Shown: piece by piece, positions 1-64,000 of the stretch
How positions within the stretch are numbered: the first letter of the stretch is position 1
How the letters are laid out: every line of letters begins with the position of its first letter
NCBI RefSeq assembly: GCF_002197845.1
Contig: NZ_NIDE01000001.1
Coordinates: 1,426,001 to 1,490,000, forward strand
Source: Fimbriiglobus ruber
Lineage (GTDB): Bacteria; Planctomycetota; Planctomycetia; Gemmatales; Gemmataceae
Length of the DNA stretch: 64,000 bases
Direction of reading: 5' to 3'
The notes under the pieces: generated by a model
Seen by the model: only the letters and a program-made list of their open reading frames with translations
What the model was told of the DNA's origin: nothing
The model's database searches: none
Program-made: the position numbers and the translations under genes

Positions 1-1
1 C

Positions 2-2388
2 GACCCGGCGAAGATCAACCCGCTCGTTCCCTGCGAACTCGTCATCGACCACTCGGTCCAGGTGGACGAGGCCGGCACCGCCCAGTCGTTCGAACACAAC
101 ACGAAACTGGAGTACGAGCGAAATCAGGAACGGTACACGTTCCTCCGCTGGGGGATGGAGGCGTTCAACAACTTCAAAGTCGTTCCGCCCGAAACGGGGA
201 TCGTTCACCAGGTCAACCTGGAGTTCCTCGCCCGCGTGACGTTCGTGGACGGGGCCGGGACGGCTTACCCGGACACGCTCGTCGGGACCGACTCGCACAC
301 GACGATGATTAACGGCCTCGGCGTCCTCGGGTGGGGCGTCGGCGGGATCGAGGCCGAGGCCGCCATGCTCGGCCAACCGGTGTCGATGCTGATCCCCCAG
401 GTCGTCGGGTTCAAGTTGCATGGGAAGTTGAAGGAAGGAACGACCGCAACCGACCTCGTGTTGACCGTCACCCAGATGCTCCGCAAGAAAGGCGTGGTCG
501 GTAAGTTCGTCGAGTTTTACGGCGACGGCCTGGCCGAACTGCCGCTCGCCGACCGGGCCACGATCGCCAACATGGCCCCCGAATACGGGGCGACGTGCGG
601 CATCTTCCCGGTCGACGCCGAGACCATCCGGTATCTCCGCCAGACCGGACGCCCGGACGAACTCGTGGAGTTGGTCGAAGCCTATTACAAGGAACAGGGG
701 CTGTTCTTCGTCGCCGGGTCGCCCGAGGCGACATACTCGGACGCGCTCGAACTCGACCTCGCGGTCGTCGAGCCGAGCCTCGCGGGGCCGAGCCGCCCGC
801 AAGATCGCGTGGCGCTCAAGGACGTCAAAAAGTCGTTCCACGACGCCCTGCCGAAGCTCAAAGTGGCCGCGAAGCCCAAGGCCGTGCTTCCGGTACTCCC
901 CAGTGGGACACCCGCGGCGGACGCCGTCGAACCGGCGGACGCGGCTGCGCTGACCGACGGCTCCGTGGTCATCGCGGCGATCACGAGTTGCACGAACACC
1001 TCGAACCCGTCGGTCATGGTGGCTGCGGGCATCCTGGCCAAGAAGGCCGCCGCTCGCGGGCTCACGACCAAGCCGTGGGTCAAGACGAGTCTCGCCCCCG
1101 GGTCCAAAGTCGTCACCGATTACTTGACGCACTCGGGCTTGTTGCCGGACCTGGAAAAGCTCCGGTTCTACGTCGTCGGCTACGGCTGTACCACCTGCAT
1201 TGGCAACAGCGGTCCGCTGTCGGATACGGTCAGCAAGGAAATCGCCGCGGGCGGATTGGTCGTGAGCGCGGTGTTGAGCGGCAACCGAAACTTCGAGGGC
1301 CGCGTCCACGCCGAAGTCCGTGCGAACTATCTTGCTTCTCCGCCACTGGTCGTGGCTTACGCGCTCGCTGGCAAGGTGGACATTGACTGGGACAACGAGC
1401 CGGTCGGGACCGGGAGTGACGGCCAGGAAGTCTACCTGAAGGACATCTGGCCGACCCACAAAGAAGTCGCCACAGTCATCGACCACGCGATTCGAAAAGA
1501 AGCCTATCAATCGATCTACGGCCAGGTGTACGACGGCGACGCGAACTGGAAGGCGCTGAACGTGCCGTCCGGCGACCTGTACGCCTGGGACGCGAAGTCG
1601 ACGTACATCGCGAACCCGCCGTACTTCGAGGGGATGGAACGGAAGCCGTCGCCGGTCACCGAGATCAAAGGCGCCCGCGTCCTCGCCCTGCTCGGCGACA
1701 GCATCACGACCGACCACATTTCGCCGGCCGGTGGGATCAAGAAGGATTCACCGGCGGGGGCTTATCTGATCGCCAACGGCGTCTCGCCCAAGGACTTCAA
1801 CCAGTACGGCGCCCGCCGCGGGCACCACGACGTGATGGTCCGCGGCACGTTCGCCAACGTGCGGTTGAAAAACGCCCTCGTCCCCGGGGTCGAAGGCGGC
1901 GTGACCCGGCACCTGCCGGAAGGCACGACGCCGACGTCGATCTTCGATGCGTCAATGCAGTACCAGAAAGACGGCGTGCCGCTGATCGTGATCGGGGCAA
2001 GGAGTACGGCTCCGGTTCGTCCCGCGACTGGGCGGCGAAGGGCACGCGGTTGCTGGGCGTCCGGGCGGTGATCGCTGAGAGTTTCGAGCGGATTCACCGC
2101 TCCAATCTGGTCGGCATGGGCGTCGTCCCGCTCCAATTCCACGCGGGCGAAAGCGCCCACTCGCTCGGGCTGACGGGCGAAGAGGTGTACGACATCGCCG
2201 GACTGATCGACGGGCTCAAAGCCAACTTCGCCGGCAATAAGGATCTGGCCGTGACCGCGACCCGGGCGGACGGAACGGTCGTGAAGTTCCACGTCGTCTG
2301 CCGGATCGACACGCCGCAAGAAGTGCTTTATTACCTCAACGGCGGCATCCTGCCTTACGTACTCCGGCAGTTGCTCGGGAAGGCGTAA
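2..2388 (+). CDS. acnA: aconitate hydratase, 5' truncated by window and frameshifted
   Basis: Aconitase interconverts citrate and isocitrate in the TCA cycle, in the cytosol, using a [4Fe-4S] cluster. The frame is open from base 2, so the N-terminus lies outside the window; about 795 of the usual roughly 900 residues are visible. Cluster ligands are recognisable: the cysteine in [14 protein letters not shown] and the CxxC of [11 protein letters not shown]. The C-terminal swivel domain follows ([12 protein letters not shown], then [13 protein letters not shown]). Near 1994-1997 the frame breaks. The expected [16 protein letters not shown] is encoded only if one base, probably a G in the run atcgggg, is restored. 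The protein then continues in the next frame from about 1998 and ends LLGKA at 2388. A diverged copy of the last ~105 codons lies 1.2 kb downstream. Identification is secure. Whether the frameshift is real or a sequencing error cannot be told from the sequence. Confidence 0.93.
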
Positions 2389-2414
2389 CTGTTTCTTGTA
2401 GAAGGTACTTACTT

Positions 2415-2448
2415 GTCGACGGGGATAGCGAATACTGCCCCCGTCGAC
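2415..2448. terminator. hairpin downstream of aconitase
   Basis: A perfect 10-bp stem (gtcgacgggg 2415-2424 with ccccgtcgac 2439-2448) has a 14-nt loop and sits 26 nt after the aconitase stop. The plus strand is followed by an A-run rather than a T-run, so it is a poor intrinsic terminator. It may protect the mRNA 3' end. Confidence 0.4.
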
Positions 2449-2553
2449 GAAAAAAGATTGACAATTAATAATCTGCCCGATCCAATTACGTCTTTCGGAT
2501 AAATCATCACGTCAGTTGTTTGTGATGAAGCTCTTTACAACGGGAAACGCATC

Positions 2554-3129
2554 TTGTTCACTCTACTTCAACGCGGTTTTAACAATCCGCCACCCGCACG
2601 TAATCCACCGGACGCAGAAGGCCTTTTTTTAATCCTGTTCTGCTTTGGGATGCTGTTCGTCGTTTTCATGATCGCATTGCTCTTTCTGCGGTCGCTATCG
2701 AATTGTTTGAAAGAGGTGGCACCGCGAAATCGGCAGATGTGGCCCGGAGAAGTCTGGTACTGCCTGCTTCCGTTTATTGGAATCGTATGGCTGATCATTA
2801 CAGTGCTGCGGATCGCGGATTCTCTTGATAACGAGTACGAGGATCGGAGGTGGAAGGGAGACCGCGATTTCGGCAAAGCAATGGGATTGGCATTTGCCAT
2901 TTCCGTCCTTGTAATTGGACCGCCTGGGGGAATATTTGGCCTGATTTACTGGATCAAGATTTCTGGTTACACAAGATCTCTTCGTAATTCTCCCAGACGT
3001 AGAAGCGTGAGTTTTGACGACGATCCAACGACATATCAACGACAGTCTGGCAATACCGTTGACGAAAATCCATGGTTTCAAAACATTGAGAATGAACAAG
3101 ACCGCGAGCGCCACAGGCACGAAGGGTAG
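2554..3129 (+). CDS. hypothetical membrane protein
   Basis: I do not recognise this 191-residue protein. The apparent start is TTG at 2554 with no clear ribosome site, so the start is uncertain. Three hydrophobic segments are visible: about residues 23-46 (LFLILFCFGMLFVVFMIALL), 68-87 (VWYCLLPFIGIVWLIITVL) and 107-133. A basic, polar C-terminal tail follows. The spacing of helices and the WYCLLPFIG segment resemble small DUF4328-like membrane proteins, but that is a guess. It lies between the two copies of the aconitase 3' end, so it was either inserted there or trapped by a duplication. Its AT content is visibly higher than that of neighbouring genes, which fits recent acquisition. Confidence 0.55.
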   Translation: MFTLLQRGFNNPPPARNPPDAEGLFLILFCFGMLFVVFMIALLFLRSLSNCLKEVAPRNRQMWPGEVWYCLLPFIGIVWLIITVLRIADSLDNEYEDRRWKGDRDFGKAMGLAFAISVLVIGPPGGIFGLIYWIKISGYTRSLRNSPRRRSVSFDDDPTTYQRQSGNTVDENPWFQNIENEQDRERHRHEG

Positions 3130-3275
3130 AGTTCGTTTGTGCTGGGTATTGGGGCGAGCAGGTCTCCGACCCTATAATTCCTGATTCATACCTGCAAACC
3201 AGGTCACGAAATTACATACTCAGCGAAGTCTCCGCACCCGACGCTTGCCTTGCGGACACGGGGCGCGGGACGGCG

Positions 3276-3622
3276 TCGGGGCGATCGCCGAGAGCTTCGA
3301 GCGGATTCGCCGGTCCAATCTGGTCGGCATGGGCGTCGTCCCGCTCCAGTTCCACGCGGGCGAGAGCGCCCACTCACTCGGGCTGACAGGCGAAGAGGTG
3401 TACGACATCGCCGGCCTGGTCGACGGCCTCAAGGCCAACTTCGTCGGCAGCAAGGATCTGGCCGTGACCGCGACCCGGCCGGACGGGACGGTCGTGAAGT
3501 TCCACGTCGTCTGCCGGATCGACACCCCACAAGAGGTGCTGTATTACCTCTACGGCGGCATTCTGCCATACGTTCACCGGCAACTACTCGGAAATAACGC
3601 CTGGAAGAACAGAACGAATTGA
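3276..3622 (+). pseudogene. duplicated 3' fragment of aconitase
   Basis: Translation gives [23 protein letters not shown] and onward, collinear with the last ~105 residues of the aconitase at 2068-2388. The two DNA copies are roughly 90% identical by eye. Most differences are at third codon positions (about twice as many silent as replacement changes), which suggests both copies were once under selection. The cluster-binding and swivel-domain start are absent, so the fragment cannot be an enzyme. The open frame can be read from a TTG at 3245, but residues before 3276 do not match aconitase. A strong terminator follows directly. Confidence 0.85.
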
Positions 3623-3624
3623 TG

Positions 3625-3661
3625 CGGACGAGGGCGGAAAATCTGCCCTCGTCCGTTTTTT
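3625..3661 (+). terminator. rho-independent terminator after the aconitase fragment
   Basis: An 11-bp GC-rich stem (cggacgagggc 3625-3635 with gccctcgtccg 3645-3655) has a 9-nt loop and is followed by six Ts. It is a canonical intrinsic terminator and a better one than the hairpin behind the longer aconitase copy. Confidence 0.8.
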
Positions 3662-3834
3662 GTTCCAACTCGTCGCGACGCACCAAAAGAGATTATTCTT
3701 AGTGACCGCCGACAAACGTGTCGGCCAACGGCAAATTACCTCGCGGTATCCAGGCGAGCCACCGACCGATTTCTTTTGGCAAGACACATCTGCCCATTGT
3801 AGTTACGGGCAACAGTCGTGCCGGTATCGGGTGG

Positions 3835-4812
3835 CTAAGGTTGTTTGGGAGCCGGCTTCTGGTCGGGCGCTTTCGGAGGGTTGAGGAGCAGGTCGAAGAG
3901 TGGGTGCTTGGTCGACAGCAACAACACATCTCGCGTGTCGCTCAATACGAGTTGGTAAGCCTTCAATTTCTGCAAGAACACGTAAAAGTCACGGTCCCGG
4001 GCGTGGGCGTCGTTGCGGATGCGGTCCGCTTCCACGTCAGCGCGGCCCTCGGTGAGTTGCTTCTGGGCGCGGGCGTCCGCTTCGATCGTCCGGGCTTCCT
4101 TCTCGGCCGAACTCAGGATGTCCGTCGCGCGCTTCCGCCCTTCGCTCTCGTAATCGGCCACCTTACGAGCCCGTTCGCTCCGAATGCGTTCGGCGATACT
4201 CGCCCGGACCGCTTCCGGGTAACTGAACCGGCGGAGGCGCAGATCGACGATCTCGATCCCGTACTCGGCCAGAACCGCTTCCCGGACCCGCTCGCCCGTC
4301 CCCTCCTCGCCGAGTAAGCGGCGCCGCAGGGTGTCGGTCCGGGCGTCGATTGCCCGCTCGTCGGCCACCGCAATGAGTTCGTCGATCGGCATGTTGCTGA
4401 TGACGGTTGCGAGCCGCCCGTTGATGCGGGGGCCGAGTACCCGGCGGGCCTGCTCGGGGGTGCCGACGGTGCGGACGAACCGGTCGGCCGCCGCCGCGTC
4501 CGGAACGCGCCAGGTCACGAAGGCGTCCGCGGCGAGTGTCTTGTCGACCGTCTTGTTCTTGGGGTCGCGGGTCAGGGATTCGACGGCCGGCAGATCGAAC
4601 GTCTGAAGCCGGTGGTCGATGCGCAGCACCGAATCGACTGGCCACGGCCACTTCACGTGCAACCCGGCGTCCGCCGTCCCGTCGTGCGTGGCGACCGGCT
4701 CGCCGAACCGCGTGACGTACGCGAATTCGGCGTAGTCCACGGCGTAAAACGCGGTCCGGCCCCAAAGGAGCAGAACGAGCGGGAGAACAACGAAGAGGAT
4801 GAGCCGTTTCAT
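3835..4812 (-). CDS. hflC: HflC/SPFH-family membrane protease modulator
   Basis: This 325-residue protein has one N-terminal membrane anchor (about residues 3-24, LILFVVLPLVLLLWG). An SPFH/band-7 domain of HflC type follows (AFVTWRVPDAAAADRFVR, GPRINGRLATVISNM, YGIEIVDLRLRRFSYPEA), then a charged helical stretch (about 215-275) typical of the coiled coil. In other bacteria HflC pairs with HflK to form a cage around the FtsH protease and tune degradation of membrane proteins. No HflK partner is visible here, so it may be encoded elsewhere. It is transcribed divergently from rlmN, with 218 nt between starts. The proline-rich C-terminus (residues 310-325) is probably disordered. Confidence 0.85.
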   Translation of the reverse strand: MKRLILFVVLPLVLLLWGRTAFYAVDYAEFAYVTRFGEPVATHDGTADAGLHVKWPWPVDSVLRIDHRLQTFDLPAVESLTRDPKNKTVDKTLAADAFVTWRVPDAAAADRFVRTVGTPEQARRVLGPRINGRLATVISNMPIDELIAVADERAIDARTDTLRRRLLGEEGTGERVREAVLAEYGIEIVDLRLRRFSYPEAVRASIAERIRSERARKVADYESEGRKRATDILSSAEKEARTIEADARAQKQLTEGRADVEADRIRNDAHARDRDFYVFLQKLKAYQLVLSDTRDVLLLSTKHPLFDLLLNPPKAPDQKPAPKQP

Positions 4813-5030
4813 GCAAAGATCAGTGCGGCGTGTGGTTGGATGTTGAATTGGGTAGAAGTTTCCGGACCCGGCGGAAATGAAGACAAGGATTTTTTCACGG
4901 CTCGCGCCCCAAAACCGAGCCTCAAGTGGGGATCACTGTTTGGTTGGAATGTACGGCGAGGTCAGCCGTTCTCGGCACTTAAACGAGCGAGCCGCTTTCC
5001 CGTTTAAGGGTCAGGGATTAAGATACCTGC

Positions 5031-6155
5031 ATGTCCGTCACTCTGCCGATTGCTGCCGCCGACACGATTCCTTCACCGGGTCTCGTGAAACCCGCGCTGC
5101 TCGAACATCCTCTGGACGGCCTGCGCGCCTGGTTCGCCGAGCGCGGGCAACCGCCGATGCGCGTCCGCCAGGTGTTGGGCTGGGTGGTCGAACGGCGGGC
5201 CACGTCGTTCGACGAAATGTCCGATTTGCCCAAGGATTTGCGGTCTCAACTGGCCGAAGCGTTCACCGTCTTCGGGACGTCCGTCGCGCGTCATCTGGCC
5301 GCCCGCGACGGGACGCATAAATTGCTGATCAGCACCCGCGACAACCACAACATTGAATGTGTCCTGATTCAGGACGGCGGCCGTCACACCGCCTGTGTGA
5401 GTACGCAGGTCGGGTGCGGGATGGGCTGCGTCTTCTGTGCGAGCGGTCTGAACGGCGTCGCCCGCAACCTGACTCCCGGTGAGATCGTCGAGCAGCTCGT
5501 TCTGCTCCGAAATCTCACCGCCCCGGACCGTCGGCTCACGCACGTCGTCGTCATGGGCATGGGCGAACCGCTCGCGAATTTGGAGAACCTACTCGACGCG
5601 CTCGCCGTCGCGGGCGACAAAAACGGCCTGGGAATCGGTGCCCGGCACGTCACGATCTCGACCGTCGGCCTCCCCCCCAAGATTCGTCGCCTGGCGGACC
5701 TCGGCAAGCAGTACCACCTCGCCATCTCTCTTCACGCGCCGAACAACACCCTTCGCACCGAAATCGTCCCGACGAATAACAAGACCGGTATCCCGGAGAT
5801 CCTCGCGGCGGCCGACTACTTCTTTGAAAAGACGGGGCGTCAGGTGACGTTTGAATACGTGGTTCTGGGCGGGTTAAACGACAAACCCATTCACGCTCGG
5901 CAACTTCAAGGTCTCCTGTGCGGCCGCAAGGCTCACGTGAACCTGATCCCGTGGAACGACGTCGAGGGGCTGCCGTACAAACGGCCCCGCGACACCGACC
6001 TGAAGTCGTTCATCGAGGAACTGCGGCGGAACGGGGTCAGTGTTACGGTCCGACACCGTAAGGGTTCGGAAATCGACGCCGCCTGTGGCCAGCTGCGTCG
6101 CGAAGCCGAAAAGAATTCGCAGGATCCGCAACCGGAACCCGTGTCGCCGTCCTGA
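5031..6155 (+). CDS. rlmN: dual-specificity 23S rRNA/tRNA adenine-C2 methyltransferase RlmN
   Basis: This is a radical-SAM enzyme that methylates C2 of A2503 in 23S rRNA and A37 of some tRNAs. The 374 residues match the usual length. The CxxxCxxC cluster motif is at residues 129-136 (VGCGMGCVFCASGL). Both catalytic cysteines of the ping-pong mechanism are present: C122 in ACVSTQVGC and about C352 in IDAACGQL. Other conserved blocks are MGMGEPLANLENL, HVTISTVGLPPKI and ISLHAPNN. The ATG at 5031 is supported by the position of the N-terminal domain. It appears monocistronic, divergent from the HflC-like gene. Confidence 0.96.
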   Translation: MSVTLPIAAADTIPSPGLVKPALLEHPLDGLRAWFAERGQPPMRVRQVLGWVVERRATSFDEMSDLPKDLRSQLAEAFTVFGTSVARHLAARDGTHKLLISTRDNHNIECVLIQDGGRHTACVSTQVGCGMGCVFCASGLNGVARNLTPGEIVEQLVLLRNLTAPDRRLTHVVVMGMGEPLANLENLLDALAVAGDKNGLGIGARHVTISTVGLPPKIRRLADLGKQYHLAISLHAPNNTLRTEIVPTNNKTGIPEILAAADYFFEKTGRQVTFEYVVLGGLNDKPIHARQLQGLLCGRKAHVNLIPWNDVEGLPYKRPRDTDLKSFIEELRRNGVSVTVRHRKGSEIDAACGQLRREAEKNSQDPQPEPVSPS

Positions 6156-6318
6156 GCGGATATCGGCTCCGACTCTACGAATCTCGTGGCTACGCGGGTG
6201 GAATCCGTCGATAATCGAGACCCTCTTCCCTATCTTCTCCGGGTCTCAGTGTTTTCCCCGCGCCGTTCGTTATGATCCGGTTCACACGAGTCGCTTCCAG
6301 CTTACCCGACTGAGTCGC

Positions 6319-6984
6319 ATGACCGGCCAAACCAGCGCGATCATGGCCCTCCGCGACCCGGACATCCGGCTCATGCTGATGGTCCGCGCGGACGACCAGG
6401 CCGCGTTCGCCGAACTCGTCGGGCGGTATCAGAACCGGCTCGTAGCCGTCATGAATCACCTCGTCGGGCACCCGGACGAGGCCGAAGATCTCGCCCAGGA
6501 AGTGTTTCTCAGGGTCTACCGGAACCGGCACAAGTACACGCCGACGGCGAAGTTCGCGACATGGCTGTTCACCATTGCGAACAACCTGGCCCTGAACGCC
6601 TTGCGCGACCGCAAGCGCAAGCCCGTGGTCCCGCTCGACACTCCGGACCCGAACGCCAGCGGTCCCTGGCAAGCGAACCACCTCGCCGCCCACCGCGACC
6701 ACCCGCCGACACACCAGTTGCAGCAGCAAGAGTTGGCCGACGTGATCCGCCAGGCGCTCGACCAGCTCAACGACCGGCAGCGGATGGCGGTCGTGCTGAA
6801 CAAGTTCGAGGACATGAACTACGCGGACATCGCGGACGTGATGGGGCTGACGACCAAGGCGGTCAAGTCGCTGCTCAGCCGAGCCCGGGCCCGGCTCCGG
6901 GAAGCCCTGCAGCCCTACATTTACATGGACGGCGTGCCGCCCCCTCCCCCGAAATTCGATGCGGACGACGCTGACGAGGCGTGA
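6319..6984 (+). CDS. ECF-type RNA polymerase sigma factor
   Basis: This 221-residue sigma-70-family protein has the two ECF domains. Region 2 (DQAAFAELVGRYQNRLVAVM, then DEAEDLAQEVFLRVYRNR) binds core polymerase and the -10 element. Region 4 (LNDRQRMAVVLNKFEDMNYA, then GLTTKAVKSLLSRARARLRE) is a helix-turn-helix for the -35 element. The ATG at 6319 is chosen because upstream in-frame codons do not look like protein; the start has no strong ribosome site. The stop overlaps a potential GTG start of the next gene, a membrane protein with an anti-sigma-like N-terminus, so the two probably form a sigma/anti-sigma pair. Confidence 0.93.
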   Translation: MTGQTSAIMALRDPDIRLMLMVRADDQAAFAELVGRYQNRLVAVMNHLVGHPDEAEDLAQEVFLRVYRNRHKYTPTAKFATWLFTIANNLALNALRDRKRKPVVPLDTPDPNASGPWQANHLAAHRDHPPTHQLQQQELADVIRQALDQLNDRQRMAVVLNKFEDMNYADIADVMGLTTKAVKSLLSRARARLREALQPYIYMDGVPPPPPKFDADDADEA

Positions 6985-6986
6985 CC

Positions 6987-8837
6987 ATGGCTGACGCTCC
7001 GAAACCGCCGACCGGCCCAGACCGTCGGAACGCGCCGGGCACTCCCCCGCCCCCGGTGCCGCCGGCGGCCGCCCGCGCCGGCGACCCCGACCCGGACGCC
7101 GACCTCATCGCCTATCTCGATGGCGAACTGGATGGGGCTGCCGCCCGCGCCGTTGAAGCCCGGCTCGCCAGCGACCCGGACGCCCGGACCAAGGCCGAGG
7201 CGTACAAAAAAACGTTCGCAATGCTGGATTTCCTACCCAAACCCGAGCCGTCGGCGGATTTCACGACGCGGACCGTGACCCGCCTCCAGCCGGTCGTCGG
7301 CTCGCGTTCGCCGTCCACTTCGTTGCCGCTGGCGACCCCCGTCGTCGCCGCGCCCGCCGGATCCGCCCCCGTCGCGCCGGCGGTCAGTCAGTCAGGGTTG
7401 GCATCCGTTCAATCGACGATCGTGCCGGCGATTTCTCGCCGGCTCGGGTGGCTCGGCGGACTCACGTGGCTCCTCGCCGGTGTCGTGGCCGCGGCCGGCG
7501 GTTATGCCGCCCACGCGGTCCTGAAGCCCTACGTTTCACCCGCGCCGCGCGAGCCGGACGAACTCGCACTGTCCGACCTCCGCGTGATCGAACACCTCCC
7601 GCTCTACCTCGGCGTCGACGACCTCGATTTCCTCCGCCAACTCGATGACCCCGATCTGGTCAGCTCGGACTCGCCGTTGTTCGTTGTCCCAGCGCCGGTA
7701 ACGATGGGAACACCCGCGCCCGCCGGAGCACCCGCGCGAACCGAAACGAACCGGCCCGAAATTCCCGCGGCTACCCGCGACAAACTCATTGCGCAGTTCA
7801 AATCCTTTCCGCCGGCTCGACAACAGCAACTACGTCAGATCGACGAACAGTTGCACGCCCTGCCCCCCGCGGACCTGGAGCACTTCCTGCGCTTACTCGA
7901 AGGGTACGCGGTTTGGCTCGACCGGTTGCCCGACGCTGACCGCAAGGAAATCCTGACCGCCCCGACCCCGGCGGCCCGGATCGAGGCTGTGCATCAGGTC
8001 CACGAGCGGGCCTGGCGGGACAGCCTACCGGCCCGCGTACGCGACAGCTTCAAGCACGTGGCGGACGACAAGGAAAAGCTCCGGCTCGTGGAGACCTGGC
8101 GCCAAGTCGAGCGGACCCGGCGGGACGAATGGGCCCTGGCCCGACGACAATGGGACTCGGTCAACACGGCCGACCGTAAGCCGTGGCCGTTTTCGGAACC
8201 GACCCTCGCGAAGGGGGTCGACGAGTACATCAAGACCATTCTGAAAGCAGACATCACCGTCAAAGGTGAGATGCCGGCCGGTTGCCGGATCAGCCGCGAT
8301 GAATGGCTGGAACTCAAAGCCCGGGCTGAGGCCGCCCAGAAGGACGGCAAATGGTTCCTCTACGGGCTGTGGATCTATCAGCTCGCAAACAGGCACCCCT
8401 ATTCTCCGGAGCCAGCCGATAAGCTTCCGCTCACGGAACCCGCCCAGCTACCCAGAGAGTTTCACCAGGAATTGCGCCGTAAAAACCTCTACGTCGCTAA
8501 CGAAAAGCGGACCACCCGTGGGAGATGGCCGGAATTCGCGCTCGAAGTCGTCGACCTCGCGGGGAAAAATGGAGTCCGCGTACCCGACGCTCTCGGGCCC
8601 TGTCGACCCGGCGAATTCAACGCAACCGTGAACGAGTTCTTGTCCGCCAAACTCATCCCCAGGTTGACCGCGACCGAGCGCGAGACGTTGAAAAAGCTCG
8701 AGGGCAAATGGCCCGATTATCCGAAGCAAGTCGGCGCTCTCGCGCGCAAACACGACGAGCCCATACCCACCGTCATGCTGCCCGGCAAACCGAGTCTTTG
8801 GTCCAAGTATTACTCCCTCACCCCCCGGCGGCCGTGA
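6987..8837 (+). CDS. anti-sigma-factor-like transmembrane protein
   Basis: This protein of about 616 residues is translationally coupled to the ECF sigma gene (ATG 2 nt after the sigma stop; a GTG at 6981 overlaps it). The N-terminus after a proline-rich stretch reads DADLIAYLDGELDGAAARAV, the helical pattern of anti-sigma domains but without a clear zinc-binding HxxxCxxC motif. One membrane segment is visible at about residues 153-175 (LGGLTWLLAGVVAAAGGYAA). The remaining ~440 residues are outside that helix. They are rich in helices with W/R/L repeats (ARQQQLRQIDEQLHALPPAD and similar), reminiscent of DUF3106-like regions. I infer an envelope sensor that sequesters the sigma factor. The large outer domain is unusual for an anti-sigma factor and its function is unknown. 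Confidence 0.75.
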   Translation: MADAPKPPTGPDRRNAPGTPPPPVPPAAARAGDPDPDADLIAYLDGELDGAAARAVEARLASDPDARTKAEAYKKTFAMLDFLPKPEPSADFTTRTVTRLQPVVGSRSPSTSLPLATPVVAAPAGSAPVAPAVSQSGLASVQSTIVPAISRRLGWLGGLTWLLAGVVAAAGGYAAHAVLKPYVSPAPREPDELALSDLRVIEHLPLYLGVDDLDFLRQLDDPDLVSSDSPLFVVPAPVTMGTPAPAGAPARTETNRPEIPAATRDKLIAQFKSFPPARQQQLRQIDEQLHALPPADLEHFLRLLEGYAVWLDRLPDADRKEILTAPTPAARIEAVHQVHERAWRDSLPARVRDSFKHVADDKEKLRLVETWRQVERTRRDEWALARRQWDSVNTADRKPWPFSEPTLAKGVDEYIKTILKADITVKGEMPAGCRISRDEWLELKARAEAAQKDGKWFLYGLWIYQLANRHPYSPEPADKLPLTEPAQLPREFHQELRRKNLYVANEKRTTRGRWPEFALEVVDLAGKNGVRVPDALGPCRPGEFNATVNEFLSAKLIPRLTATERETLKKLEGKWPDYPKQVGALARKHDEPIPTVMLPGKPSLWSKYYSLTPRRP

Positions 8838-8844
8838 ACTGGCC

Positions 8845-9035
8845 CCGGCCGTTCGGCCTGACCGCAGGTCTCCCCGCACGCCGCACCCCGCACGAGACAC
8901 CGACCGGATGTGAGCACGCGCCGGGGGGACGGGAGACCTGCGGTCGGGCCGAACGGCGGGGTCGGAGACCCACGCCGAGCGCCAGTGCGGGGGGCGATTG
9001 CGGCGGGATGGTTACTACCGCTTCATGAGCCAGTC
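8845..9035. mobile_element. palindromic MITE-like element, truncated copy
   Basis: Inverted repeats of 23 bp (8851-8873 and 8932-8954, one mismatch) enclose a 58-nt loop. The right end (about 8932-9035) contains ggagacctgcggtcgggccg, gtcggagaccc, cgccgagcgcca and then taccgcttcatgagcca. All of these recur in the same order in the element at 60782-61054. The left terminal repeat is missing here. The element abuts the end of the anti-sigma-like gene. Confidence 0.7.
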
Positions 9036-9115
9036 ATTTTTCTGGGAAGAAAGATCCTGTTCCTTCGTTAGGGAGGTGTTGAAAGAAAAACGCTGATGGC
9101 CGCGGGATACTGGAA

Positions 9116-9412
9116 GTGACAATCATGTACTGGACGATCCCACTCTGCACCACTTTCTTGGGTTTTGCGCTCGCTCTGGTCCTGCCCCAAAATGATTGCT
9201 GCCACAATTTACCCGCCCGTGCCGCGGAAACGGCCGTCGTGGACGAGTCCTCGTCAGGCTCGAATAACGGTCAGGTCCGAGTGCAGGAACAACCCGCCGC
9301 ACTATCATCTGTCGGCCCGGCGAGAGTAGCGGGCACGGGCGGCAAAAAGCCGGCTTCGCAGTGCCGCCGAGTGGTTGCTTACCTGGAACAATTTCTGCGC
9401 AACTGCGAATAA
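9116..9412 (+). CDS. small secreted hypothetical protein
   Basis: This 98-residue open frame starts at GTG 9116 (or the ATG at 9125). Residues 5-22 (YWTIPLCTTFLGFALALV) look like a signal peptide or membrane anchor. The rest is low-complexity with paired cysteines (DCC and, near the C-terminus, QC and NC). No family is recognised. There is no strong ribosome site. It may not be a real gene. Confidence 0.35.
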   Translation: MTIMYWTIPLCTTFLGFALALVLPQNDCCHNLPARAAETAVVDESSSGSNNGQVRVQEQPAALSSVGPARVAGTGGKKPASQCRRVVAYLEQFLRNCE

Positions 9413-9757
9413 TCGGTGGTGCGTTTCCTTCCGGTCGCAATCGTTAGTGCGAAGTGACACTTCAGTTAGCGTCCAACGTATGCCTGCGTTCCGATCCGGT
9501 TGTAGAAGTTAGGCCCACGAATTTGTGATGCGTTCCGAGTTGACTTGCTGGTGTTGAGGATGTTAATCGGGATAGAATAGGCAGTTGAAGAGAACGGAGT
9601 TCCGTTTACGGCCCGATGTCTCTCTCACTCCACTCAGGCCGCGCCCGGTTCTTCGCAGCCTCTTCGATGATCTGACGGTCTCGTCCTCTCCGATCGGAAA
9701 CCTTCCGGTCACCCTTCGTCGGCCACTACGACCGGCGACAACACTGCGAGGTCTGTC
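9413..9757. other. intergenic leader region
   Basis: These 345 bases hold no convincing gene. A possible -10 (tagaat near 9574) lies about 180 nt upstream of the next gene's GTG start, but no well-spaced -35 accompanies it. No repeats or RNA structures stand out. Confidence 0.3.
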
Positions 9758-10213
9758 GTGTTGTTCTCACGTAACCAGTTTTCCCGTCTCGTGTTACCGG
9801 TCGGCGTTGCGACCGCGGCACTGGTGTTTTCCGCCGGGCCGGTCGCGGCCGACTCGCCGTGGATTCCGGCGGGCATGAAGGGCTTCCAGGCCCAGCAAAT
9901 ACACCAGCAAGCCACCCTTCATGAAGCACGGCCTGCCGCATCGCAAATCCCCGTGACTGCGGCCACCTCACATCACGCCACGGCCGAAGACTTTTCTCAT
10001 CTCCAAGTGTCCGTGACATACCCGGCCACCGCCACGCGGAGCGTTCCTTCCGTTTCAGCGCCGGCGGTGGTCGCGATACGCGGGCCAGAAGGCGAACTCC
10101 GCCAGTTCCAGGTCGAAGGTGGACGCGAAGCCCTTCAAAATCGTGTCATCGTCGTTCACTCGGGCGAAAAAGCGACCATTCAATTCGTCGTCGCGCCCCG
10201 GAAGGGTAAGTAA
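9758..10213 (+). CDS. secreted hypothetical protein
   Basis: This 151-residue protein starts at GTG 9758. The N-terminus has a classical signal peptide: basic n-region, hydrophobic core LVLPVGVATAALVFSAGPVA and a probable cleavage after AAD or VAA. The mature part is rich in A/T/S/H without cysteines and ends QNRVIVVHSGEKATIQFVVA then basic residues. That last part resembles a beta-sandwich strand pair. No known family is recognised. A hairpin follows directly and may end transcription from both this gene and the convergent gene at 10301. Confidence 0.6.
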   Translation: MLFSRNQFSRLVLPVGVATAALVFSAGPVAADSPWIPAGMKGFQAQQIHQQATLHEARPAASQIPVTAATSHHATAEDFSHLQVSVTYPATATRSVPSVSAPAVVAIRGPEGELRQFQVEGGREALQNRVIVVHSGEKATIQFVVAPRKGK

Positions 10214-10216
10214 ATT

Positions 10217-10257
10217 AAGCGGCCTCGCACTCAAATCCGTAGGGTGCGAGGCCGCTT
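10217..10257. terminator. bidirectional hairpin between convergent genes
   Basis: A perfect 14-bp stem (aagcggcctcgcac 10217-10230 with gtgcgaggccgctt 10244-10257) has a 13-nt loop. It lies 3 nt after the stop of the plus-strand gene and 43 nt beyond the end of the convergent minus-strand gene. Weak A/T tracts flank it on each side. Confidence 0.65.
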
Positions 10258-10300
10258 GTCGGTTTGTGAGCCGGACGACTGAACTCAGTCGCCCGACTTG

Positions 10301-10612
10301 TTATTTCTTCGAGCGAAACTCGATACGTAACAGTGTTTTGCGGTCCGGCCCGACATCGATTCTGATTACCGAAGCCGTCGACGGCACGTCTTTGAACTCG
10401 CAAGGCTGACCATTGTAAACCACTTCCGTTTGATCGGTCAGTTTGTACTCGCCCGCCGGTTCGGTCTTGGCTTCTGTGGTCGCCGCCTTCGGCATCTTCG
10501 CGTTGATCACGTCGCCACGCATCGACGGGGACTTTACCGTCGTCATGGCGGCGTCACTTTGGGTGGTAATAGATAAGCAGAGAAAACCGACCGCGAGAAG
10601 GCGGTGCATTGA
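10301..10612 (-). CDS. small secreted hypothetical protein
   Basis: This protein of 103 residues starts at ATG 10612, where a GGAG lies about 8-9 nt upstream; an in-frame start at 10648 would add 12 residues and spoil the signal peptide. The signal peptide MHRLLAVGFLCLSITTQSDA is followed by a polar mature region. It ends with a compact segment (VYNGQPCEFKDVPSTASVIR, then DRKTLLRIEFRSKK) that looks like a small beta fold. One cysteine is present. The family is not recognised. Confidence 0.6.
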   Translation of the reverse strand, partial: SMHRLLAVGFLCLSITTQSDAAMTTVKSPSMRGDVINAKMPKAATTEAKTEPAGEYKLTDQTEVVYNGQPCEFKDVPSTASVIRIDVGPDRKTLLRIEFRSKK

Positions 10613-10699
10613 TGTCGCTCCGGCGGAGAAGTTCGTTGCGTGTATCAAGGAATGGCAAGAGGTGTGCCGAGAGAATTTTCAAATAATTCACATGCTACA

Positions 10700-10731
10700 A
10701 GTCGTTGCCAAGTAATAACTTGGCAACGACT
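10700..10731 (-). terminator. hairpin after the PcRGLX/YetA-like gene
   Basis: A perfect 14-bp stem (10700-10713 with 10718-10731) has a 4-nt loop and lies about 100 nt beyond the stop of the minus-strand gene ending at 10829. AT-rich sequence follows on the minus strand. It is a likely intrinsic terminator. Confidence 0.6.
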
Positions 10732-10828
10732 CTAAACAAGTGGCTCGGCGTCCAAGGATTTGCGGCTGCTTATGGATCGTGCAGAACATGACGGATATCG
10801 GGCAAAATGCCAAGAAGCACGCATTCGA

Positions 10829-13384
10829 TCAGATCAGCCACCAAGCGATCAAGGCGACTCCCAACATCGCACATGTGGCGGCCCCGGCCACGACGAGGAG
10901 TTTCGCCCGTTTGATGGCTTTGAGCTTCTGGGGGATAAACATCTGCCAGTCGCCGAACTCGTCCGCAGAAACGGCGATGGTCGGTACGGGAGCTGTTTCC
11001 GTCGGGTGCTGCTGCCACCAGGCACGCGACCAGCCAAAGTTCATCATCAACACAACTGGGCGACAAAGTGACCTGGTCGGGAACTCGCTGAGCTTGCTCT
11101 CGACGTAGCGGAAAAACCACTCCGCCCGTTCCATGAACCGTGCATTCTCCGCCCCCTCAGCGTGTTTGGCGGCGTATTGAAACACCTCGACCTTGCGCAT
11201 GTCCTGTGCGGCCCAGGTCTCGGTCGGGTATTGCAATTTCTCGGGTGTGTCGAGAATCGGGCGTTCGTGGTCGGCCATCCAACGGGCGTAATGCAGCAAG
11301 GTGAGTCGGGCGTAGGTGTAGGCCTGGTCGCGTTCGCCGAGTTCGATCTTGTAATCCAGGTATCTGCCCAGCGCTTGCAAGAACATGGTGTAAAACCACC
11401 GCAGTTCGGCGTTGAGTAGATCGAGGCGATCGAGGTTTTGCTTAGGGTGGGCTACGCGGCGAATGATCTGCTCGGCTTTGTCGAGGAACTTCCGGTCGCC
11501 GGCCAGTTGGTGGCCGACCAGGAGCGCCAGGATCGAATTCGCCGACGCCCGCCCCGGCCCGTGATAGCCGCCGCCGCCAGACTCTGTTGCTAAACCCGTG
11601 TACTCGCGTGAAAGAAAGCGGAACGGCGTTCTCGAAGGATCTTCCATGTCGAGGACGAACTGTGCCAGATCGACCGCGGTGTCTCGGTAGAGTGGATTCC
11701 CGGCCAGGTAGTAAGCGAGCATCAACCCGGCGTTGTAATTGTGCGACGACGCCGGCCCGCCGCCGACCGCGTAAGACTTCTTGAGTTTCTCGGCTGTTTC
11801 GCCAAGTTGGTCCATCTTCGTGGTCGTACTCGCCTGCGGTCCGCGGCGGAGGATCTTGGGGTAACTGCGGTGGGTGCCGGTGTCGGCCCCGGCGTAATGG
11901 TAAGTGTGCCAGAAGAGCCCGCGATTGTATGCGGCCTTATCGCCGTCGGTGTGGTAGACGTCGATGTCGACCGTGTGGTCCGCACACTCGAGCCCTTGCG
12001 TCAACCAACGGACGTCGCCGCTGCGGAAGAACTGGTATAGGAAGCCGGCCACGCAATCGTACTGGTTGTTGTAGTGGGAGATCATCGGCGCCGGGCCGGT
12101 GTGGTAGACGGCTTCGTGGTCGCCGTAAATGTCGCCGAAATGCCGCCAGCCGTATTCGTCGATCTTCTCACGCTTGTGAATAAACGTGTCCGGCCCCTCG
12201 ATCGCCTGATCGACCAGGGCGAGGTAAGCCGTGTTCGGGTCGGTAGACTTGGGTGTCAGATAGGGCACGATGCCACAGACTGCGTACCACTCCGGGTCGG
12301 CGTGAACAACGAGCGGGCTACGGCACCAGACCATTGGTTCATTGGTGACGGTGTCCCGGCCGAAGGCGACATAGAAGGTGTGCGTCTTCTGCTCGCCGCC
12401 TTGTAGCTCCGTTTCGCCTTCTGAGTCCGAAGGGAAAAGGTTCAAGCTGAATCCGTTCGCGTCCGCGGAAAGACGTTTGGGGAAGTTTTCCCAGAATGTG
12501 GGCGTGGTAATCCCGAACCAGTTTCCGTCCTGCTCCTTGGCGATAATAGGCGTCGCGCGCATGCCATCTCGTTCGACTTTGGCTTTGTCGTCAAGTCGAT
12601 AGCCGCGGTATCGCAAAGGGATTTTGCGGTGTCGGTCCAGATGATTGTCGCTCTGCCAGTGTTCTCCGCCGCTCGAACACTGGTAAATGTCTATTCCACG
12701 ATCAGTGGACTGGAACGGCACACCCGGTTCCGGGGAATAATGAATCCGCGATGCGCCTACCCTGTGGCCTTCTGGTGGCAATATGGCAAACGCCTTGAGG
12801 TAAACCGAGCCGCCGTTGCCCAAATCCCAGTTGCCGCCGGGGTGGTCCGCCGGATTGGGATTGCGAATAGTGAGTTGAACCCGGGCCACCGGCACGCCCG
12901 CGAAAAAATCGGCCCAGCCGAACAGCACGCAATCACCGAATCGTGGCAAGCTGAGCGCGAACCGGCGGCGGATTGGTCCCGACTCTATGACATCCTGACC
13001 CGCAACGTCAGACACAATCTTCGCGCTGGCGTCCGCGGCACTGAGTGCGAACAACGGCTCGTGTTCTTTGGCCTGGACGGGGAAGTCGGGGAGCGGCGGC
13101 AACGAGACCGGCTCCCCGGCTTCAACCCGATACCCGTCGCTCTTGCCGTCGACCGTCGCCAGGAAATCGAACAGGCACCAGCGCACGCTGCCGTCCGGCC
13201 AACGGTCGAGAACCCGGGTTTGTAGAGCGGCAGGAATCCCGTCGCTCCCCACGAGGCGGAACCGTTTCTCGTCGTGGACCGCGCCCCGCGGCCAGGGCAG
13301 GCCACACGTCACCGGCTCGCCTTTGCGAACTTGCGTTTCCCGCGCGACAAAGCGGAGCGAGACGGAGAGAGCGGGGGCGGTCAT
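10829..13384 (-). CDS. PcRGLX/YetA-like protein with C-terminal membrane anchor
   Basis: This protein has 851 residues. The N-terminal ~280 residues (VRKGEPVTCGLPWPRGAVHD, then GSVRWCLFDFLATVDG) match the rift-barrel start of YetA and exo-rhamnogalacturonan-lyase-like (PcRGLX) proteins. The middle has the helical toroid-like region typical of polysaccharide lyases (about residues 400-760, e.g. SHNYNAGLMLAYYLAGNPLY and GGGYHGPGRASANSILALLV). That suggests action on uronic-acid-containing polysaccharide, but no activity can be read from sequence. No signal peptide is visible. Instead a hydrophobic helix at the extreme C-terminus (about 825-850, LLVVAGAATCAMLGVALIAW) implies tail anchoring. The start is 43 nt from the start of the divergent glycosyltransferase, so the promoters must overlap or lie inside the neighbours. 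Confidence 0.7.
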   Translation of the reverse strand: MTAPALSVSLRFVARETQVRKGEPVTCGLPWPRGAVHDEKRFRLVGSDGIPAALQTRVLDRWPDGSVRWCLFDFLATVDGKSDGYRVEAGEPVSLPPLPDFPVQAKEHEPLFALSAADASAKIVSDVAGQDVIESGPIRRRFALSLPRFGDCVLFGWADFFAGVPVARVQLTIRNPNPADHPGGNWDLGNGGSVYLKAFAILPPEGHRVGASRIHYSPEPGVPFQSTDRGIDIYQCSSGGEHWQSDNHLDRHRKIPLRYRGYRLDDKAKVERDGMRATPIIAKEQDGNWFGITTPTFWENFPKRLSADANGFSLNLFPSDSEGETELQGGEQKTHTFYVAFGRDTVTNEPMVWCRSPLVVHADPEWYAVCGIVPYLTPKSTDPNTAYLALVDQAIEGPDTFIHKREKIDEYGWRHFGDIYGDHEAVYHTGPAPMISHYNNQYDCVAGFLYQFFRSGDVRWLTQGLECADHTVDIDVYHTDGDKAAYNRGLFWHTYHYAGADTGTHRSYPKILRRGPQASTTTKMDQLGETAEKLKKSYAVGGGPASSHNYNAGLMLAYYLAGNPLYRDTAVDLAQFVLDMEDPSRTPFRFLSREYTGLATESGGGGYHGPGRASANSILALLVGHQLAGDRKFLDKAEQIIRRVAHPKQNLDRLDLLNAELRWFYTMFLQALGRYLDYKIELGERDQAYTYARLTLLHYARWMADHERPILDTPEKLQYPTETWAAQDMRKVEVFQYAAKHAEGAENARFMERAEWFFRYVESKLSEFPTRSLCRPVVLMMNFGWSRAWWQQHPTETAPVPTIAVSADEFGDWQMFIPQKLKAIKRAKLLVVAGAATCAMLGVALIAWWLI

Positions 13385-13427
13385 CGAAACTCCTCACCGA
13401 ATCCCAGGAATGGCCCATAATACGGGT

Positions 13428-14600
13428 ATGATCGACCCCGCCCACCCGTCCCGGCCGTTGCTCGTTTTTGCCGACGACTGGGGCCGCCACCCGTCGAGTT
13501 GTCAGCACCTCATTGGGAAGCTGCTTCCCCACCGCGAAGTCGTGTGGGTGAACACCATCGGCACGCGACCGCCCCGCCTCGACTGGTCGACCGCCAGGCG
13601 CGTGGCGGGCAAATTCCGACAGTGGTTCGGGCCGCGGCCCGCGGTTCCGACTACCGCCCCGGAACAGGCTCCCGCGCTTTCCCCACGCATTATCTCGCCG
13701 AAGATGTGGCCATCGTTCCGTTCCGCATTCGGTCGCGGACTGAATCGCAAGTTGCTGACGCGGGCACTCAAGTCGTTAGTTGAAAGCCTGGCCCAACCGC
13801 CGGACGTCGTGACGACGTTGCCGCTCGTCGCCGACCTGATCGGAGTGTTGCCGGTCCGGCGGTGGGTCTATTATTGCGTCGACGACTTCAGCGTTTGGCC
13901 GGGGTACGACGGGGCCACGATGCTCACAATGGAGCGCGACCTCATCCCCAAAGTCGATGCCGTTGTCGCGGTCAGCGACACATTGGTGAAGCACGTCGAC
14001 GAACTCGGCAAACCAGCCCACCTCCTGACCCACGGCGTCGACCTGGATCACTGGCGGAGCCCAGTTTCGCCCGGTCTTCCGCTCGAATTCGCGGGACTAA
14101 AGCCGCCAGTCATTCTTTTTTGGGGCGTCGTGGACCGGCGGATGGATATGGCTTTCGTAAAGCATCTTTCCGCGCATTTGCCAGAGGGCACGATCGTCCT
14201 GGTCGGCCCGAAGGAAGATCCCGATCCGGAATTACTCGCGCTTCCCCGCGTGGTCTACCTTCCCCCGGTGGCATTCGACCGACTTCCGGCCCTGGCAGCC
14301 GCGGCAGCCGTCCTGGTGATGCCGTACATTGATGCCCCCGTGACTCACGCCATGCAACCACTCAAGCTCAAGGAATACATCGCGACCGGCAGACCCGCGG
14401 TCGTTCGCGCACTGCCCGCGACGAAGGAATGGGGAGACTGCGTCGATTTGGCCGCGACGCCGGAGGAATTTACCGCCCGCGTCATCAACAGATTAACGAC
14501 TGGATTGCCAGGCGATCAGAACCAGGCACGGGTCCGATTAAATCGAGAAGGGTGGGCGGACAAAGCCCACCAGCTCGAAAAATGGGTGAACGGTGAGTGA
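13428..14600 (+). CDS. glycosyltransferase, GT4-like
   Basis: This protein of about 390 residues starts at ATG 13428 (alternative ATG 13410, which sits only 1 nt after an AGGA). The N-terminal Rossmann domain begins PLLVFADDWGRHPSSCQHLI, as in GT4-type enzymes of the TuaH kind. The second domain has VILFWGVVDRRMDMAFVKHL, the nucleotide-sugar-binding region VLVMPYIDAPVTHAMQPLKL and KEYIATGRPAVV, where the E corresponds to the conserved donor-binding glutamate. It probably adds a sugar to an exopolysaccharide or glycan at the inner membrane; donor and acceptor are unknown. It is divergent from the YetA-like gene. Confidence 0.8.
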   Translation: MIDPAHPSRPLLVFADDWGRHPSSCQHLIGKLLPHREVVWVNTIGTRPPRLDWSTARRVAGKFRQWFGPRPAVPTTAPEQAPALSPRIISPKMWPSFRSAFGRGLNRKLLTRALKSLVESLAQPPDVVTTLPLVADLIGVLPVRRWVYYCVDDFSVWPGYDGATMLTMERDLIPKVDAVVAVSDTLVKHVDELGKPAHLLTHGVDLDHWRSPVSPGLPLEFAGLKPPVILFWGVVDRRMDMAFVKHLSAHLPEGTIVLVGPKEDPDPELLALPRVVYLPPVAFDRLPALAAAAAVLVMPYIDAPVTHAMQPLKLKEYIATGRPAVVRALPATKEWGDCVDLAATPEEFTARVINRLTTGLPGDQNQARVRLNREGWADKAHQLEKWVNGE

Positions 14601-14891
14601 TTCCGTTGCCGAATGAAATTGTGTTCTAAGGTTTGCTAACGGGGCCAGGACAGGAAGAGGCAAAATTCCTCCGCTCCCCGAACATTGACTCAACGCCCGT
14701 GGCCGCGCGAATGAACTCGCGGTACATGGGCGTTGCGGTTTTTACGGACATCATTCAGATAAGCCACAGAGATTTAGCCACAGAGATCACAGCGGCCACA
14801 GAGAAAGAGAGAAAGAATTCATCTCGATTTTGGAGACTTCCTGCTGGATGTGACCGAACCCGGCACCACGTTACCCGGCTGGAGCATAAAT
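14601..14891. repeat. intergenic region with 'ccacagag' repeats
   Basis: No gene is visible between the glycosyltransferase and the RRM-gene terminator. At 14763-14803 the octamer ccacagag occurs three times (…agccacagagatttagccacagagatcacagcggccacagag in pieces). Such short CACAGAG arrays are scattered in many planctomycete genomes. The function is unknown. Confidence 0.5.
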
Positions 14892-14931
14892 ACCGAGAGA
14901 CCCGCGGGCTCGAACCCGCGGGTCTCTCGGT
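14892..14931 (-). terminator. terminator hairpin of the RRM gene
   Basis: A perfect 17-bp stem (14892-14908 with 14915-14931) has the 6-nt loop ctcgaa. It lies 49 nt beyond the stop of the minus-strand RRM gene. It is an exceptionally stable hairpin and probably terminates or stabilises that mRNA. Confidence 0.7.
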
Positions 14932-14980
14932 TAGCGTCGCGGTTCAGAAAATGAATCGCGACGCGGATTGTTTCTTCGGG

Positions 14981-15433
14981 TTAGTAGCGGTCGCCACCGC
15001 CGCCGCCATAACCGCCACCACCACCGCCGCCGTAACCGCCGCGGCCGCCACCACCGCCGCCGTAACCGCCGCGGCCGCCACCACCGCCGCCGTAACCGCC
15101 GCGGCCGCCACCGCCGCCGCCGCCGTATCCACCACCGCCGCCACCGCCGTACCCACCACCACCACCGCCACCCGAACGCGGACGTTCTTCGCGGGGACGG
15201 GCTTCGTTGACCGTCAATTGACGGCCTTCGAATTCGGCACCGTTCATGGCTTCGACAGCCTGTTCGGCGCCGGACGACATCTCAACAAAGCCAAATCCAC
15301 GGGAGCGACCGGTTTCGCGGTCCGTGATGATTTGGGCTTTGGTCACGGTGCCGTATTGCCCGAACAGCTGTTCCAGGTCGGCGTTCGTGATCGAAAATGG
15401 CAAATTGCCTACGTACAAATTCTTGCTGCTCAT
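14981..15433 (-). CDS. RRM RNA-binding protein with glycine-rich tail
   Basis: This 150-residue protein has a single RNA-recognition motif (residues 1-82). RNP2 is LYVGNL and RNP1 is [17 protein letters not shown] lies between them, as in cyanobacterial and plant glycine-rich RNA-binding proteins. From about residue 88 the tail is almost pure G with R and Y ([10 protein letters not shown] units), an RGG-like disordered region that may add RNA affinity or phase separation. A good ribosome site (GGGGAG, 4-5 nt before ATG) supports the start. Related bacterial proteins are often cold-induced. The leader appears long: a TATACT box lies on the minus strand at 15795-15790, about 350 nt upstream. 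A strong hairpin follows the gene. Confidence 0.93.
15031..15120. repeat. three 30-nt tandem repeats in the RRM gene
   Basis: The 30-nt unit cgtaaccgccgcggccgcca plus ccaccgccgc repeats at 15031-15060, 15061-15090 and 15091-15120, with a small change in the last. It encodes the [10 protein letters not shown] blocks. Copy number is likely to vary between strains. Confidence 0.8.
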
Positions 15434-15852
15434 GCAGCTCCCCTAACAGGCGGCGCAGCCCCGATGTGGTGCCGACCACCCCGACACATATCCTTTGGCA
15501 AAAACCACCGACCGCCGGTGATTCGGAAGAAGTGCGAACGCGGTGCCACCGAAATACATGCACCACCGCCAACGACTCACACGCGACACAGGATTCATAC
15601 GTTTTGGAAACGCACCCGAGCGCGGAGAGATGGAATCGCCACCACGGTCCGTCATTGCAGCCGCTTGACGCTTATCAGATCTGGTCGAAGGGAGACTCAG
15701 AGCGCGGACCCGCCAAACTACGCCGACGCGAACGCTAACGACCCGTTCGTTCTTCCTGTCCGTGAGGTCCACTCCTCACGATTTAACGGAGTATAGACTT
15801 GGCGCGCAAAAAGCGATAGTGCGAAACAAAAAAAATGCGAAAATGATTCCCA
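15434..15852. promoter_or_regulatory. upstream region of the RRM gene, possible long leader
   Basis: These 419 bases lie between the RRM gene and the end of the ATP-grasp gene, both on the minus strand. A TATACT hexamer (minus strand, 15795-15790) is the best -10 candidate but has no well-spaced -35. If used, it would give a ~350-nt untranslated leader, as seen in cold-shock genes. An A/T-rich patch (15812-15850) lies just upstream of it. No protein-coding signal is convincing. Confidence 0.3.
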
Positions 15853-16872
15853 TTATGTGTCAGAACTTGCTGCATAGCTGACCGAACCATCGGCCCCGAA
15901 CGACGCCCTTCCCGCTTTCCAAACCGGCGGAGAAACGTTCTCCCCGCGGGCCACGCGCAACAACAGATCGGCCAAATTCGTGTTGGCTAAAGTGCGGAGG
16001 CCGATGTAAGACGTGGTAAATCTCGGGTTGATTTCAATCGCCCGGTCGGCCGACCCGTCCGCCGCGGCCCCGAGTACCAAATCGACGCCGACGTATCCGA
16101 AAAGGCCGTGGATGCCGGCGATCGCTCGCCGGCCGAGGTCGACCGCCCGCCCCGCCAGATTAGGGGAAATGGGGAACACGCCGCCTTCGTAACGAAAACG
16201 GCCGTCGTGAGACAGCCGCTGGAAGGTTGGCAACAATGGGAGGGCACCCGTGGGGCCGACCATGAACGCGATGCTCGCCGCGCGACCGGGCACGTAGTCC
16301 TGGGCAATCAACCGGCCGGCCGGCTCGCCTTCGAGGGTGGCGACCCGGACGCTCTCGGCGAACTCGTTGTCGTCGCACGTCAGGAACGTCGCGAACGACC
16401 CGGCGCCGTCGAACGGCTTGATCACGCACGGGAAGCGGCCGGCCGGCCACGCATCGACGGGGCGCGTGTCCGGGGTCGGAACCCCGGCCGCCTGCCACTC
16501 GGCCGCGAGGGTCAACTTGTTCGTCGTCCGGGCCACCGCGCCGGGCGACGGCCCGAGAACACGGGCTCCGACCGCGCGAGCCCACGAATACCGCTCTTCG
16601 AGCAATCCCCGGCTTTCCGGCGCGATCACGACCGACCAGTCCGCCTCGGCACTATGGGTCCGAAACGCGACCTCGTCGTCCACCCCGTCCGCACCGTCCG
16701 GCAGCCCGGACACGACGACCCGCGTACCGGGCCGCCGTGCGAAGTCCGCGGCGAGTGCGTCCCGCATCGCCCGGCCCTCGCGGAAAAGAGAATGGGCCGG
16801 GTCGGATGGTTCCCGACCCAGCCCCGTTGCACAGCAGTATTCGTACACGAAGATCGTGGTCACGAACCTCAC
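15853..16872 (-). CDS. ATP-grasp ligase, MfnD-like
   Basis: This 339-residue ATP-grasp enzyme probably joins a carboxylate to an amine through an acyl-phosphate. Visible elements are the central KLTLAAEWQAAGVPTPDTRP, the ATP-binding lysine in FPCVIKPFDGAGS, the QDYVPGRAASIAFMVG strand and the metal-binding end VGVDLVLGAAAD then AIEINPRFTTSYIGLR (E and N ligands). The layout recalls tyramine-glutamate ligase (MfnD) of methanofuran synthesis, and some planctomycetes carry tetrahydromethanopterin C1 genes. The match is by pattern only. Its start overlaps the TolC-like gene stop by 4 nt, so the two are co-transcribed. Confidence 0.75.
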   Translation of the reverse strand: MRFVTTIFVYEYCCATGLGREPSDPAHSLFREGRAMRDALAADFARRPGTRVVVSGLPDGADGVDDEVAFRTHSAEADWSVVIAPESRGLLEERYSWARAVGARVLGPSPGAVARTTNKLTLAAEWQAAGVPTPDTRPVDAWPAGRFPCVIKPFDGAGSFATFLTCDDNEFAESVRVATLEGEPAGRLIAQDYVPGRAASIAFMVGPTGALPLLPTFQRLSHDGRFRYEGGVFPISPNLAGRAVDLGRRAIAGIHGLFGYVGVDLVLGAAADGSADRAIEINPRFTTSYIGLRTLANTNLADLLLRVARGENVSPPVWKAGRASFGADGSVSYAASSDT

Positions 16873-19343
16873 CGGGGGAGCGAAACGGGTGCCGCCGGCG
16901 TGGTCACGGGCAACTCCGTCGCCGGCACTGTCGACGCCGGGTTCGTCGGCACCGGGTCGCTCGGCGGAAGCGGCGCCCGGACGGGCGGCAGGGTCAGGGT
17001 TCCGCTCTGGGTGAACGTTCCGGTTCCGTTCAGCCCGTCCGCGGCTTGGAGCTGGGGCAAGGGACCGGGTTGCGCACTCCCGACGAGCGGCGGCACCGCC
17101 GGCGTGGCCTGGTCCGTCGCAATCGGTCCCTTCGGTGCCGGGGCCGGTGTAGGTGCCGGTGCCGGGGACGGCACGGCCGGTTGGAGCGGGTTGGCGCCCG
17201 GTTGGAGCGGGTTAGCGCCCGGTTGGAGCGGGTTCATGCCCGGGACTGTTCCGTTCGGCGTCTGGGGGGCCGGCGGGACGAGTCCGGCGGCGTCCGCCTT
17301 CATCGCGGCGGTCTTCGCGGCCTCGCGAATTTCCTCTTCGTTTTTCGGCATGAACGGGTTGGTCCCGATCACGCCGAGTACCTGCTCCCGCTCGCGGAGC
17401 TTGATTGCCGACGTCGTCGACCGGAAGTGGTCCGCGGCCTTTTTCTGGACGTGCGGCGGGAGCGGACCCTCGGCCACGGTCACGTTGTTGTACCGCTGGA
17501 TCGTCCCCTTCGCGTACTCCAGGGACGCGAGGGCAATGTTGTAGTTCGCGATCGCCTGGTACTCGGACGCGGTCGCGGTCGCCAGGTCCCGCTGGACGGT
17601 CAACAAGTTCGCGATGAACGACGCGGCCGAGTTGACGTCCGACCCGGCCCCCCCGCGGTTCCGGATCTCGAGGTCCAACCGGACGTACCGTTCGAGGGCC
17701 TCCCGCTGCTCGCGGCGGGCCTTGATCGTTTCCTGTTGCTCGAAGATCGTGCGGTACTGCTGGGTCATGTACTCGATCGTCTTCCGTTCGGCGTCGTTCA
17801 ACATGATGTACTGCCGGGTCATGTTCAAGTAGGCCTCGCGGACCAGCGCATTGGCGTCCCGGAACCCGATCGGCATCGTCAACCGCAGGCCGACCTGCCA
17901 GCTGTCGTTCTTGTTGTCGATCAAGCTCTGGAAGGCGTTGTTGTTGTAAAACGTCGTGCTGGATACGCCGTTCGAGGTCGTCGTGTTCGTCCCGACGCCG
18001 CCGCCGTCCAGACGCGGCCCGAGGCCAGCGATCGTATAGTTCGTCAAGAGCCGGAGGTCGGGCTTGCGGAGGTTCCGCTGCAGGACCAGGTTGAGCTGCC
18101 GGGCCTTGAGTTCCTGCCGCTGAATGATCAGGCTGGGCTGGTACTGCAGGGCTTCGGCCGCCATCTCGTAGAAGTCCGGCTTGTACGGCACCAGCGTCGG
18201 CTCGTCGACCGGGATCATGCGGGTCCCGTCGTCGGACCGCATCCCGAGCAACCCGCGGAGTTGCCGCTCGGACGTGAGCACCTGCCCCCGGGCGGTGATC
18301 GCCTGCCCGCGGAACAACTGGTACTGGGCGAGGGCCTGTTCGGCCTGTTGCTGCCGGGCGACCCCGCGGCGGGCCCGCTCCTCGAAGTACAGGTACCCTT
18401 CGAGGGCCTGTTTCATCCCCTCTTCCTGGGCCGCCAGGTTGTAGTACGCGCTGTACAGGTTCCAGTACGCGGTCTCGACGTTGAGCAACATCTGGTTGAC
18501 TTGGAAGTCGAACTGAGACCGCTGCTGCTCGGTCCGGATGCGGGTGACCAGAATCCCTTCCGACCCGACCCCGCCGCTCGGCTTCAGGCCGCTGATGAGC
18601 ACGCTGCCCGGGTGGCTCTGCAGCAACTGGTTGACTTCGACCCCGAACCCCTGCATCAGCGGTTGTTCGAAGGTGAACTGGACCGACGGCTGGTACGACG
18701 TCGTCAACTGGACGAACCCGCTCCCCGGGGCCGGCGGGTTCGACAGGTTCAGGTACGAGGTACTGAACGTCAACCCCGCGACGCCCCCGGTCGGCAGGAA
18801 CTTGACCAGGCTGTTGCTCAGGGTGGCCGAGTCCCCGTTCGAAAAGCTCTGTTGCAGGGTCAAAGTCGGCTGGTCGGTCTTGTTCCAGGTCATGCTGCTG
18901 ACGATCTGGGCGTCGAACTTCGACAGCGACCGCTCGACTTCGGCCCGGGTGATCGCCGGGTCGAGGGCGAAGGCACTGATCTTGTCCGTCCCCGACGTCC
19001 CGCCGCCGGTGTAGGTCGGCAGCAGGTCGCTCGTCAGCCCCGCCGACGTGGTCACCGGGTTCCCGATGTTCCCGTTTTCCATCGCGATCGCGATCAACTC
19101 TTTGAGTGTCGCGTACCGCGGCGGGCGGGACGGGTCCAGGACCGTGGCCGGTGGCGTCCCCGGCTTGATCGTGGACGGCAGGATTGGTTCGTGCGGCGTT
19201 CGGGCCAGCTCGTCGATCTTCGCGCTGTCGAGCGCTTGTCGGTAGTCGCCTGGCTCAATGAACAGCTGCTGCTTGCACCCACCTAGTCCGGCCAGGACTA
19301 GTAGCACTCCGACCAGACGCATCGTCCATCGCTTCCGCTTCAT
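16869..19343 (-). CDS. TolC-family outer-membrane efflux lipoprotein
   Basis: This protein has 824 residues, much longer than TolC (about 490). A lipoprotein signal is clear (basic start, LVGVLLVLAGLGGC lipobox with Cys about residue 23). The middle has the helical-barrel repeats of the TolC fold (VNQMLLNVETAYWNLYSAYY and AQEEGMKQALEGYLYFEERA, and later ERKTIEYMTQQYRTIFEQQE then RDLATATASEYQAIANYNIA). The N-terminal ~150 residues and the proline-rich C-terminal ~130 residues are extra. The C-terminal part contains three tandem NPLQPGA heptads. It probably forms the outer-membrane duct of a type I or RND exporter. The ATP-grasp gene overlaps its end. The TetR-controlled HlyD/ABC operon 1.6 kb away is a possible partner (inference). 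Confidence 0.85.
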   Translation of the reverse strand: MKRKRWTMRLVGVLLVLAGLGGCKQQLFIEPGDYRQALDSAKIDELARTPHEPILPSTIKPGTPPATVLDPSRPPRYATLKELIAIAMENGNIGNPVTTSAGLTSDLLPTYTGGGTSGTDKISAFALDPAITRAEVERSLSKFDAQIVSSMTWNKTDQPTLTLQQSFSNGDSATLSNSLVKFLPTGGVAGLTFSTSYLNLSNPPAPGSGFVQLTTSYQPSVQFTFEQPLMQGFGVEVNQLLQSHPGSVLISGLKPSGGVGSEGILVTRIRTEQQRSQFDFQVNQMLLNVETAYWNLYSAYYNLAAQEEGMKQALEGYLYFEERARRGVARQQQAEQALAQYQLFRGQAITARGQVLTSERQLRGLLGMRSDDGTRMIPVDEPTLVPYKPDFYEMAAEALQYQPSLIIQRQELKARQLNLVLQRNLRKPDLRLLTNYTIAGLGPRLDGGGVGTNTTTSNGVSSTTFYNNNAFQSLIDNKNDSWQVGLRLTMPIGFRDANALVREAYLNMTRQYIMLNDAERKTIEYMTQQYRTIFEQQETIKARREQREALERYVRLDLEIRNRGGAGSDVNSAASFIANLLTVQRDLATATASEYQAIANYNIALASLEYAKGTIQRYNNVTVAEGPLPPHVQKKAADHFRSTTSAIKLREREQVLGVIGTNPFMPKNEEEIREAAKTAAMKADAAGLVPPAPQTPNGTVPGMNPLQPGANPLQPGANPLQPAVPSPAPAPTPAPAPKGPIATDQATPAVPPLVGSAQPGPLPQLQAADGLNGTGTFTQSGTLTLPPVRAPLPPSDPVPTNPASTVPATELPVTTPAAPVSLPR
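17179..17241. repeat. three 21-nt tandem repeats in the TolC-like gene
   Basis: The units are 17179-17199, 17200-17220 and 17221-17241 (ggttggagcgggttggcgcc type). They encode NPLQPGA heptads in the proline-rich tail. They are in frame, so copy-number change would not break the gene. Confidence 0.85.
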
Positions 19344-19560
19344 GGTCGTCCCCGTCTGCGTTACCCGGTCGCGCCGGCACCGTGTTCTCCCGACACGGCA
19401 GGGTATCTGCGAACGTGATCGGCCGAATCGCCATGCGGAATTTACAGGTCTTGCCGATTGGAACGATCGGGAGGGCGGAATCGGCCGTCCCGCCGCGGAA
19501 TTTGGGAAATTGGCTCAAGACAGGGGGGCGCGTGGTAAACAGGGGTGGATCGGTCGACTG

Positions 19561-19908
19561 CTAATTTGGGAGCGCGGGCGCGGGCGGGGGGGTGGGGCGA
19601 GGGATGACGGCCACCACGGGCAGGCCGAGCGCCCGCTTGATCGGGATCAGTTCGCCGACGTCGTTTCCTTCCACCAGGTGCCCGACCCACTGGAGGAAGT
19701 AACCGAGAACGAACGCGCCGACGCCCCAGTACCAATCCGCGAAGAAGAGCAACCCGAGCCCCGCGAGGGCGAGGGGGATGCCGATCAGGTGAATCCAGAA
19801 GTTGAAGGCGTTCTGGTGCCGTTCGCGCCAGTTCGCGAGCGCGGCCCGGCTCACGCGGGCCACCCGCCGGGCGATGGGGAACGAATAGCGTTGTGGGTTC
19901 TCTGGCAT
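19561..19908 (-). CDS. Mpo1-like (DUF962/YGL010w) membrane protein
   Basis: This 115-residue protein starts at ATG 19908. Conserved Mpo1-family features are HQNAFNFWIHLIGIPLALAG, two hydrophobic hairpins (about residues 36-75, LGLLFFADWYWGVGAFVLGY) and the second histidine block FLQWVGHLVEGNDVGEL. In yeast Mpo1 is an iron-dependent dioxygenase in alpha-oxidation of 2-hydroxy fatty acids at the ER. The paired histidines that would bind iron are present here. It lies 217 nt upstream of the TolC-like gene on the same strand and is divergent from the TetR regulator, whose operators could also affect it. Confidence 0.8.
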   Translation of the reverse strand: MPENPQRYSFPIARRVARVSRAALANWRERHQNAFNFWIHLIGIPLALAGLGLLFFADWYWGVGAFVLGYFLQWVGHLVEGNDVGELIPIKRALGLPVVAVIPRPTPPPAPALPN

Positions 19909-20101
19909 AGTGAGAGAGTTACCGGGCGGACCATTCGGCGACCAGAGTGGCCGGCCAGGACCGACATCAGGTACGGGGGTGAGGTCAGCCCTGGGCCTAC
20001 CCTGAAATGACCCCACCCCACGCACCAAGACGACGAACCCTGGGTCCGCAACCTCACCGACGGAACGATAGAAATCCCTCAAAGAGAAAACGAAAACCGG
20101 G

Positions 20102-20129
20102 TTGATTTCAAACGTTTGTTTGGTATACT
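20102..20129 (+). promoter_or_regulatory. sigma-70-like promoter of the TetR regulator operon
   Basis: The -35 element TTGATT (20102-20107) and the -10 element TATACT (20124-20129) are separated by 16 bp. The spacer contains a perfect CAAACGTTTG palindrome, so a bound repressor would block polymerase. Confidence 0.7.
20109..20118. promoter_or_regulatory. TetR-type operator 1
   Basis: The perfect 10-bp palindrome CAAACGTTTG lies inside the -35/-10 spacer. An identical palindrome occurs 43 bp downstream. It is probably bound by the adjacent TetR-family protein (inference). Confidence 0.65.
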
Positions 20130-20151
20130 TCCACCAATTGGTTGTTTCATA

Positions 20152-20161
20152 CAAACGTTTG
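20152..20161. promoter_or_regulatory. TetR-type operator 2
   Basis: A second identical CAAACGTTTG lies about 22 bp downstream of the -10 box. The centres of the two palindromes are 43 bp apart, about four helical turns, so dimers would sit on the same DNA face. Confidence 0.65.
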
Positions 20162-20198
20162 CAACAATCGATTTCGTTTTCTGATTCCTCGTAACACA

Positions 20199-20909
20199 TT
20201 GGCAGAAATAGACTTGGTCCCCGCAAACCCGCAATCTGACCCACGCCAACGGCTGCTCGACGCCGCCGAAGAGTTATTCGCGTCCCGCGGCTTTGACGGA
20301 ACGTCGGTGCGCGAGATCTGCGATCAAGCTGGGATGAACATCGCCTCGGTCAACTACCACTTCGGCGACAAGGAACAGCTTTACCTGGAGTCGATCAAGC
20401 GAGCCCACGCGTGCGCCGACGGGTTTACGGATACCGACAACCCGGTGCCGGAAATGCCGGCCGCGCTCCCGCCCGAGCAAAAGCTCAGGGCGTTTATCGG
20501 CGTGATGGCCGGGCGCATGCTCACGCCCGCGCGGACGAGCGCCGTGCAACTTCTTATGCGCGAGATGGCGAACCCCTCGCCCGCGGCGGCGACGGTCATC
20601 CTGCAGTACATCCGGCCGAAGGCTTTCCTTCTCCGCGACATTCTCACGGAGATGTTCCCCACCGCCGATCCCCGACACGTCTTGATGGTCGGGCACAGCG
20701 TGATCGGTCAAATATTGTTTTATCGTCAGAATCGGCCGGTCGTGGAACTCATTTTCGGCAAGGACCGCATCGACGCGTTGGACGTCACTCTGGTGACCGA
20801 ACACGTCACCCGATTCACGCTCGCCGCGCTCGGGTACGCGCCGCCGTTGCGCGAACACTCTGGCCTAAATAACCAGTCGGCGGAAGCGAACCGGCCGCCG
20901 GCACCTTGA
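20199..20909 (+). CDS. TetR/AcrR-family regulator, CecR-like
   Basis: The N-terminal helix-turn-helix is classic TetR (RQRLLDAAEELFASRGFDGT, SVREICDQAGMNIASVNYHF, then GDKEQLYLE). The ligand-binding domain (LRAFIGVMAGRML, VQLLMREMANPSPA, VGHSVIGQILFYRQNRPVVE) resembles the CecR/YbiH type (DUF1956). In E. coli cecR is followed by genes for a HlyD-like adaptor and an ABC exporter, and here too an ABC permease, ATPase and HlyD follow on the same strand. The start is uncertain: TTG at 20199, 20214 or 20142, none with a ribosome site; 20199 gives about 236 residues. The upstream promoter has twin operators, so autoregulation is likely. Confidence 0.88.
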   Translation: MAEIDLVPANPQSDPRQRLLDAAEELFASRGFDGTSVREICDQAGMNIASVNYHFGDKEQLYLESIKRAHACADGFTDTDNPVPEMPAALPPEQKLRAFIGVMAGRMLTPARTSAVQLLMREMANPSPAAATVILQYIRPKAFLLRDILTEMFPTADPRHVLMVGHSVIGQILFYRQNRPVVELIFGKDRIDALDVTLVTEHVTRFTLAALGYAPPLREHSGLNNQSAEANRPPAP

Positions 20910-20966
20910 GAGACCCTTGCGCGGCTCTCATGACGTGGTTCTGGAACTTGGCCCGGGGGGTGAACG

Positions 20967-22115
20967 ATGAACTGGGTCGCACTGCGAATGCTAACGGGCG
21001 ACCGGGCGAAGTACCTCGGCATCGTCTTCGGGGTGATGTTCGCCGCCCTGCTCATGGCCCAGCAGAGTTCGATTTTCTGCGGGCTCATGCGGAACACCAC
21101 GAGCCAGATTCGTGACGTCGAGGGCGCGGACATCTGGGCGATGGACGAGAACGTCCAGTTCATCGACGACGTGAAGCCCATGTCGGAAGGCAAGCTGAAC
21201 GTGGTCCGCGGGGTCGACGGGGTCGATTGGGCGGTCCGCCTCTATAAGGGGATCGCCCGCGCCCGGCTGGCGGACGGCAACTTTCAGCAGATGATCCTCC
21301 TCGGCCTCGACGACGCCTGCCTCGTCGGGGCACCGGGGCCGGACCGGATCATTCACGGCTCCGTCGAAGACCTCCGTCAGCCGGACGCCGTCTTCCTCGA
21401 CGAGTTCGGCTGGCGCTACCTGTTCCAGGACGAGCCGTTCGTTCCGGGCAAGGCGCTGGAGATGAACGACACCCGCGCCGTGATCGTCGGCCTGTGCAAG
21501 TGCAACCCGACCTTCCAGACGTTCCCGATCATTTACTGCACGTATTCGCAGGCGGTCAAATTCGTGCCCCAGGAGCGGAAGACGCTCACGTTCATTCTGG
21601 TGAAGGCGAAGGCCGAGGCCGACCACGCGACCCTCTGCCAGCGGATCGAGAACCAGACCGGCCTCCGGGCGAAAACGAACGACCAGTTCTTCTGGATGAC
21701 GATCGACTACTACATGAAGCGGACCGGCATCCCGATCAACTTCGGCATCACGGTTATCCTCGGGTTCGTGGTCGGGTGTGCGATCGCCGGGCAGACGTTT
21801 TACCTGTTCACGATCGAGAACTTGAAACAGTTCGGCGCACTGAAGGCGATGGGCGTGAGTAATTTCCGCCTGATCCGGATGATCATGCTCCAGGCGTTGG
21901 TGGTGGGGGTCATTGGGTACGGGTTGGGTGTCGGCGGCGCGGCCCTGTTTGGGGTCGTCTTTACGACCCTGGTGAAGAACGCGCCGCCGGCGTTCTACTT
22001 CGGCTGGCAGGTTTTGGTCCTCACTGCGGGAGCGGTGATTCTGATCGTGACCATCTCCGCCCTGTTAAGTATGCGACGTGTGCTGTTTCTCGAAGCCGGG
22101 GTGGTATTCCGTTAA
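20967..22115 (+). CDS. ABC transporter permease, FtsX/DevC-like
   Basis: This 382-residue permease has an N-terminal helix (about 17-37, YLGIVFGVMFAALLMAQ), a large extracytoplasmic domain (about 40-255) and three C-terminal helices (about 262-285, 309-335, 348-372). This is the FtsX/MacB arrangement. The coupling region reads ENLKQFGALKAMGVSNFRLI, the usual site of ATPase contact. GGGGGTGAACG precedes the ATG, and the next gene uses the same ribosome site. It is the first transport gene of the TetR-controlled operon, acting with the ATPase at 22149 and the HlyD protein at 22961. Confidence 0.9.
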   Translation: MNWVALRMLTGDRAKYLGIVFGVMFAALLMAQQSSIFCGLMRNTTSQIRDVEGADIWAMDENVQFIDDVKPMSEGKLNVVRGVDGVDWAVRLYKGIARARLADGNFQQMILLGLDDACLVGAPGPDRIIHGSVEDLRQPDAVFLDEFGWRYLFQDEPFVPGKALEMNDTRAVIVGLCKCNPTFQTFPIIYCTYSQAVKFVPQERKTLTFILVKAKAEADHATLCQRIENQTGLRAKTNDQFFWMTIDYYMKRTGIPINFGITVILGFVVGCAIAGQTFYLFTIENLKQFGALKAMGVSNFRLIRMIMLQALVVGVIGYGLGVGGAALFGVVFTTLVKNAPPAFYFGWQVLVLTAGAVILIVTISALLSMRRVLFLEAGVVFR

Positions 22116-22148
22116 CGGCGCGTTCAAACGCGACGAGTGAGGTGAACG

Positions 22149-22928
22149 ATGACCACCGCGACCGTATCAGATTCCGGGCAGAGAGCCCGCTCGACTGGCA
22201 CCCCGCCCGAAGGCTCTGCCGTGAGTTTACGCGGGGTCGCCAAGGAGTACGGGACGGGCGAGGCGAAAGTCGTCGCGCTCGGCGGGGTCGACCTCGAAAT
22301 CCCTTACGGCGAATTGGTTCTGCTCGTCGGCCCGTCCGGGTGCGGGAAGACCACTCTGATTTCCGTCGTCGCCGGGCTCCTCGACCCGACCCGCGGCGAA
22401 GCCGAGGTTCTCGGGCACAACCTGACCCGCATGGGCGGGACGCGGAAGGTGAACTTCCGCGGGGCGAACATCGGCTTTGTCTTCCAGCAGTACAACCTGC
22501 TCCCGACCATGACGGCCGTCGAAAACGCCTGCGTTCCGCTGCTCATCGCCGGCTGGCCGCGGAAGAAAGCACTGGTCAAGGCCGCGGGATTGCTCGAAGC
22601 GGTCGGGCTCGGCGGGCGGGCCAACTCGCTTCCGTCCCAGTTGTCCGGCGGACAGCAGCAGCGGGTCGCGATCGCGCGGGCGCTGGTCCACGAACCCCGA
22701 CTCTTGGTCTGCGACGAGCCGACGGCCGCCCTCGACGCGCAGTCCGGGCGGACAGTCATGGGCCTCATCCGCCAGGTCGCCGTGCAACCGGACCGGGCGG
22801 TGATCGTGGTCACGCACGACAGCCGGGTCTACGACTTCGGCGACCGGATCGTCGAAATGAGCGACGGGAAAATCGATCGGATTAAGACCGGGCGGACGGA
22901 AGCCGGCTGGAACGCGGCCGGGCACTGA
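22149..22928 (+). CDS. ABC transporter ATP-binding protein, LolD/MacB type
   Basis: This 259-residue ATPase has all motifs intact: Walker A GPSGCGKTT, Q-loop FVFQQYNLLPTMTAVEN, signature LSGGQQQRVAIARAL, Walker B LLVCDEPTAALD and H-loop VIVVTHDSRVYD. It is of the LolD/MacB/DevA class that drives substrate extrusion without moving it through the membrane helices. GAGGTGAACG lies right before the ATG. The gap to the permease stop is 33 nt and to the HlyD gene 32 nt, so this is one operon. Confidence 0.95.
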   Translation: MTTATVSDSGQRARSTGTPPEGSAVSLRGVAKEYGTGEAKVVALGGVDLEIPYGELVLLVGPSGCGKTTLISVVAGLLDPTRGEAEVLGHNLTRMGGTRKVNFRGANIGFVFQQYNLLPTMTAVENACVPLLIAGWPRKKALVKAAGLLEAVGLGGRANSLPSQLSGGQQQRVAIARALVHEPRLLVCDEPTAALDAQSGRTVMGLIRQVAVQPDRAVIVVTHDSRVYDFGDRIVEMSDGKIDRIKTGRTEAGWNAAGH

Positions 22929-22960
22929 TTCATTGCCATCATGTTTTTGGGGGATCAACC

Positions 22961-24070
22961 ATGCTTACGCGATATGCGTTGCCGGTCCTGGCGGTCGTCG
23001 CGCTGGTGTTCGCGGTGATCCAGATGACCAAGGCCCAACAGAAGGCGCCGCCGGCCGCCCCGCCGGTCGAGCCCGCGAAATCGCCTTACGCGAACCAACT
23101 CGCGGGGTCCGGGATTGTCGAGCCGGAAACGGAGAACATTTCGATCGGCACGCACGTCCCTGGGATCGTCGACCGGGTGTTCGTGAAGGTCGGGCAAATC
23201 GTTCGGCCCGGCCAACCGCTCTTCCGCCTCGACGATCGCGCGCTGAGTGCCGAACTCGCGATCCGCGAAGCCACACTCGCGAACTCCCAGGCGTCATTAG
23301 AACGACTGCGACAGATGCCGCGGCCCGAGGAAATCCCGCCGGCCGAGGCGAAAGTCAACGAGGCCGATGCGAACCTGAAAGACATGGCGAAGCTCTACGA
23401 GCGGTACAGAAAGTTCGCCGCGTCGAGCGCCGTGTCCGACGAGGAGTTGGTCCGCCGGGAGATGGCCGTCGAGGTGGCCAAGGCGCAATTCGCCAAGGCG
23501 AAAGCCGACCTGGACTTGCTCAAGGCTGGCTCCTGGCGGTTTGAACAGGACGTGGCGACGGTCGCGGTGCGGCAAGCCGCGGCTCAAGTCGAGCAGACGC
23601 GCACGGAACTCGACCGGCTCATCGCCCGCGTGCCGAACATGAAATTCACCGAACCGTTATCGGCGCTGGCCGGCGGACTCGCCGGCGTGGACGACAGCCC
23701 CTTCGAGGTCTTGCAGGTTAACGTGCGGCCCGGCGAGTACGTCGGGACGGTGTCTGGTCAGGCGATGATCGTGCTGGGTTACGTCGGAAAAATGCACGTC
23801 CGCGTCGACATCGACGAGAACGAAATCGCGCGGTTCCGACCGGGTGTTTCGGGAGTGGCGAAGCCGCGGGGCGAACCGAACCAGGAATACGCGCTGTCGT
23901 ACGTTCGGGTCGAGCCCTACGTGATTCCGAAAAAATCGCTTACCGGCGGGAACACGGAACGAGTCGACACGCGGGTTCTGCAAGTCATTTATTCACTCGA
24001 CCGGAAGGGGCGGACGCTATTCGTCGGGCAGCAGATGGACGTGTTTTTGAATTCGGGGGAGAAGAAGTAA
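22961..24070 (+). CDS. HlyD-family periplasmic adaptor
   Basis: This 369-residue membrane-fusion protein has an N-terminal anchor (residues 5-23, YALPVLAVVALVFAVIQ). It has lipoyl-like half-motifs (GIVEPETENISIGTHVPGIV, then VGQIVRPGQPLFRLDDR), a coiled-coil hairpin of about 140 residues (ALSAELAIREATLANSQASL up to RTELDRLIARV) and a beta-barrel end (NVRPGEYVGTVSGQAMIVLG). It would link the inner-membrane ABC pair to an outer-membrane duct. GGGGGAT before the ATG supports the start. The closest duct candidate in the window is the TolC-like lipoprotein at 16869-19343. Confidence 0.92.
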   Translation: MLTRYALPVLAVVALVFAVIQMTKAQQKAPPAAPPVEPAKSPYANQLAGSGIVEPETENISIGTHVPGIVDRVFVKVGQIVRPGQPLFRLDDRALSAELAIREATLANSQASLERLRQMPRPEEIPPAEAKVNEADANLKDMAKLYERYRKFAASSAVSDEELVRREMAVEVAKAQFAKAKADLDLLKAGSWRFEQDVATVAVRQAAAQVEQTRTELDRLIARVPNMKFTEPLSALAGGLAGVDDSPFEVLQVNVRPGEYVGTVSGQAMIVLGYVGKMHVRVDIDENEIARFRPGVSGVAKPRGEPNQEYALSYVRVEPYVIPKKSLTGGNTERVDTRVLQVIYSLDRKGRTLFVGQQMDVFLNSGEKK

Positions 24071-24217
24071 GTACTCTGCGGTGAAATCGAATAGAAAGGG
24101 TTGATCTAGGAGTCCGTAAGATGTCTTTGCTCAAATTCACCGGGGGCGGGAAAGCCCGGTACAAAGCGAACTCTTACTCTGGAAAATTCTTTACTCAATC
24201 TCTCAAGGGAAAATCCG

Positions 24218-24601
24218 ATGAATGCGGCGCGTTTGCTGGCAACGGGTATTGCCTTATGTTCGATGGTTGCGGGGGCGATGGCTGATGATAAGAAACCTGA
24301 CAACGCGAAGCTGTTGATTGGTAAATGGGAGTTGGTCAAGGTCAAGAATGAGAAACTTCCGACCGGTTTCAGTGCCACCGTTGACTTTGATAAGAATGGA
24401 AAGGTGAAATACGCTGTGAGTATCGACGGCAAAGATACAATCAAAGATGCGGCATATAAAGTCGAACAGGAAAACATTATACTTTCTTCCGATAAACAAG
24501 ATCGGAAAGACGGTCGACTCACGATCAAAAAACTGACCGAGAAGGAGCTGATCGTAGAAGATGAGGAAAAGAAGACGCTCGAATATCAGCGAAAAAAATA
24601 A
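24218..24601 (+). CDS. TIGR03066-like small secreted protein
   Basis: This 127-residue protein has a signal peptide (ARLLATGIALCSMVAGAMA). Its mature part begins NAKLLIGKWELVKVKNEKLP and ends LTEKELIVEDEEKKTLEYQ. It has the lipocalin-like 'GKW.LV' pattern of TIGR03066/TIGR03067 families, which are heavily expanded in Gemmata. The function is unknown. AAGGGAAA lies 5 nt before the ATG. Codon use is clearly less GC-rich than in neighbours, which can be a feature of this family or a sign of transfer. Confidence 0.8.
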   Translation: MNAARLLATGIALCSMVAGAMADDKKPDNAKLLIGKWELVKVKNEKLPTGFSATVDFDKNGKVKYAVSIDGKDTIKDAAYKVEQENIILSSDKQDRKDGRLTIKKLTEKELIVEDEEKKTLEYQRKK

Positions 24602-24854
24602 AACAGTGTCATGAGCCGGCTTGCCGACTGATCTCTAAGCCGCCTTATCGGGCGGCTTCCATCGCACTTGGACACGTCAAAAGCATGGGACAGTCTGGAA
24701 GCAACATGGACACATTCAGAGCTGTTGAGGATTTTCCGCAGGGTTCTTTGCATCCCACCCATAACCACACTCGCTCTCCGAACTAGACGACTTGGATGAG
24801 TTCTCGGAAAGTGTACGCATGTCGGTAGTGGACCTACGCGCGGCACGCATTGGA

Positions 24855-25014
24855 TCAGATCCTTCTGGTCGTCGGTCACGGGTGCCGTGCGGGGCGCACG
24901 CACGAACTGCCGCCCACAGGCCCGGCACCGGAACGTCGGCGTGCCGGCCGAGTTGGGCCCATTGCGGACGATATGGGTCGCGGAACAGTCGGGGCAGAGC
25001 GGGAGTGGATCGGG
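24855..25014 (-). pseudogene. IS1-like transposase remnant
   Basis: On the minus strand the translation CPDCSATHIVRNGPNSAGTP then FRCRACGRQFVRAPRTAPVT matches the zinc-ribbon N-terminus of IS1-family InsA/transposases (two CxxC pairs, the GRQF block). After DDQKDLI the similarity stops and no helix-turn-helix or DDE part is found in any frame nearby, so only a fragment survives. No terminal inverted repeats were found. The surrounding bases (24602-25214) hold no intact gene. Confidence 0.65.
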
Positions 25015-25214
25015 GACGATGTGGATATATACACTAGTATACGCTCGTGCCGCGCAGCGGTCCACTACCAAACCGGCCGCCCCTCAAACAAGGAAGGAGA
25101 ATGCATTCTTCTTCAGCAACCAACTCTGGCCAAACCCTTTCAAGGCTATAAATCGATCATACCTCTTAAGACAAACGGGTTAGTTTCTTTTCACCAATTC
25201 AACGACTTTTGTAA

Positions 25215-25808
25215 ATGACCGTCATTTCTCTCATCCGCCAGCATCAGCAGGGACTTTACGTCGACCAAGGAGCAAAGCCGCCGATCCATGCGCCGGAAAT
25301 GCTTCTCATCGGCTGCGTGGATGCGCGATTGCCCATTCAGGACATCGGCATTCCCTACGGCAAGGCGCTCATCTACCGAAACATCGCGGCGCTGGTAGCG
25401 GGCATGGAGGCGGGGGTGCGCTTGGGCGAAGCGGCGGCGCTGGAATTCGCCGTCAACGTTATGCGGGTGCGCGACATCGTGGTCATGGGCCATACTGAAT
25501 GTGGCGGCATTCGTGCTTGCCTGGACGGTAGTCAGGGTGAGGAAAAGCAGCACATCCGCAAATACCTTTCGCCACTACGTGACGTACGCGAGCGGGTGAT
25601 CCTTGACGGCGGCGATTTTGTCGCGCAGGCCCGGGCGATGGAAAAAGCCGCCGTGTGCCAGAGCGTAGAAAACCTCCGCTCGTATGAGGCCGTGAGTGCG
25701 GCCGAAGCCGCCGGGCGCTTGACCTTGCATGGCTGGGTAATCGACATAGCAACCCACGCTATTGCCGAGATGGATCGGGCCGGTGACTTCTGGCCGATGA
25801 GCAAATAA
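25215..25808 (+). CDS. beta-class carbonic anhydrase
   Basis: This 197-residue enzyme interconverts CO2 and bicarbonate. Zinc-ligand motifs are present: CVDARLP (Cys, Asp-Arg dyad) and HTECGG (His and Cys). Other conserved parts are YRNIAALV and LEFAVNVMRVRDIVVMGH. The C-terminus has LHGWVIDIATHAIAEMD, the usual 'hGw.yd' strand. There is no clear ribosome site, and the 200 bases upstream are AT-rich. It sits directly after an insertion-sequence remnant, so horizontal acquisition is possible. Confidence 0.93.
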   Translation: MTVISLIRQHQQGLYVDQGAKPPIHAPEMLLIGCVDARLPIQDIGIPYGKALIYRNIAALVAGMEAGVRLGEAAALEFAVNVMRVRDIVVMGHTECGGIRACLDGSQGEEKQHIRKYLSPLRDVRERVILDGGDFVAQARAMEKAAVCQSVENLRSYEAVSAAEAAGRLTLHGWVIDIATHAIAEMDRAGDFWPMSK

Positions 25809-26193
25809 ACGCTTTTAGGGCCTCGTCACTCCAACTCGTGGGTCAAGTCTCGGCGTGGTAAGCCTGTCTGCGTTCTCCTCGGAATTTCGATGGCTGTCCG
25901 CGACTGATCGTTTTTGATGAGCGACCAGATCTCTCGGCAATACATGGCGGAAAAAAGGCGATCGACCCGGTCGCCCAAGGCCAGTCGGTTCAGAAAGGCG
26001 CCGTGGTCGGTCGACTCGACCCACCCGGTAGCAATAGCGGCGTTCACTTTTTGGCACTCGGGTAAACGAAGGTCAGTTCGGCCGATCTCAATAAAGTGTT
26101 GCTCCCGACCGCTCGTTTTTCTATCACTGATTCCGCACCGCCCGCGACGGAAGTTGCCGCGGCTCACTGCGAATTGCTACCGGAGAAGTGGAC
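25809..26193. other. intergenic region with unsupported open frames
   Basis: These 385 bases lie between the carbonic anhydrase and rpe. Open frames of about 80-113 codons exist on both strands (for example 25826-26167 minus), but none has a recognisable family, ribosome site or fitting codon pattern. I see no structured RNA. It could hold decayed coding sequence. Confidence 0.3.
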
Positions 26194-26871
26194 ATGACCG
26201 CCATCGCGCCGTCGATCCTGGCCGCCGATTTCTCCCGCCTGGGTGATCTCGTTCGCGAAGTCGATCGGGCCGGCGCCGACCGCATTCACATCGACGTGAT
26301 GGACGGCCACTTCGTCCCGAACCTGAGCATGGGCTCGGTCGTGGTCAAGGGGCTTCGGCCGGTCACGCAGAAGAGCCTCGAAGTCCATCTGATGGTGCAA
26401 GACCCGGGCAAGTTCCTCGAAGGGTTTTTGACCGCCGGCGCGGATCGGGTGATCTTCCACCTCGAAGTCGAGCCGGACCCGCGTCCGCTGATTTCTCGGA
26501 TTCATCAGGCCGGTAAGAAAGCGGGTCTCGCTTTCAACCCGGACAAACCCGTCGACGAAATCGCGCCTTTCCTGGGCCTTGTTGACTTGGCGCTGTGTAT
26601 GACCGTGTTCCCCGGGTTCGGCGGCCAGGCGTTCATTTCTTCGAGCATCGATCGCGTCCGACAGTTGCGCGAGCTCATCAAGACTCACAACCCGACTTGC
26701 GATCTCGAAGTGGACGGCGGCATCGACGCGGTGACTGCCCCCGGTGTTGTCGCCGCCGGTGCGAACGTACTCGTTGCAGGGACCGCAATTTTCGGGGCCA
26801 AAGACGGCCCGACCGCGGCCGTGAAGCACCTCGCCGACCTCGCGGCTCACGCGGCCAAATCGTGGGCATAA
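26194..26871 (+). CDS. rpe: ribulose-phosphate 3-epimerase
   Basis: This enzyme interconverts ribulose-5-phosphate and xylulose-5-phosphate in the pentose-phosphate pathway. The 225-residue TIM barrel carries the family's metal and catalytic motifs: APSILAADFSRLG, HIDVMDGHFVPNLS (H and D ligands), VHLMV, MTVFPGFGGQAF and LEVDGGID, with phosphate-binding GANVLVAGTAIF. The ATG at 26194 has GGAG 8 nt upstream, which decides it over the in-frame GTG at 26188. It converges with the BBP7 gene, with 14 nt between stops. Confidence 0.96.
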   Translation: MTAIAPSILAADFSRLGDLVREVDRAGADRIHIDVMDGHFVPNLSMGSVVVKGLRPVTQKSLEVHLMVQDPGKFLEGFLTAGADRVIFHLEVEPDPRPLISRIHQAGKKAGLAFNPDKPVDEIAPFLGLVDLALCMTVFPGFGGQAFISSSIDRVRQLRELIKTHNPTCDLEVDGGIDAVTAPGVVAAGANVLVAGTAIFGAKDGPTAAVKHLADLAAHAAKSWA

Positions 26872-26885
26872 AGCGGGAGGTCGCG

Positions 26886-28073
26886 TCAGTATTTTAACTC
26901 CAAGCCGACACTCACGCCCTGAACCCAGACGTCACCACGATCCGGTGCAGCAGCAGATAATGGCGCGAGGGCGTCCGTCGCCCGGACTGCCCGGCTCAGA
27001 TACTGGAAGTTGTAGCCGACAAACAGCCGGCTGTGGTCCGTGATTTGGCGGCCGATGTTGAACGCGACCGCCGGCAAGAACGCGACCCGCGTTTCACTCA
27101 CGCCCGGGTAAAACCGGGCTCCGTTCGGGACGCCGGCCAACAAAGTTCGCGCCGCCCCGCTGACGTCGGCGTCCTCGATCGCGGCACCGAAGGCGATCTT
27201 GCCCGTCAGCCCGACCGACCATTTCTCCCACGAATACAGGCTGGAGAGCCCGACTTGCCCGCCGTGGAACTGCGTCCGGGCGTTGCCGTAACTCGCGAGA
27301 GGGACCGGGCCGATTCCCGGCAGCGGGGCGACGACGCCGAGGGTGGCCGTCTCGCCGAAGTCGGCGAACCGGTAGCCGACCAACCCGTCCAGTTCGAAGC
27401 CGTTACTCTTGTACAGATTCCTGCGATAATTCACGTCGGCACTGATGTAGCGCGTGGCAACGTCGGCCGTCGCATACCCGAGACCGGTCGGACTGACGAT
27501 CGGGGCGGCGGGGTAGCGCATGTAGCCTTCGGCCAGGTAAAGCACGCCGGCGTCGATTGCCCGGGTCGCGGATGGATCGAACCAGTACCCCGCCCTGATG
27601 ACGAAGCCGGGTCGGGGGGTCTGCGAGGGCTCGGGGCCGAAGCCGATCCCGCCGGGAATTCCCGGCACGGGCGAGGCGAGCGTGGACGGCATCGCGGCCC
27701 GCGATGACCACCCGAGCAGCACACTTTTATTGAGCCAAAACCGCTCCGCCGGCGTGGCCGGCAGAGACTCGCACGGTTCGAGGCAGAGAGATGATGTTGA
27801 AGGCGGACTCGGTTTCGCGTCCGGCAGGTACAACAAAGAGCGGTCGTATTCGACGTCTGTACCCGAACGGCGCTGGCGCGAGGGCGGCGGCCGGCACGGG
27901 GCAGTTCGGTCCGGAACCGGTAGCAGTGGCGGCAGGTCCGTACAGGGAACCCCGGGACAGGTGTCCGCACAGGTCGCCGGCGGCGGTGGCGGGAATTGTG
28001 GGGCAGGTTGCGCGAGTGCCACGCCGGCCGCGGACCACACACCGCCGATTGCCGACCACCAGCGCCCGCGCAT
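26886..28073 (-). CDS. BBP7-family outer-membrane beta-barrel protein
   Basis: This protein of about 395 residues has a signal peptide (WWSAIGGVWSAAGVALA, cleavage near AQP). A proline- and cysteine-rich linker follows (residues 25-75). From about residue 115 come alternating beta-strands as in planctomycete BBP7 proteins (SVLLGWSSRAAMPSTLASPV, PRPGFVIRAGYWFD, ADVNYRRNLYKSNGFELDGL, FVGYNFQYLSRAVRATDA), ending in LELKY with a terminal aromatic as in many outer-membrane barrels. It has a TGGAG 8 nt before the ATG at 28073. The ligand or pore role is unknown. Confidence 0.8.
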   Translation of the reverse strand: MRGRWWSAIGGVWSAAGVALAQPAPQFPPPPPATCADTCPGVPCTDLPPLLPVPDRTAPCRPPPSRQRRSGTDVEYDRSLLYLPDAKPSPPSTSSLCLEPCESLPATPAERFWLNKSVLLGWSSRAAMPSTLASPVPGIPGGIGFGPEPSQTPRPGFVIRAGYWFDPSATRAIDAGVLYLAEGYMRYPAAPIVSPTGLGYATADVATRYISADVNYRRNLYKSNGFELDGLVGYRFADFGETATLGVVAPLPGIGPVPLASYGNARTQFHGGQVGLSSLYSWEKWSVGLTGKIAFGAAIEDADVSGAARTLLAGVPNGARFYPGVSETRVAFLPAVAFNIGRQITDHSRLFVGYNFQYLSRAVRATDALAPLSAAAPDRGDVWVQGVSVGLELKY

Positions 28074-28302
28074 CACACTGACTCCAGGATTTCAAGCGAT
28101 AAAGGATGACGCCACGCTTATCAGGAATTATCGACCGATCGAATGTCGGTCTGGAGGCGGGTAGGAAAGAACGCGGATTCGGGTAAATTGGTCAAGATGG
28201 GAGGTTGGGAAAGTCGATGACTGCTCGTCCGGCTTCCCCGCTAGTATCTGAGGGCGAGCTGCGCACGACTTTCGGGATGCGAAATCGGGACGGGATCTCG
28301 CG

Positions 28303-29187
28303 ATGGCCCGACACACTTTCCTCCTGCCGTTCGTCGGGGCTGTCTGCCTGGCGGCCGCACCTTCGCCACCCTGTCCGCCGGTCCCCGAACCTCGGCCCAC
28401 GGAACTCGTCTCCTCCGCCGGAGATTTCACCCTCCCGACTGCCGACGAGTTCGGCCGCCTCGCCCGGACGGACCCGATCGCGATGCTCGACGCGGCCCGC
28501 CGGCGATTCCGGGCCGAGGTCAAGACTTACCGCGCGACCCTCGTGAAACAAGAACGGGTGGCCGGCACTCTGAACCCGCCCGAGGAAATTCTGATCGCGG
28601 GCCGCGAAGAGCCGTTCGCGGTTCTCTTATTGTGGCGGACGGGAGCCCGCTCGGTCTTCGGGTTCCCGGTCGAGGGGACGCTGTTCGCCGCCGGGGAAAA
28701 CAACGGAAAAATGGTCGTGTGGCGGCCGGCCGCGCTCCTTCGCACCATCGACATCCCGCCGACGGACGGACAGGCCCGGGCCGCGTCCCGGTACTCGGTC
28801 GCGGAAGCGGGATTGTATCACGCGGTCGACCGCACGTACCGGGCGTGGGAGGCGGCCCGGCACCGCGGGCGGTTTAGCTGCGAATACCTCGGAACGCGCC
28901 CCGTCGCCTCGGTCGGGGGGCGCGTCTGCCACGTCGTCCGCCGCACGTGCGACCCGCCCGAACTGGACGCCTTCGCCTCGACCGACCCGCCCCCGGACGC
29001 CGACTCCCGTCCGGCCGACGCGCACAAGACGATCACGGTGACGGTCGACGCGGAAACCTGGCTCCAGGTCGGGTCCGAACTCCGCCGGGCCGACGGGGAA
29101 CTGGTCGGCGTTTACGACTTCCGGGACGTCGAACTCAACCCGTCGTTTACGCCGACCCAGTTCAAAACGACTTCGTTGAAGAAGTAG
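28303..29187 (+). CDS. DUF1571-domain secreted protein
   Basis: This 294-residue protein has a short signal peptide (TFLLPFVGAVCLAAAP). The DUF1571 core is clear: DPIAMLDAARRRFRAEVKTY, RATLVKQERVAGTLNPPEEI and REEPFAVLLLWRTGAR, then VDAETWLQVGSELRRADGEL and YDFRDVELNP near the end. The fold resembles LolA/LolB-type beta-sheet proteins, so a lipid-related role is possible but unproven. Its last 26 bases overlap the end of the convergent histidine-kinase gene. Confidence 0.85.
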   Translation: MARHTFLLPFVGAVCLAAAPSPPCPPVPEPRPTELVSSAGDFTLPTADEFGRLARTDPIAMLDAARRRFRAEVKTYRATLVKQERVAGTLNPPEEILIAGREEPFAVLLLWRTGARSVFGFPVEGTLFAAGENNGKMVVWRPAALLRTIDIPPTDGQARAASRYSVAEAGLYHAVDRTYRAWEAARHRGRFSCEYLGTRPVASVGGRVCHVVRRTCDPPELDAFASTDPPPDADSRPADAHKTITVTVDAETWLQVGSELRRADGELVGVYDFRDVELNPSFTPTQFKTTSLKK

Positions 29188-31639
29188 ACTCCGAACGCGT
29201 GTCGCCGGGGTGGACCACCTTTCGCGACGTGTACGCCGTCCGGACGGCTTCGATAAAGTGTTCGATGCGAAAGGGCTTGTCCAGCAAAACGGGTGCGGTC
29301 GCGTCGTCCCTGGCGGGTTCGGGGAGCGTGTTGGCGAAGCCGCTCATGATGACGACGGGCAGGTCCGGGATCAAGGCCCGGATCGCCGCCATCAGTTCGG
29401 TTCCTGACATCCCGGGCATCACCAGGTCGAGGACGGCGAGGCGGAAGTTGGACGGGTTGACGCGGAACGCGGCCAGGGCGCGGGCGCCGTCGTCCGCCGC
29501 CACCACTTCAAACCCGATCTCTTCCAGTACCGAAGCCGCGAGTTCCCGGACGTTCGGTTCGTCGTCGGCCACGAGTACCTTCCCGGTCCCGCGCCACGCC
29601 GGGGTGTCCGCGGTCGGGGCGACCAACCGGGCGCTGCCCGCCGGCAACCGGACCACCACGTCCGCCGGGAACAGGATTTCGACCCGGGTGCCGGTGAACG
29701 GCGTCGACTGGATTCCGACGGACGCCCGGTGAGATCGGGCGATCCCCTGGACCGCCGGCAGGCCGAGCCCGCGGCCGGTAAACTTCGTCGAATAGAACGG
29801 CTCGAAGGCCCGCGACAGCACCTCTGCGGTCATGCCGTGCCCGGAGTCGGACACGGTGAGCAGGACGGCCCGGCCCGGTTTCGGGGACGGCGAGTACCGC
29901 ACCTCCCACTCCCCCTGGCCGGGGACCACGACGTCGGCCGTCGCGAGGCGGACGTCGCCGGTGCCCGCGCCGAGTGCTTCACTCGCGTTGACGACCAAGT
30001 TGTGCAAGAGCTGGCGAATCTGGAGCGGGTCCGCGGAGATGCGGGGCAAGGGCGCGGGGGACAGTTCCAAAACCACCCGGGCGCGGTGGCCGGCGGCCAT
30101 CCGGAGCATCGTGGTCGCCTCCCGGATCACGCGGTTGAGGTCGATCTGCTGGACCAGGAACCGCCCGACTCCGGCGAACGCCGACATTTGCTTGCACAAT
30201 TCCGCCGCGCGGTGGCAGGCTGTTTCGATCTGCTGCACGAACTCCCCGACGGGAACCCCGCCCGCGGCGGCCGTCCCGATCAAGCCGGCGTTCCCGAGGA
30301 TGACCGTGAGGATGTTGTTGAAGTCGTGCGCGATGCCGCCCGCCAACAGCCCGAGGCTCTCGCGCTGGCGGGCCACCTGGAGTTCCTTATCCAGCGCGGC
30401 TCGTTCTTCTTCCGCCCGCTTTCGGGCCGTGACTTCGGCGGTGACGCCGACGATCCGTTCCAGTTGCCCGTGCTGGTCTTTGACGACGGTCGCCCGCGAC
30501 TCGAACCACCGCGGGCGGCCGTCCACCGCGGGTGCGGGCCCGCGGAATTCGATCTGAATTTCGCCCCCACAGAGGGCCGCGCGGCTCGTCTCGTTTTGCA
30601 CGCGCTCGCGGTCTTCCGGGTGAACCGATAGAATCGCCCGGTCCGGGGTGAGCGGTTCGCCCGGGTGCGGGATGCCGTGAAAGACCGCGAAGTCGCCGGA
30701 AAAAACCGTGACCATCCGGGCGACATCGTATTCCCACCCGAGCATGCCGGCGGAGCGGAGCGAGGCCCGCAACCGCTCCTCACTTTTCGCCAGTTCGTCC
30801 GCCGCCCGCGACCGTTCGGTGACGTCCAACACGAGGGACAGAACCGACCACGTCTCGCCCGACTCCGTCGTGAGGGCGGAGTTGTGCCACTCGCAGACCA
30901 GAACGGCCCCGGACTTGTGATAATTCCGGTTGACGATGACGTTTCGGGGTTCGACGTGCGCGTGGAATTTATCCAACATGCCCGCGATGTAAGAAGCGTC
31001 CTCAACGTGAATGAACCGCCACTCGCTGGGGTGCTTCCCGATCACCTCGTCGGACGTCCAGCCGAATATCGCCGTCGCCTGACCGGACCACCGGCGGACG
31101 CGGAATTCCCGGTCCCACTCGATCACTGCCAGCGGGGTGTTGTCGATGTGCGAGGAGAGCGTCTGGTACGCCTGGCGGAGTCGTGCTTTGGTTTCTTTAA
31201 GCGGTGTAATGTCGACGACGAACAGCGTCCACCGGCGCTCGGAATCGTCCACGGTGGTCGGGGACGGAAATGCGTGAAGCTGGAACCACGCGATCCGCCC
31301 CGTTCGCTTTCCCCGGGTGTGGAATTCGTGCGACCAGGCCGCGTGCCGGGCGAGGGCCGCCTCCACCGACTGATAAAACGCCGGCTCGTCTTCTTCCACG
31401 AACGGGATGGCGCGCGCGGCCCACATCCGCGACAGTTCGTTTGGGGTGACCTCGAACAAGTCGGCCCCTTCAGACGCAACGGGTTCAAACCGGAGTTGGC
31501 CCTCGGCGGTCTGGATCAGTGTGAAAACCGCGCCAACGGGACGTTTGGGACCGCTTTCGTTTTCGTTGGGGGGAAGTGCATCGGGACCGGCGGAAGGTGG
31601 GTCCGTGGGTGTCGACGACATAGCAGCAAGTAGCCCCAT
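29162..31639 (-). CDS. hybrid sensor histidine kinase with C-terminal receiver
   Basis: This is a cytosolic protein of 825 residues with no membrane segments. Three PAS-like domains lie at about residues 35-150, 165-280 and 290-405 (e.g. NTPLAVIEWDREFRVRRWSG and LDVTERSRAADELAKSEERL). The phosphoacceptor is H438 in GGIAHDFNNILTVILGNAG. The ATPase domain has N, G1 and G2 boxes (LLHNLVVNASEAL, VSDSGHGMTAE, GRGLGLPAVQG). The receiver domain (about 690-810, KVLVADDEPNVRELA) has phospho-acceptor D738 in LAVLDLVMPGMSG. The input signal is unknown. No partner output regulator lies nearby. Confidence 0.94.
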   Translation of the reverse strand: MGLLAAMSSTPTDPPSAGPDALPPNENESGPKRPVGAVFTLIQTAEGQLRFEPVASEGADLFEVTPNELSRMWAARAIPFVEEDEPAFYQSVEAALARHAAWSHEFHTRGKRTGRIAWFQLHAFPSPTTVDDSERRWTLFVVDITPLKETKARLRQAYQTLSSHIDNTPLAVIEWDREFRVRRWSGQATAIFGWTSDEVIGKHPSEWRFIHVEDASYIAGMLDKFHAHVEPRNVIVNRNYHKSGAVLVCEWHNSALTTESGETWSVLSLVLDVTERSRAADELAKSEERLRASLRSAGMLGWEYDVARMVTVFSGDFAVFHGIPHPGEPLTPDRAILSVHPEDRERVQNETSRAALCGGEIQIEFRGPAPAVDGRPRWFESRATVVKDQHGQLERIVGVTAEVTARKRAEEERAALDKELQVARQRESLGLLAGGIAHDFNNILTVILGNAGLIGTAAAGGVPVGEFVQQIETACHRAAELCKQMSAFAGVGRFLVQQIDLNRVIREATTMLRMAAGHRARVVLELSPAPLPRISADPLQIRQLLHNLVVNASEALGAGTGDVRLATADVVVPGQGEWEVRYSPSPKPGRAVLLTVSDSGHGMTAEVLSRAFEPFYSTKFTGRGLGLPAVQGIARSHRASVGIQSTPFTGTRVEILFPADVVVRLPAGSARLVAPTADTPAWRGTGKVLVADDEPNVRELAASVLEEIGFEVVAADDGARALAAFRVNPSNFRLAVLDLVMPGMSGTELMAAIRALIPDLPVVIMSGFANTLPEPARDDATAPVLLDKPFRIEHFIEAVRTAYTSRKVVHPGDTRSESTSSTKSF

Positions 31640-31931
31640 CTAGGTCTCTTTTTCATACTATATCAGAAAATTCTGACAGGGAAAAATAATTTCGCGCAGA
31701 TTAGCGCACATTTGAAGACTTGAACGCAGTTCATGGTCAAGATGGGGGAATGTGACCGCTTATTCGGATTGTGCAGAGCTACGGCTTGGGTCGGCAGAAG
31801 GGACACAAATCGAAATGAAAAGCCGAGATATGGGCGATCGATGAAAGCGGCGACGCGTGCGGGCTAGACTCTGTCTGCCGATTCTCGCACGCGTGCCTGT
31901 GTGTTTTCTGCGACCGACAACTCGGTTTCTG
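31640..31931. other. intergenic region, no gene seen
   Basis: These 292 bases lie between the kinase start and the enolase-superfamily stop. They contain A/T-rich sequence just upstream of the kinase start (31655-31695) with a minus-strand TATAGT, a possible -10. Nothing else stands out. Confidence 0.3.
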
Positions 31932-33050
31932 TCACGCGATTTCCAGGACGGGCTTCCCGAGTACGTCCATTTTCGGCACGACGCCGAGCCCGGGGACTGT
32001 CGGGGCGGCCATGCGGCCGTTGTGACGCTTGGGGGCACCGTCCCCGTTGCTGACGGTCACGTAGCTGTTGAAGTCGGTGGTCGTGAACAGGAATTCGGTC
32101 GGCGTGCTGTGCGCGAAGTGGGCGATGGCGGCGGTGGCGAAGTCGCTGCCCCAGGTGTCTTCGAGCGTCATGGCCACCCCCAACGATACGCAGAGGTCGC
32201 GGAGCTGCTTCGCTTTGGTGAGTCCGCCGAGTTTGCTGATCTTGATGTTCACCACGTCCATCGCCCGGTCGGCGTGGCCTCGAACCAGAATGTCCACCGA
32301 ATCGACCACCTCGTCGAGTACGAACGGGTGGTCCGTGTGGCGGCGGACGGTCAGGCACTCTTCGTAGGTCAGGCACGGCTGTTCGATGTAAACGTCCACG
32401 TCGCGGACCGCCCGGACGACGCGGAGCGCGTCGTGCATCAGCCAGCCGGTGTTGGCGTCCGCAACGAGGCGGTCGCCGGGTTTGAGTTGGGCGGCGACGG
32501 CGCGGATGCGTTCGATGTCGACGTCTGCGTCCCCGCCGACTTTGAGCTGGAACCGCCGGTACCCTTCCGCCCGATACCCGGCCACCCGCGCGGCCATCGC
32601 GTCCGGCGACTCCTGTGAGATGGCGCGGTAGAGAACGACGTCCTCGCCGTACCGACCGCCGAGTAGCGTGCAGATGGGTAGCCCGGTCACTTTGCCGAGG
32701 ATGTCCCAGCAGGCGATGTCGATGGCGGTCTTGACGTAGGCGTGCCCCTTCATCGCGGCGTCCATGCGGCGATTCAGTTTCATCAGTTCGAGGGGGTCCT
32801 CGCCGATCAAATGCGGGCCGAGTTCGGCGATGCCGGCGCGGACGCCGCTCGGGTACGACGGGAGGTAAAACGCCCCGAGCGGACAGGTCTCGGCCCAGCC
32901 GGTCACGCCCGCGTCGGTGTCCACGCGGACGACGGTGCTGTCGAAAACGGAGATCGATTTCCCGCCGGACCACTTGTAACTGCCTTCGCACAGCGGCAGG
33001 TCGACTTTGTAAGCGGTGATCCGTGTGATGCGCATCGGTGCGGCTTTCAT
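31932..33050 (-). CDS. enolase-superfamily (mandelate racemase/MLE) enzyme, HpbD-like
   Basis: This protein has about 372 residues from ATG 33050 (ATG 33035 is also possible). The capping domain starts [20 protein letters not shown]. The barrel has the catalytic lysine in [12 protein letters not shown], metal ligands D, E and D/E in [18 protein letters not shown] and FVLDEVVDS, and the second lysine in [15 protein letters not shown]. The capping domain ([28 protein letters not shown], then [15 protein letters not shown]) resembles hydroxyproline-betaine epimerase and related muconate-lactonizing enzymes. The exact substrate cannot be read from sequence. It is divergent from the flavoprotein gene, with about 150 nt between starts. 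Confidence 0.85.
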
Positions 33051-33199
33051 GAATGAGTCAGTTGGCGGGCGTCGATTCGTGACTTCGACAGTGTGCCGTC
33101 GAACGGGTGAAGTGTCCAGTGGCGGCGACAATACAATTCTTTTTACCGCCGACCGGCGGCAAAAGTCTTCTTGGGCGATCCGGCGGTGTGGGGGCGAGT

Positions 33200-34428
33200 A
33201 TGACGGATTGGGACGCGGTCGTCGTCGGTGCCGGGGCGGCGGGCCTCATGACCGCGATCCACGCCGCCGAGCGCGGGCGCCGCGTATTGCTGTTGGAGAA
33301 GGGGCGGAAGCCGGGCGTCAAGATTTTGATGTCCGGCGGGACGCGGTGCAACATCACCCACGACTGCGACAACCGCGGCATCATCGAGGCGTTCGGCCCG
33401 AACGGGAAATTCCTCCACTCCGCGCTCGCCGCGTTCGGCGTCCGCGACGCGATCGCTTTTTTTGAAGGGGAAGGCGTCGCGACGAAGGTGGAAGACACGG
33501 GCAAGATCTTTCCCGTCAGCGACCGCGCGCTGGACGTGTTGAACGCCCTCTTGCGGCGCCTGGAACGCAGTGGCGCCACGCTCGCCACGAGCGAGCCGGT
33601 GCGCGAAATCGTCGCCAGGCCGGAAGGCGGCTTTCACTTAACGACGGCGGTGCGGGAGGTCACGACGCCGCACGTCGTCGTGACCACGGGCGGCCGGTCG
33701 TACCCGGCTGCGGCACGACGGGCGACGGCTACACCTTCGCCACCCAGTTCGGCCACACGATCGTACCGACCCGGCCCGCGCTGGTGCCACTGACGCTGCA
33801 AGCCGAATGGGTGGCCGAGTTGCGCGGGATCACGCTGCCGGACGTGACATTGCGGGTGGTCGAGGAAAACAAGCCGCTGGCCGTGCGGCGGGGGTCGGTG
33901 TTGTTCGCCCACTTCGGCCTGACCGGTCCCGCGCCGCTCGACGTGAGCCGGGCCGTGAGTGGTCACGCCGCGCCCGGGCGGCTGAGCCTGGAGATCGACT
34001 TCCTGCCCGGCGTCCCGGAGCCGCAGTACGACGAATTCCTCCGGACCGAGACGGCCGCCTCGGGGAAGAAACAACTTGCGGTCGTGCTTTCCGAAAAGCT
34101 ACCGCGCCGGGTCTGCGACCAACTGCTGACGCTGGTCGAACTCCCGGTCGACCGCAAGGCCGCCGCGCTGAGCAAGCCGGACCGGCAGAAGCTGGTCGCC
34201 GCGACGAAACGGCTACGGGTGCCCCTACGCGGGACGCTGGGGTTCGAGAAGGCCGAGGTCACCGCGGGTGGCGTGAATCTGGACGAAGTCGATTCGCGGA
34301 CGATGCAAAGTAAGCGCACGCCCGGGTTGTATTTCGCCGGCGAAGTCCTCGATCTGGACGGCTGGATCGGCGGATACAACTTCCAGTCGGCGTGGAGTAC
34401 GGGATGGCTGGCGGGGCGAAACGTGTGA
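33200..34428 (+). CDS. BaiN/HI0933-like flavoprotein (frameshifted)
   Basis: This protein would have about 409 residues if intact. The N-terminal dinucleotide-binding motif is [20 protein letters not shown] and the family signature is [13 protein letters not shown]. Substrate and FAD contacts appear in [14 protein letters not shown] and TTGGRSYP. Near 33704-33708 one base is missing (expected tacccgggctgcgg, found tacccggctgcgg). The product reads correctly in frame 2 up to there and in frame 1 afterwards ([20 protein letters not shown] up to [20 protein letters not shown]). Members are oxidoreductases of unclear natural substrate; BaiN reduces bile-acid intermediates. Frameshift or sequencing error cannot be separated here. 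Confidence 0.85.
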
Positions 34429-34509
34429 ATCGACACGGGACATCGTCGTGTCCGCGCCCCGTTCGAGCAACAACCGAAACCAACGAACCGAGGGTGGTGA
34501 GAAGTGAGC

Positions 34510-35316
34510 TTACTTCGCCATCATCCGCTTCGACACCTCGTCGTGGACGCGGCCGTTGGTCGCGATCATCCCGAGTCGCTGGGCTTTTTCGCCGTGCCCG
34601 TAAACGATCGGGGCTCCCGACGTTTCTGTGACCCGCCCGCCCGCCTCCTCGACGAGAACGTGGCCCGCACAGACGTCCCAGTCGTGGAAGTTCGGGTAGT
34701 TGTTGACGTACACGTCGACGTCGCCCCGCGCGACCATCGCGAGCTTGATCCCGGCCGAGAAGGTTTCGACCACCCGGGCCGGGTTTAACCCCGTCACGAT
34801 CCGCGACGGCTTGCCCGGCTTCAAGTGGCTCACCACGACCACTAGTCCGTCCATCGTCGGCCGCTCGGTCACCCGGCACCGGGTCGGCTCCCCTGCCCCG
34901 CTCACCACCCAGCACCCGCCGCCAGCGGTCGCATACGTGACGCGATCGAGGACTGGTTCCAGGACCACGCCGAGGACCGCCTGGCCGCCGACGGCGAAGC
35001 CGATCATTACGGAAAACTCGCCGTTCTTCATGGCGAACCCGCGCGACCCGTCGATCGGGTCGACGATCCAGACGCGATCGGTGCCTTTGGGTCCCTGGTC
35101 GAGCGTGGGCGTCCGCTCTTCGGCTACCAGGCCGTCTTCGGGAAACGCGGCCCGGAGGTATTTCAGAATGATTTCTTGGGATTCGCGGTCGACGTGTGTA
35201 CTGAACGTGGCCGGGGCGTTCGGGATGGGCACGAAGCTCTCGTACTCGGCTTTCACGTACCGGCCGGCCAGCTCTGCGGCGGCGAATGCTTCCTTCAACT
35301 CGCGTTCGTATGGCAT
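34510..35316 (-). CDS. inositol-monophosphatase-family phosphatase, CysQ-like
   Basis: This 268-residue protein has the metal-binding motifs of the IMPase/bisphosphate-nucleotidase family: the EE of VAEERTPTLD, DPIDGSRGFA (DPxDGT-type) and HDWDVCAGHVLVEEAGGRVT. The set resembles 3'(2'),5'-bisphosphate nucleotidase (CysQ, clearing PAP) as much as inositol phosphatase; sequence alone does not decide. AGGA lies about 6 nt before ATG 35316, supporting that start over an in-frame ATG 30 nt further out. Confidence 0.87.
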   Translation of the reverse strand: MPYERELKEAFAAAELAGRYVKAEYESFVPIPNAPATFSTHVDRESQEIILKYLRAAFPEDGLVAEERTPTLDQGPKGTDRVWIVDPIDGSRGFAMKNGEFSVMIGFAVGGQAVLGVVLEPVLDRVTYATAGGGCWVVSGAGEPTRCRVTERPTMDGLVVVVSHLKPGKPSRIVTGLNPARVVETFSAGIKLAMVARGDVDVYVNNYPNFHDWDVCAGHVLVEEAGGRVTETSGAPIVYGHGEKAQRLGMIATNGRVHDEVSKRMMAK

Positions 35317-35400
35317 CGCGTCCTCATCAATGACCCGGGCCGCCAATCCCGGCGGCCCGCACCCGTCTCGTCAGTATAGCAACCACCGACGCGGCGACGT

Positions 35401-37528
35401 TCAACTCGCCGCGGTGGTCAGGGATTGCTTGAAGTTCATCGCCCGGTACGATTCGCTCCCGGCCAGCAACTCGTCGTGGCTGCCGGCGGCGATGATCTTG
35501 CCCTTCTGCAACACGTACACGCGGTCCGCGGCCTTGATCGTCGCCGTCCGCCGGGCCAGGAATAATAGAGTCCGGGTCGCCCGAACTCGCGCGATCGTGT
35601 CTTCGATGAGGACGACGCTGTCCACGTCGAGCGGCTCGGCCGGTTCCTCGATGATGATGAGGGACGGGTCGCGGAGCAGGGCGCGGGCCAGCGCGATCCG
35701 GAACCGCTGCCCGGCCGCAACGACACGCCGCCGTCGCCGATGACTGTCTCGTACCCGTACGGCATTCGTTGCACGAACTGGTGAACGTGGGCCAGTTTGG
35801 CGGCCTCGACGATCCGCGGCAGGGAAAACCCCGGCTCGCCGCAGCCGATGTTGTTCGCGACCGTGTCGGTGAACGTCAGCGACTGCTCCAAAACGAGCGC
35901 GACCTGGGTGCGGACGGATTCGGACGTCACCCAGCGGGTGTTCTTTCCGTCGATCCGAACTTCGCCCGCGGTCGGCTCCAGAAAGCGGGTAATCAACAGC
36001 GCCAGCGACCGGGCTTCGTCCGCGTCGCCGAACACCACCGCGCCGCGCGTCAAGGCGGGCAGTACGAGGTTCACGTCTTCGAGAATCATGCGCCCCGTCC
36101 CCGCCTCGCGGAGACTGACGCCGACGAATTCGAGCTTCCGGGTCATGGGCGGCAGGAACTCGGCGTCGATCCCCTGCCCCGCTTCGCCCCGCCGGCCGAG
36201 GAACTCGATCACGTCGGCCGCCGCCTCGCGGGCGCGGGTGATGCGGACGCGGGCGGCGATCCACCGGTTCACGCCGTACACCAGCGCGCCGAGGGCAGCC
36301 GCCTTGACGATCAACCCCGCCACACTCATTTCCCCGCCCATGACCACCCGTCCGGATAGGTACAGCATGGTCACGCCGACGAGGCCGACGATCGCGTACA
36401 GCGTCGGCCGTGAAATGGCGTCGCCCCGTTGGCGGCGCCACTCCGATTTCGAGAGATCCGTCAGGTGCCGTTCCAGCCGGGTCTGGCTGAACCGGTCCAT
36501 CAAATATGCTTTCACGAGCTGCACCTGCGATAGCGACTCGCGCATCATCCCGAGCCGGGCTTCGGTCCGCCGCTCCGCGCGGCGCGCGTCCCGGCGGAAC
36601 CAGACCGCCGCCTGCCCGGCGACCAGCCAGACGGCAGCAGCCAACGCGAGCAAGCAGACGGTCAGCCAGAGGTGGGTCAGCAGCAGGATGGCCAACAACA
36701 GGACGGTCAACACCGGCCCGCGGATTCCGGCGGTCAAGTACGCCTGCAAGCCGTCGCGGACTTGTTCGACCCGCCGGGTGATCAGTTCGCCCGCCTCGTC
36801 GCGGGCTTCGGGCCGAACGGCGACCGCGGCCAGCCGATACCCGTGCATGTGAATCGCGCGCCGGAGCCGGGTCGCGGCGTCGACCGTCGCGACGGCCGCG
36901 CCGTGGGCGGCCGTGTTCAGGAACAACCCGCGGACCAGCGCGAGTACGAACGCGATCGCGAACAGCCCGGTGAGGTACGAGTTGTTCGCCGCGCCGTATT
37001 CGGCCCCGGCCCACGCCCAGGTGTTCCAGCCGCCAGCCAGCCGAGGAGCCCGCCGGTCCACCGGCCCCGCTCCCGCACGACCAGACTCAACACCCCGAGA
37101 CAATGCGACGTCGGAACCGCCGCCGAACCCGACGCGAGCGGCAGGTATGCTTCCGCGGCCTCGTGGCCGACCCGGGTCTCCAAGGTCGAGAACGTGACGG
37201 CTTCCCACCGCCGCTCCCAGACCACGACGTCGGGCGTGCCGGGCGGGACGACTGCGGGTTGAAGTTTGTCCAGGGCCGCCACGACGCCGGGATGTGTCCC
37301 GAGTGAGGTCGCGTATTCGTCTTGAAACGCTTGCTGCCTGGCGGGCGCGAGTGAGGCGTACGCCGGGACGCGGCCCTGCGTGGTGAGCAGGTCGGCGAAC
37401 AAATAGAGCAGGGGAAATAAGAGCGCGAGACAAACGGACGAGAGTACGGAGCTAATCATCGCGCCCCACCGCGAGGCGGGGGAAAAATTCAGGTAACTCC
37501 GGACCGCCTGAAATGGGTTCGTGTCCAC
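35401..37528 (-). CDS. ABC exporter (membrane and ATPase domains), frameshifted, degenerate ATPase motifs
   Basis: This would be 709 residues if two missing bases are restored (near 37030 and 35718, expected runs tggctggcgggctgg and ttg-ncggccgggcag). The N-terminal half has several membrane segments (AMISSVLSSVCLALLFPLLY, YLTGLFAIAFVLALVRGLFL, VLTVLLLAILLLTHLWLTVC). The ATPase half is recognisable (VLEQSLTFTDTVANNIGCGE as Q-loop, SAGQRFRIALARALLRDP as signature, LIIIEEPAEPLD as Walker B). The Walker A lysine is absent (GDADEARSLAL), the Walker B Asp is Glu, and the H-loop His is Arg (ARRTATIKAAD). This looks like a non-hydrolytic ATPase domain or a decaying gene. Confidence 0.75.
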
Positions 37529-37699
37529 GGGATACCTCGCCGGGCCTGTACTGGGGTCGGCGTGGCGCGTCGCGCGAGCGTCGAAATGTACCGCCGGACG
37601 CCACTCACGTCTCTACACCAGACTAACAAAGCCACACCCCAGTTGCCCACAGCAAATCGTGGTCCCAACTGGGGTAATGTGGCGGCACTGGCGGAATAA

Positions 37700-38950
37700 T
37701 CAGGCCAGGTCCCGGTCTTCGAACAGGAGAAGTCCCACGATCAGCGCAATTAATGTGTAGATGACCGCGTACCCGAGGACGGTCATGACGTACCCGACGA
37801 ACGGCCACAGGTCGAGCGGGGCGTCGCGGATGATGGCCGGCCCCATGTTGAAGAATTCCAGGGCCGGCAGCAGCGTGTCGAAGAGATTCCCCAGGAACCC
37901 GACCAGCCCGAGCGCGGCGTTGTCCGGATTCTTCAGGCGCATTTCGTCCGCGACACGGACCACGACGGGCGCAAGGTGGCCGAGGAAGAACACCACCAAG
38001 CAGATCACCAGATTCACGACGAAGGTCATCCGGGTCGCCAGAGCGGTCGCTATGGCGACGAGGATCATCACCTGGCCGAACCCCAGGCCGATTCCGAACG
38101 TGTGGGCGAAAATTTCACCAAACCACATCCCGGCCCCTTCCGCCATCGTCCTGGCCGGGCCGGGCGGCATGACCTTGCCGATGAGGGGCACGATCGCCTC
38201 TTTCGCCTGGACGGGCATCGAGTCGAACGCCCGGTCCTTGTTGATGGGGTCGAACTCGGGCATGACCAACAGGGCCGCGTTCAGGTTGAGTCCCAGGATC
38301 AGGGACATCCCCCCGCACGCCATCAGGATGCCCAGGAATTTGCCCGCGAGGAACGACCGGCGGTTGATCGGCTTGCTCATCACCGTGATCGCCGTCCGCC
38401 CTTCGATCTCTTCGCTGATCGAAATACTCGACGCGAGGACGCCGAACAGAGCGGCCCCCAGCATGACGATGTCGAACCCGATCTGCTTCATCATCTTGAA
38501 GTCGTCGCCGAACGTGAAGTACGGCAGGATGACCGCGAACCAGGTGAGCAGGATGCCGAATATGGTAATTAACCAGAACATCGGCTGCCGCCACCCCTCG
38601 CGGTAAGCAGCCAGTGCCACAGCCCCGGTCTTTGGCAGGATCAGCGTGAGTACCGCCGGGGCAATGAGGAATAGGTCGATCAGCAGCTGGGCGTGCAAAA
38701 TGGCCCCGTAAATCCGGCCGTACAGCTGAAGGCTGGACGAATCGCCTTTGTAGCCGACGAATCCGGCGAACAACACGGCGATGCCGATTAGCGCGCCGAG
38801 GGCGTAACCTACGCCGGCTGGCGTTTTAGCCGCCTTGTCGAACCCGCGGGGGTCGATGGCCCGGAGCCACGGGAGGGCGGCGAGAACTTGGGCGACGGCC
38901 AGGATCAACCCGCCGAGCAACACGTTCGGGTTGGACAGCCAAGAAAACAT
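37700..38950 (-). CDS. ABC-2-like transporter permease
   Basis: This 416-residue membrane protein has about eight to nine helices (VLLGGLILAVAQVLAALPWL; ALGALIGIAVLFAGFVGY; LLIDLFLIAPAVLTLIL; WLITIFGILLTWFAVILPYF; then ILMACGGMSLILGLNLNAAL; FVVNLVICLVVFFLGHL; VMTVLGYAVIYTLIALIV). The middle block (SSISISEEIEGRTAITVMSK, NRRSFLAGKFLG) is typical of ABC-2 subunits such as NosY-like permeases. No ATPase for it is visible next door. It lies 171 nt upstream of the ABC exporter but is separate. Confidence 0.8.
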   Translation of the reverse strand: MFSWLSNPNVLLGGLILAVAQVLAALPWLRAIDPRGFDKAAKTPAGVGYALGALIGIAVLFAGFVGYKGDSSSLQLYGRIYGAILHAQLLIDLFLIAPAVLTLILPKTGAVALAAYREGWRQPMFWLITIFGILLTWFAVILPYFTFGDDFKMMKQIGFDIVMLGAALFGVLASSISISEEIEGRTAITVMSKPINRRSFLAGKFLGILMACGGMSLILGLNLNAALLVMPEFDPINKDRAFDSMPVQAKEAIVPLIGKVMPPGPARTMAEGAGMWFGEIFAHTFGIGLGFGQVMILVAIATALATRMTFVVNLVICLVVFFLGHLAPVVVRVADEMRLKNPDNAALGLVGFLGNLFDTLLPALEFFNMGPAIIRDAPLDLWPFVGYVMTVLGYAVIYTLIALIVGLLLFEDRDLA

Positions 38951-39136
38951 GCGATAGTCCCACGGGGCTGGGGCGCGGCCGGCGCGAGAGCCGGCCGGCG
39001 GACGGTCAGCCGAGCCTGTACGGGCACAGTGCAGGTGATACGCGGCCCGGCCCGGCGAAGTTCGCGCGGACCGGTGACGAGTGCAGATGATGTATGTGCG
39101 AAGGCGCGAAAGGAAAACAGGTTAACGCCAGTGATG

Positions 39137-42100
39137 TCAGCCGACGAACACCCCGCCGGTGAACCCGGGCAGTGCGTCCAGGCTGAAATCGGTGGCCGGC
39201 GACGACGGATTCGACAGCATCGCCGCACCCGTGTACCCCGTCACCGTCCCGCTCGACCCCGACCCGGCCACCAGCCCCGCCTGATCCGTCCCGTCCAAGT
39301 CCTTGACCGCCACCGGCACCCCGTCCCGCCCGCTCGGATCACCCGCAAAGAAGTCGGCCACCTCGGCTCCCGCTACCGCACTATCGTCCAGGCTCGAGAA
39401 GTTCCCGGCGACCGACAGCAACACTTGCGGGTTGACCACCCGGACCCGCGGGCCGCCGCCCGGACCGGCCCCGAACACGAGGTCCGTGTACCCGCTCCCG
39501 GTCACGTCCCCGGCCGTCACGTACACCCCGTTCCGCAGCGAACTCTCGAACGCGAAGAAGTCTGGCATCAGTTCGGTGGGCGTACCGGACGGGACGGTCG
39601 CCCCGTTATAGATGGCCACCCGCGGGCCGCCCCCGTCTCCGGCCGACACGATCAGGTCGGGCGTCCCGTCCCCGTTCACGTCCCCGACGGCGGCACGGGC
39701 CCCGCCCCGGAACGACGGGTCGTTGATCCCGAAGAACCGGACCACCTGGGTCACGATTCCTTTGGCGAGGGCGGCCCCGTCGTACACGGCCACGACCGGC
39801 CCGCCGCCCTGGTCGGGGGTGACGATGATGTCCGGGATGCCGTCCCCGTTCAGGTCCCCGGCGGTCACGTACAGGCCGCCGGTGAACGTCGACTCGAACG
39901 GGCTGAACGTGGCCACGACCTGGTGGGTGGTGCCGTCGACCACGACGACCTGGTTGGCCACTCCGGGCCCGGTGGCGGCGATCAGGTCGGGGGTGCCGGC
40001 CCCGGTCAAATCCGCGACGGCGACCCGGACCCCGGCGGTGAACGACGACCCGAACGGGGTAGCCGTGTACGCGACCGACTGGTCCGGGTTGTACACGGTC
40101 ACCGTGCCCGTCCCGCCGGTGCCTGAACCGGCCGCGAATTGAGGGATTCCGTCGAGCGCGGGTATGGGAGGAAAGCTAAAAGTGGGAGGGAAACCGGTTG
40201 TCAGGGAACCGACCAAAACTTGATTTGCAACCGGAGTATAAAAAGAGTTTAAGGCATTGTTAATCACATACGTTCTGGTTACGTCGATGGCACTGTTAGC
40301 CCGACTGATCGTTCCGACAACTCCAGTCGTTCCGTTCCCGAATGCCACCCAAGTCGGCGTTACGCTCGGAATACTTGGAATGACCAGAAAATTACCTGTG
40401 ACAAGCGAAACGACACTTCCTCCTCCCTCGTCAAATGGTTGTTCCGCAGTGCCCACAAGGCTGTTCGACGCGCTCAGCACTCCGGACACGCCACTCGTCC
40501 CGTTCGCGAACGTCGCGGCCCCTGCATTTGCGGTCGAACCGTTGGCCCAATTCAGGCTGACGATCACATAGTTGCCACTACTGATTTCATTTACACGTGA
40601 CCCGACCTGGTCACCGGACTGTGATCCAACAAGACTGTTGGACGGACTTACAAGTCCGCTGACCCCGGCCACCCCGTTCCCGAACGTACTCGCCCCCGCC
40701 GCCGCGGCTCCGCCGTTGGCCCACATGGGGCTGCCGACCACATAATTGCCGTTGCCGAGCGCGGTAATCGTTTTGCCGACTTGATCACCAGTGTTTTCCC
40801 CGACCAGGCTGTTCCCACTGCTGACCACCCCTGCCACGCCGGTCGTCCCGTTCCCGAACGTCGCCGCCCCTGCCGACGAAGCCGACCCGTTCGACCAAGA
40901 CGGGCTGGAAACAACGTAGTTGCCGTTACTCAAGGCGGTCGAGCCCGGCACTCCGCTGCCGACATGGTCACCGGTAGTACTACCAACAAGGCTATTCATC
41001 GAGTTCACGACCCCAATGACTCCGGTCGTCCCGTTCCCGAATGTCACCGCTCCGGCCGACGAAGCCGACCCGTTGGCCCAGTCCGGACTGGCGACCACAT
41101 AATTGCCGTTCGTCAGTGCTGTGACGCCTCCGCCAACACTATCACCCGGCGCATCACCTACTAGGCTGTCGGCCGAACTCACCACCCCAACGACCCCCGA
41201 CGCCGCAGTCCCGAACGTAACAGCACCGGTCTGATTCGCCCAGGAAGGACTATCGACCACGTAATTCCCGTTAGTGAGAGGAGTAATGCCGCCCGAACCG
41301 ATGCCGTCACCTTTCGCGCTGCCGATCAAACTGTTGGTTGCATCAATCGTGCCCGTGGGAGCGGCCGTTGCGTTGGCGAACGTTACGGCCCCAGCCGTCG
41401 TGGACGACCCGTTCGCCCAAAGCGGGCTGACTACCAAATAGTTGCCGTTACCGAGGGCCGTTATCCCGCCCGAACCGACTTTGTCATCCGCTTGCGACCC
41501 GACGAGACTATTTGTCGTATTCACATCACCGGATACCCCCGTGGCTCCGTTCCCGAACGTCACCGCACCCGCGGCGGAAGCGCCTCCATTCGTCCAGTCG
41601 GGACTCCTCACGACGTAATCGCCATTATTTAAAACAGTAATGTCCGGCGAAAACGAATAAGAAGCTTCGTAAACTGTTTGCCCTGAACCAAACGTAAATG
41701 GGAGAGCAGTGAACGTGAGTTCGCCCCCAACGTAGTCATTGGTTGTGGAACCGACGAGACTATTCGATGGGCTGATTTCTCCGACGGTGCCGTCGGTACC
41801 GTTCCCGAACGTTACCGCACCGGCGCCGTCCGTGCCCCCATTCGACCAAAGTGGGCTCCAAACCAGGTAGTTATCATTTGGGAGAATGGTAACCCCACCG
41901 AACCCGGCAGAATCACCCGCACGTTGACCGACCAGGCTGTTAGCCGATCCGACCATTCCGGCCACCCCAGATGTTCCGCTTCCGAACGTCACCGCACCAT
42001 AACCGCCCGACCAATTCGGCATGGTAACCAAATAATTCCCGTTGCTGAGTGCGGTGATCGGTTTGGTGGTCGAGCTGGCAAAAGTGGTTTGCATCACCCC

Positions 42101-43174
42101 CGGGCTGACCGGGGGTGGGGTGAAGTTCGCTGAATCGCCGAACCCGGATCCGATCAGACTGTTGGCGGCACTCATGACCCCGGTTAGCCCGGTTGTCCCG
42201 TTCTCGAAGATCACTGCTCCGTCACTGGCCGTGTCGTCACTGAGGCTGACTACGACAAAATTCCCGGTCGCCAGTTCGGTCACCCCGCCGGACGACGAAC
42301 CGGTATCGATCAGACTGTTGTTCTGACCGACCGTGCCGGTTACGCCGGTCGCCCCGTTCCCAAACGTGACGGCTCCCTTTTGGTCAGACCATTTGCCGCT
42401 GGTGACCACGTAATTGCCGTTCTTGAGTGCCGTCACGCCATTCAGCAAGTCCGAAGTACGCGGGTCGATGGCCGCCCCCACGTTGTCGTACGGCGAACTC
42501 CCGACGAGACTATTCGCCGCACTGATCTCACCACTGACTCCCGCCGTTCCGTTCCCGAATGTAACGGCCCCTGCTTGCGGAATCGACCCACTCGACCAGA
42601 GCGGGCTATCGACAACATAGTTACCGTTCGCCAAAAGGATGACACCCTGACTACCGATGTAGTCGTCGTATTGGCTCCCCACCAAACTGTTGGTCGCATC
42701 GACTTGGCCGCTGAGTCCCGTCGTCCCGTTCTCGAATGTCACCGCTCCTCGGTTCGCCCACCAGCCAGAGCTATAAATGAGGAAATTGCCATTACTGAGT
42801 GGGATCACACCGGCTCTAGTTCCTGTGAGACTGAATCCAATTTGATCATGCTCGTGCGATCCGGTCAGAGTGCTGATTAGAGCACCGGTTGTGCCGTTGA
42901 ACAGGTACACGGCTCCCGCGTCCGGGCCCCCGGCGTTGTCGTCGGGCGCGGTAATCACCACGTTGCCGGTACTCAGGGGAACGATCTGGGCCCCGAACCC
43001 GTCGCCAATGGACGCGTGAGGGTCCACGAACGCCGAGAACGCGGCCGCCGGCACCACTCGATCTTCCAGCCATTCCAGCGAGCCGAGTAGAGTTCGTTGC
43101 CGTTTGCGACCGCGAACGGCGTCGGGGGAACCCAGACGGCGGGATAACGGCGCTAGGGACATGTGTTCGCTCAT
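39137..43174 (-). CDS. giant secreted repeat protein 1 with C-terminal FG-GAP-like module
   Basis: This protein has 1345 residues. The N-terminal planctomycete signature LEWLEDRVVPAAAFSAFVDP probably marks export. Residues about 50-1000 are about 14 degenerate repeats of 55-65 residues. Each has a 'NSLVGSxxGDxVG', then 'NGNYVVxSPxWxNG', then 'GAVTFGNGTTG' segment, an FG-GAP-derived pattern in which the Ca-binding 'DLNGDG' is replaced by NGNY. The last ~335 residues (from PQFAVGSGTGGTGTVTVYNP) keep true FG-GAP strands (FTGGLYVTAGDLNGDGIPDI, FRGGARAAVGDVNGDGTPDL) and end exactly at PGFTGGVFVG. The function is unknown; a surface or extracellular-matrix role is likely. ATG 43174 is chosen; an in-frame ATG lies 12 nt later. 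Confidence 0.85.
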   Translation of the reverse strand: MSEHMSLAPLSRRLGSPDAVRGRKRQRTLLGSLEWLEDRVVPAAAFSAFVDPHASIGDGFGAQIVPLSTGNVVITAPDDNAGGPDAGAVYLFNGTTGALISTLTGSHEHDQIGFSLTGTRAGVIPLSNGNFLIYSSGWWANRGAVTFENGTTGLSGQVDATNSLVGSQYDDYIGSQGVILLANGNYVVDSPLWSSGSIPQAGAVTFGNGTAGVSGEISAANSLVGSSPYDNVGAAIDPRTSDLLNGVTALKNGNYVVTSGKWSDQKGAVTFGNGATGVTGTVGQNNSLIDTGSSSGGVTELATGNFVVVSLSDDTASDGAVIFENGTTGLTGVMSAANSLIGSGFGDSANFTPPPVSPGVMQTTFASSTTKPITALSNGNYLVTMPNWSGGYGAVTFGSGTSGVAGMVGSANSLVGQRAGDSAGFGGVTILPNDNYLVWSPLWSNGGTDGAGAVTFGNGTDGTVGEISPSNSLVGSTTNDYVGGELTFTALPFTFGSGQTVYEASYSFSPDITVLNNGDYVVRSPDWTNGGASAAGAVTFGNGATGVSGDVNTTNSLVGSQADDKVGSGGITALGNGNYLVVSPLWANGSSTTAGAVTFANATAAPTGTIDATNSLIGSAKGDGIGSGGITPLTNGNYVVDSPSWANQTGAVTFGTAASGVVGVVSSADSLVGDAPGDSVGGGVTALTNGNYVVASPDWANGSASSAGAVTFGNGTTGVIGVVNSMNSLVGSTTGDHVGSGVPGSTALSNGNYVVSSPSWSNGSASSAGAATFGNGTTGVAGVVSSGNSLVGENTGDQVGKTITALGNGNYVVGSPMWANGGAAAAGASTFGNGVAGVSGLVSPSNSLVGSQSGDQVGSRVNEISSGNYVIVSLNWANGSTANAGAATFANGTSGVSGVLSASNSLVGTAEQPFDEGGGSVVSLVTGNFLVIPSIPSVTPTWVAFGNGTTGVVGTISRANSAIDVTRTYVINNALNSFYTPVANQVLVGSLTTGFPPTFSFPPIPALDGIPQFAAGSGTGGTGTVTVYNPDQSVAYTATPFGSSFTAGVRVAVADLTGAGTPDLIAATGPGVANQVVVVDGTTHQVVATFSPFESTFTGGLYVTAGDLNGDGIPDIIVTPDQGGGPVVAVYDGAALAKGIVTQVVRFFGINDPSFRGGARAAVGDVNGDGTPDLIVSAGDGGGPRVAIYNGATVPSGTPTELMPDFFAFESSLRNGVYVTAGDVTGSGYTDLVFGAGPGGGPRVRVVNPQVLLSVAGNFSSLDDSAVAGAEVADFFAGDPSGRDGVPVAVKDLDGTDQAGLVAGSGSSGTVTGYTGAAMLSNPSSPATDFSLDALPGFTGGVFVG
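39140..40150. repeat. C-terminal module repeat, copy in giant gene 1
   Basis: This segment encodes the ~335-residue C-terminal module. It is nearly identical at DNA level to 43254-44265, including a 95-bp exact match (39894-39988 with 44008-44102). Confidence 0.85.
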
Positions 43175-43250
43175 GGGGAATAACTCGTAACGACTGGTCG
43201 CGCGGGTAATGTCAAGGGCGATCGATTTTCGCTAACAATGCACGAGAAGG

Positions 43251-46200
43251 TCAGCCGACGAAGACCCCGCCGGTGAATCCGGGGAGGGCGTCGAGGGTGA
43301 AGTCGGCGGTCGGGGACGACGGGTTAGCCAGCATGGCCGCCCCCGTGTACCCGGTCACGGTCGACCCGGAACCCGCCCCGGTCACGAGCCCGGCCTGATC
43401 CGTCCCGTCCAGATCCTTGACCGCCACCGGCACCCCGTCCCGCCCGCTCGGGTCGCCCGCGAAGAAGTCCGCCACCCCGGCCCCGGCGACCGCCGCGTCG
43501 TCCAGCGACTGGAAGTTCCCGGCGGCCGACAGGAGGACCTGGGGGTTGACCACCCGGACCCGCGGACCGCCGCCCGGACCGGCCCCGAACACGAGGTCCG
43601 TGTACCCGCCCCCGGTCACGTCCCCGGACGTCACGTACACCCCATTCCGCAGCGAATTCTCGAACGCGAAGAAGTCCGGCATCAGCTCGATCGGGGTGCC
43701 GGACGGGACGGTCGCCCCGTTATAGACAGCTACCCGGGGTCCGCCGCCGTCCCCGGCCGACACGATCAGGTCGGGCGTCCCGTCCCCGTTCACATCCCCG
43801 ACCGCGGCCCGAGCCCCGCCCCGGAACGACGGGTCGTTGATCCCGAAGAACCGGGAGACCTGGGTCACCGTTCCTTTCCCGAGGGCGGCCCCGTCGTACA
43901 CGGCCACGACCGGCCCCCCGCCCTGGTCGGGGGTGACGATCACGTCCGGGATGCCGTCCCCGTTCAGATCCCCGGTGGTCACATACAGGCCGCCGGTGAA
44001 CGTCGATTCGAACGGGCTGAACGTGGCCACGACCTGGTGGGTGGTGCCGTCGACCACGACGACCTGGTTGGCCACTCCGGGCCCGGTGGCGGCGATCAGG
44101 TCAGGGCTGGCGGCCCCAGTCAGGTCGGCGACGGCGACCCGAACCCCGGCGGTGAACGACGACCCGAACGGGGTGGCCGTGTACGCGACCGACTGGTCCG
44201 GGTTGTACACGGTCACCGTGCCCGTCCCGCCGGTGCCGGAACCGACCGCGAATTGGGGGGTGCCGACAAGGGCTGGCTGCGGACTGACCGGAGGCGGCAA
44301 GGGTCCATATCCGGTCGCCTGGGACCCGACGCGGACCATATCACCGGTCTGAACATAGAAAGTGCTATTAGTCGAATCGAGTACGAACTGATCTGTCCCG
44401 TTAACAGTATTAGATAAGTCTGTCGTCGCAAGCACTCCAGTCGACCCACTCACGAATGAGACGTAAGACTGTTGTGCGCCCAGTTTCGGGTTGCCAGTTA
44501 CGAGATAGTTTCCGTTACCGAGAGCGGTTACAGTGCTGGCCCCTAACCGCTCGGACTGGTCAGACCCGATGAGACTATTGACTTGTCCGGTGATCCCGAC
44601 AGCACCGTTCGTGTCGTTTGCTATGGTGATTGCACCCCATGCCGGAATTGATCCGTTCGACCAGTCCGGGCTATATACGACGTAATAGCCGTTGCCCAGT
44701 AGTGAAACTCCGCCAGTACCAATAACCGTACTGAGCGAATTTGTAAGACCTCCGAGCAAGGTGTTGGACGGGCTTACTAGACCACTTACCCCGGTCGTTC
44801 CATTTCCGAACGTCACCGCCGAGAGACTTTGAATGAGGTAATTGCTATTATCGAGTGCCGTGATCCCATTCCCACCAACGTGTTGTATCAGCGAAGTTCC
44901 GACGAGGCTATTCGTTACACTGATGACACCGACGACCCCGGTCGTCCCGTTCCCAAACGTAACCGCCCCTTCCGTCACGCTCGCTGCCGCACCGGTCGTC
45001 CAATCCGGACTACTGACGACATAATTGCCATTACTCAGTGCGGTGATGCCTCCAACCCCGGCCAAGACGCCGGTCGGATTAGTGCCGACCAAACTGTTGG
45101 TCAAGTCGACAGTCCCGATCAACCCCGTCGTTCCACTTGCGAACGTGACCGCACCCTTGCCGCTGAACGAGCTGAGGTTGCTCGTCCAGTCGGGGCTGTT
45201 GATGACGTAGTTACCCGTTTCCAGTGCGGTGACGCCACCGCTTCCGATCTGGTCGGTCGCGATGTTACCGACCAAACTGTTCGTGGCGCCAACGACTCCT
45301 ACCACTCCAGTCACGCCATTCCCGAACGTTACCGCGCCTTTGCCAAACCAATTCGGACTGCTGACGACGTAATTACTGTTGTCTAATACGGTTATACCGC
45401 CGCTCCCGATTTGATCCGATAAGTTTGTGCCGACCAAACTATTGGACGCACTCACGTTTCCGACCACACCGGTGGTTCTACTTCCGAACGTTACTGCACC
45501 CGCACGACTGGCCCAACTCGGACTGCTCACAACGTAATTGCCGTTGCTCAAGACAGTAATCCCGCCGCTGCCGACTAAATCGGCGTCCTGGTCCCCGACT
45601 AGACTGTTCATTGCGTTTGGGCTGCCACTGGTGCCGGTGGCTTCATTCAGGAATGTCACTGCCCCGGTGAACTGAGACCAGTTCGGGCTACTCACGACGT
45701 AATTGTTGTTCGACAAGACGGTGACGCCCCCGCTGCCGATACTATCTGATGAGGTGCTGCCGAGCAGACTGTTGCCGGAACTCACGGCGCCCACGACCCC
45801 GGACGTACCGTTCCCGTATGTCACCGCCCCGACGGATTGCGAACCCGTGCTGGCGTTCGACCAGTTAGAACTCACAACGATATAGTTGCCATCGCTGGTG
45901 GTATAAACGCTACTTTTGTACTCGATCGTGACATCGAAATTCACCTTGTTCGACGAGACCGTTTGAGCCGCCGCCCCGACGTAATCACCCGCGGTCGTCC
46001 CCACCAAGCTGTTCGTCGGACCGACGACCCCGACGAGGCGCGATGCGGCGGTGCCGAACGCGACCGCCCCGCGCCCGCCGGACCAGTAGGGTATCGATAC
46101 GACGTAATTGCCGTTCATGAGAGGAATGACGGTCGCAAATGATCCGATAATAGTCGTTGTGCCATTGCCGAATGTCGTACTGGCTGGCGGGATAACGACT

Positions 46201-47078
46201 GGCACAATGATTCCGAAATCGTTCGTCGAACTGCCGACCAGACTGTTGGCCGCGCTGACCGCCCCGGCGATTCCCGTCGTCCCGCTCCCGAACGTCATCG
46301 CCCCAGCGTCCGCGACCGGTCCGTTGGACCAATTCGGGCTCGCGACCACGTAGTTCCCGTTCGACAGCACGGTGACGCCGTGGCCGCCGACTTGGTCGTT
46401 CGTCGTACTGCCGACCAGACTGTTGGCCGCACTGACCGTTCCGACGATTCCCGTTGCCCCGTTCCCGAACGTCATCGCCCCGGCGTCCGCGGCCGTACCA
46501 TTAGACCAGTCAGGGCTGGCGATCAAGTAATTCCCGTTCGAGAGCACGGTGACGCCGTTACTGCCGATCTGGTCACCCGTCGTGCTCCCGACCAGACTGT
46601 TCGCGGCGTTGACAACCCCGGACGCACCGGTTTCTCCACTGCCGAACGTCACCGCGCCGACCTTCGAGGCACTCCCGTCGGACCAATTCGGGCTGACAAT
46701 TACGAAATTCCCGTTCGCCAGTGGAATGATCCCCGAGCTACCGATCTCGTCCCCTTGATGAGAACCGATCAGAGAACTGATAAGAGCGCCAGTAACTCCA
46801 CTAAACAGATAAACAGCCCCCGCATCCGCGCCACCGGAATTGTCTTGAGGCGCGGTGATGACCACGTTGCCGGTACTCAGGGGAACGATCTGGGCCCCGA
46901 ACCCGTCGCCCGCAGACGGGTGCGGGTCTACGAACGCCGAGAACGCGGCCGCCGGAACCGTCCGATCCTCTAGGTGATCGAACAGCCCGAACGGCATCCG
47001 CCCTCGTTTCCTGAAGGCCGTCCAATTCGAGGCAATCGTCGATTTGTTCGTCAGCCGGCGAGAGAAGAATGCGAACAC
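43251..47078 (-). CDS. giant secreted repeat protein 2, paralogue of protein 1
   Basis: This protein has about 1275 residues from GTG 47078, where a GGGAAA lies about 5-6 nt upstream (a TTG at 47135 would be 19 residues longer and has no such site). Its organisation is the same as the neighbour's: LFDHLEDRTVPAAAFSAFVD, then about 13 repeats of the NGNYVVxSPxW / GAVTFGNGTTG kind, then the shared C-terminal module ending PGFTGGVFVG. N-terminal, repeat and C-terminal parts all match the neighbour, so the pair arose by tandem duplication. The C-terminal module is much more similar than the repeats, as if maintained by gene conversion. The gap to the next gene (43175-43250) is only 76 nt. Confidence 0.85.
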   Translation of the reverse strand: MFAFFSRRLTNKSTIASNWTAFRKRGRMPFGLFDHLEDRTVPAAAFSAFVDPHPSAGDGFGAQIVPLSTGNVVITAPQDNSGGADAGAVYLFSGVTGALISSLIGSHQGDEIGSSGIIPLANGNFVIVSPNWSDGSASKVGAVTFGSGETGASGVVNAANSLVGSTTGDQIGSNGVTVLSNGNYLIASPDWSNGTAADAGAMTFGNGATGIVGTVSAANSLVGSTTNDQVGGHGVTVLSNGNYVVASPNWSNGPVADAGAMTFGSGTTGIAGAVSAANSLVGSSTNDFGIIVPVVIPPASTTFGNGTTTIIGSFATVIPLMNGNYVVSIPYWSGGRGAVAFGTAASRLVGVVGPTNSLVGTTAGDYVGAAAQTVSSNKVNFDVTIEYKSSVYTTSDGNYIVVSSNWSNASTGSQSVGAVTYGNGTSGVVGAVSSGNSLLGSTSSDSIGSGGVTVLSNNNYVVSSPNWSQFTGAVTFLNEATGTSGSPNAMNSLVGDQDADLVGSGGITVLSNGNYVVSSPSWASRAGAVTFGSRTTGVVGNVSASNSLVGTNLSDQIGSGGITVLDNSNYVVSSPNWFGKGAVTFGNGVTGVVGVVGATNSLVGNIATDQIGSGGVTALETGNYVINSPDWTSNLSSFSGKGAVTFASGTTGLIGTVDLTNSLVGTNPTGVLAGVGGITALSNGNYVVSSPDWTTGAAASVTEGAVTFGNGTTGVVGVISVTNSLVGTSLIQHVGGNGITALDNSNYLIQSLSAVTFGNGTTGVSGLVSPSNTLLGGLTNSLSTVIGTGGVSLLGNGYYVVYSPDWSNGSIPAWGAITIANDTNGAVGITGQVNSLIGSDQSERLGASTVTALGNGNYLVTGNPKLGAQQSYVSFVSGSTGVLATTDLSNTVNGTDQFVLDSTNSTFYVQTGDMVRVGSQATGYGPLPPPVSPQPALVGTPQFAVGSGTGGTGTVTVYNPDQSVAYTATPFGSSFTAGVRVAVADLTGAASPDLIAATGPGVANQVVVVDGTTHQVVATFSPFESTFTGGLYVTTGDLNGDGIPDVIVTPDQGGGPVVAVYDGAALGKGTVTQVSRFFGINDPSFRGGARAAVGDVNGDGTPDLIVSAGDGGGPRVAVYNGATVPSGTPIELMPDFFAFENSLRNGVYVTSGDVTGGGYTDLVFGAGPGGGPRVRVVNPQVLLSAAGNFQSLDDAAVAGAGVADFFAGDPSGRDGVPVAVKDLDGTDQAGLVTGAGSGSTVTGYTGAAMLANPSSPTADFTLDALPGFTGGVFVG
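43254..44265. repeat. C-terminal module repeat, copy in giant gene 2
   Basis: This is the partner of 39140-40150. Differences are scattered and mostly silent. It encodes the same blades (FTAGVRVAVADLTGAASPDL and so on). Confidence 0.85.
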
Positions 47079-47135
47079 GGGGTTTCCCTTTCGGAATCGG
47101 ACATCGTACGGTCGGAACAGGGCTCGGAAACTCAA

Positions 47136-47803
47136 CTACTTCCGTTCCAAAATAATAGGCACCAATCGGTAGCGAATCGGGTCGCGCGAAATCGAAAGTC
47201 GACCGCTTTGGTGTTCCGCACAGAGATAGTTCAACTGTTGCTAAACACGGGTACCGAGTAATTATTACGCGGTTGCGACAATCGGACTACGGAGAGTGAG
47301 ATCGGTGTGGCATATTTCAGCGGAATTTCGAGATTTGACGGTCATGGCGTGCGTCGAAAAACCTGACGCGCCCACCAATGTGCTCCCGGCCACCTTCCCG
47401 CCCCAGGCACGCGCCGACTGCACTCGTCTGCCCACGTGGGTCGTCGACTACGGTTTGAACGTTCAAACCCCGAGGTGGGGGAAAAAAGGGAAATAATTCG
47501 ATCCACCTAATCCCCAGCTGATCGCCGCCGTCAATGGCCTGAATTGGCGAGAAGAATTGAGGAAAAGCGGGCGATCACCATCCGCCTTCGGGCCAAGTTT
47601 CCATGTTCGCGTGGGCCGACTTCGAGAAACCGTGTTGATCCCCAGGTGAGGTCAATCGCTTATTGCGAGCTAATCTCTTGCTCCTCGCCCTGCCGAAAGG
47701 TACTCTTATACTTGTAAAACCTGCCTGCCGATCCGGTGTTCTCTCCCACCCGAACCGGATTTCACCACAGCCGACCTCCCTACCCGGAATAGTGGTCTTT
47801 TCC
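47136..47803. other. upstream region of PSD1 gene and giant gene 2
   Basis: These 668 bases between divergent genes hold no convincing gene (a 66-codon open frame at 47296-47496 has no support). The main signal is the palindrome at 47452-47469. Promoters for both genes should lie here but I cannot place them with confidence. Confidence 0.35.
47452..47469. promoter_or_regulatory. 18-bp perfect palindrome, possible operator
   Basis: GGTTTGAACGTTCAAACC is a perfect palindrome about 335 nt upstream of the PSD1 start and 374 nt upstream of giant gene 2's start. It resembles an operator for a dimeric regulator. It is not the same as the TetR operators at 20109/20152 but shares the A/T-flanked AACGTT core. 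Confidence 0.4.
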
Positions 47804-50512
47804 ATGCGGAAATCGACGTTCGCGTTCGCGGCCCTTTTCGGCGTATTCGTCCCATCCGCTAAGGCGGTCGAGCCCGGGGCCGAGTTTTTCGAGAAGAAAA
47901 TCCGCCCGGTGTTGGTGGAGCAGTGTTATTCCTGCCACTCCGAAGAAGCGGCGGGGAAGAAAAAACTCAAAGGCGGGTTGCGCCTCGATACGGCCGCCGC
48001 GACGCGAAAAGGCGGCGAAGGCGGTCCGGGTGTCGTCCCGGGCAAGCCGGGCGAAAGCCTGCTATTGAAGGCACTGAACGGCGGCGACGTCGAGCAGATG
48101 CCGCCGAAGGGCAAGCTGCCGCCGGCCGTCATCGCGGACTTCGAGACCTGGATCAAGATGGGCGCGCCCGACCCGCGCTCGACCGAGACCCCGGCCGAAC
48201 AAAAACTGCCCGGGATCAACCTCGAAAAGGGCCGCAAACATTGGTCGTTCCAGCCACCCAAGGCGGTGGCCGCGCCGCAGGTCAAAGACAAATCGTGGGC
48301 CCGGGGCGACCTCGACCGGTTCGTACAAGCGAAGCTCGAAGAGAAAGGGCTGAAGCCGGCCCCGACCGCCGACAAGTCCGCACTGGTCCGCCGCGTCTAC
48401 TTCGACCTCACGGGACTGCCGCCGACACCGGAAGCGGTAGCAAGTTTCGTCAGCGATTCGTCGCCGGACGCTTACCGTAAACTGGTCGACAAGCTCCTCG
48501 CGTCGCCGCAATACGGCGAGCGGTGGGCGCGCCACTGGCTCGACGTCGCCCGGTACGCCGAGGATCAGGCTCACACGTTCGCCGTCCAGCCCAAGATCAA
48601 CGCGTGGCGATACCGCGACTGGGTCATCCAGTCGCTCAACGCCGACATGCCCTACGATCAGTTCGTCAAACTGCAGATCGCGGGCGACCTCGTCCCGGAA
48701 TCGGCCGGCGACCGCACCACTCGGCTCGCCGGCCTCGGTTTTCTGGGCCTGGGTGCGGAATACTACAAGAATACGAACGCGGCCCAGGCCATCGCCGACG
48801 AACTCGACGACCGTATCGACACCGTCACCCGCGGCTTCCTCGGGCTCACAGTCAGCTGTGCCCGGTGTCACGACCACAAGTTCGACCCGATCCCGACCCA
48901 GGATTACTATTCACTCGCGGGCATTTTTAACGGCTCACAGCTTACGACCGCCCCGCTCGCCGCGGACGACGAGGTCAAGAAGTACGATGCCTCGCAAGCC
49001 AAGGTGAAGGAGCAGGACGGCAAGATCAAAGCCTGGCTGACCGATAAGACCCGAGCGAAGGGCGAGGCGGAAGCGGCGAAGGTCGCGAAGTATCTCGCGA
49101 GCGTGCAGACCGCCTTGGCCGCTCGTGCGAAGGGAAAGCAGCCGAACTACGAGAAGTTGGCCGCCGCCGAGAAACTCGACGTGCGTTTTCTCAAGCAGTG
49201 GGCCAAGTACCTGGAGCCCAAGAACGCCTCGAAAGCCACCCCGCTCTTGAAGACGTGGTTCGACGCCAAGCCGGAAACCGCGGGCGAGGCTGCCGCGCCA
49301 GAGTTCGCCAAGCTGGCCGAGGAGTTCCAGACCAAATTGATGTCGGCGGTCGCGGCCACCAAACAAACCGAGGGCGCAAAGACCAAGCCCACCAAAGAGC
49401 AGACCGAACTCATCAAGGCGATTTTCTCCACCGAAACGTCCCCGCTCCGGATCGATCAAGCTGAGGCGGAGAAAGCCCTGGCCGCGGCGGACGCGACCAC
49501 GCTCACCGAAATGAAGGGCGAACTCGAACGCCGCAAGAAGGACGTGCCACCGATGTACCCGGTCGCCCACGTCCTCCGCGGCGGCGGCCAGACGATGAAG
49601 GTCTACGTCCGCGGCAACCCGGCCAAACAGGGCGACATGGCGCCCAAAGGGTTTCTGCAGGTCGTTCCGATCTCGGTTCCTGTGGCCGAAAAGAACCACG
49701 AATACAACCGCCTCGACCTGGCCTCGGCCATCGCCTCGCGGGACAACCCGCTTACGGCCCGGGTGATCGTGAACCGCGTCTGGGCTCAACATTTCGGTCG
49801 TGGGTTGGTGAACACCCCGGGCAACCTAGGCGCGCTCGGTGACCGGCCGTCGCACCCGGAACTACTCGACTGGCTCGCCGTCCGCTTTATGGAGAACGGC
49901 TGGTCACTCAAGTGGCTGCACCGCGAGATCGTGACCTCCGTGACCTACTGCTTGAGCAGCACGCCCGACGCCGGGAATGCCGAGAAGGACGCGGACAACG
50001 TCTACCTCTGGCGGGCCAACCGGCGGCGCCTCGAAGTCGAGCCGTGGCGCGACGCCCTGCTCGCCGTGGCCGGCCGGTTGGACGCGACCCAGGGCGGACC
50101 GACCACCAACCTCCGCGACTCGAACAACACCCGGCGGACGGTTTACGCCAAAATCAGCCGGCACGAGCTGGATGGCTTACTCCGCCTGTTCGACTTCCCG
50201 GACGCGAACGTGACCGCCGAGAAGCGCACGCTGACCACGGTCCCCCAGCAACAATTGTTCGTACTGAACAGCGACTTCATGGTGTCTCAGGCCAAGGCGT
50301 TCGCCGAGCGGGTGAAGAAGGCTGAGACTACCGACGAGGCCCGAATCCGGCTCGCTTACCAACTGGCTTACGGCCGACAGGCGACACCTGCGGAAGTCGC
50401 CCTGGGGGTGGACTTCCTGAAATCGTCGCCGGTTTCGACCGACAAACTCTCCCTCTGGGAGCAGTACGCCCAGGCTCTCCTCGCCGCGAACGAGTTTATG
50501 TACGTGGACTGA
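47804..50512 (+). CDS. PSD1 / planctomycete cytochrome C domain protein (DUF1549-DUF1553)
   Basis: This protein has 902 residues. The start at ATG 47804 gives a signal peptide (STFAFAALFGVFVPSAKAV). The PSCyt1 domain has a heme-type motif CYSCHSEE (about residue 43). DUF1549 follows (FDLTGLPPTPEAVASFV, HWLDVARYAEDQAHTFAV) with a second CxxCH in CARCHDHKFDPIPTQDYY. DUF1553 ends the protein (NRVWAQHFGRGLVNTPGNLG, WLHREIVTSVTYCLSSTP, RRRLEVEPWRDALLAVAGRL). A lysine/alanine-rich helical insert (about 390-600) separates them. The family occurs in dozens of copies in planctomycetes, usually beside a DUF1501 gene as here. Its electron-transfer or polysaccharide-related role is inferred, not known. 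Confidence 0.93.
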   Translation: MRKSTFAFAALFGVFVPSAKAVEPGAEFFEKKIRPVLVEQCYSCHSEEAAGKKKLKGGLRLDTAAATRKGGEGGPGVVPGKPGESLLLKALNGGDVEQMPPKGKLPPAVIADFETWIKMGAPDPRSTETPAEQKLPGINLEKGRKHWSFQPPKAVAAPQVKDKSWARGDLDRFVQAKLEEKGLKPAPTADKSALVRRVYFDLTGLPPTPEAVASFVSDSSPDAYRKLVDKLLASPQYGERWARHWLDVARYAEDQAHTFAVQPKINAWRYRDWVIQSLNADMPYDQFVKLQIAGDLVPESAGDRTTRLAGLGFLGLGAEYYKNTNAAQAIADELDDRIDTVTRGFLGLTVSCARCHDHKFDPIPTQDYYSLAGIFNGSQLTTAPLAADDEVKKYDASQAKVKEQDGKIKAWLTDKTRAKGEAEAAKVAKYLASVQTALAARAKGKQPNYEKLAAAEKLDVRFLKQWAKYLEPKNASKATPLLKTWFDAKPETAGEAAAPEFAKLAEEFQTKLMSAVAATKQTEGAKTKPTKEQTELIKAIFSTETSPLRIDQAEAEKALAAADATTLTEMKGELERRKKDVPPMYPVAHVLRGGGQTMKVYVRGNPAKQGDMAPKGFLQVVPISVPVAEKNHEYNRLDLASAIASRDNPLTARVIVNRVWAQHFGRGLVNTPGNLGALGDRPSHPELLDWLAVRFMENGWSLKWLHREIVTSVTYCLSSTPDAGNAEKDADNVYLWRANRRRLEVEPWRDALLAVAGRLDATQGGPTTNLRDSNNTRRTVYAKISRHELDGLLRLFDFPDANVTAEKRTLTTVPQQQLFVLNSDFMVSQAKAFAERVKKAETTDEARIRLAYQLAYGRQATPAEVALGVDFLKSSPVSTDKLSLWEQYAQALLAANEFMYVD

Positions 50513-50601
50513 CCCGCCGAACTTTCGTTCCAACTACGAGACACCCGACCCGTTTCGCGGGGTTCAATCCCGTGGAACGTCGACGACGACAGAGGCCTTG
50601 T

Positions 50602-52023
50602 ATGAACCCGGTCATTCCCCTCGCTTTCGACTCGAACGGTGCCCCGTTATCGCGGCGCGACCTTTTCCGCCGCGTCGGGACCGGCGTCGGGGCGCTCGGT
50701 CTCGCGGGCGTACTCGCGGACCAGAAGGCTTCCGCCGCGGTAGAAGCAGTCGTCGCGAACCCGCTGGCGGCCAAGAAGCCGCACTTCGCGCCGAAAGCCA
50801 AGCACATCATCCACCTGTTCATGAACGGCGGGCCGAGTCAGGTCGACACCTTCGACCCGAAGCCGGCACTGGAAAAGTATCACGGCCAAAAGCCGCCTGC
50901 CGCGACGCTGAAGACCGAACGCGGCACCGGCCCGTTGCTGAAATCGCCGTACAAGTTTAAGAAATGCGGTCAGTCGGGCATTGAGGTCAGTGAGATCTAC
51001 CCCGAACTCGGCAAATGCGTCGACGACCTGTGCGTCATCCGCTCGATGCACACGGACGTGCCGAACCACGAGCCTGGCTTACTGCTCATGACCTGCGGCA
51101 ACACGCAACCGATCCGGCCGAGTATGGGTTCGTGGCTCGGGTACGGGTTGGGGACCGAGAACCAAAACCTACCCGGGTTCGTCGTGCTGTGCCCCGGCAA
51201 GCCGGTGGTCGGCCCGCAGCTCTGGGCGAGTAGTTTCCTGCCCGGGATTTACCAGGGCTGCCACATCCGCAACCTCGACCCGAAGCGGGTGGTCGACCAC
51301 ATCACGAACAACTACCTCGGCCGCGATTCGCAGCGCCACCAGCTGGATCTGCTCAATAAGCTCAACGAGTCCCACCGGGCCACCCGCCCGGCCGACCCGA
51401 ACCTCGACGCGCGGATTCAGTCGCTCGAAGTCGCGTTCCGGATGCAGACGGACGCCCAGGAAGCGTTCGACCTGTCGCGCGAAAAGCAGACCACCCGGGA
51501 GGAATACGGCAAGGGCTACTTCGCGGAAGCCTGTCTCGCGGCCCGGCGACTCGTTGAACGGGGCGTCCGCACGGTCCAGGTCTTCTACGGCGACGGCCAA
51601 CCCTGGGACGACCACGGCAACATCGAATCGGGCCACCGGAACAAGGCGAAGGACAGCGACAAGGCGATCGCCGCCCTGCTCCGCGACTTGAAGAATCTCG
51701 GCCTGTTGAAGGATACGCTCGTCCTCTGGGGCGGCGAATTCGGTCGCACGCCGACATCCGAGGGCGGCACCGGTCGCGACCACAACCACCACGGCTTCTC
51801 GGTCTGGCTCGCCGGCGGCGGCGTGAAGGGCGGCATGACCTACGGCGCGACCGACGAGTTCGGCTTCGCGGCCGTGGACAAGAAGGTCCACGTCCACGAC
51901 TTGCACGCGACGATGCTCCACCTGATGGGCATCGACCACGAGAAGCTCACGTACCGGTACAGCGGCCGCGACTTCCGGTTGACCGACGTCCACGGCCGGG
52001 TGGTGTCGGAAATTATCGCGTAA
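50602..52023 (+). CDS. DUF1501-family secreted protein (Tat signal)
   Basis: This 473-residue protein starts at ATG 50602, with AGAGG 7 nt upstream. A twin-arginine signal is seen (LSRRDLFRRVGTGVGALGLA), so it is probably exported folded, with a metal or cofactor. The sulfatase/phosphatase-like core shows HIIHLFMNGGPSQVDTFDPK, SMHTDVPNHEPGLLLMTCGN and TLVLWGGEFGRTPTSEGG then GRDHNHHGFSVWLAGGGVKG, i.e. the alkaline-phosphatase-superfamily metal residues. It lies 89 nt after the PSD1 gene, forming the two-gene unit typical of planctomycetes, and is ended by a strong terminator. Confidence 0.93.
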   Translation: MNPVIPLAFDSNGAPLSRRDLFRRVGTGVGALGLAGVLADQKASAAVEAVVANPLAAKKPHFAPKAKHIIHLFMNGGPSQVDTFDPKPALEKYHGQKPPAATLKTERGTGPLLKSPYKFKKCGQSGIEVSEIYPELGKCVDDLCVIRSMHTDVPNHEPGLLLMTCGNTQPIRPSMGSWLGYGLGTENQNLPGFVVLCPGKPVVGPQLWASSFLPGIYQGCHIRNLDPKRVVDHITNNYLGRDSQRHQLDLLNKLNESHRATRPADPNLDARIQSLEVAFRMQTDAQEAFDLSREKQTTREEYGKGYFAEACLAARRLVERGVRTVQVFYGDGQPWDDHGNIESGHRNKAKDSDKAIAALLRDLKNLGLLKDTLVLWGGEFGRTPTSEGGTGRDHNHHGFSVWLAGGGVKGGMTYGATDEFGFAAVDKKVHVHDLHATMLHLMGIDHEKLTYRYSGRDFRLTDVHGRVVSEIIA

Positions 52024-52058
52024 GCAGTCCAGTCCGCCGAGTGGAATAGTCACCGAGA

Positions 52059-52088
52059 GGGCACACGGATACCGTGTGCCCATTTTTA
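52059..52088 (+). terminator. rho-independent terminator of the PSD1-DUF1501 operon
   Basis: A 10-bp stem (gggcacacgg 52059-52068 with ccgtgtgccc 52072-52081) has a 3-nt loop and is followed by attttta. It is a canonical intrinsic terminator 35 nt after the stop. Confidence 0.88.
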
Positions 52089-52164
52089 TTGGCCGTTCTT
52101 CGGCAGAGTGGCGCCGGTCCTACCGAATCGGCTACCGGGGGTCATAGACTTCCCGCCGCAAGTC

Positions 52165-53013
52165 TTACACATCTCCCGGCTTTGGTCGCGGTCTGGGTTT
52201 CATCTTCATGAGGAGGTGTTGTGCGGTCTTGGAAACCCCTTCGAGGTCTTCCAGGTTCTTCTGAACCAAGATCTTCGACTCACCGCCCTGTGATTTGGGA
52301 GCATTTGCCGCCGCTTGCCGGGACGGGGGGCCGGAAGACGATTGCGCCCCCGAGCCGGTGATCTGAGATGAAAAAGTACCAGAAGACGGCGCGTCTATTC
52401 CAATATCCACCTGGTTGGCCGGCAGAACGGGCTTGTTCGCAGGCGGCTTTTGAGTGCCCAGCCCGGCCGAAGGGGACGCGGGTAGGGAATCAGGTTGTCG
52501 CGAAGGAGGAGTCTTTTTGTGACTTCGCGGTTCCGAAGTTTCTACCGGATTCACAACGCGAGGCGGCGTGGCTTCGTCGTGTTCTTCGGGCATTTGCAGA
52601 TCGCGATCCGCAGCCGCCTCGGGCTCCGATTCGCCGGCACTTCCCGAAACGATCGCCAGCGCGGTGGGATCGAGTCCCGAAACGACAGTCGCGTTGTCGT
52701 CGGAGGCGGGCACGGGATACTCGACGCAAATGGTGAATGCGAGGGGACCGACTTCGAGCAGGTCGCCCGCGTACAACTCATGCGGCTCGTCGAGGATTTC
52801 TTCACCGTTAACGATTGTTCCGTTCGTGCTATTGAGATCTCGTACCAACACGAGATCTTCATAAATCATGATCTCGCAATGTTCGCGGCTAATCGCGTCG
52901 CTCGCCGCCCGCAAGGAACAGCCCGGATTCCGGCCGATCAAAAACCGCTTGACCCGAATCGGAATACGCTGCCCTTCGTGATTTCCCTTCGCCACGACCA
53001 GGTACACGTCCAT
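52165..53013 (-). CDS. FHA-domain protein
   Basis: This 282-residue protein has an N-terminal forkhead-associated domain (residues 1-95) that binds phosphothreonine: RFLIGRNPGCSLR, SREHCEI and RDLNSTNGTIVNGEEI carry the conserved Arg, Ser-His and Asn residues. The rest is a low-complexity Ser/Pro/Glu-rich linker. A short conserved-looking C-terminal helix (ILVQKNLEDLEGVSKTAQHL) and a basic end PRPRPKPGDV follow. It probably reads Ser/Thr kinase signals, which are abundant in planctomycetes. No kinase lies next to it. Confidence 0.9.
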   Translation of the reverse strand: MDVYLVVAKGNHEGQRIPIRVKRFLIGRNPGCSLRAASDAISREHCEIMIYEDLVLVRDLNSTNGTIVNGEEILDEPHELYAGDLLEVGPLAFTICVEYPVPASDDNATVVSGLDPTALAIVSGSAGESEPEAAADRDLQMPEEHDEATPPRVVNPVETSEPRSHKKTPPSRQPDSLPASPSAGLGTQKPPANKPVLPANQVDIGIDAPSSGTFSSQITGSGAQSSSGPPSRQAAANAPKSQGGESKILVQKNLEDLEGVSKTAQHLLMKMKPRPRPKPGDV

Positions 53014-53447
53014 ACTCGGCGAACCTCTGTCAGGTCGGAGAGAACCTGCCGCTGTTCGGTCGACGTGTCTCGAACGCTAACCCCGTGAGAGATTACTAGA
53101 GATATATCACATCTCAAGACGCTGTCTATGCGGCGTCAAAGGTCAATAGATACGACACGAAAACTTAACGGAAAATTCACCGGATGGACTTTTTAACGTG
53201 TCATCCTTGTGGTTTTTGAAATGAGTAGAGAGGCGTACTCTGACTTGTTACCTGTTCGCAATTTCGCCCGAACCACACCGCAGATTTGAGTGCAGTCGTT
53301 CACGTCCTACGCAGTATCCGTCCCTCGGCCGGGTCGCCGATGCAACCCGGCCGAGGGGGCGGATAACGTGTACGGCCTTCGCACCTCGTCAGCCTTCGCC
53401 GGCTCACCAACGTGAAGCCGGCTTTTCGCATCTCGTCACGCCCCTTC
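53014..53447. other. intergenic region between giant protein 3 and the FHA gene
   Basis: Both flanking genes are on the minus strand. The part near the giant gene holds two hairpins (53322-53357 and 53398-53422). The part near the FHA gene is AT-rich and should carry its promoter, but no well-spaced pair of boxes is convincing. No gene is seen. Confidence 0.4.
53322..53357 (-). terminator. hairpin downstream of giant protein 3
   Basis: A 13-bp stem (ccctcggccgggt 53322-53334 with acccggccgaggg 53345-53357) has a 10-nt loop. A smaller 7-bp hairpin (53398-53404 with 53416-53422) lies between it and the stop codon. Both probably shape the mRNA 3' end; no strong U-run follows. Confidence 0.55.
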
Positions 53448-56400
53448 TCAGCCGACGAACACTCCGCCGGTGAAACCTGACAGCGCGTCGAAATCGAACA
53501 GCGACGCCGGCGATCCCGGGTTGGCCAGAATGGCTTTGCCGGTGTACGCGGTCACATTCGATCCCGCCCCCGCCCCCGAGCCGACCACCAGACCCATGTT
53601 CGCGCTGCCGTCCAGGTTCTTGACCGCGACCCGCACGCCGCCCCGGTTGTTCGGGTCGCCGGCGAAGAAGTCGGCGATCGGCGTCTGGACGTTCGACAGG
53701 AGCGATGCCCCGTCGAACACGGTCACCCGCGGGCCGCCGCCGGGGCCGCCCCCGACCACCACGTCCGCGTGGCCGTCGCCGTTGATGTCGCCGACGGCCA
53801 CATAGGTTCCGTTCGTCAGCGACGGCTCGAACGCGAAGAAGTCGCCGAACAGCTTTGTCGGATTGGCGGCGCCGGACGCGACCGACGCCCCGTCGAACCC
53901 GGCGATCCGCGGGCCGCCGCCGAACCCGGCCGCCACCACGATGTCGGCCACCCCGTCCCCGTTGATGTCGCCGACGGCCGCCCGGGCCCCGCCCCGGAAG
54001 TTCGGGTCGTCGATGCCGAAGAAGCGGTTGATCTGGGCCGGTTGGCCGTTAGGTTGACCGGCCGCGAGCCCCTGGACGAGTTTGGCCCCGTCGTACACCG
54101 CCACGACCGGGCCGCCGGTCTGGTCGGGGGTCACCACCAGGTCCGGGACGCCGTCACTGGTCAAGTTTCCGACGGCCACGAAAACGCCGCCGGTAAAAGT
54201 CGCCTCGAACGGCTGGAAGGTGGTGATGACGGCCCCGGTCTTGCCGTCCAGAATGGAAACCTCGTTCGGCGTCCCCGGACCGGTCCCGACCGCGATGTCT
54301 TCGATTCCGTCGTTGTTAAAGTCCGCGGAAGCCACCCGGACTCCGCCGGTGAACGACGCGTCGAACGCGTTCGTCTGCCCGAGAGCCTGCGTACCGTCCG
54401 CGTTGTAGGACTCGACGACGGGCGCCCCACCCGCGTCGGCCCCGACGGCGAACACGGGGGCGTAGGGCGGGGGCGGCGAGACCGGCGGGGATGGCGGGGA
54501 TGGCGGGGATGGCGGGGATGGCGGGGATGGCGGAACCGTGCTAGAACTGAGGGTCAACAATGCGTATGAATGGCTGCCGAAAGCGCCTGTGGGGGCGGTC
54601 GCCGTCACGGTGAACGTATTCGTTCCGGTCGTCGTCGGGGTGCCCGTCAACGCACCCGCTGCCGAAAGAGTCAACCCCGCCGGCAGAGAGCCGACTGTGA
54701 CCGTGAACGCGAACGGACCGGTCGGACCGGACGCGGTCAATGTCTGGGAGTAAGGAGTCCCGACCTGACCGTCCGTCAAAGTCGTGGGACCAACGACTAC
54801 GGGTGGAGCCGTCGGGGTCAGGCCCTGGATCGCCCCGAGGTCGGGAGCGCTCCCGCGCGGTTGGTTGTACACGTCGACCGTGGTCGTTGTGCCGGCGGCC
54901 TGTCCGATCGCGGCCGACCCTGGTTGGAGCCCGTAGTCGAAATTCGGGGCGCCGGGCGACGTGAAAAGTGGGTTCCCGGCAAGGATGCCCTGTTCGTTGA
55001 AAGAACCCGGCCCGACCGGCCCGGCCGGGGTGCCGCTCGAATTGTCGTTGATTCTGTTGTTGTAATACAAATCGTGGGACAGGTTGGCCGTACTCCCCTT
55101 AAACGCCATGACGGCCGAGGCCGACGGGTCGTTGTGGTCGGCGATGATGCTGTACTGAATTGTCAGTACGGGATTCGGAATGAGATCGCTGAATACGAGG
55201 ACGCCGGACCCCGACAGCGAGTTCTCGTTGATCGAGTTGTTGTCGATCGTGGACTGGGTGATGTTCACGCTCATGTCCTGGACCGATATCCCGCCACCGC
55301 CCCCCCCGTTCAGATTGCTCCCCGGTTGAGCGGTCATGTCGGCTTTGTTCCCGGCGACGACAAAATTCGTAATCGTGGCGGGGGTACTCAGGGCCGTAGT
55401 CGTGTGGAAAGCCATCCCACCGCCCTGGGGCGCGCCCTTTGAACCCCCGTTGAGGCCGATCCCGCCGAGGGACGTGTTGCCGACCACGAAACCATTGACG
55501 AACGTGGGCGTCGACTGAAAGACCTCGACCCCCCCGCCGTACGTCAGGCCGGCGGTGGCACCGGTCCCGCCCTGGGCGGTGTTGTTTCGGACATTAATGT
55601 TGGACACGCTCATGGTCGTGTCGTTTTCAAAATACAAGCCCCCGCCGAAACCGCCCCCGGCTCTGCCGTTCGGGGCGCCCCCTCCTTCGGTCGAATTATT
55701 CGTGGCCGTAACCCCGTTCACACTGCCGCTCGCCGACGTCAAAACCATCGCACCGCCCTGGCCGTCCGCCAGGTTGCCGGCGACCGGATTGACCCCGCTG
55801 CCCGTCGTCGATCCGCCCACCGACTGGTTATTGCTGAACGTCAGGTTGGCGGCTTGGAGTGTCGAATTGGCCCCACCGATCAAACCGCCCCCCTGGCCGA
55901 AACCGCCGGCGCTCTGGCCGACTCCGCCGACGGCTTTGTTTCCGACGAACGACACGTTTGCGAGGGTTACGGTGCCAGACATCCCGCGAAATGCCAGCCC
56001 GCCGCCGGCGCCGACGCCGCCGTACGCGAGCCCCTCAGTAGAACCGTCGAGCCCCTGAGCGGTGTTGTTTTGGAAGACCGTATTGCTGAGTGTCAGAAAG
56101 GACTGCGTCGCGTCCATCCCGCCGCCCCACGCGTCGACCAAGACGTTGTTGTTGGAAAGTGTCGCGTTCGTGACATTTTTGGGCGGGACCGCCAGGCCGT
56201 TTTGAATCGTGAAACCGTCCATCGTCAAACCGGCCAAGCCGACCTGGCCGGGGCTCGACAAGAACACGCCACGGTTGACACCTTGGCCGTCGATAACGGT
56301 CAAATTCGCGGAGGGGTCGCGGGCGGTGAAAGTCCCGTTGTACCCGCCCAGGATCGAAATCGACTTGTTAACAATCGAGACAACCCCGGTCTCGCCCAAG

Positions 56401-56666
56401 TATTGATAATTGACATCGAGACTTTGGACGTATTCATAAGTCCCGGCCGCGACCTCGATCGTGTCGCCGGACGCGGCGGCGGCATTCACGGCCTTCTGGA
56501 TGTCTTGGAACGGTGAAGTCAAGGAGCCGGTACCCGCATCGTTCCCCGAGGGGGAAACGTACCAGACCGTTGAAGGCAGCGCACGGTCTTCCAAGAGTTC
56601 AAAAGTCGGTCGGGCGCGGAAGGGAGAGGTCACAGTTTTTTTGGGCACAAAAACTGAGCGATTCAT
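53448..56666 (-). CDS. giant secreted beta-helix protein with FG-GAP-like C-terminal module
   Basis: This protein has 1072 residues. The N-terminus carries FELLEDRALPSTVWYVSPSG, the planctomycete LEDR motif. Residues about 35-590 are a right-handed beta-helix of the parallel-repeat type (NNNVLVDAWGGGMDATQSFL, VFQNNTAQGLDG, LANVSFVGNKAVGGVGQSAG). About 615-700 is an Ig-like He_PIG domain (GTPYSQTLTASGPTGPFAFT), then a proline linker (SPPSPPSPPSPP). The last ~338 residues (from PVFAVGADAGG) are the same FG-GAP-like module as in the two giant neighbours, ending SGFTGGVFVG. The module is therefore attached to an unrelated N-terminal domain. AGGT lies 8 nt before the ATG. Confidence 0.88.
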   Translation of the reverse strand: MNRSVFVPKKTVTSPFRARPTFELLEDRALPSTVWYVSPSGNDAGTGSLTSPFQDIQKAVNAAAASGDTIEVAAGTYEYVQSLDVNYQYLGETGVVSIVNKSISILGGYNGTFTARDPSANLTVIDGQGVNRGVFLSSPGQVGLAGLTMDGFTIQNGLAVPPKNVTNATLSNNNVLVDAWGGGMDATQSFLTLSNTVFQNNTAQGLDGSTEGLAYGGVGAGGGLAFRGMSGTVTLANVSFVGNKAVGGVGQSAGGFGQGGGLIGGANSTLQAANLTFSNNQSVGGSTTGSGVNPVAGNLADGQGGAMVLTSASGSVNGVTATNNSTEGGGAPNGRAGGGFGGGLYFENDTTMSVSNINVRNNTAQGGTGATAGLTYGGGVEVFQSTPTFVNGFVVGNTSLGGIGLNGGSKGAPQGGGMAFHTTTALSTPATITNFVVAGNKADMTAQPGSNLNGGGGGGISVQDMSVNITQSTIDNNSINENSLSGSGVLVFSDLIPNPVLTIQYSIIADHNDPSASAVMAFKGSTANLSHDLYYNNRINDNSSGTPAGPVGPGSFNEQGILAGNPLFTSPGAPNFDYGLQPGSAAIGQAAGTTTTVDVYNQPRGSAPDLGAIQGLTPTAPPVVVGPTTLTDGQVGTPYSQTLTASGPTGPFAFTVTVGSLPAGLTLSAAGALTGTPTTTGTNTFTVTATAPTGAFGSHSYALLTLSSSTVPPSPPSPPSPPSPPSPPVSPPPPYAPVFAVGADAGGAPVVESYNADGTQALGQTNAFDASFTGGVRVASADFNNDGIEDIAVGTGPGTPNEVSILDGKTGAVITTFQPFEATFTGGVFVAVGNLTSDGVPDLVVTPDQTGGPVVAVYDGAKLVQGLAAGQPNGQPAQINRFFGIDDPNFRGGARAAVGDINGDGVADIVVAAGFGGGPRIAGFDGASVASGAANPTKLFGDFFAFEPSLTNGTYVAVGDINGDGHADVVVGGGPGGGPRVTVFDGASLLSNVQTPIADFFAGDPNNRGGVRVAVKNLDGSANMGLVVGSGAGAGSNVTAYTGKAILANPGSPASLFDFDALSGFTGGVFVG
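54484..54532. repeat. 9-nt tandem repeat encoding the SPP linker
   Basis: About five copies of ggcggggat (minus strand: tcc-ccg-cca type) encode the repeated Ser-Pro-Pro linker between the Ig-like domain and the FG-GAP-like module. It is likely prone to slippage, but the unit is in frame. Confidence 0.85.
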
Positions 56667-57346
56667 CGGTGTTACCTGGTTCCATTGGAGATCGGAACGG
56701 GGGGGAACGGACTCAGATTAAACTTTTGATCCCGATTCGGTACGGACGATCCAGTGTGTTATTTCTGAAAAAAGTTGGACATGACCAGGGCTGAAATCCA
56801 AGACCACTTTTTGCCCTGGCGCATCGCGATTCGCGACAACTCACAGCGCGAAGATGAACCCGGAAAAACGTTGTGGCAAGGGAGGAACCGATAACAAGTT
56901 CGCCAGCCCTGAAAATGGTCTAGTTATTAGTCTTAGTGCATGACTACGGCTTTGGCCGCAAGAACGGTAAAAAATAGTGCCCCGACTGCAAAGCAACGGA
57001 TAGGGGGGTGGTGTAACATGCTCTCCCGCGCGCCGCGACGGCGTCGATCACGTCTCTTCGGGGAGCCCCGACAATCGAGATGCATCTGTCGGGTCGAGGA
57101 TTTTTGTCGCGCAGTAGTATTCTTAAAGATATCGATAAGGGCGTTTGCACCTTTTGCTTCTCTCGAACGCGAGAGTTACATACAGCTGTAGAAAAATTCG
57201 GGCCGTCAATAAAACTGTGCGCGGGGTTTCTCCGGACTCTTCAATTAAAATGCCGCGTCCCCCACGTCGCGGAACGATTTGTCCGTGCGGTCACGAGTCC
57301 GCACGGGCACGACAAACGCGGGAGGGTAGAGACAACTTGGAATCGG
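56667..57346. other. intergenic region, no supported gene
   Basis: These 680 bases lie between the start of giant protein 3 and the stop of the membrane protein. Short open frames exist on both strands (to about 90 codons) but none has a recognisable family or ribosome site. The GC content is lower than in the genes. The promoter of giant gene 3 should lie near 56670-56760. Confidence 0.35.
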
Positions 57347-59557
57347 CTACTCGGTCAGATTCGGCCGAATATGGATGATGCAAAACATCAACCGCCGGGC
57401 GTCGAACGGGATCCAACTTTTCGGCGGCCGGCAGCGAAATCGAACGGTGTGCCGGCCGGGCGGGACGACGATAGTGCGCTCGATCGGCGGAGTAATGTTG
57501 TTGACCGGGAAACGGTCCGTCCACAATTCGCCACCCGTGATCTGCACGTCCGACGGGTCGGGGGAATTCGTGCGGAACGCCATGTACAGGTGAATCGTCC
57601 GCGGGCGGTCCGTCGGGTTCACGAACACCGCCTGGCCGGTCGCGGAACACCACCGGGAGCGCCACTCGTACCCCAGGCCCTCGGTAGAGTGGAATCCGTT
57701 CAGCCAGAGGACACGCACCTGTTCGGACTCCACTTTGGCCGCCGCGGCGAAAGCGTCCGCCCCGAGTTCGGAGCGTAGTTTTTCCCGGTACGGTCGCAGG
57801 TCGAAGAACAGCTGGTTGCCGGCCGGGTGGATCAGTGGCGGCGTCCCGGTACCGAGCAAGGCGCGCAGGTCGGCGAGTAGTTTGTCCGCATCGGCCGGCG
57901 CGTAACCCCGGCGGTCGACGAAGAGCCCGTCGAACCCGCGGAGCGTGACCCGGCGGAGCATTTCGGCCGCCGGTGCCGTGGACACTTCGCGCTGCCATTG
58001 GTCTTCTTCTCGGCCCCGAATCGCCCCGAAACTCCACCGCACGGTCTTCGTGTGCAGGTAGCCCCGCGCGTGGTCATACCCGTGAAGTTCGCCGACGTTA
58101 TTTGTCTCCGGGAACGGGATCATCGGCAGCGTGAACACCGAACCGCCCGGCAACGCGCGCTCTACTTCGCCGAAGAATACCTCGTCCGCGTGGTACTCGT
58201 CGGCAATCGCGGCCCGGTGGTCGGCGAACTTCCCGCGGAACCAGTGGTCGTTCGTCTGATCCCAGATCCCGAAAACAATCAGCACCCCGAACGCCGGCCA
58301 TCGCACCCACCCCGGTCGGTTCGACAATACCCCGTCGAGCAACCGGACGACCGCGTAAATCGCCAGGAACGCGATATAGATGCTGATCCGGTTGTAAGCC
58401 CGGATTTGTGACGTTACCAGGAAATTAAACACTGACCCGAAGCCGCCGACCGTGCCGAGCAATATCGCGATGAGCGTCAACGTGGCGGGGGCCGCGAACC
58501 CGGCCGGCCGGCGCTCCGGCAGGACGCCGACCACGAGTAACACGAGGAGCCCGGCGGTCCCGACCAACCCGAGAGTCGCCATCTGGTTTTCGTTTTCGAG
58601 CGGGCGGATCGGGGAATCAAAAGCGGACCGCAGTCGGTGCAAATACAGGGAATTGTGCCGCTGAACGGGCATAACGAGTTGCGAAAACTTGAGGCCGTAG
58701 AATTCGGCGTCTTCCGGGTTCCTCGCGTGCGCGGCCGTATTGTACCCGTTATTATATTGATAGATAAATGTATCGGCGCCATAGACAAGCAATATTGCTA
58801 CGATAATCGAGATGAGGATTCCCGCCGCGGCCGCCACTTTCCACGTCTTAGTCACGACCCACCCGTAACACCCGGCGGCGGCCAGGAGCGCGCACCCATA
58901 GAAGGCGTAATAAATGCCCGCCGACGCGGTCGCGACGGCAACGACCAGGGCGCCGAGCGTGTCCCAATTCCATACGGACAATCGATACCGGCCGTCCTCG
59001 TCGGGATCGGCGCGGAAGAACGGCACCCGCCCCTCGCACACCCGCAGGATGAGCAGACACGTAACCGGGATGACGAAATAAGCGGACAAAAAGTAGTGGT
59101 CGGTTCCGCGGAGGTAGTGGAACGGGACGAACGAGTACAGAACCCCGCCCGCGCCGGCCGCGGCGAGAGACAGCCCCAACCGGCGGAGCGCGTACATCGT
59201 GATCAAAGTTGTCAGCGGGTAGGTCAACAAGTGAAACAGGTTGAACACGACGATCGGGTCCGGGAACGCCGTCCCGATCAAGCGGAGCAGCGCGAAGTGC
59301 ATTTTGTCCGCGAACGGGAAATCGTATAATTCTTGGACACCGGGTGCCCCGAGTCGGTCGTTGCGCCAGTGGGTTCCGGTCTCGACGGTGGTTTTGACGA
59401 GCGGGATTACGAGCAACGCGTCCCAGGAGTAGTTGAACGGGACGCGTAAATCAGTCCGGTCGAGCCGTTGGCCGGCGACCAAAATCGCAGTTGTCAGAAC
59501 GACGAAAAAAGAATACCAGAAAATGTTGCAAAGTCGTTCCGGTACAGCTTTAAACAT
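57347..59557 (-). CDS. polytopic membrane protein, GT-C-like
   Basis: This protein has about 736 residues from ATG 59557 (a GTG at 59671 would add 38 residues, and neither has a clear ribosome site). About ten to twelve membrane helices fill residues 10-460 (IFWYSFFVVLTTAILVAGQ; PLTTLITMYALRRLGLSLAA; YFVIPVTCLLILRV; AAAAGILISIIVAILLVYGA; LTLIAILLGTVGGFGSV and others). A soluble C-terminal domain of about 270 residues follows. The layout resembles GT-C glycosyltransferases and DUF/YfhO-like proteins that move polyprenyl-linked sugars. The early loop has FNYSWDALLVIPLVKT, where an acidic residue in the first loop is typical of GT-C enzymes. Substrate unknown. Confidence 0.65.
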   Translation of the reverse strand: MFKAVPERLCNIFWYSFFVVLTTAILVAGQRLDRTDLRVPFNYSWDALLVIPLVKTTVETGTHWRNDRLGAPGVQELYDFPFADKMHFALLRLIGTAFPDPIVVFNLFHLLTYPLTTLITMYALRRLGLSLAAAGAGGVLYSFVPFHYLRGTDHYFLSAYFVIPVTCLLILRVCEGRVPFFRADPDEDGRYRLSVWNWDTLGALVVAVATASAGIYYAFYGCALLAAAGCYGWVVTKTWKVAAAAGILISIIVAILLVYGADTFIYQYNNGYNTAAHARNPEDAEFYGLKFSQLVMPVQRHNSLYLHRLRSAFDSPIRPLENENQMATLGLVGTAGLLVLLVVGVLPERRPAGFAAPATLTLIAILLGTVGGFGSVFNFLVTSQIRAYNRISIYIAFLAIYAVVRLLDGVLSNRPGWVRWPAFGVLIVFGIWDQTNDHWFRGKFADHRAAIADEYHADEVFFGEVERALPGGSVFTLPMIPFPETNNVGELHGYDHARGYLHTKTVRWSFGAIRGREEDQWQREVSTAPAAEMLRRVTLRGFDGLFVDRRGYAPADADKLLADLRALLGTGTPPLIHPAGNQLFFDLRPYREKLRSELGADAFAAAAKVESEQVRVLWLNGFHSTEGLGYEWRSRWCSATGQAVFVNPTDRPRTIHLYMAFRTNSPDPSDVQITGGELWTDRFPVNNITPPIERTIVVPPGRHTVRFRCRPPKSWIPFDARRLMFCIIHIRPNLTE

Positions 59558-59758
59558 TTTCGGCACCAAAACGTAGAGATCGCTACCAACGCGACGGTAC
59601 GCCCGTGTATAGCGACCCCGTTTCCCCCAATCAACCCGAAGAACCACATCATATTTTAACGGTGTGTACACGTATGATCAGGTACGACCGGAAAATGCCA
59701 AGAAACTCGTTCATTCTCGCGCGGGCCTGTCACTTCACGGTCGTTTGACGAGGTTTCC

Positions 59759-60652
59759 TCAAACTTTGACGCTCTCCCCCGCCCCGTGGTTGTTCGCGCT
59801 CTTGTACGCCGCCGCGATGAACGCGACGATTTCGAGCGTCTCGGCCGGGTCGATCGGGGGTTTTCCGGTCTTGAAGGTTTCGATCACTTTCTTGAGCAGT
59901 TCGCGGTAGATCACGCCCATGCCGATGGTCTGGGCTTTGATCCCCTTCTCGGCGAACGCCACGAACCCGAAGCCGCTCGCGCCGGCGCGGATGCCGCGGA
60001 CCGTCGCCACGCGGCCGTCTTTCCACTGCCCGGTGGCTACGTCGGTCCCGACCTCGTGCGTGCACGTCACCCGGACGCACCCCGGCCCCATGAGCGTGTA
60101 AAGGATCTCGGCGGCGTGGATGCCGTAGTGGAAGAGGCCCGGATTCCGTTCGTGCAGAGAGGCCGGACCGTACACGACGCACCCTTCGAGCTTGCCGTGT
60201 TTCGCGTCGGCGGCGTAGTCGACTACCTCTGGGGCGAACCGCAGCGACGAAGAACTGAACATCGGCAGCTTCTTCTTGGCCGAAAGATCGACGAGTTTTC
60301 GGGCGTCGTCGAGTGAACAGGCGAACGGCTTGTCCACGTAGCACGGGACGCCGGCTTCGAGGAACGGCTTTGCCCGCTCCCAGTGGACCGACCCGTCCAC
60401 GGCCTCGATCAGCATCGCGTCGACTTTCCCGAGCATGTCTTCGGGCTTGTCCACGAGTGGAACGCCGAACTTTTTCATGGCGGCCGTGTATTCGGGAATC
60501 CGCTCCGGCGAAAGTTTCGACTCGCCGGGGCACCCGACGACCACCTTCGCCCCGTCCACCCATTGCTCCTCTGCGATGCCAATGTGGTTGATGCGCTTGG
60601 TGAACTCGACGCTGTGAGACGAGTCGAAGTCCAAAATGCCGAGCTTGATCAT
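59759..60652 (-). CDS. Gfo/Idh/MocA-family oxidoreductase
   Basis: This 297-residue NAD(P)-dependent dehydrogenase-like protein starts at ATG 60652 (GGGGTGCGAG just upstream; an in-frame ATG 39 nt earlier is less likely). The N-terminal Rossmann part is IKLGILDFDSSHSVEFTKRI, without the usual GxGxxG. The substrate region has AGVPCYVDKPFACSLDDARK, i.e. the family's EKP-type lysine as DKP. Then GLFHYGIHAAEILYTLMGPG follows, with the conserved His. The altered dinucleotide motif makes cofactor binding uncertain. The substrate is unknown, probably a sugar or inositol derivative. It ends 102 nt before the neighbouring membrane protein region starts. Confidence 0.82.
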   Translation of the reverse strand: MIKLGILDFDSSHSVEFTKRINHIGIAEEQWVDGAKVVVGCPGESKLSPERIPEYTAAMKKFGVPLVDKPEDMLGKVDAMLIEAVDGSVHWERAKPFLEAGVPCYVDKPFACSLDDARKLVDLSAKKKLPMFSSSSLRFAPEVVDYAADAKHGKLEGCVVYGPASLHERNPGLFHYGIHAAEILYTLMGPGCVRVTCTHEVGTDVATGQWKDGRVATVRGIRAGASGFGFVAFAEKGIKAQTIGMGVIYRELLKKVIETFKTGKPPIDPAETLEIVAFIAAAYKSANNHGAGESVKV

Positions 60653-60673
60653 CTCGCACCCCGATAAGAAGAA

Positions 60674-60777
60674 TTTTCGCCGCAGATGCACGCGGATGCA
60701 CGCGGATCAGAACAGAGATTAAGAAAGAAATTCTTCGTTTGATCTCTCTTCTGATCCGCGTGCATCTGCGGCGAAAA
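60674..60777. repeat. imperfect hairpin of 'cgccgcagatgcacgcggat' type
   Basis: The arm at 60674-60719 and the arm at 60741-60777 are inverted copies (ttcgccgcagatgcacgcgg / ccgcgtgcatctgcggcgaa). The left arm contains an extra 10-nt atgcacgcgg duplication. Sequences of this kind are dispersed in many planctomycete and related genomes. Any role in transcription end or DNA binding is unknown. Confidence 0.6.
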
Positions 60778-60781
60778 AGGT

Positions 60782-61054
60782 TAGCCCATGAGGCGGCAGA
60801 GATGGAAGGGCATAACCCTCCGGTCGCAATCGCCCCCACACCGGCGCTCGGCGCGGGTCTCCGACCCCGCCGCTCTTCGGACCGCAGGTCTCCCGATGCT
60901 TGCCCCCCTCGGACACCGCCGCCTGCACCAGGCTAGCGTTGGAGACCTGCGGTCGGGCCGAACGGCGGGGTCGGAGACCCGCGCCGAGCGCCAGCGGAGC
61001 GCGTCGGACAGGAGACCTGCGGTCAGGCCGAAGCACCTCTACCGCCTCATGAGC
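60782..61054. mobile_element. palindromic MITE-like element, complete copy
   Basis: This element of about 270 bp is bounded by terminal inverted repeats (cccatgaggcggcaga 60787-60802 approx. and tctaccgcctcatgag near 61037-61052, 14 of 16 matching). Inside, 47-bp arms (60847-60893 and 60941-60988) are nearly perfect inverted repeats. A third partial unit (ggagacctgcggtcaggccg) lies at 61011-61030. It encodes no protein. The right arm recurs at 8932-9035. It lies between two minus-strand genes. Confidence 0.7.
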
Positions 61055-61062
61055 CAAAAAGC

Positions 61063-63999
61063 TTAATCTTCTCGCAATGCCTGGATCAGCGGAGCCCGCG
61101 CGACGCCGGCCGTGGCGACCGCGGCCACGACCGAGCCGACCGCGGCGACCGCGAGGAGTAGCCAAACCAAATGCCCCCACGGGAGTGACCCGCCGAGGGC
61201 CAGGTTCGGCAAGACCGAGGCGATCGCCGTGAAAACACCGACCAGCAAGCCGAGGGAGAGAACGAGCAGCGTTTCGGAGAGAACGAGCGTTTGGAGGGCA
61301 CGACCACGATACCCGACGGCGCGGAGCAAAGCGAGTTCCCCGGCTCGCTCCCACACCGATCGGAGAGTCACGACCCCCTGCCCCAGGATGGCGAGGAGCA
61401 GGGCGAAGCCGCCCAGTAGCTGGAACGTCGTCAGGTACGCGCCGACGACGGCCTGGTACGTCGCGACGCGGTCGGCGGTGCGCGTGACCGTCAACCCGTA
61501 AGGGCGGAGGCCGGTTTCGAGGGCGCGCGTGACGGCCGACTCGTTTTCCGCGGGTACGTCGATCAAGAAGACGCGGAAGCCTTCCTGACGCGGGTATAGT
61601 TTGCGAAAGTTTTCGTCGCTCATCAACAGTTCACTTTGGAACGGACTGTCCCGCACCGTGCCCACGAGCCGCAGACGGACCTCCGCGCCGTTTTCGTCGG
61701 GTATCGTGAGCGTCCCGCCGACCATGGTTTTCAGCATGAACATCGCGGTGTTTTGTTCGGCAAAGACCGGGATCGCGCCGTCGGGTTGGGAACTCGATAA
61801 GAGCAGCCACGGATTCTTCTGCTCTTCAGCAGTCGTCGTGTCGGCTTCCGCAAACTGGAACCCGCCCCGCGCGACGAGGTCGGCCGGTACGCCCAGAGCC
61901 CTGGGTCGGCCGGCCTGGAAGAGGTTGAGGCAACTCGCGTCGTCGCCGCCCTTCAAGCGGAACGAAAAGACCTTCGTACTGCCCAGCGCGGTCTCGGCTT
62001 CGCGCCGCAGGGCTTCGCGCGACGGACCGGTCGGGTTCTTCGCTTCGACTTTCTGGTACGCCGCGCTCAGCCGTTCCAACAATTCATCTTTGCCGTCGCC
62101 ACGGTCGATCGGCTGATAAAGCGGCACGTCGGATTCCGCGACGAGACGGAACCCGCCGCTCCCGCCGGTCGCCTTCAAGAAATCTTCGTCCGGCTTGCGG
62201 CGGAAGCTTTCGACCGAGACGACCAGGAAGGTCGCCACGGCGATCAGTGTCGCTGTCAGGAGGCTGCGCGAGGGATTACGTTTGGCGTTCCGCGCACCCA
62301 GGATCATCAGCGCGGGCGTGCCGGTTCGGGTGTAGTTCTCTCGCGAAGACCGCCGCAAACTCCAGCGCACCAGTAGCAGTCCCGCCACGAGCAAGAGACC
62401 GCCGCCGCCGAAAAAGGCCATCGAGCGCTGGTCCGGATCGCCCGCGGACCCGCCGGCCGCCAGACACGCCGCCCCAATCACTCCCGCCAAACCGGCGGCA
62501 ATGATGCTCCAGCGACCGCCCTTCCCTTCTTCGGTGACACCAAGCGCCGGGCGTGTCTCCCCGCGCAGGAGCGCGGGCGGCGGAATCTTGGTGAGCCCGC
62601 GCACGCTCAGCCAGATCGTCCCGGCGGCGACGAGGACCGTGGCGACAAACCCGCCCACGAGACCTTCGGGCGTCGCATGCACTTTGAGAAACTTACCGAC
62701 CTCGGCATCCGGCCAGAGAGTGGTCAACACGGAAAGCATCGCCCGGGCGTACCACGCCGCGACGGCGAGCCCCAGGAGCGAGCCGACGACTGCCACAGCC
62801 ACCCCTTCGATCAACAGCACCCGCAACACCCGACCCGGCGAATATCCCGCGGCGAGGAGGAGGCCGATTTCCTTCGCGCGCCGTTCCATCGCCAGACGGA
62901 ACAGCAACCCGACGAGCAAGAGCGCGGCCCCGATGAGCAGCCCGCTGAACATCAGGAAGAGACCGCCGAAGTCGGTGCCGCCCTTGCTCGCTTCGAGCAA
63001 ACGGTGCCGGGTCGGCTCGAAGCGCAGGCCGGCAGCCTTCGGGCGCAAGCCTTGCATCAGTTCGAAGCGCAAGACTTCGGCGGTTTGCTGTAAGGTTCTA
63101 CCTGACGCCGGAGCCACGCGGATGGAGGTGGCGGTGCCGAACCGACTGGCGAACAACCGCTCGCCGGCCGCGAGCGAGATATAGGCCTTCGGCGCGGCTT
63201 TGTGCTGCTCCCAGTATTTCTCGTCGCGGGGTCTGATCCGCCGCATGTTCATTTCAAACGGGGATTTCCAGTCCTGAATGCTCAACTTGTCGGTGATCCC
63301 GGGGAATGCCGGCGTGAGGTCCGGGTCGTCGGCCGGGCCGGAGAAGGGGACGTAGCCTTTGAACTTGAACGTCGCGGACGTTTCCTTGAGTGCGGCTTCC
63401 ATCTCCGGCTCGAAGTAGGTCACCGTGACCGGGTCGCCGGCCTTAAGATTCTTGAGGGGCGAATCGGGCCAGGCGACGAGGGCAATTTCGTCGTCCGACC
63501 AACCGGCCGTGTTCGGCGGAAGGAACGGCCCCAGCGGCGGGGCGGCATTGACGTTGAGGGCGGCGACGACTGAGTAAGGAATGACTTTGTTCGGATCTCC
63601 CGCATCCTTCGTCAGAACCGCGTTGGGGCCCGCGGAGATGGCGTTCGCGAGATACGCGATCGTTCGCGAACTTCGGGCGCTGATTGCCCCCGTGATAATT
63701 TCGGTGACTTTCACCGTCGCCGGGTCGAGGACGAGGCTCGCACTTTCGATGGTTACGTAAGCGTTTCGTTTCGGGGCAACGTTGACACGAATGCCCCAAT
63801 CGTCCAGCGTAAGCTGGGCCGCGAAAGCGTCGTTGAGTTCGTCCGCCGTGGCCCCCTTTGCGAGAAGAGCGTTGACGCGGTCGGGTTGCCCGACTTGTTT
63901 TTGAAGGACCGCGAGAGGGACAAACACGTTCAGCGGTGCGGCCGGGTTCGGTAGCAGGTTGAAGTCGTTCATCGGGTGGTCGGCCGGAAGGATCTCGAC
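61063..63999 (-). CDS. FtsX-type ABC permease, 5' end outside the window
   Basis: The open frame runs through the right edge (VEILPADHPMNDFNLLPNPA), so about 978 residues of a longer protein are visible. The large extracytoplasmic domain comes first. FtsX cores follow in the middle and at the C-terminus: GLFLMFSGLLIGAALLLVGL then MERRAKEIGLLLAAGYSPGR, VLRVLLIEGVAVAVVGSLLG, later FQLLGGFALLLAILGQGVVT, then WERAGELALLRAVGYRGRAL and LVLSETLLVLSLGLLVGV. It therefore has two FtsX domains, as in long MacB-like or LolC/E-like permeases. It would couple to a LolD-type ATPase, probably encoded beyond the edge. Confidence 0.88.
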   Translation of the reverse strand, partial: VEILPADHPMNDFNLLPNPAAPLNVFVPLAVLQKQVGQPDRVNALLAKGATADELNDAFAAQLTLDDWGIRVNVAPKRNAYVTIESASLVLDPATVKVTEIITGAISARSSRTIAYLANAISAGPNAVLTKDAGDPNKVIPYSVVAALNVNAAPPLGPFLPPNTAGWSDDEIALVAWPDSPLKNLKAGDPVTVTYFEPEMEAALKETSATFKFKGYVPFSGPADDPDLTPAFPGITDKLSIQDWKSPFEMNMRRIRPRDEKYWEQHKAAPKAYISLAAGERLFASRFGTATSIRVAPASGRTLQQTAEVLRFELMQGLRPKAAGLRFEPTRHRLLEASKGGTDFGGLFLMFSGLLIGAALLLVGLLFRLAMERRAKEIGLLLAAGYSPGRVLRVLLIEGVAVAVVGSLLGLAVAAWYARAMLSVLTTLWPDAEVGKFLKVHATPEGLVGGFVATVLVAAGTIWLSVRGLTKIPPPALLRGETRPALGVTEEGKGGRWSIIAAGLAGVIGAACLAAGGSAGDPDQRSMAFFGGGGLLLVAGLLLVRWSLRRSSRENYTRTGTPALMILGARNAKRNPSRSLLTATLIAVATFLVVSVESFRRKPDEDFLKATGGSGGFRLVAESDVPLYQPIDRGDGKDELLERLSAAYQKVEAKNPTGPSREALRREAETALGSTKVFSFRLKGGDDASCLNLFQAGRPRALGVPADLVARGGFQFAEADTTTAEEQKNPWLLLSSSQPDGAIPVFAEQNTAMFMLKTMVGGTLTIPDENGAEVRLRLVGTVRDSPFQSELLMSDENFRKLYPRQEGFRVFLIDVPAENESAVTRALETGLRPYGLTVTRTADRVATYQAVVGAYLTTFQLLGGFALLLAILGQGVVTLRSVWERAGELALLRAVGYRGRALQTLVLSETLLVLSLGLLVGVFTAIASVLPNLALGGSLPWGHLVWLLLAVAAVGSVVAAVATAGVARAPLIQALRED

Positions 64000-64000
64000 G

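What the first reader, a model, noticed from the sequence alone, without database searches (positions are those of the whole stretch)
35401..37528. ABC exporter with a catalytically degenerate ATPase domain
After restoring the two frameshifts, the ATPase half still lacks the Walker A lysine (GDADEARSLAL), has Glu in place of the Walker B Asp (LIIIEEP) and Arg in place of the H-loop His (ARRTATIKAAD). Q-loop and signature are kept. It could be the non-hydrolytic half of a heterodimeric exporter, a regulatory protein, or a gene being lost. No intact partner ATPase lies next to it.
Basis: partly seen in the sequence, partly recalled or inferred. Interest (0 to 1): 0.5.

Follow-up and report, generated by a model that had tools for sequence, protein, structure and literature searches.

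The report
Ancient ABC exporter without ATPase motifs
A membrane transporter whose fuel-burning half has lost the residues normally used to hold and split ATP turns out not to be a dying gene but a member of an old protein family, kept under strong selection in many relatives of this bacterium, so it probably works without burning ATP itself.

Summary
The window gene (minus strand, 35401-37528, two frame changes) belongs to a family of MsbA/ABCB-like half-exporters with degenerate ATP-handling motifs. None of 99 relatives keeps GxxGxGK[ST]; 19 of 19 next-best exporters fetched as controls do. A-loop, Q-loop, signature, D-loop, Walker B Asp and H-loop are altered too, so 'Q-loop and signature are kept' is wrong. 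With motif columns left out, all 100 degenerate rows fall apart from 28 canonical rows by a fully supported branch. They come from six family codes. NBD dN/dS is 0.013-0.254 in 15 scorable pairs. 'Gene being lost' is thus refuted for the family; the window's frame changes may be sequencing errors, since a flavoprotein gene nearby is split too. The gene often follows an ABC-2 permease lacking a linked ATPase (46 of 68 genomes with room; 21 of 29 fetched loci outside the order). Best explanation: an ATPase-inactive pseudo-exporter whose NBD became a structural part. Partner, substrate and driving force are unknown.

The parts
35401..37528 (-). degenerate (ATPase-inactive) MsbA/ABCB-like half-exporter gene, in three reading frames
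   Evidence: the 59 own-group orthologue loci show open frames of 557-992 aa without internal stops in the match, one of them, L044, truncated before Walker B
37030..37528 (-). first piece: N terminus, TM1 and most of the long TM1-TM2 loop
   Evidence: TM segments by simple hydropathy only
35721..37034 (-). second piece: TM2 to the middle of the nucleotide-binding domain
35404..35727 (-). third piece: signature to C terminus
36000..36032 (-). degenerate Walker A (FGDADEARSLA)
35880..35894 (-). degenerate Q-loop (VLEQS, Gln position is Glu)
35736..35756 (-). conserved segment GYETVIG, retained (X-loop, coupling to the TMD; role recalled)
35674..35718 (-). degenerate signature and following helix (AAGQRFRIALARALL)
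35641..35661 (-). altered Walker B (LIIIEEP, Asp to Glu; catalytic Glu kept)
35536..35556 (-). altered H-loop (ARRTATI, His to Arg)
37700..38950 (-). ABC-2 type permease without a linked ATPase, frequent upstream gene
   Evidence: PF12679 and PF12730; upstream in 46 of 68 genomes with room
34510..35346 (-). CysQ/inositol-monophosphatase-like phosphatase, frequent downstream gene
   Evidence: PF00459 E 2.4e-47; TIGR01331 below its cut-off; downstream in 38 of 76 genomes with room

Best explanation
The gene encodes a member of an old, mainly vertically inherited family of ABC half-exporters that have lost ATP hydrolysis, and very probably ordinary ATP binding, but keep the whole fold. Shown: the nucleotide-handling motifs are degenerate across the family, the degenerate rows form one side of a fully supported branch, the NBD is strongly conserved, and the gene is often linked to an ABC-2 permease and a CysQ/IMPase-like phosphatase. 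Inferred: the protein is a homodimer in which the NBD, with its coupling segment kept, serves as a structural clamp on the membrane domain. It acts as a passive or regulated membrane component (scaffold, channel-like path or lipid/precursor handler) alongside the permease in envelope building.
For: 0 of 99 relatives keep GxxGxGK[ST]; 19 of 19 next-best exporters fetched as controls keep it. In the 60 rows of the window's own group, the window included: A-loop position Glu/Asp in 58 (Tyr in 25 of 28 canonical rows); last Walker A Gly is Glu in 50; the Ser/Thr place is His or Arg in 50; Walker B Asp is Glu in 59 of 59 scored; signature Ser in 12 (28 of 28 canonical). With the motif columns left out, 100 degenerate and 28 canonical rows are split by a branch of support 100. 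NBD dN/dS 0.013-0.254, below that of the TMD in 14 of 15 scorable degenerate pairs. Mean NBD conservation 0.693 in 59 rows, against 0.723 in 21 canonical rows; GYET.iG retained. Linkage.
Against: 39 of 60 own-group rows still have Lys at the Walker A Lys position, so weak or unusual nucleotide binding is not excluded. The second Walker B Glu is kept in most rows (59 of 60 own-group, 13 of 13 f4, 8 of 12 diverged f1). A lower dN/dS in the NBD than in the TMD is also seen in 5 of 5 canonical pairs, so it shows constraint, not a new role. The permease exists without this exporter beside it in 19 genomes examined, so the pair is not obligatory, and 22 of 68 genomes with room lack the permease upstream. 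The diverged f1 rows fall outside f1 plus f2 in the tree, on long branches, which is not simple vertical descent. No structure, expression or biochemical data exist. The window copy agrees with conserved columns less than most rows (66 of 74, second lowest of 59).
Confidence: 0.62

Rival explanations
1. It is the non-hydrolytic half of a heterodimer with an unlinked canonical exporter of the same genome.
For: Such heterodimers are well known (PMC7756269, passages). The window's genome has three other PF00664 exporters, all with a canonical Walker A (L002, L003, L004). One of them (L002) and a relative (L066) share a long TM1-TM2 loop of about 95-105 residues by hydropathy.
Against: In known cases the other composite site stays canonical (passages; recalled: the degenerate half then supplies a canonical signature). 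Here the signature, A-loop and D-loop are degenerate too. No canonical ABC gene is linked in 25 of 26 loci of 17 kb or more.
Confidence: 0.2
2. It is a nucleotide sensor: it binds ATP or another nucleotide in a changed pocket without hydrolysis and gates transport.
For: Walker A Lys kept in 39 of 60 own-group rows and the second Walker B Glu in most. Lys at Walker A and Arg/Lys at the H-loop occur together in 0 of 98 rows, as if one positive charge were kept in the pocket; counting Arg as Lys it is 1 of 98 (L041).
Against: The adenine-stacking aromatic, the P-loop glycines and the Ser/Thr are mostly gone. The charge swap rests on 1-4 independent pairs, not significant. The window's clade lost the Lys.
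Confidence: 0.13
3. The window copy is a decaying pseudogene.
For: Two frame changes in this copy. It is second lowest of 59 in agreement at conserved columns. One other copy, L044, is truncated.
Against: Its end branch is ordinary. 29 of 32 columns invariant in the other 59 rows agree, one of the three misses being the unread junction. A nearby flavoprotein gene is split too, which suggests sequencing indels. Purifying selection in relatives (not measurable on the window copy).
Confidence: 0.12

Closest known systems
MsbA / ABCB-type homodimeric ABC exporters (TIGR02203, PF00664 + PF00005)
   Same: Domain order, TMD and NBD homology (TIGR02203 238, 251 and 272 bits for three orthologues; MsbA structures matched at E about 6e-92, plant ABCB19 and animal ABCB proteins higher)
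   Different: Below the MsbA cut-off of 602 bits. ATP-handling motifs degenerate. TM1-TM2 gap of about 130-150 residues in eight of the nine own-group rows printed and 142 in the window, by hydropathy.
Heterodimeric or full-length exporters with one degenerate site (TAP1/2, TM287/288, ABCC1, CFTR; PMC7756269)
   Same: Degenerate NBD that stays under selection
   Different: There the other site stays canonical and the degenerate site still binds ATP (passages). Here all motifs of the half-exporter are changed and no partner is linked.
Pdr5 degenerate site 1
   Same: Walker A, Walker B, signature and H-loop of that site all degenerate (PMC7756269, passage)
   Different: There it is one of two sites in a full-length transporter whose other site hydrolyses ATP; here a half-exporter without a known partner.
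ABCG5/G8 degenerate site
   Same: Walker A change reported together with signature change (PMC7756269, passage)
   Different: There Lys to Arg in one site of a heterodimer. Here the P-loop glycines and Ser/Thr are mostly gone too.
ABC-2 type permeases (PF12679)
   Same: The upstream gene is one
   Different: No ABC ATPase was found beside it with my queries, also not in 11 loci outside the class.

Membership tests
ABC exporter fold (ABCB/MsbA-like half-transporter) | ABC_membrane TMD (PF00664) followed by ABC_tran NBD (PF00005) | tested here: met
   PF00664 above cut-off in the window; PF00005 above cut-off in three open-frame orthologues, below it in the two window pieces
ATP-hydrolysing ABC transporter | Walker A GxxGxGK[ST] | tested here: not met
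   0 of 99 relatives; met in 19 of 19 next-best exporters fetched
ATP-hydrolysing ABC transporter | A-loop aromatic, Walker B Asp, LSGGQ signature, Q-loop Gln, H-loop His | tested here: not met
   window has Glu, Glu, AAGQ (beside a frame break), Glu and Arg at these places
MsbA equivalog (TIGR02203) | score above 602 bits | tested here: not met
   238, 251 and 272 bits for three orthologues; the broken window copy was not scored
Heterodimeric exporter with one degenerate site | linked or co-inherited partner with canonical Walker motifs | tested here: inconclusive
   No linked partner in 25 of 26 loci of 17 kb or more; unlinked canonical exporters exist; co-inheritance not tested
Heterodimeric exporter with one degenerate site | degenerate half keeps a canonical signature for the partner's active site (recalled rule) | tested here: not met
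   signature Ser in 12 of 60 own-group rows
Pseudogene | relaxed selection | tested here: not met
   NBD dN/dS 0.013-0.254 in 15 scorable pairs of relatives; not measured on the window copy itself
Non-ATPase scaffold or gated path | no ATPase activity, partner complex | not testable with these tools
   needs biochemistry

The most novel reading that the evidence does not exclude
A whole family of ABC exporters has abandoned ATP yet kept its nucleotide-binding domain nearly as conserved as that of working exporters. It works with an ABC-2 permease that lacks a linked ATPase as a mixed ABC complex in the envelope of planctomycete-like bacteria, the empty ATP pocket being held shut by a substituted charge network in place of nucleotide.
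Probability: 0.22. Interest if true: 0.8.

Novelty: new variant of a known kind. Interest (0 to 1): 0.6.

Why it matters
Degenerate ABC sites are normally explained by a working partner site. A family in which the ATP-handling motifs of the half-transporter are gone, carried by rows from six family codes, with the NBD still strongly constrained, is a natural experiment on what an ABC exporter fold does without ATP. It makes that question testable. It also flags an unstudied gene cluster (ispA-dxs-nadK-permease-pseudo-exporter-phosphatase in its fullest form) that may belong to envelope or isoprenoid biology. I found no report of such a family in the held open-access library (searches; subscription papers are mostly absent, and the listed papers were not read beyond passages of one).

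Tried and rejected

Led nowhere: the single-protein scan of genome contigs gave two loci with ordinary Firmicutes exporters, kept as controls. An upstream open frame of 482-483 aa in two class loci is similar in size only, not homologous. A GC3 frame scan for further frameshifts in the window did not recover the known ones, so it was dropped. The Walker A Lys / H-loop Arg swap is not significant once relatedness is counted. Literature: searches returned no paper; some gave listings, of which I opened one paper (PMC7756269) for passages. One search, on a guessed organism name, gave a listing only and settled nothing.

Rows dropped and limits: of 130 rows, the two frames of the window's own locus L001 were replaced by the joined window protein, and a weak 434 aa frame of L034 (33.7 bits, no motif) was left out. 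Fragments under 430 aa (L069, L070, L071) were not counted. L194 and L044 are incomplete but kept. The label 'canonical' was given by the motif itself, so '28 of 28' would be circular; the independent figures are the 19 of 19 exporters fetched as next-best hits (a twentieth region, L241, held none) and the tree without the motif columns. Of the 28 canonical rows 24 come from genomes of the window's order and 4 from Firmicutes. Neither the controls nor the class loci are random samples: the class loci were taken from the best permease hits plus some family spread. One search examined the best hit of each of 19 genomes and 11 further hits; lower hits, where a strongly diverged copy could hide, were not examined. 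The pairs were chosen as close relatives; two share a row and several have high dS. One search covers only the window's family and the second family of its order, uses stop-to-stop frames and may miss genes.

Full report
What is there. The window lies at 1426001-1490000 of contig 1 of a 12.36 Mb genome in 20 contigs. From size and gene content I take it for a planctomycete of the Gemmata group (inference, not tested). Below I use the tool's codes: f1 is the window's family, f2 another family of its order, f3, f4, f6 and f7 other families of its class. On the minus strand at 35401-37528 lies one ABC exporter gene read in three frames. The TMD matches PF00664, and the two NBD pieces match PF00005 below its cut-off.

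Observation. Walker A Lys to Ala, Walker B Asp to Glu and H-loop His to Arg are confirmed. The Q-loop Gln is Glu, the signature reads AAGQ beside a frame break, and the A-loop position is Glu. So 'Q-loop and signature are kept' is not right.

Orthologues. In the family, 69 of 95 genomes match the middle piece at E <= 1e-30, 64 of them with one match. Of 99 degenerate-family relatives of at least 430 aa (59 f1, 12 strongly diverged f1, 7 f2, 6 f3, 13 f4, 1 f6, 1 f7), none has GxxGxGK[ST]. As controls I fetched 20 next-best exporter places from the same group of genomes; 19 gave an exporter and 19 of 19 have the motif. In 60 f1 rows, the window included: the last Walker A Gly is Glu in 50; the Lys is kept in 39 (lost in the window's own clade); the following Ser/Thr is His or Arg in 50; Walker B is Glu-Glu in 59 of 59 scored; the signature Ser remains in 12, the H-loop His in 27 and the Q-loop Gln in 35; the A-loop is Glu or Asp in 58. 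In f4, 3 of 13 rows have Gln in place of the Walker B Asp. One further copy, L044, is truncated before Walker B.

History. An IQ-TREE tree of 128 rows with the motif columns left out separates all 100 degenerate rows from 28 canonical ones by a branch of support 100. The groups f1 (support 68 only), f2 (84), f3 (100), f4 (99) and the diverged f1 rows (93) each need one change. This fits one ancient loss followed by mainly vertical descent. Against a simple picture: the diverged f1 rows fall outside f1 plus f2 on long branches, the single f6 and f7 rows are long branches too, the search was the quick one, and the root is not inferred. In eight class genomes and eleven genomes outside the class that have the permease without this exporter beside it, the best exporter hit of each genome and eleven further hits are canonical, 30 of 30; lower hits were not examined. 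The family is therefore widespread in the class but apparently not universal.

Selection. In 16 close degenerate pairs (one saturated), NBD dN/dS is 0.013-0.254 and lower than that of the TMD in 14 of 15; in 5 canonical pairs the NBD is lower as well, 5 of 5. So the degenerate NBD is constrained in the way of a working one. NBD conservation is nearly that of canonical exporters (0.693 in 59 rows against 0.723 in 21), and the GYET.iG segment, the X-loop that couples to the TMD in canonical exporters (recalled), is retained. A domain without function would not behave so.

The window copy. Its end branch is 0.29 (median 0.28) and it agrees with 29 of 32 columns invariant in the other 59 rows. Against this, it is second lowest of 59 in agreement at columns conserved at 95% or more (66 of 74). 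The flavoprotein at 33107-34428 is likewise split between two frames, with part of the HI0933 domain in each. Sequencing indels are the simplest explanation but are not proven.

Neighbourhood. Upstream lies an ABC-2 permease (37700-38950, PF12679), downstream a CysQ/inositol-monophosphatase-like gene (34510-35346; equivalog cut-offs not reached). In f1 and f2 genomes with room on the contig, the permease is directly upstream in 46 of 68, the phosphatase directly downstream in 38 of 76, nadK within about 4.5 kb upstream in 18 of 56 and dxs in 12 of 55. In the fullest loci the order is ispA-dxs-nadK-permease-exporter, in some followed by the phosphatase (L090, L097). In two loci exporter and phosphatase frames overlap by four bases. 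Outside the order, 21 of 29 class loci fetched have the exporter beside the permease. No ABC ATPase was found beside the permease in 11 loci outside the class with three canonical queries and the exporter profile, and 1 of 26 loci of 17 kb or more around the exporter holds a canonical ABC gene.

How it may work. Shown: motif loss, one side of a supported branch, strong constraint, linkage. Inferred: no ATP hydrolysis and little or no ATP binding; the NBD as a structural clamp; action with the permease. The heterodimer model is disfavoured because the signature is degenerate too, so that neither composite site would be canonical. The review of degenerate sites describes sites that still bind ATP beside a working site, Pdr5 being the case with four changed motifs in one site (PMC7756269, passages only). 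A possible charge swap (Walker A Lys against H-loop Arg/Lys, together in 0 of 98 rows) rests on 1-4 independent pairs and is not significant.

Known or new. The fold is that of MsbA/ABCB exporters. In seven literature searches I saw no report of a family-wide ATPase-inactive exporter of this kind; four of them returned nothing, the others were seen as listings, and the library lacks most subscription papers. I rate it a new variant of a known kind.

Noticed in passing
window 33107-34428 (+): HI0933-type flavoprotein gene split between two frames, part of the domain in each; suggests indel errors in this stretch.
   Followed up: partly
window 39137-43174 (-): 1345 aa protein with 13 DUF5650 repeat stretches and FG-GAP repeats.
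   Followed up: no
window 37700-38950 (-): ABC-2 permease with an invariant C-terminal LFExRD motif in 15 aligned sequences; a match at E <= 1e-10 in 288 of 297 class genomes searched; no linked ATPase seen.
   Followed up: partly
L073:5976-7538 and 9 other loci: Gene upstream of the permease in 10 loci of one cluster; the L073 member is an FtsH-ternary-system vWA protein (PF19997).
   Followed up: no
L044 (G001): Another copy of the degenerate exporter ends before Walker B.
   Followed up: no
L169, L170, L174-L180: Strongly diverged members (long branches) still directly downstream of the permease in the dxs-nadK cluster.
   Followed up: partly
degenerate family, Walker A and H-loop positions: Lys at Walker A and Arg/Lys at the H-loop exclude each other (0 of 98 rows), not significant after correction for relatedness.
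   Followed up: yes
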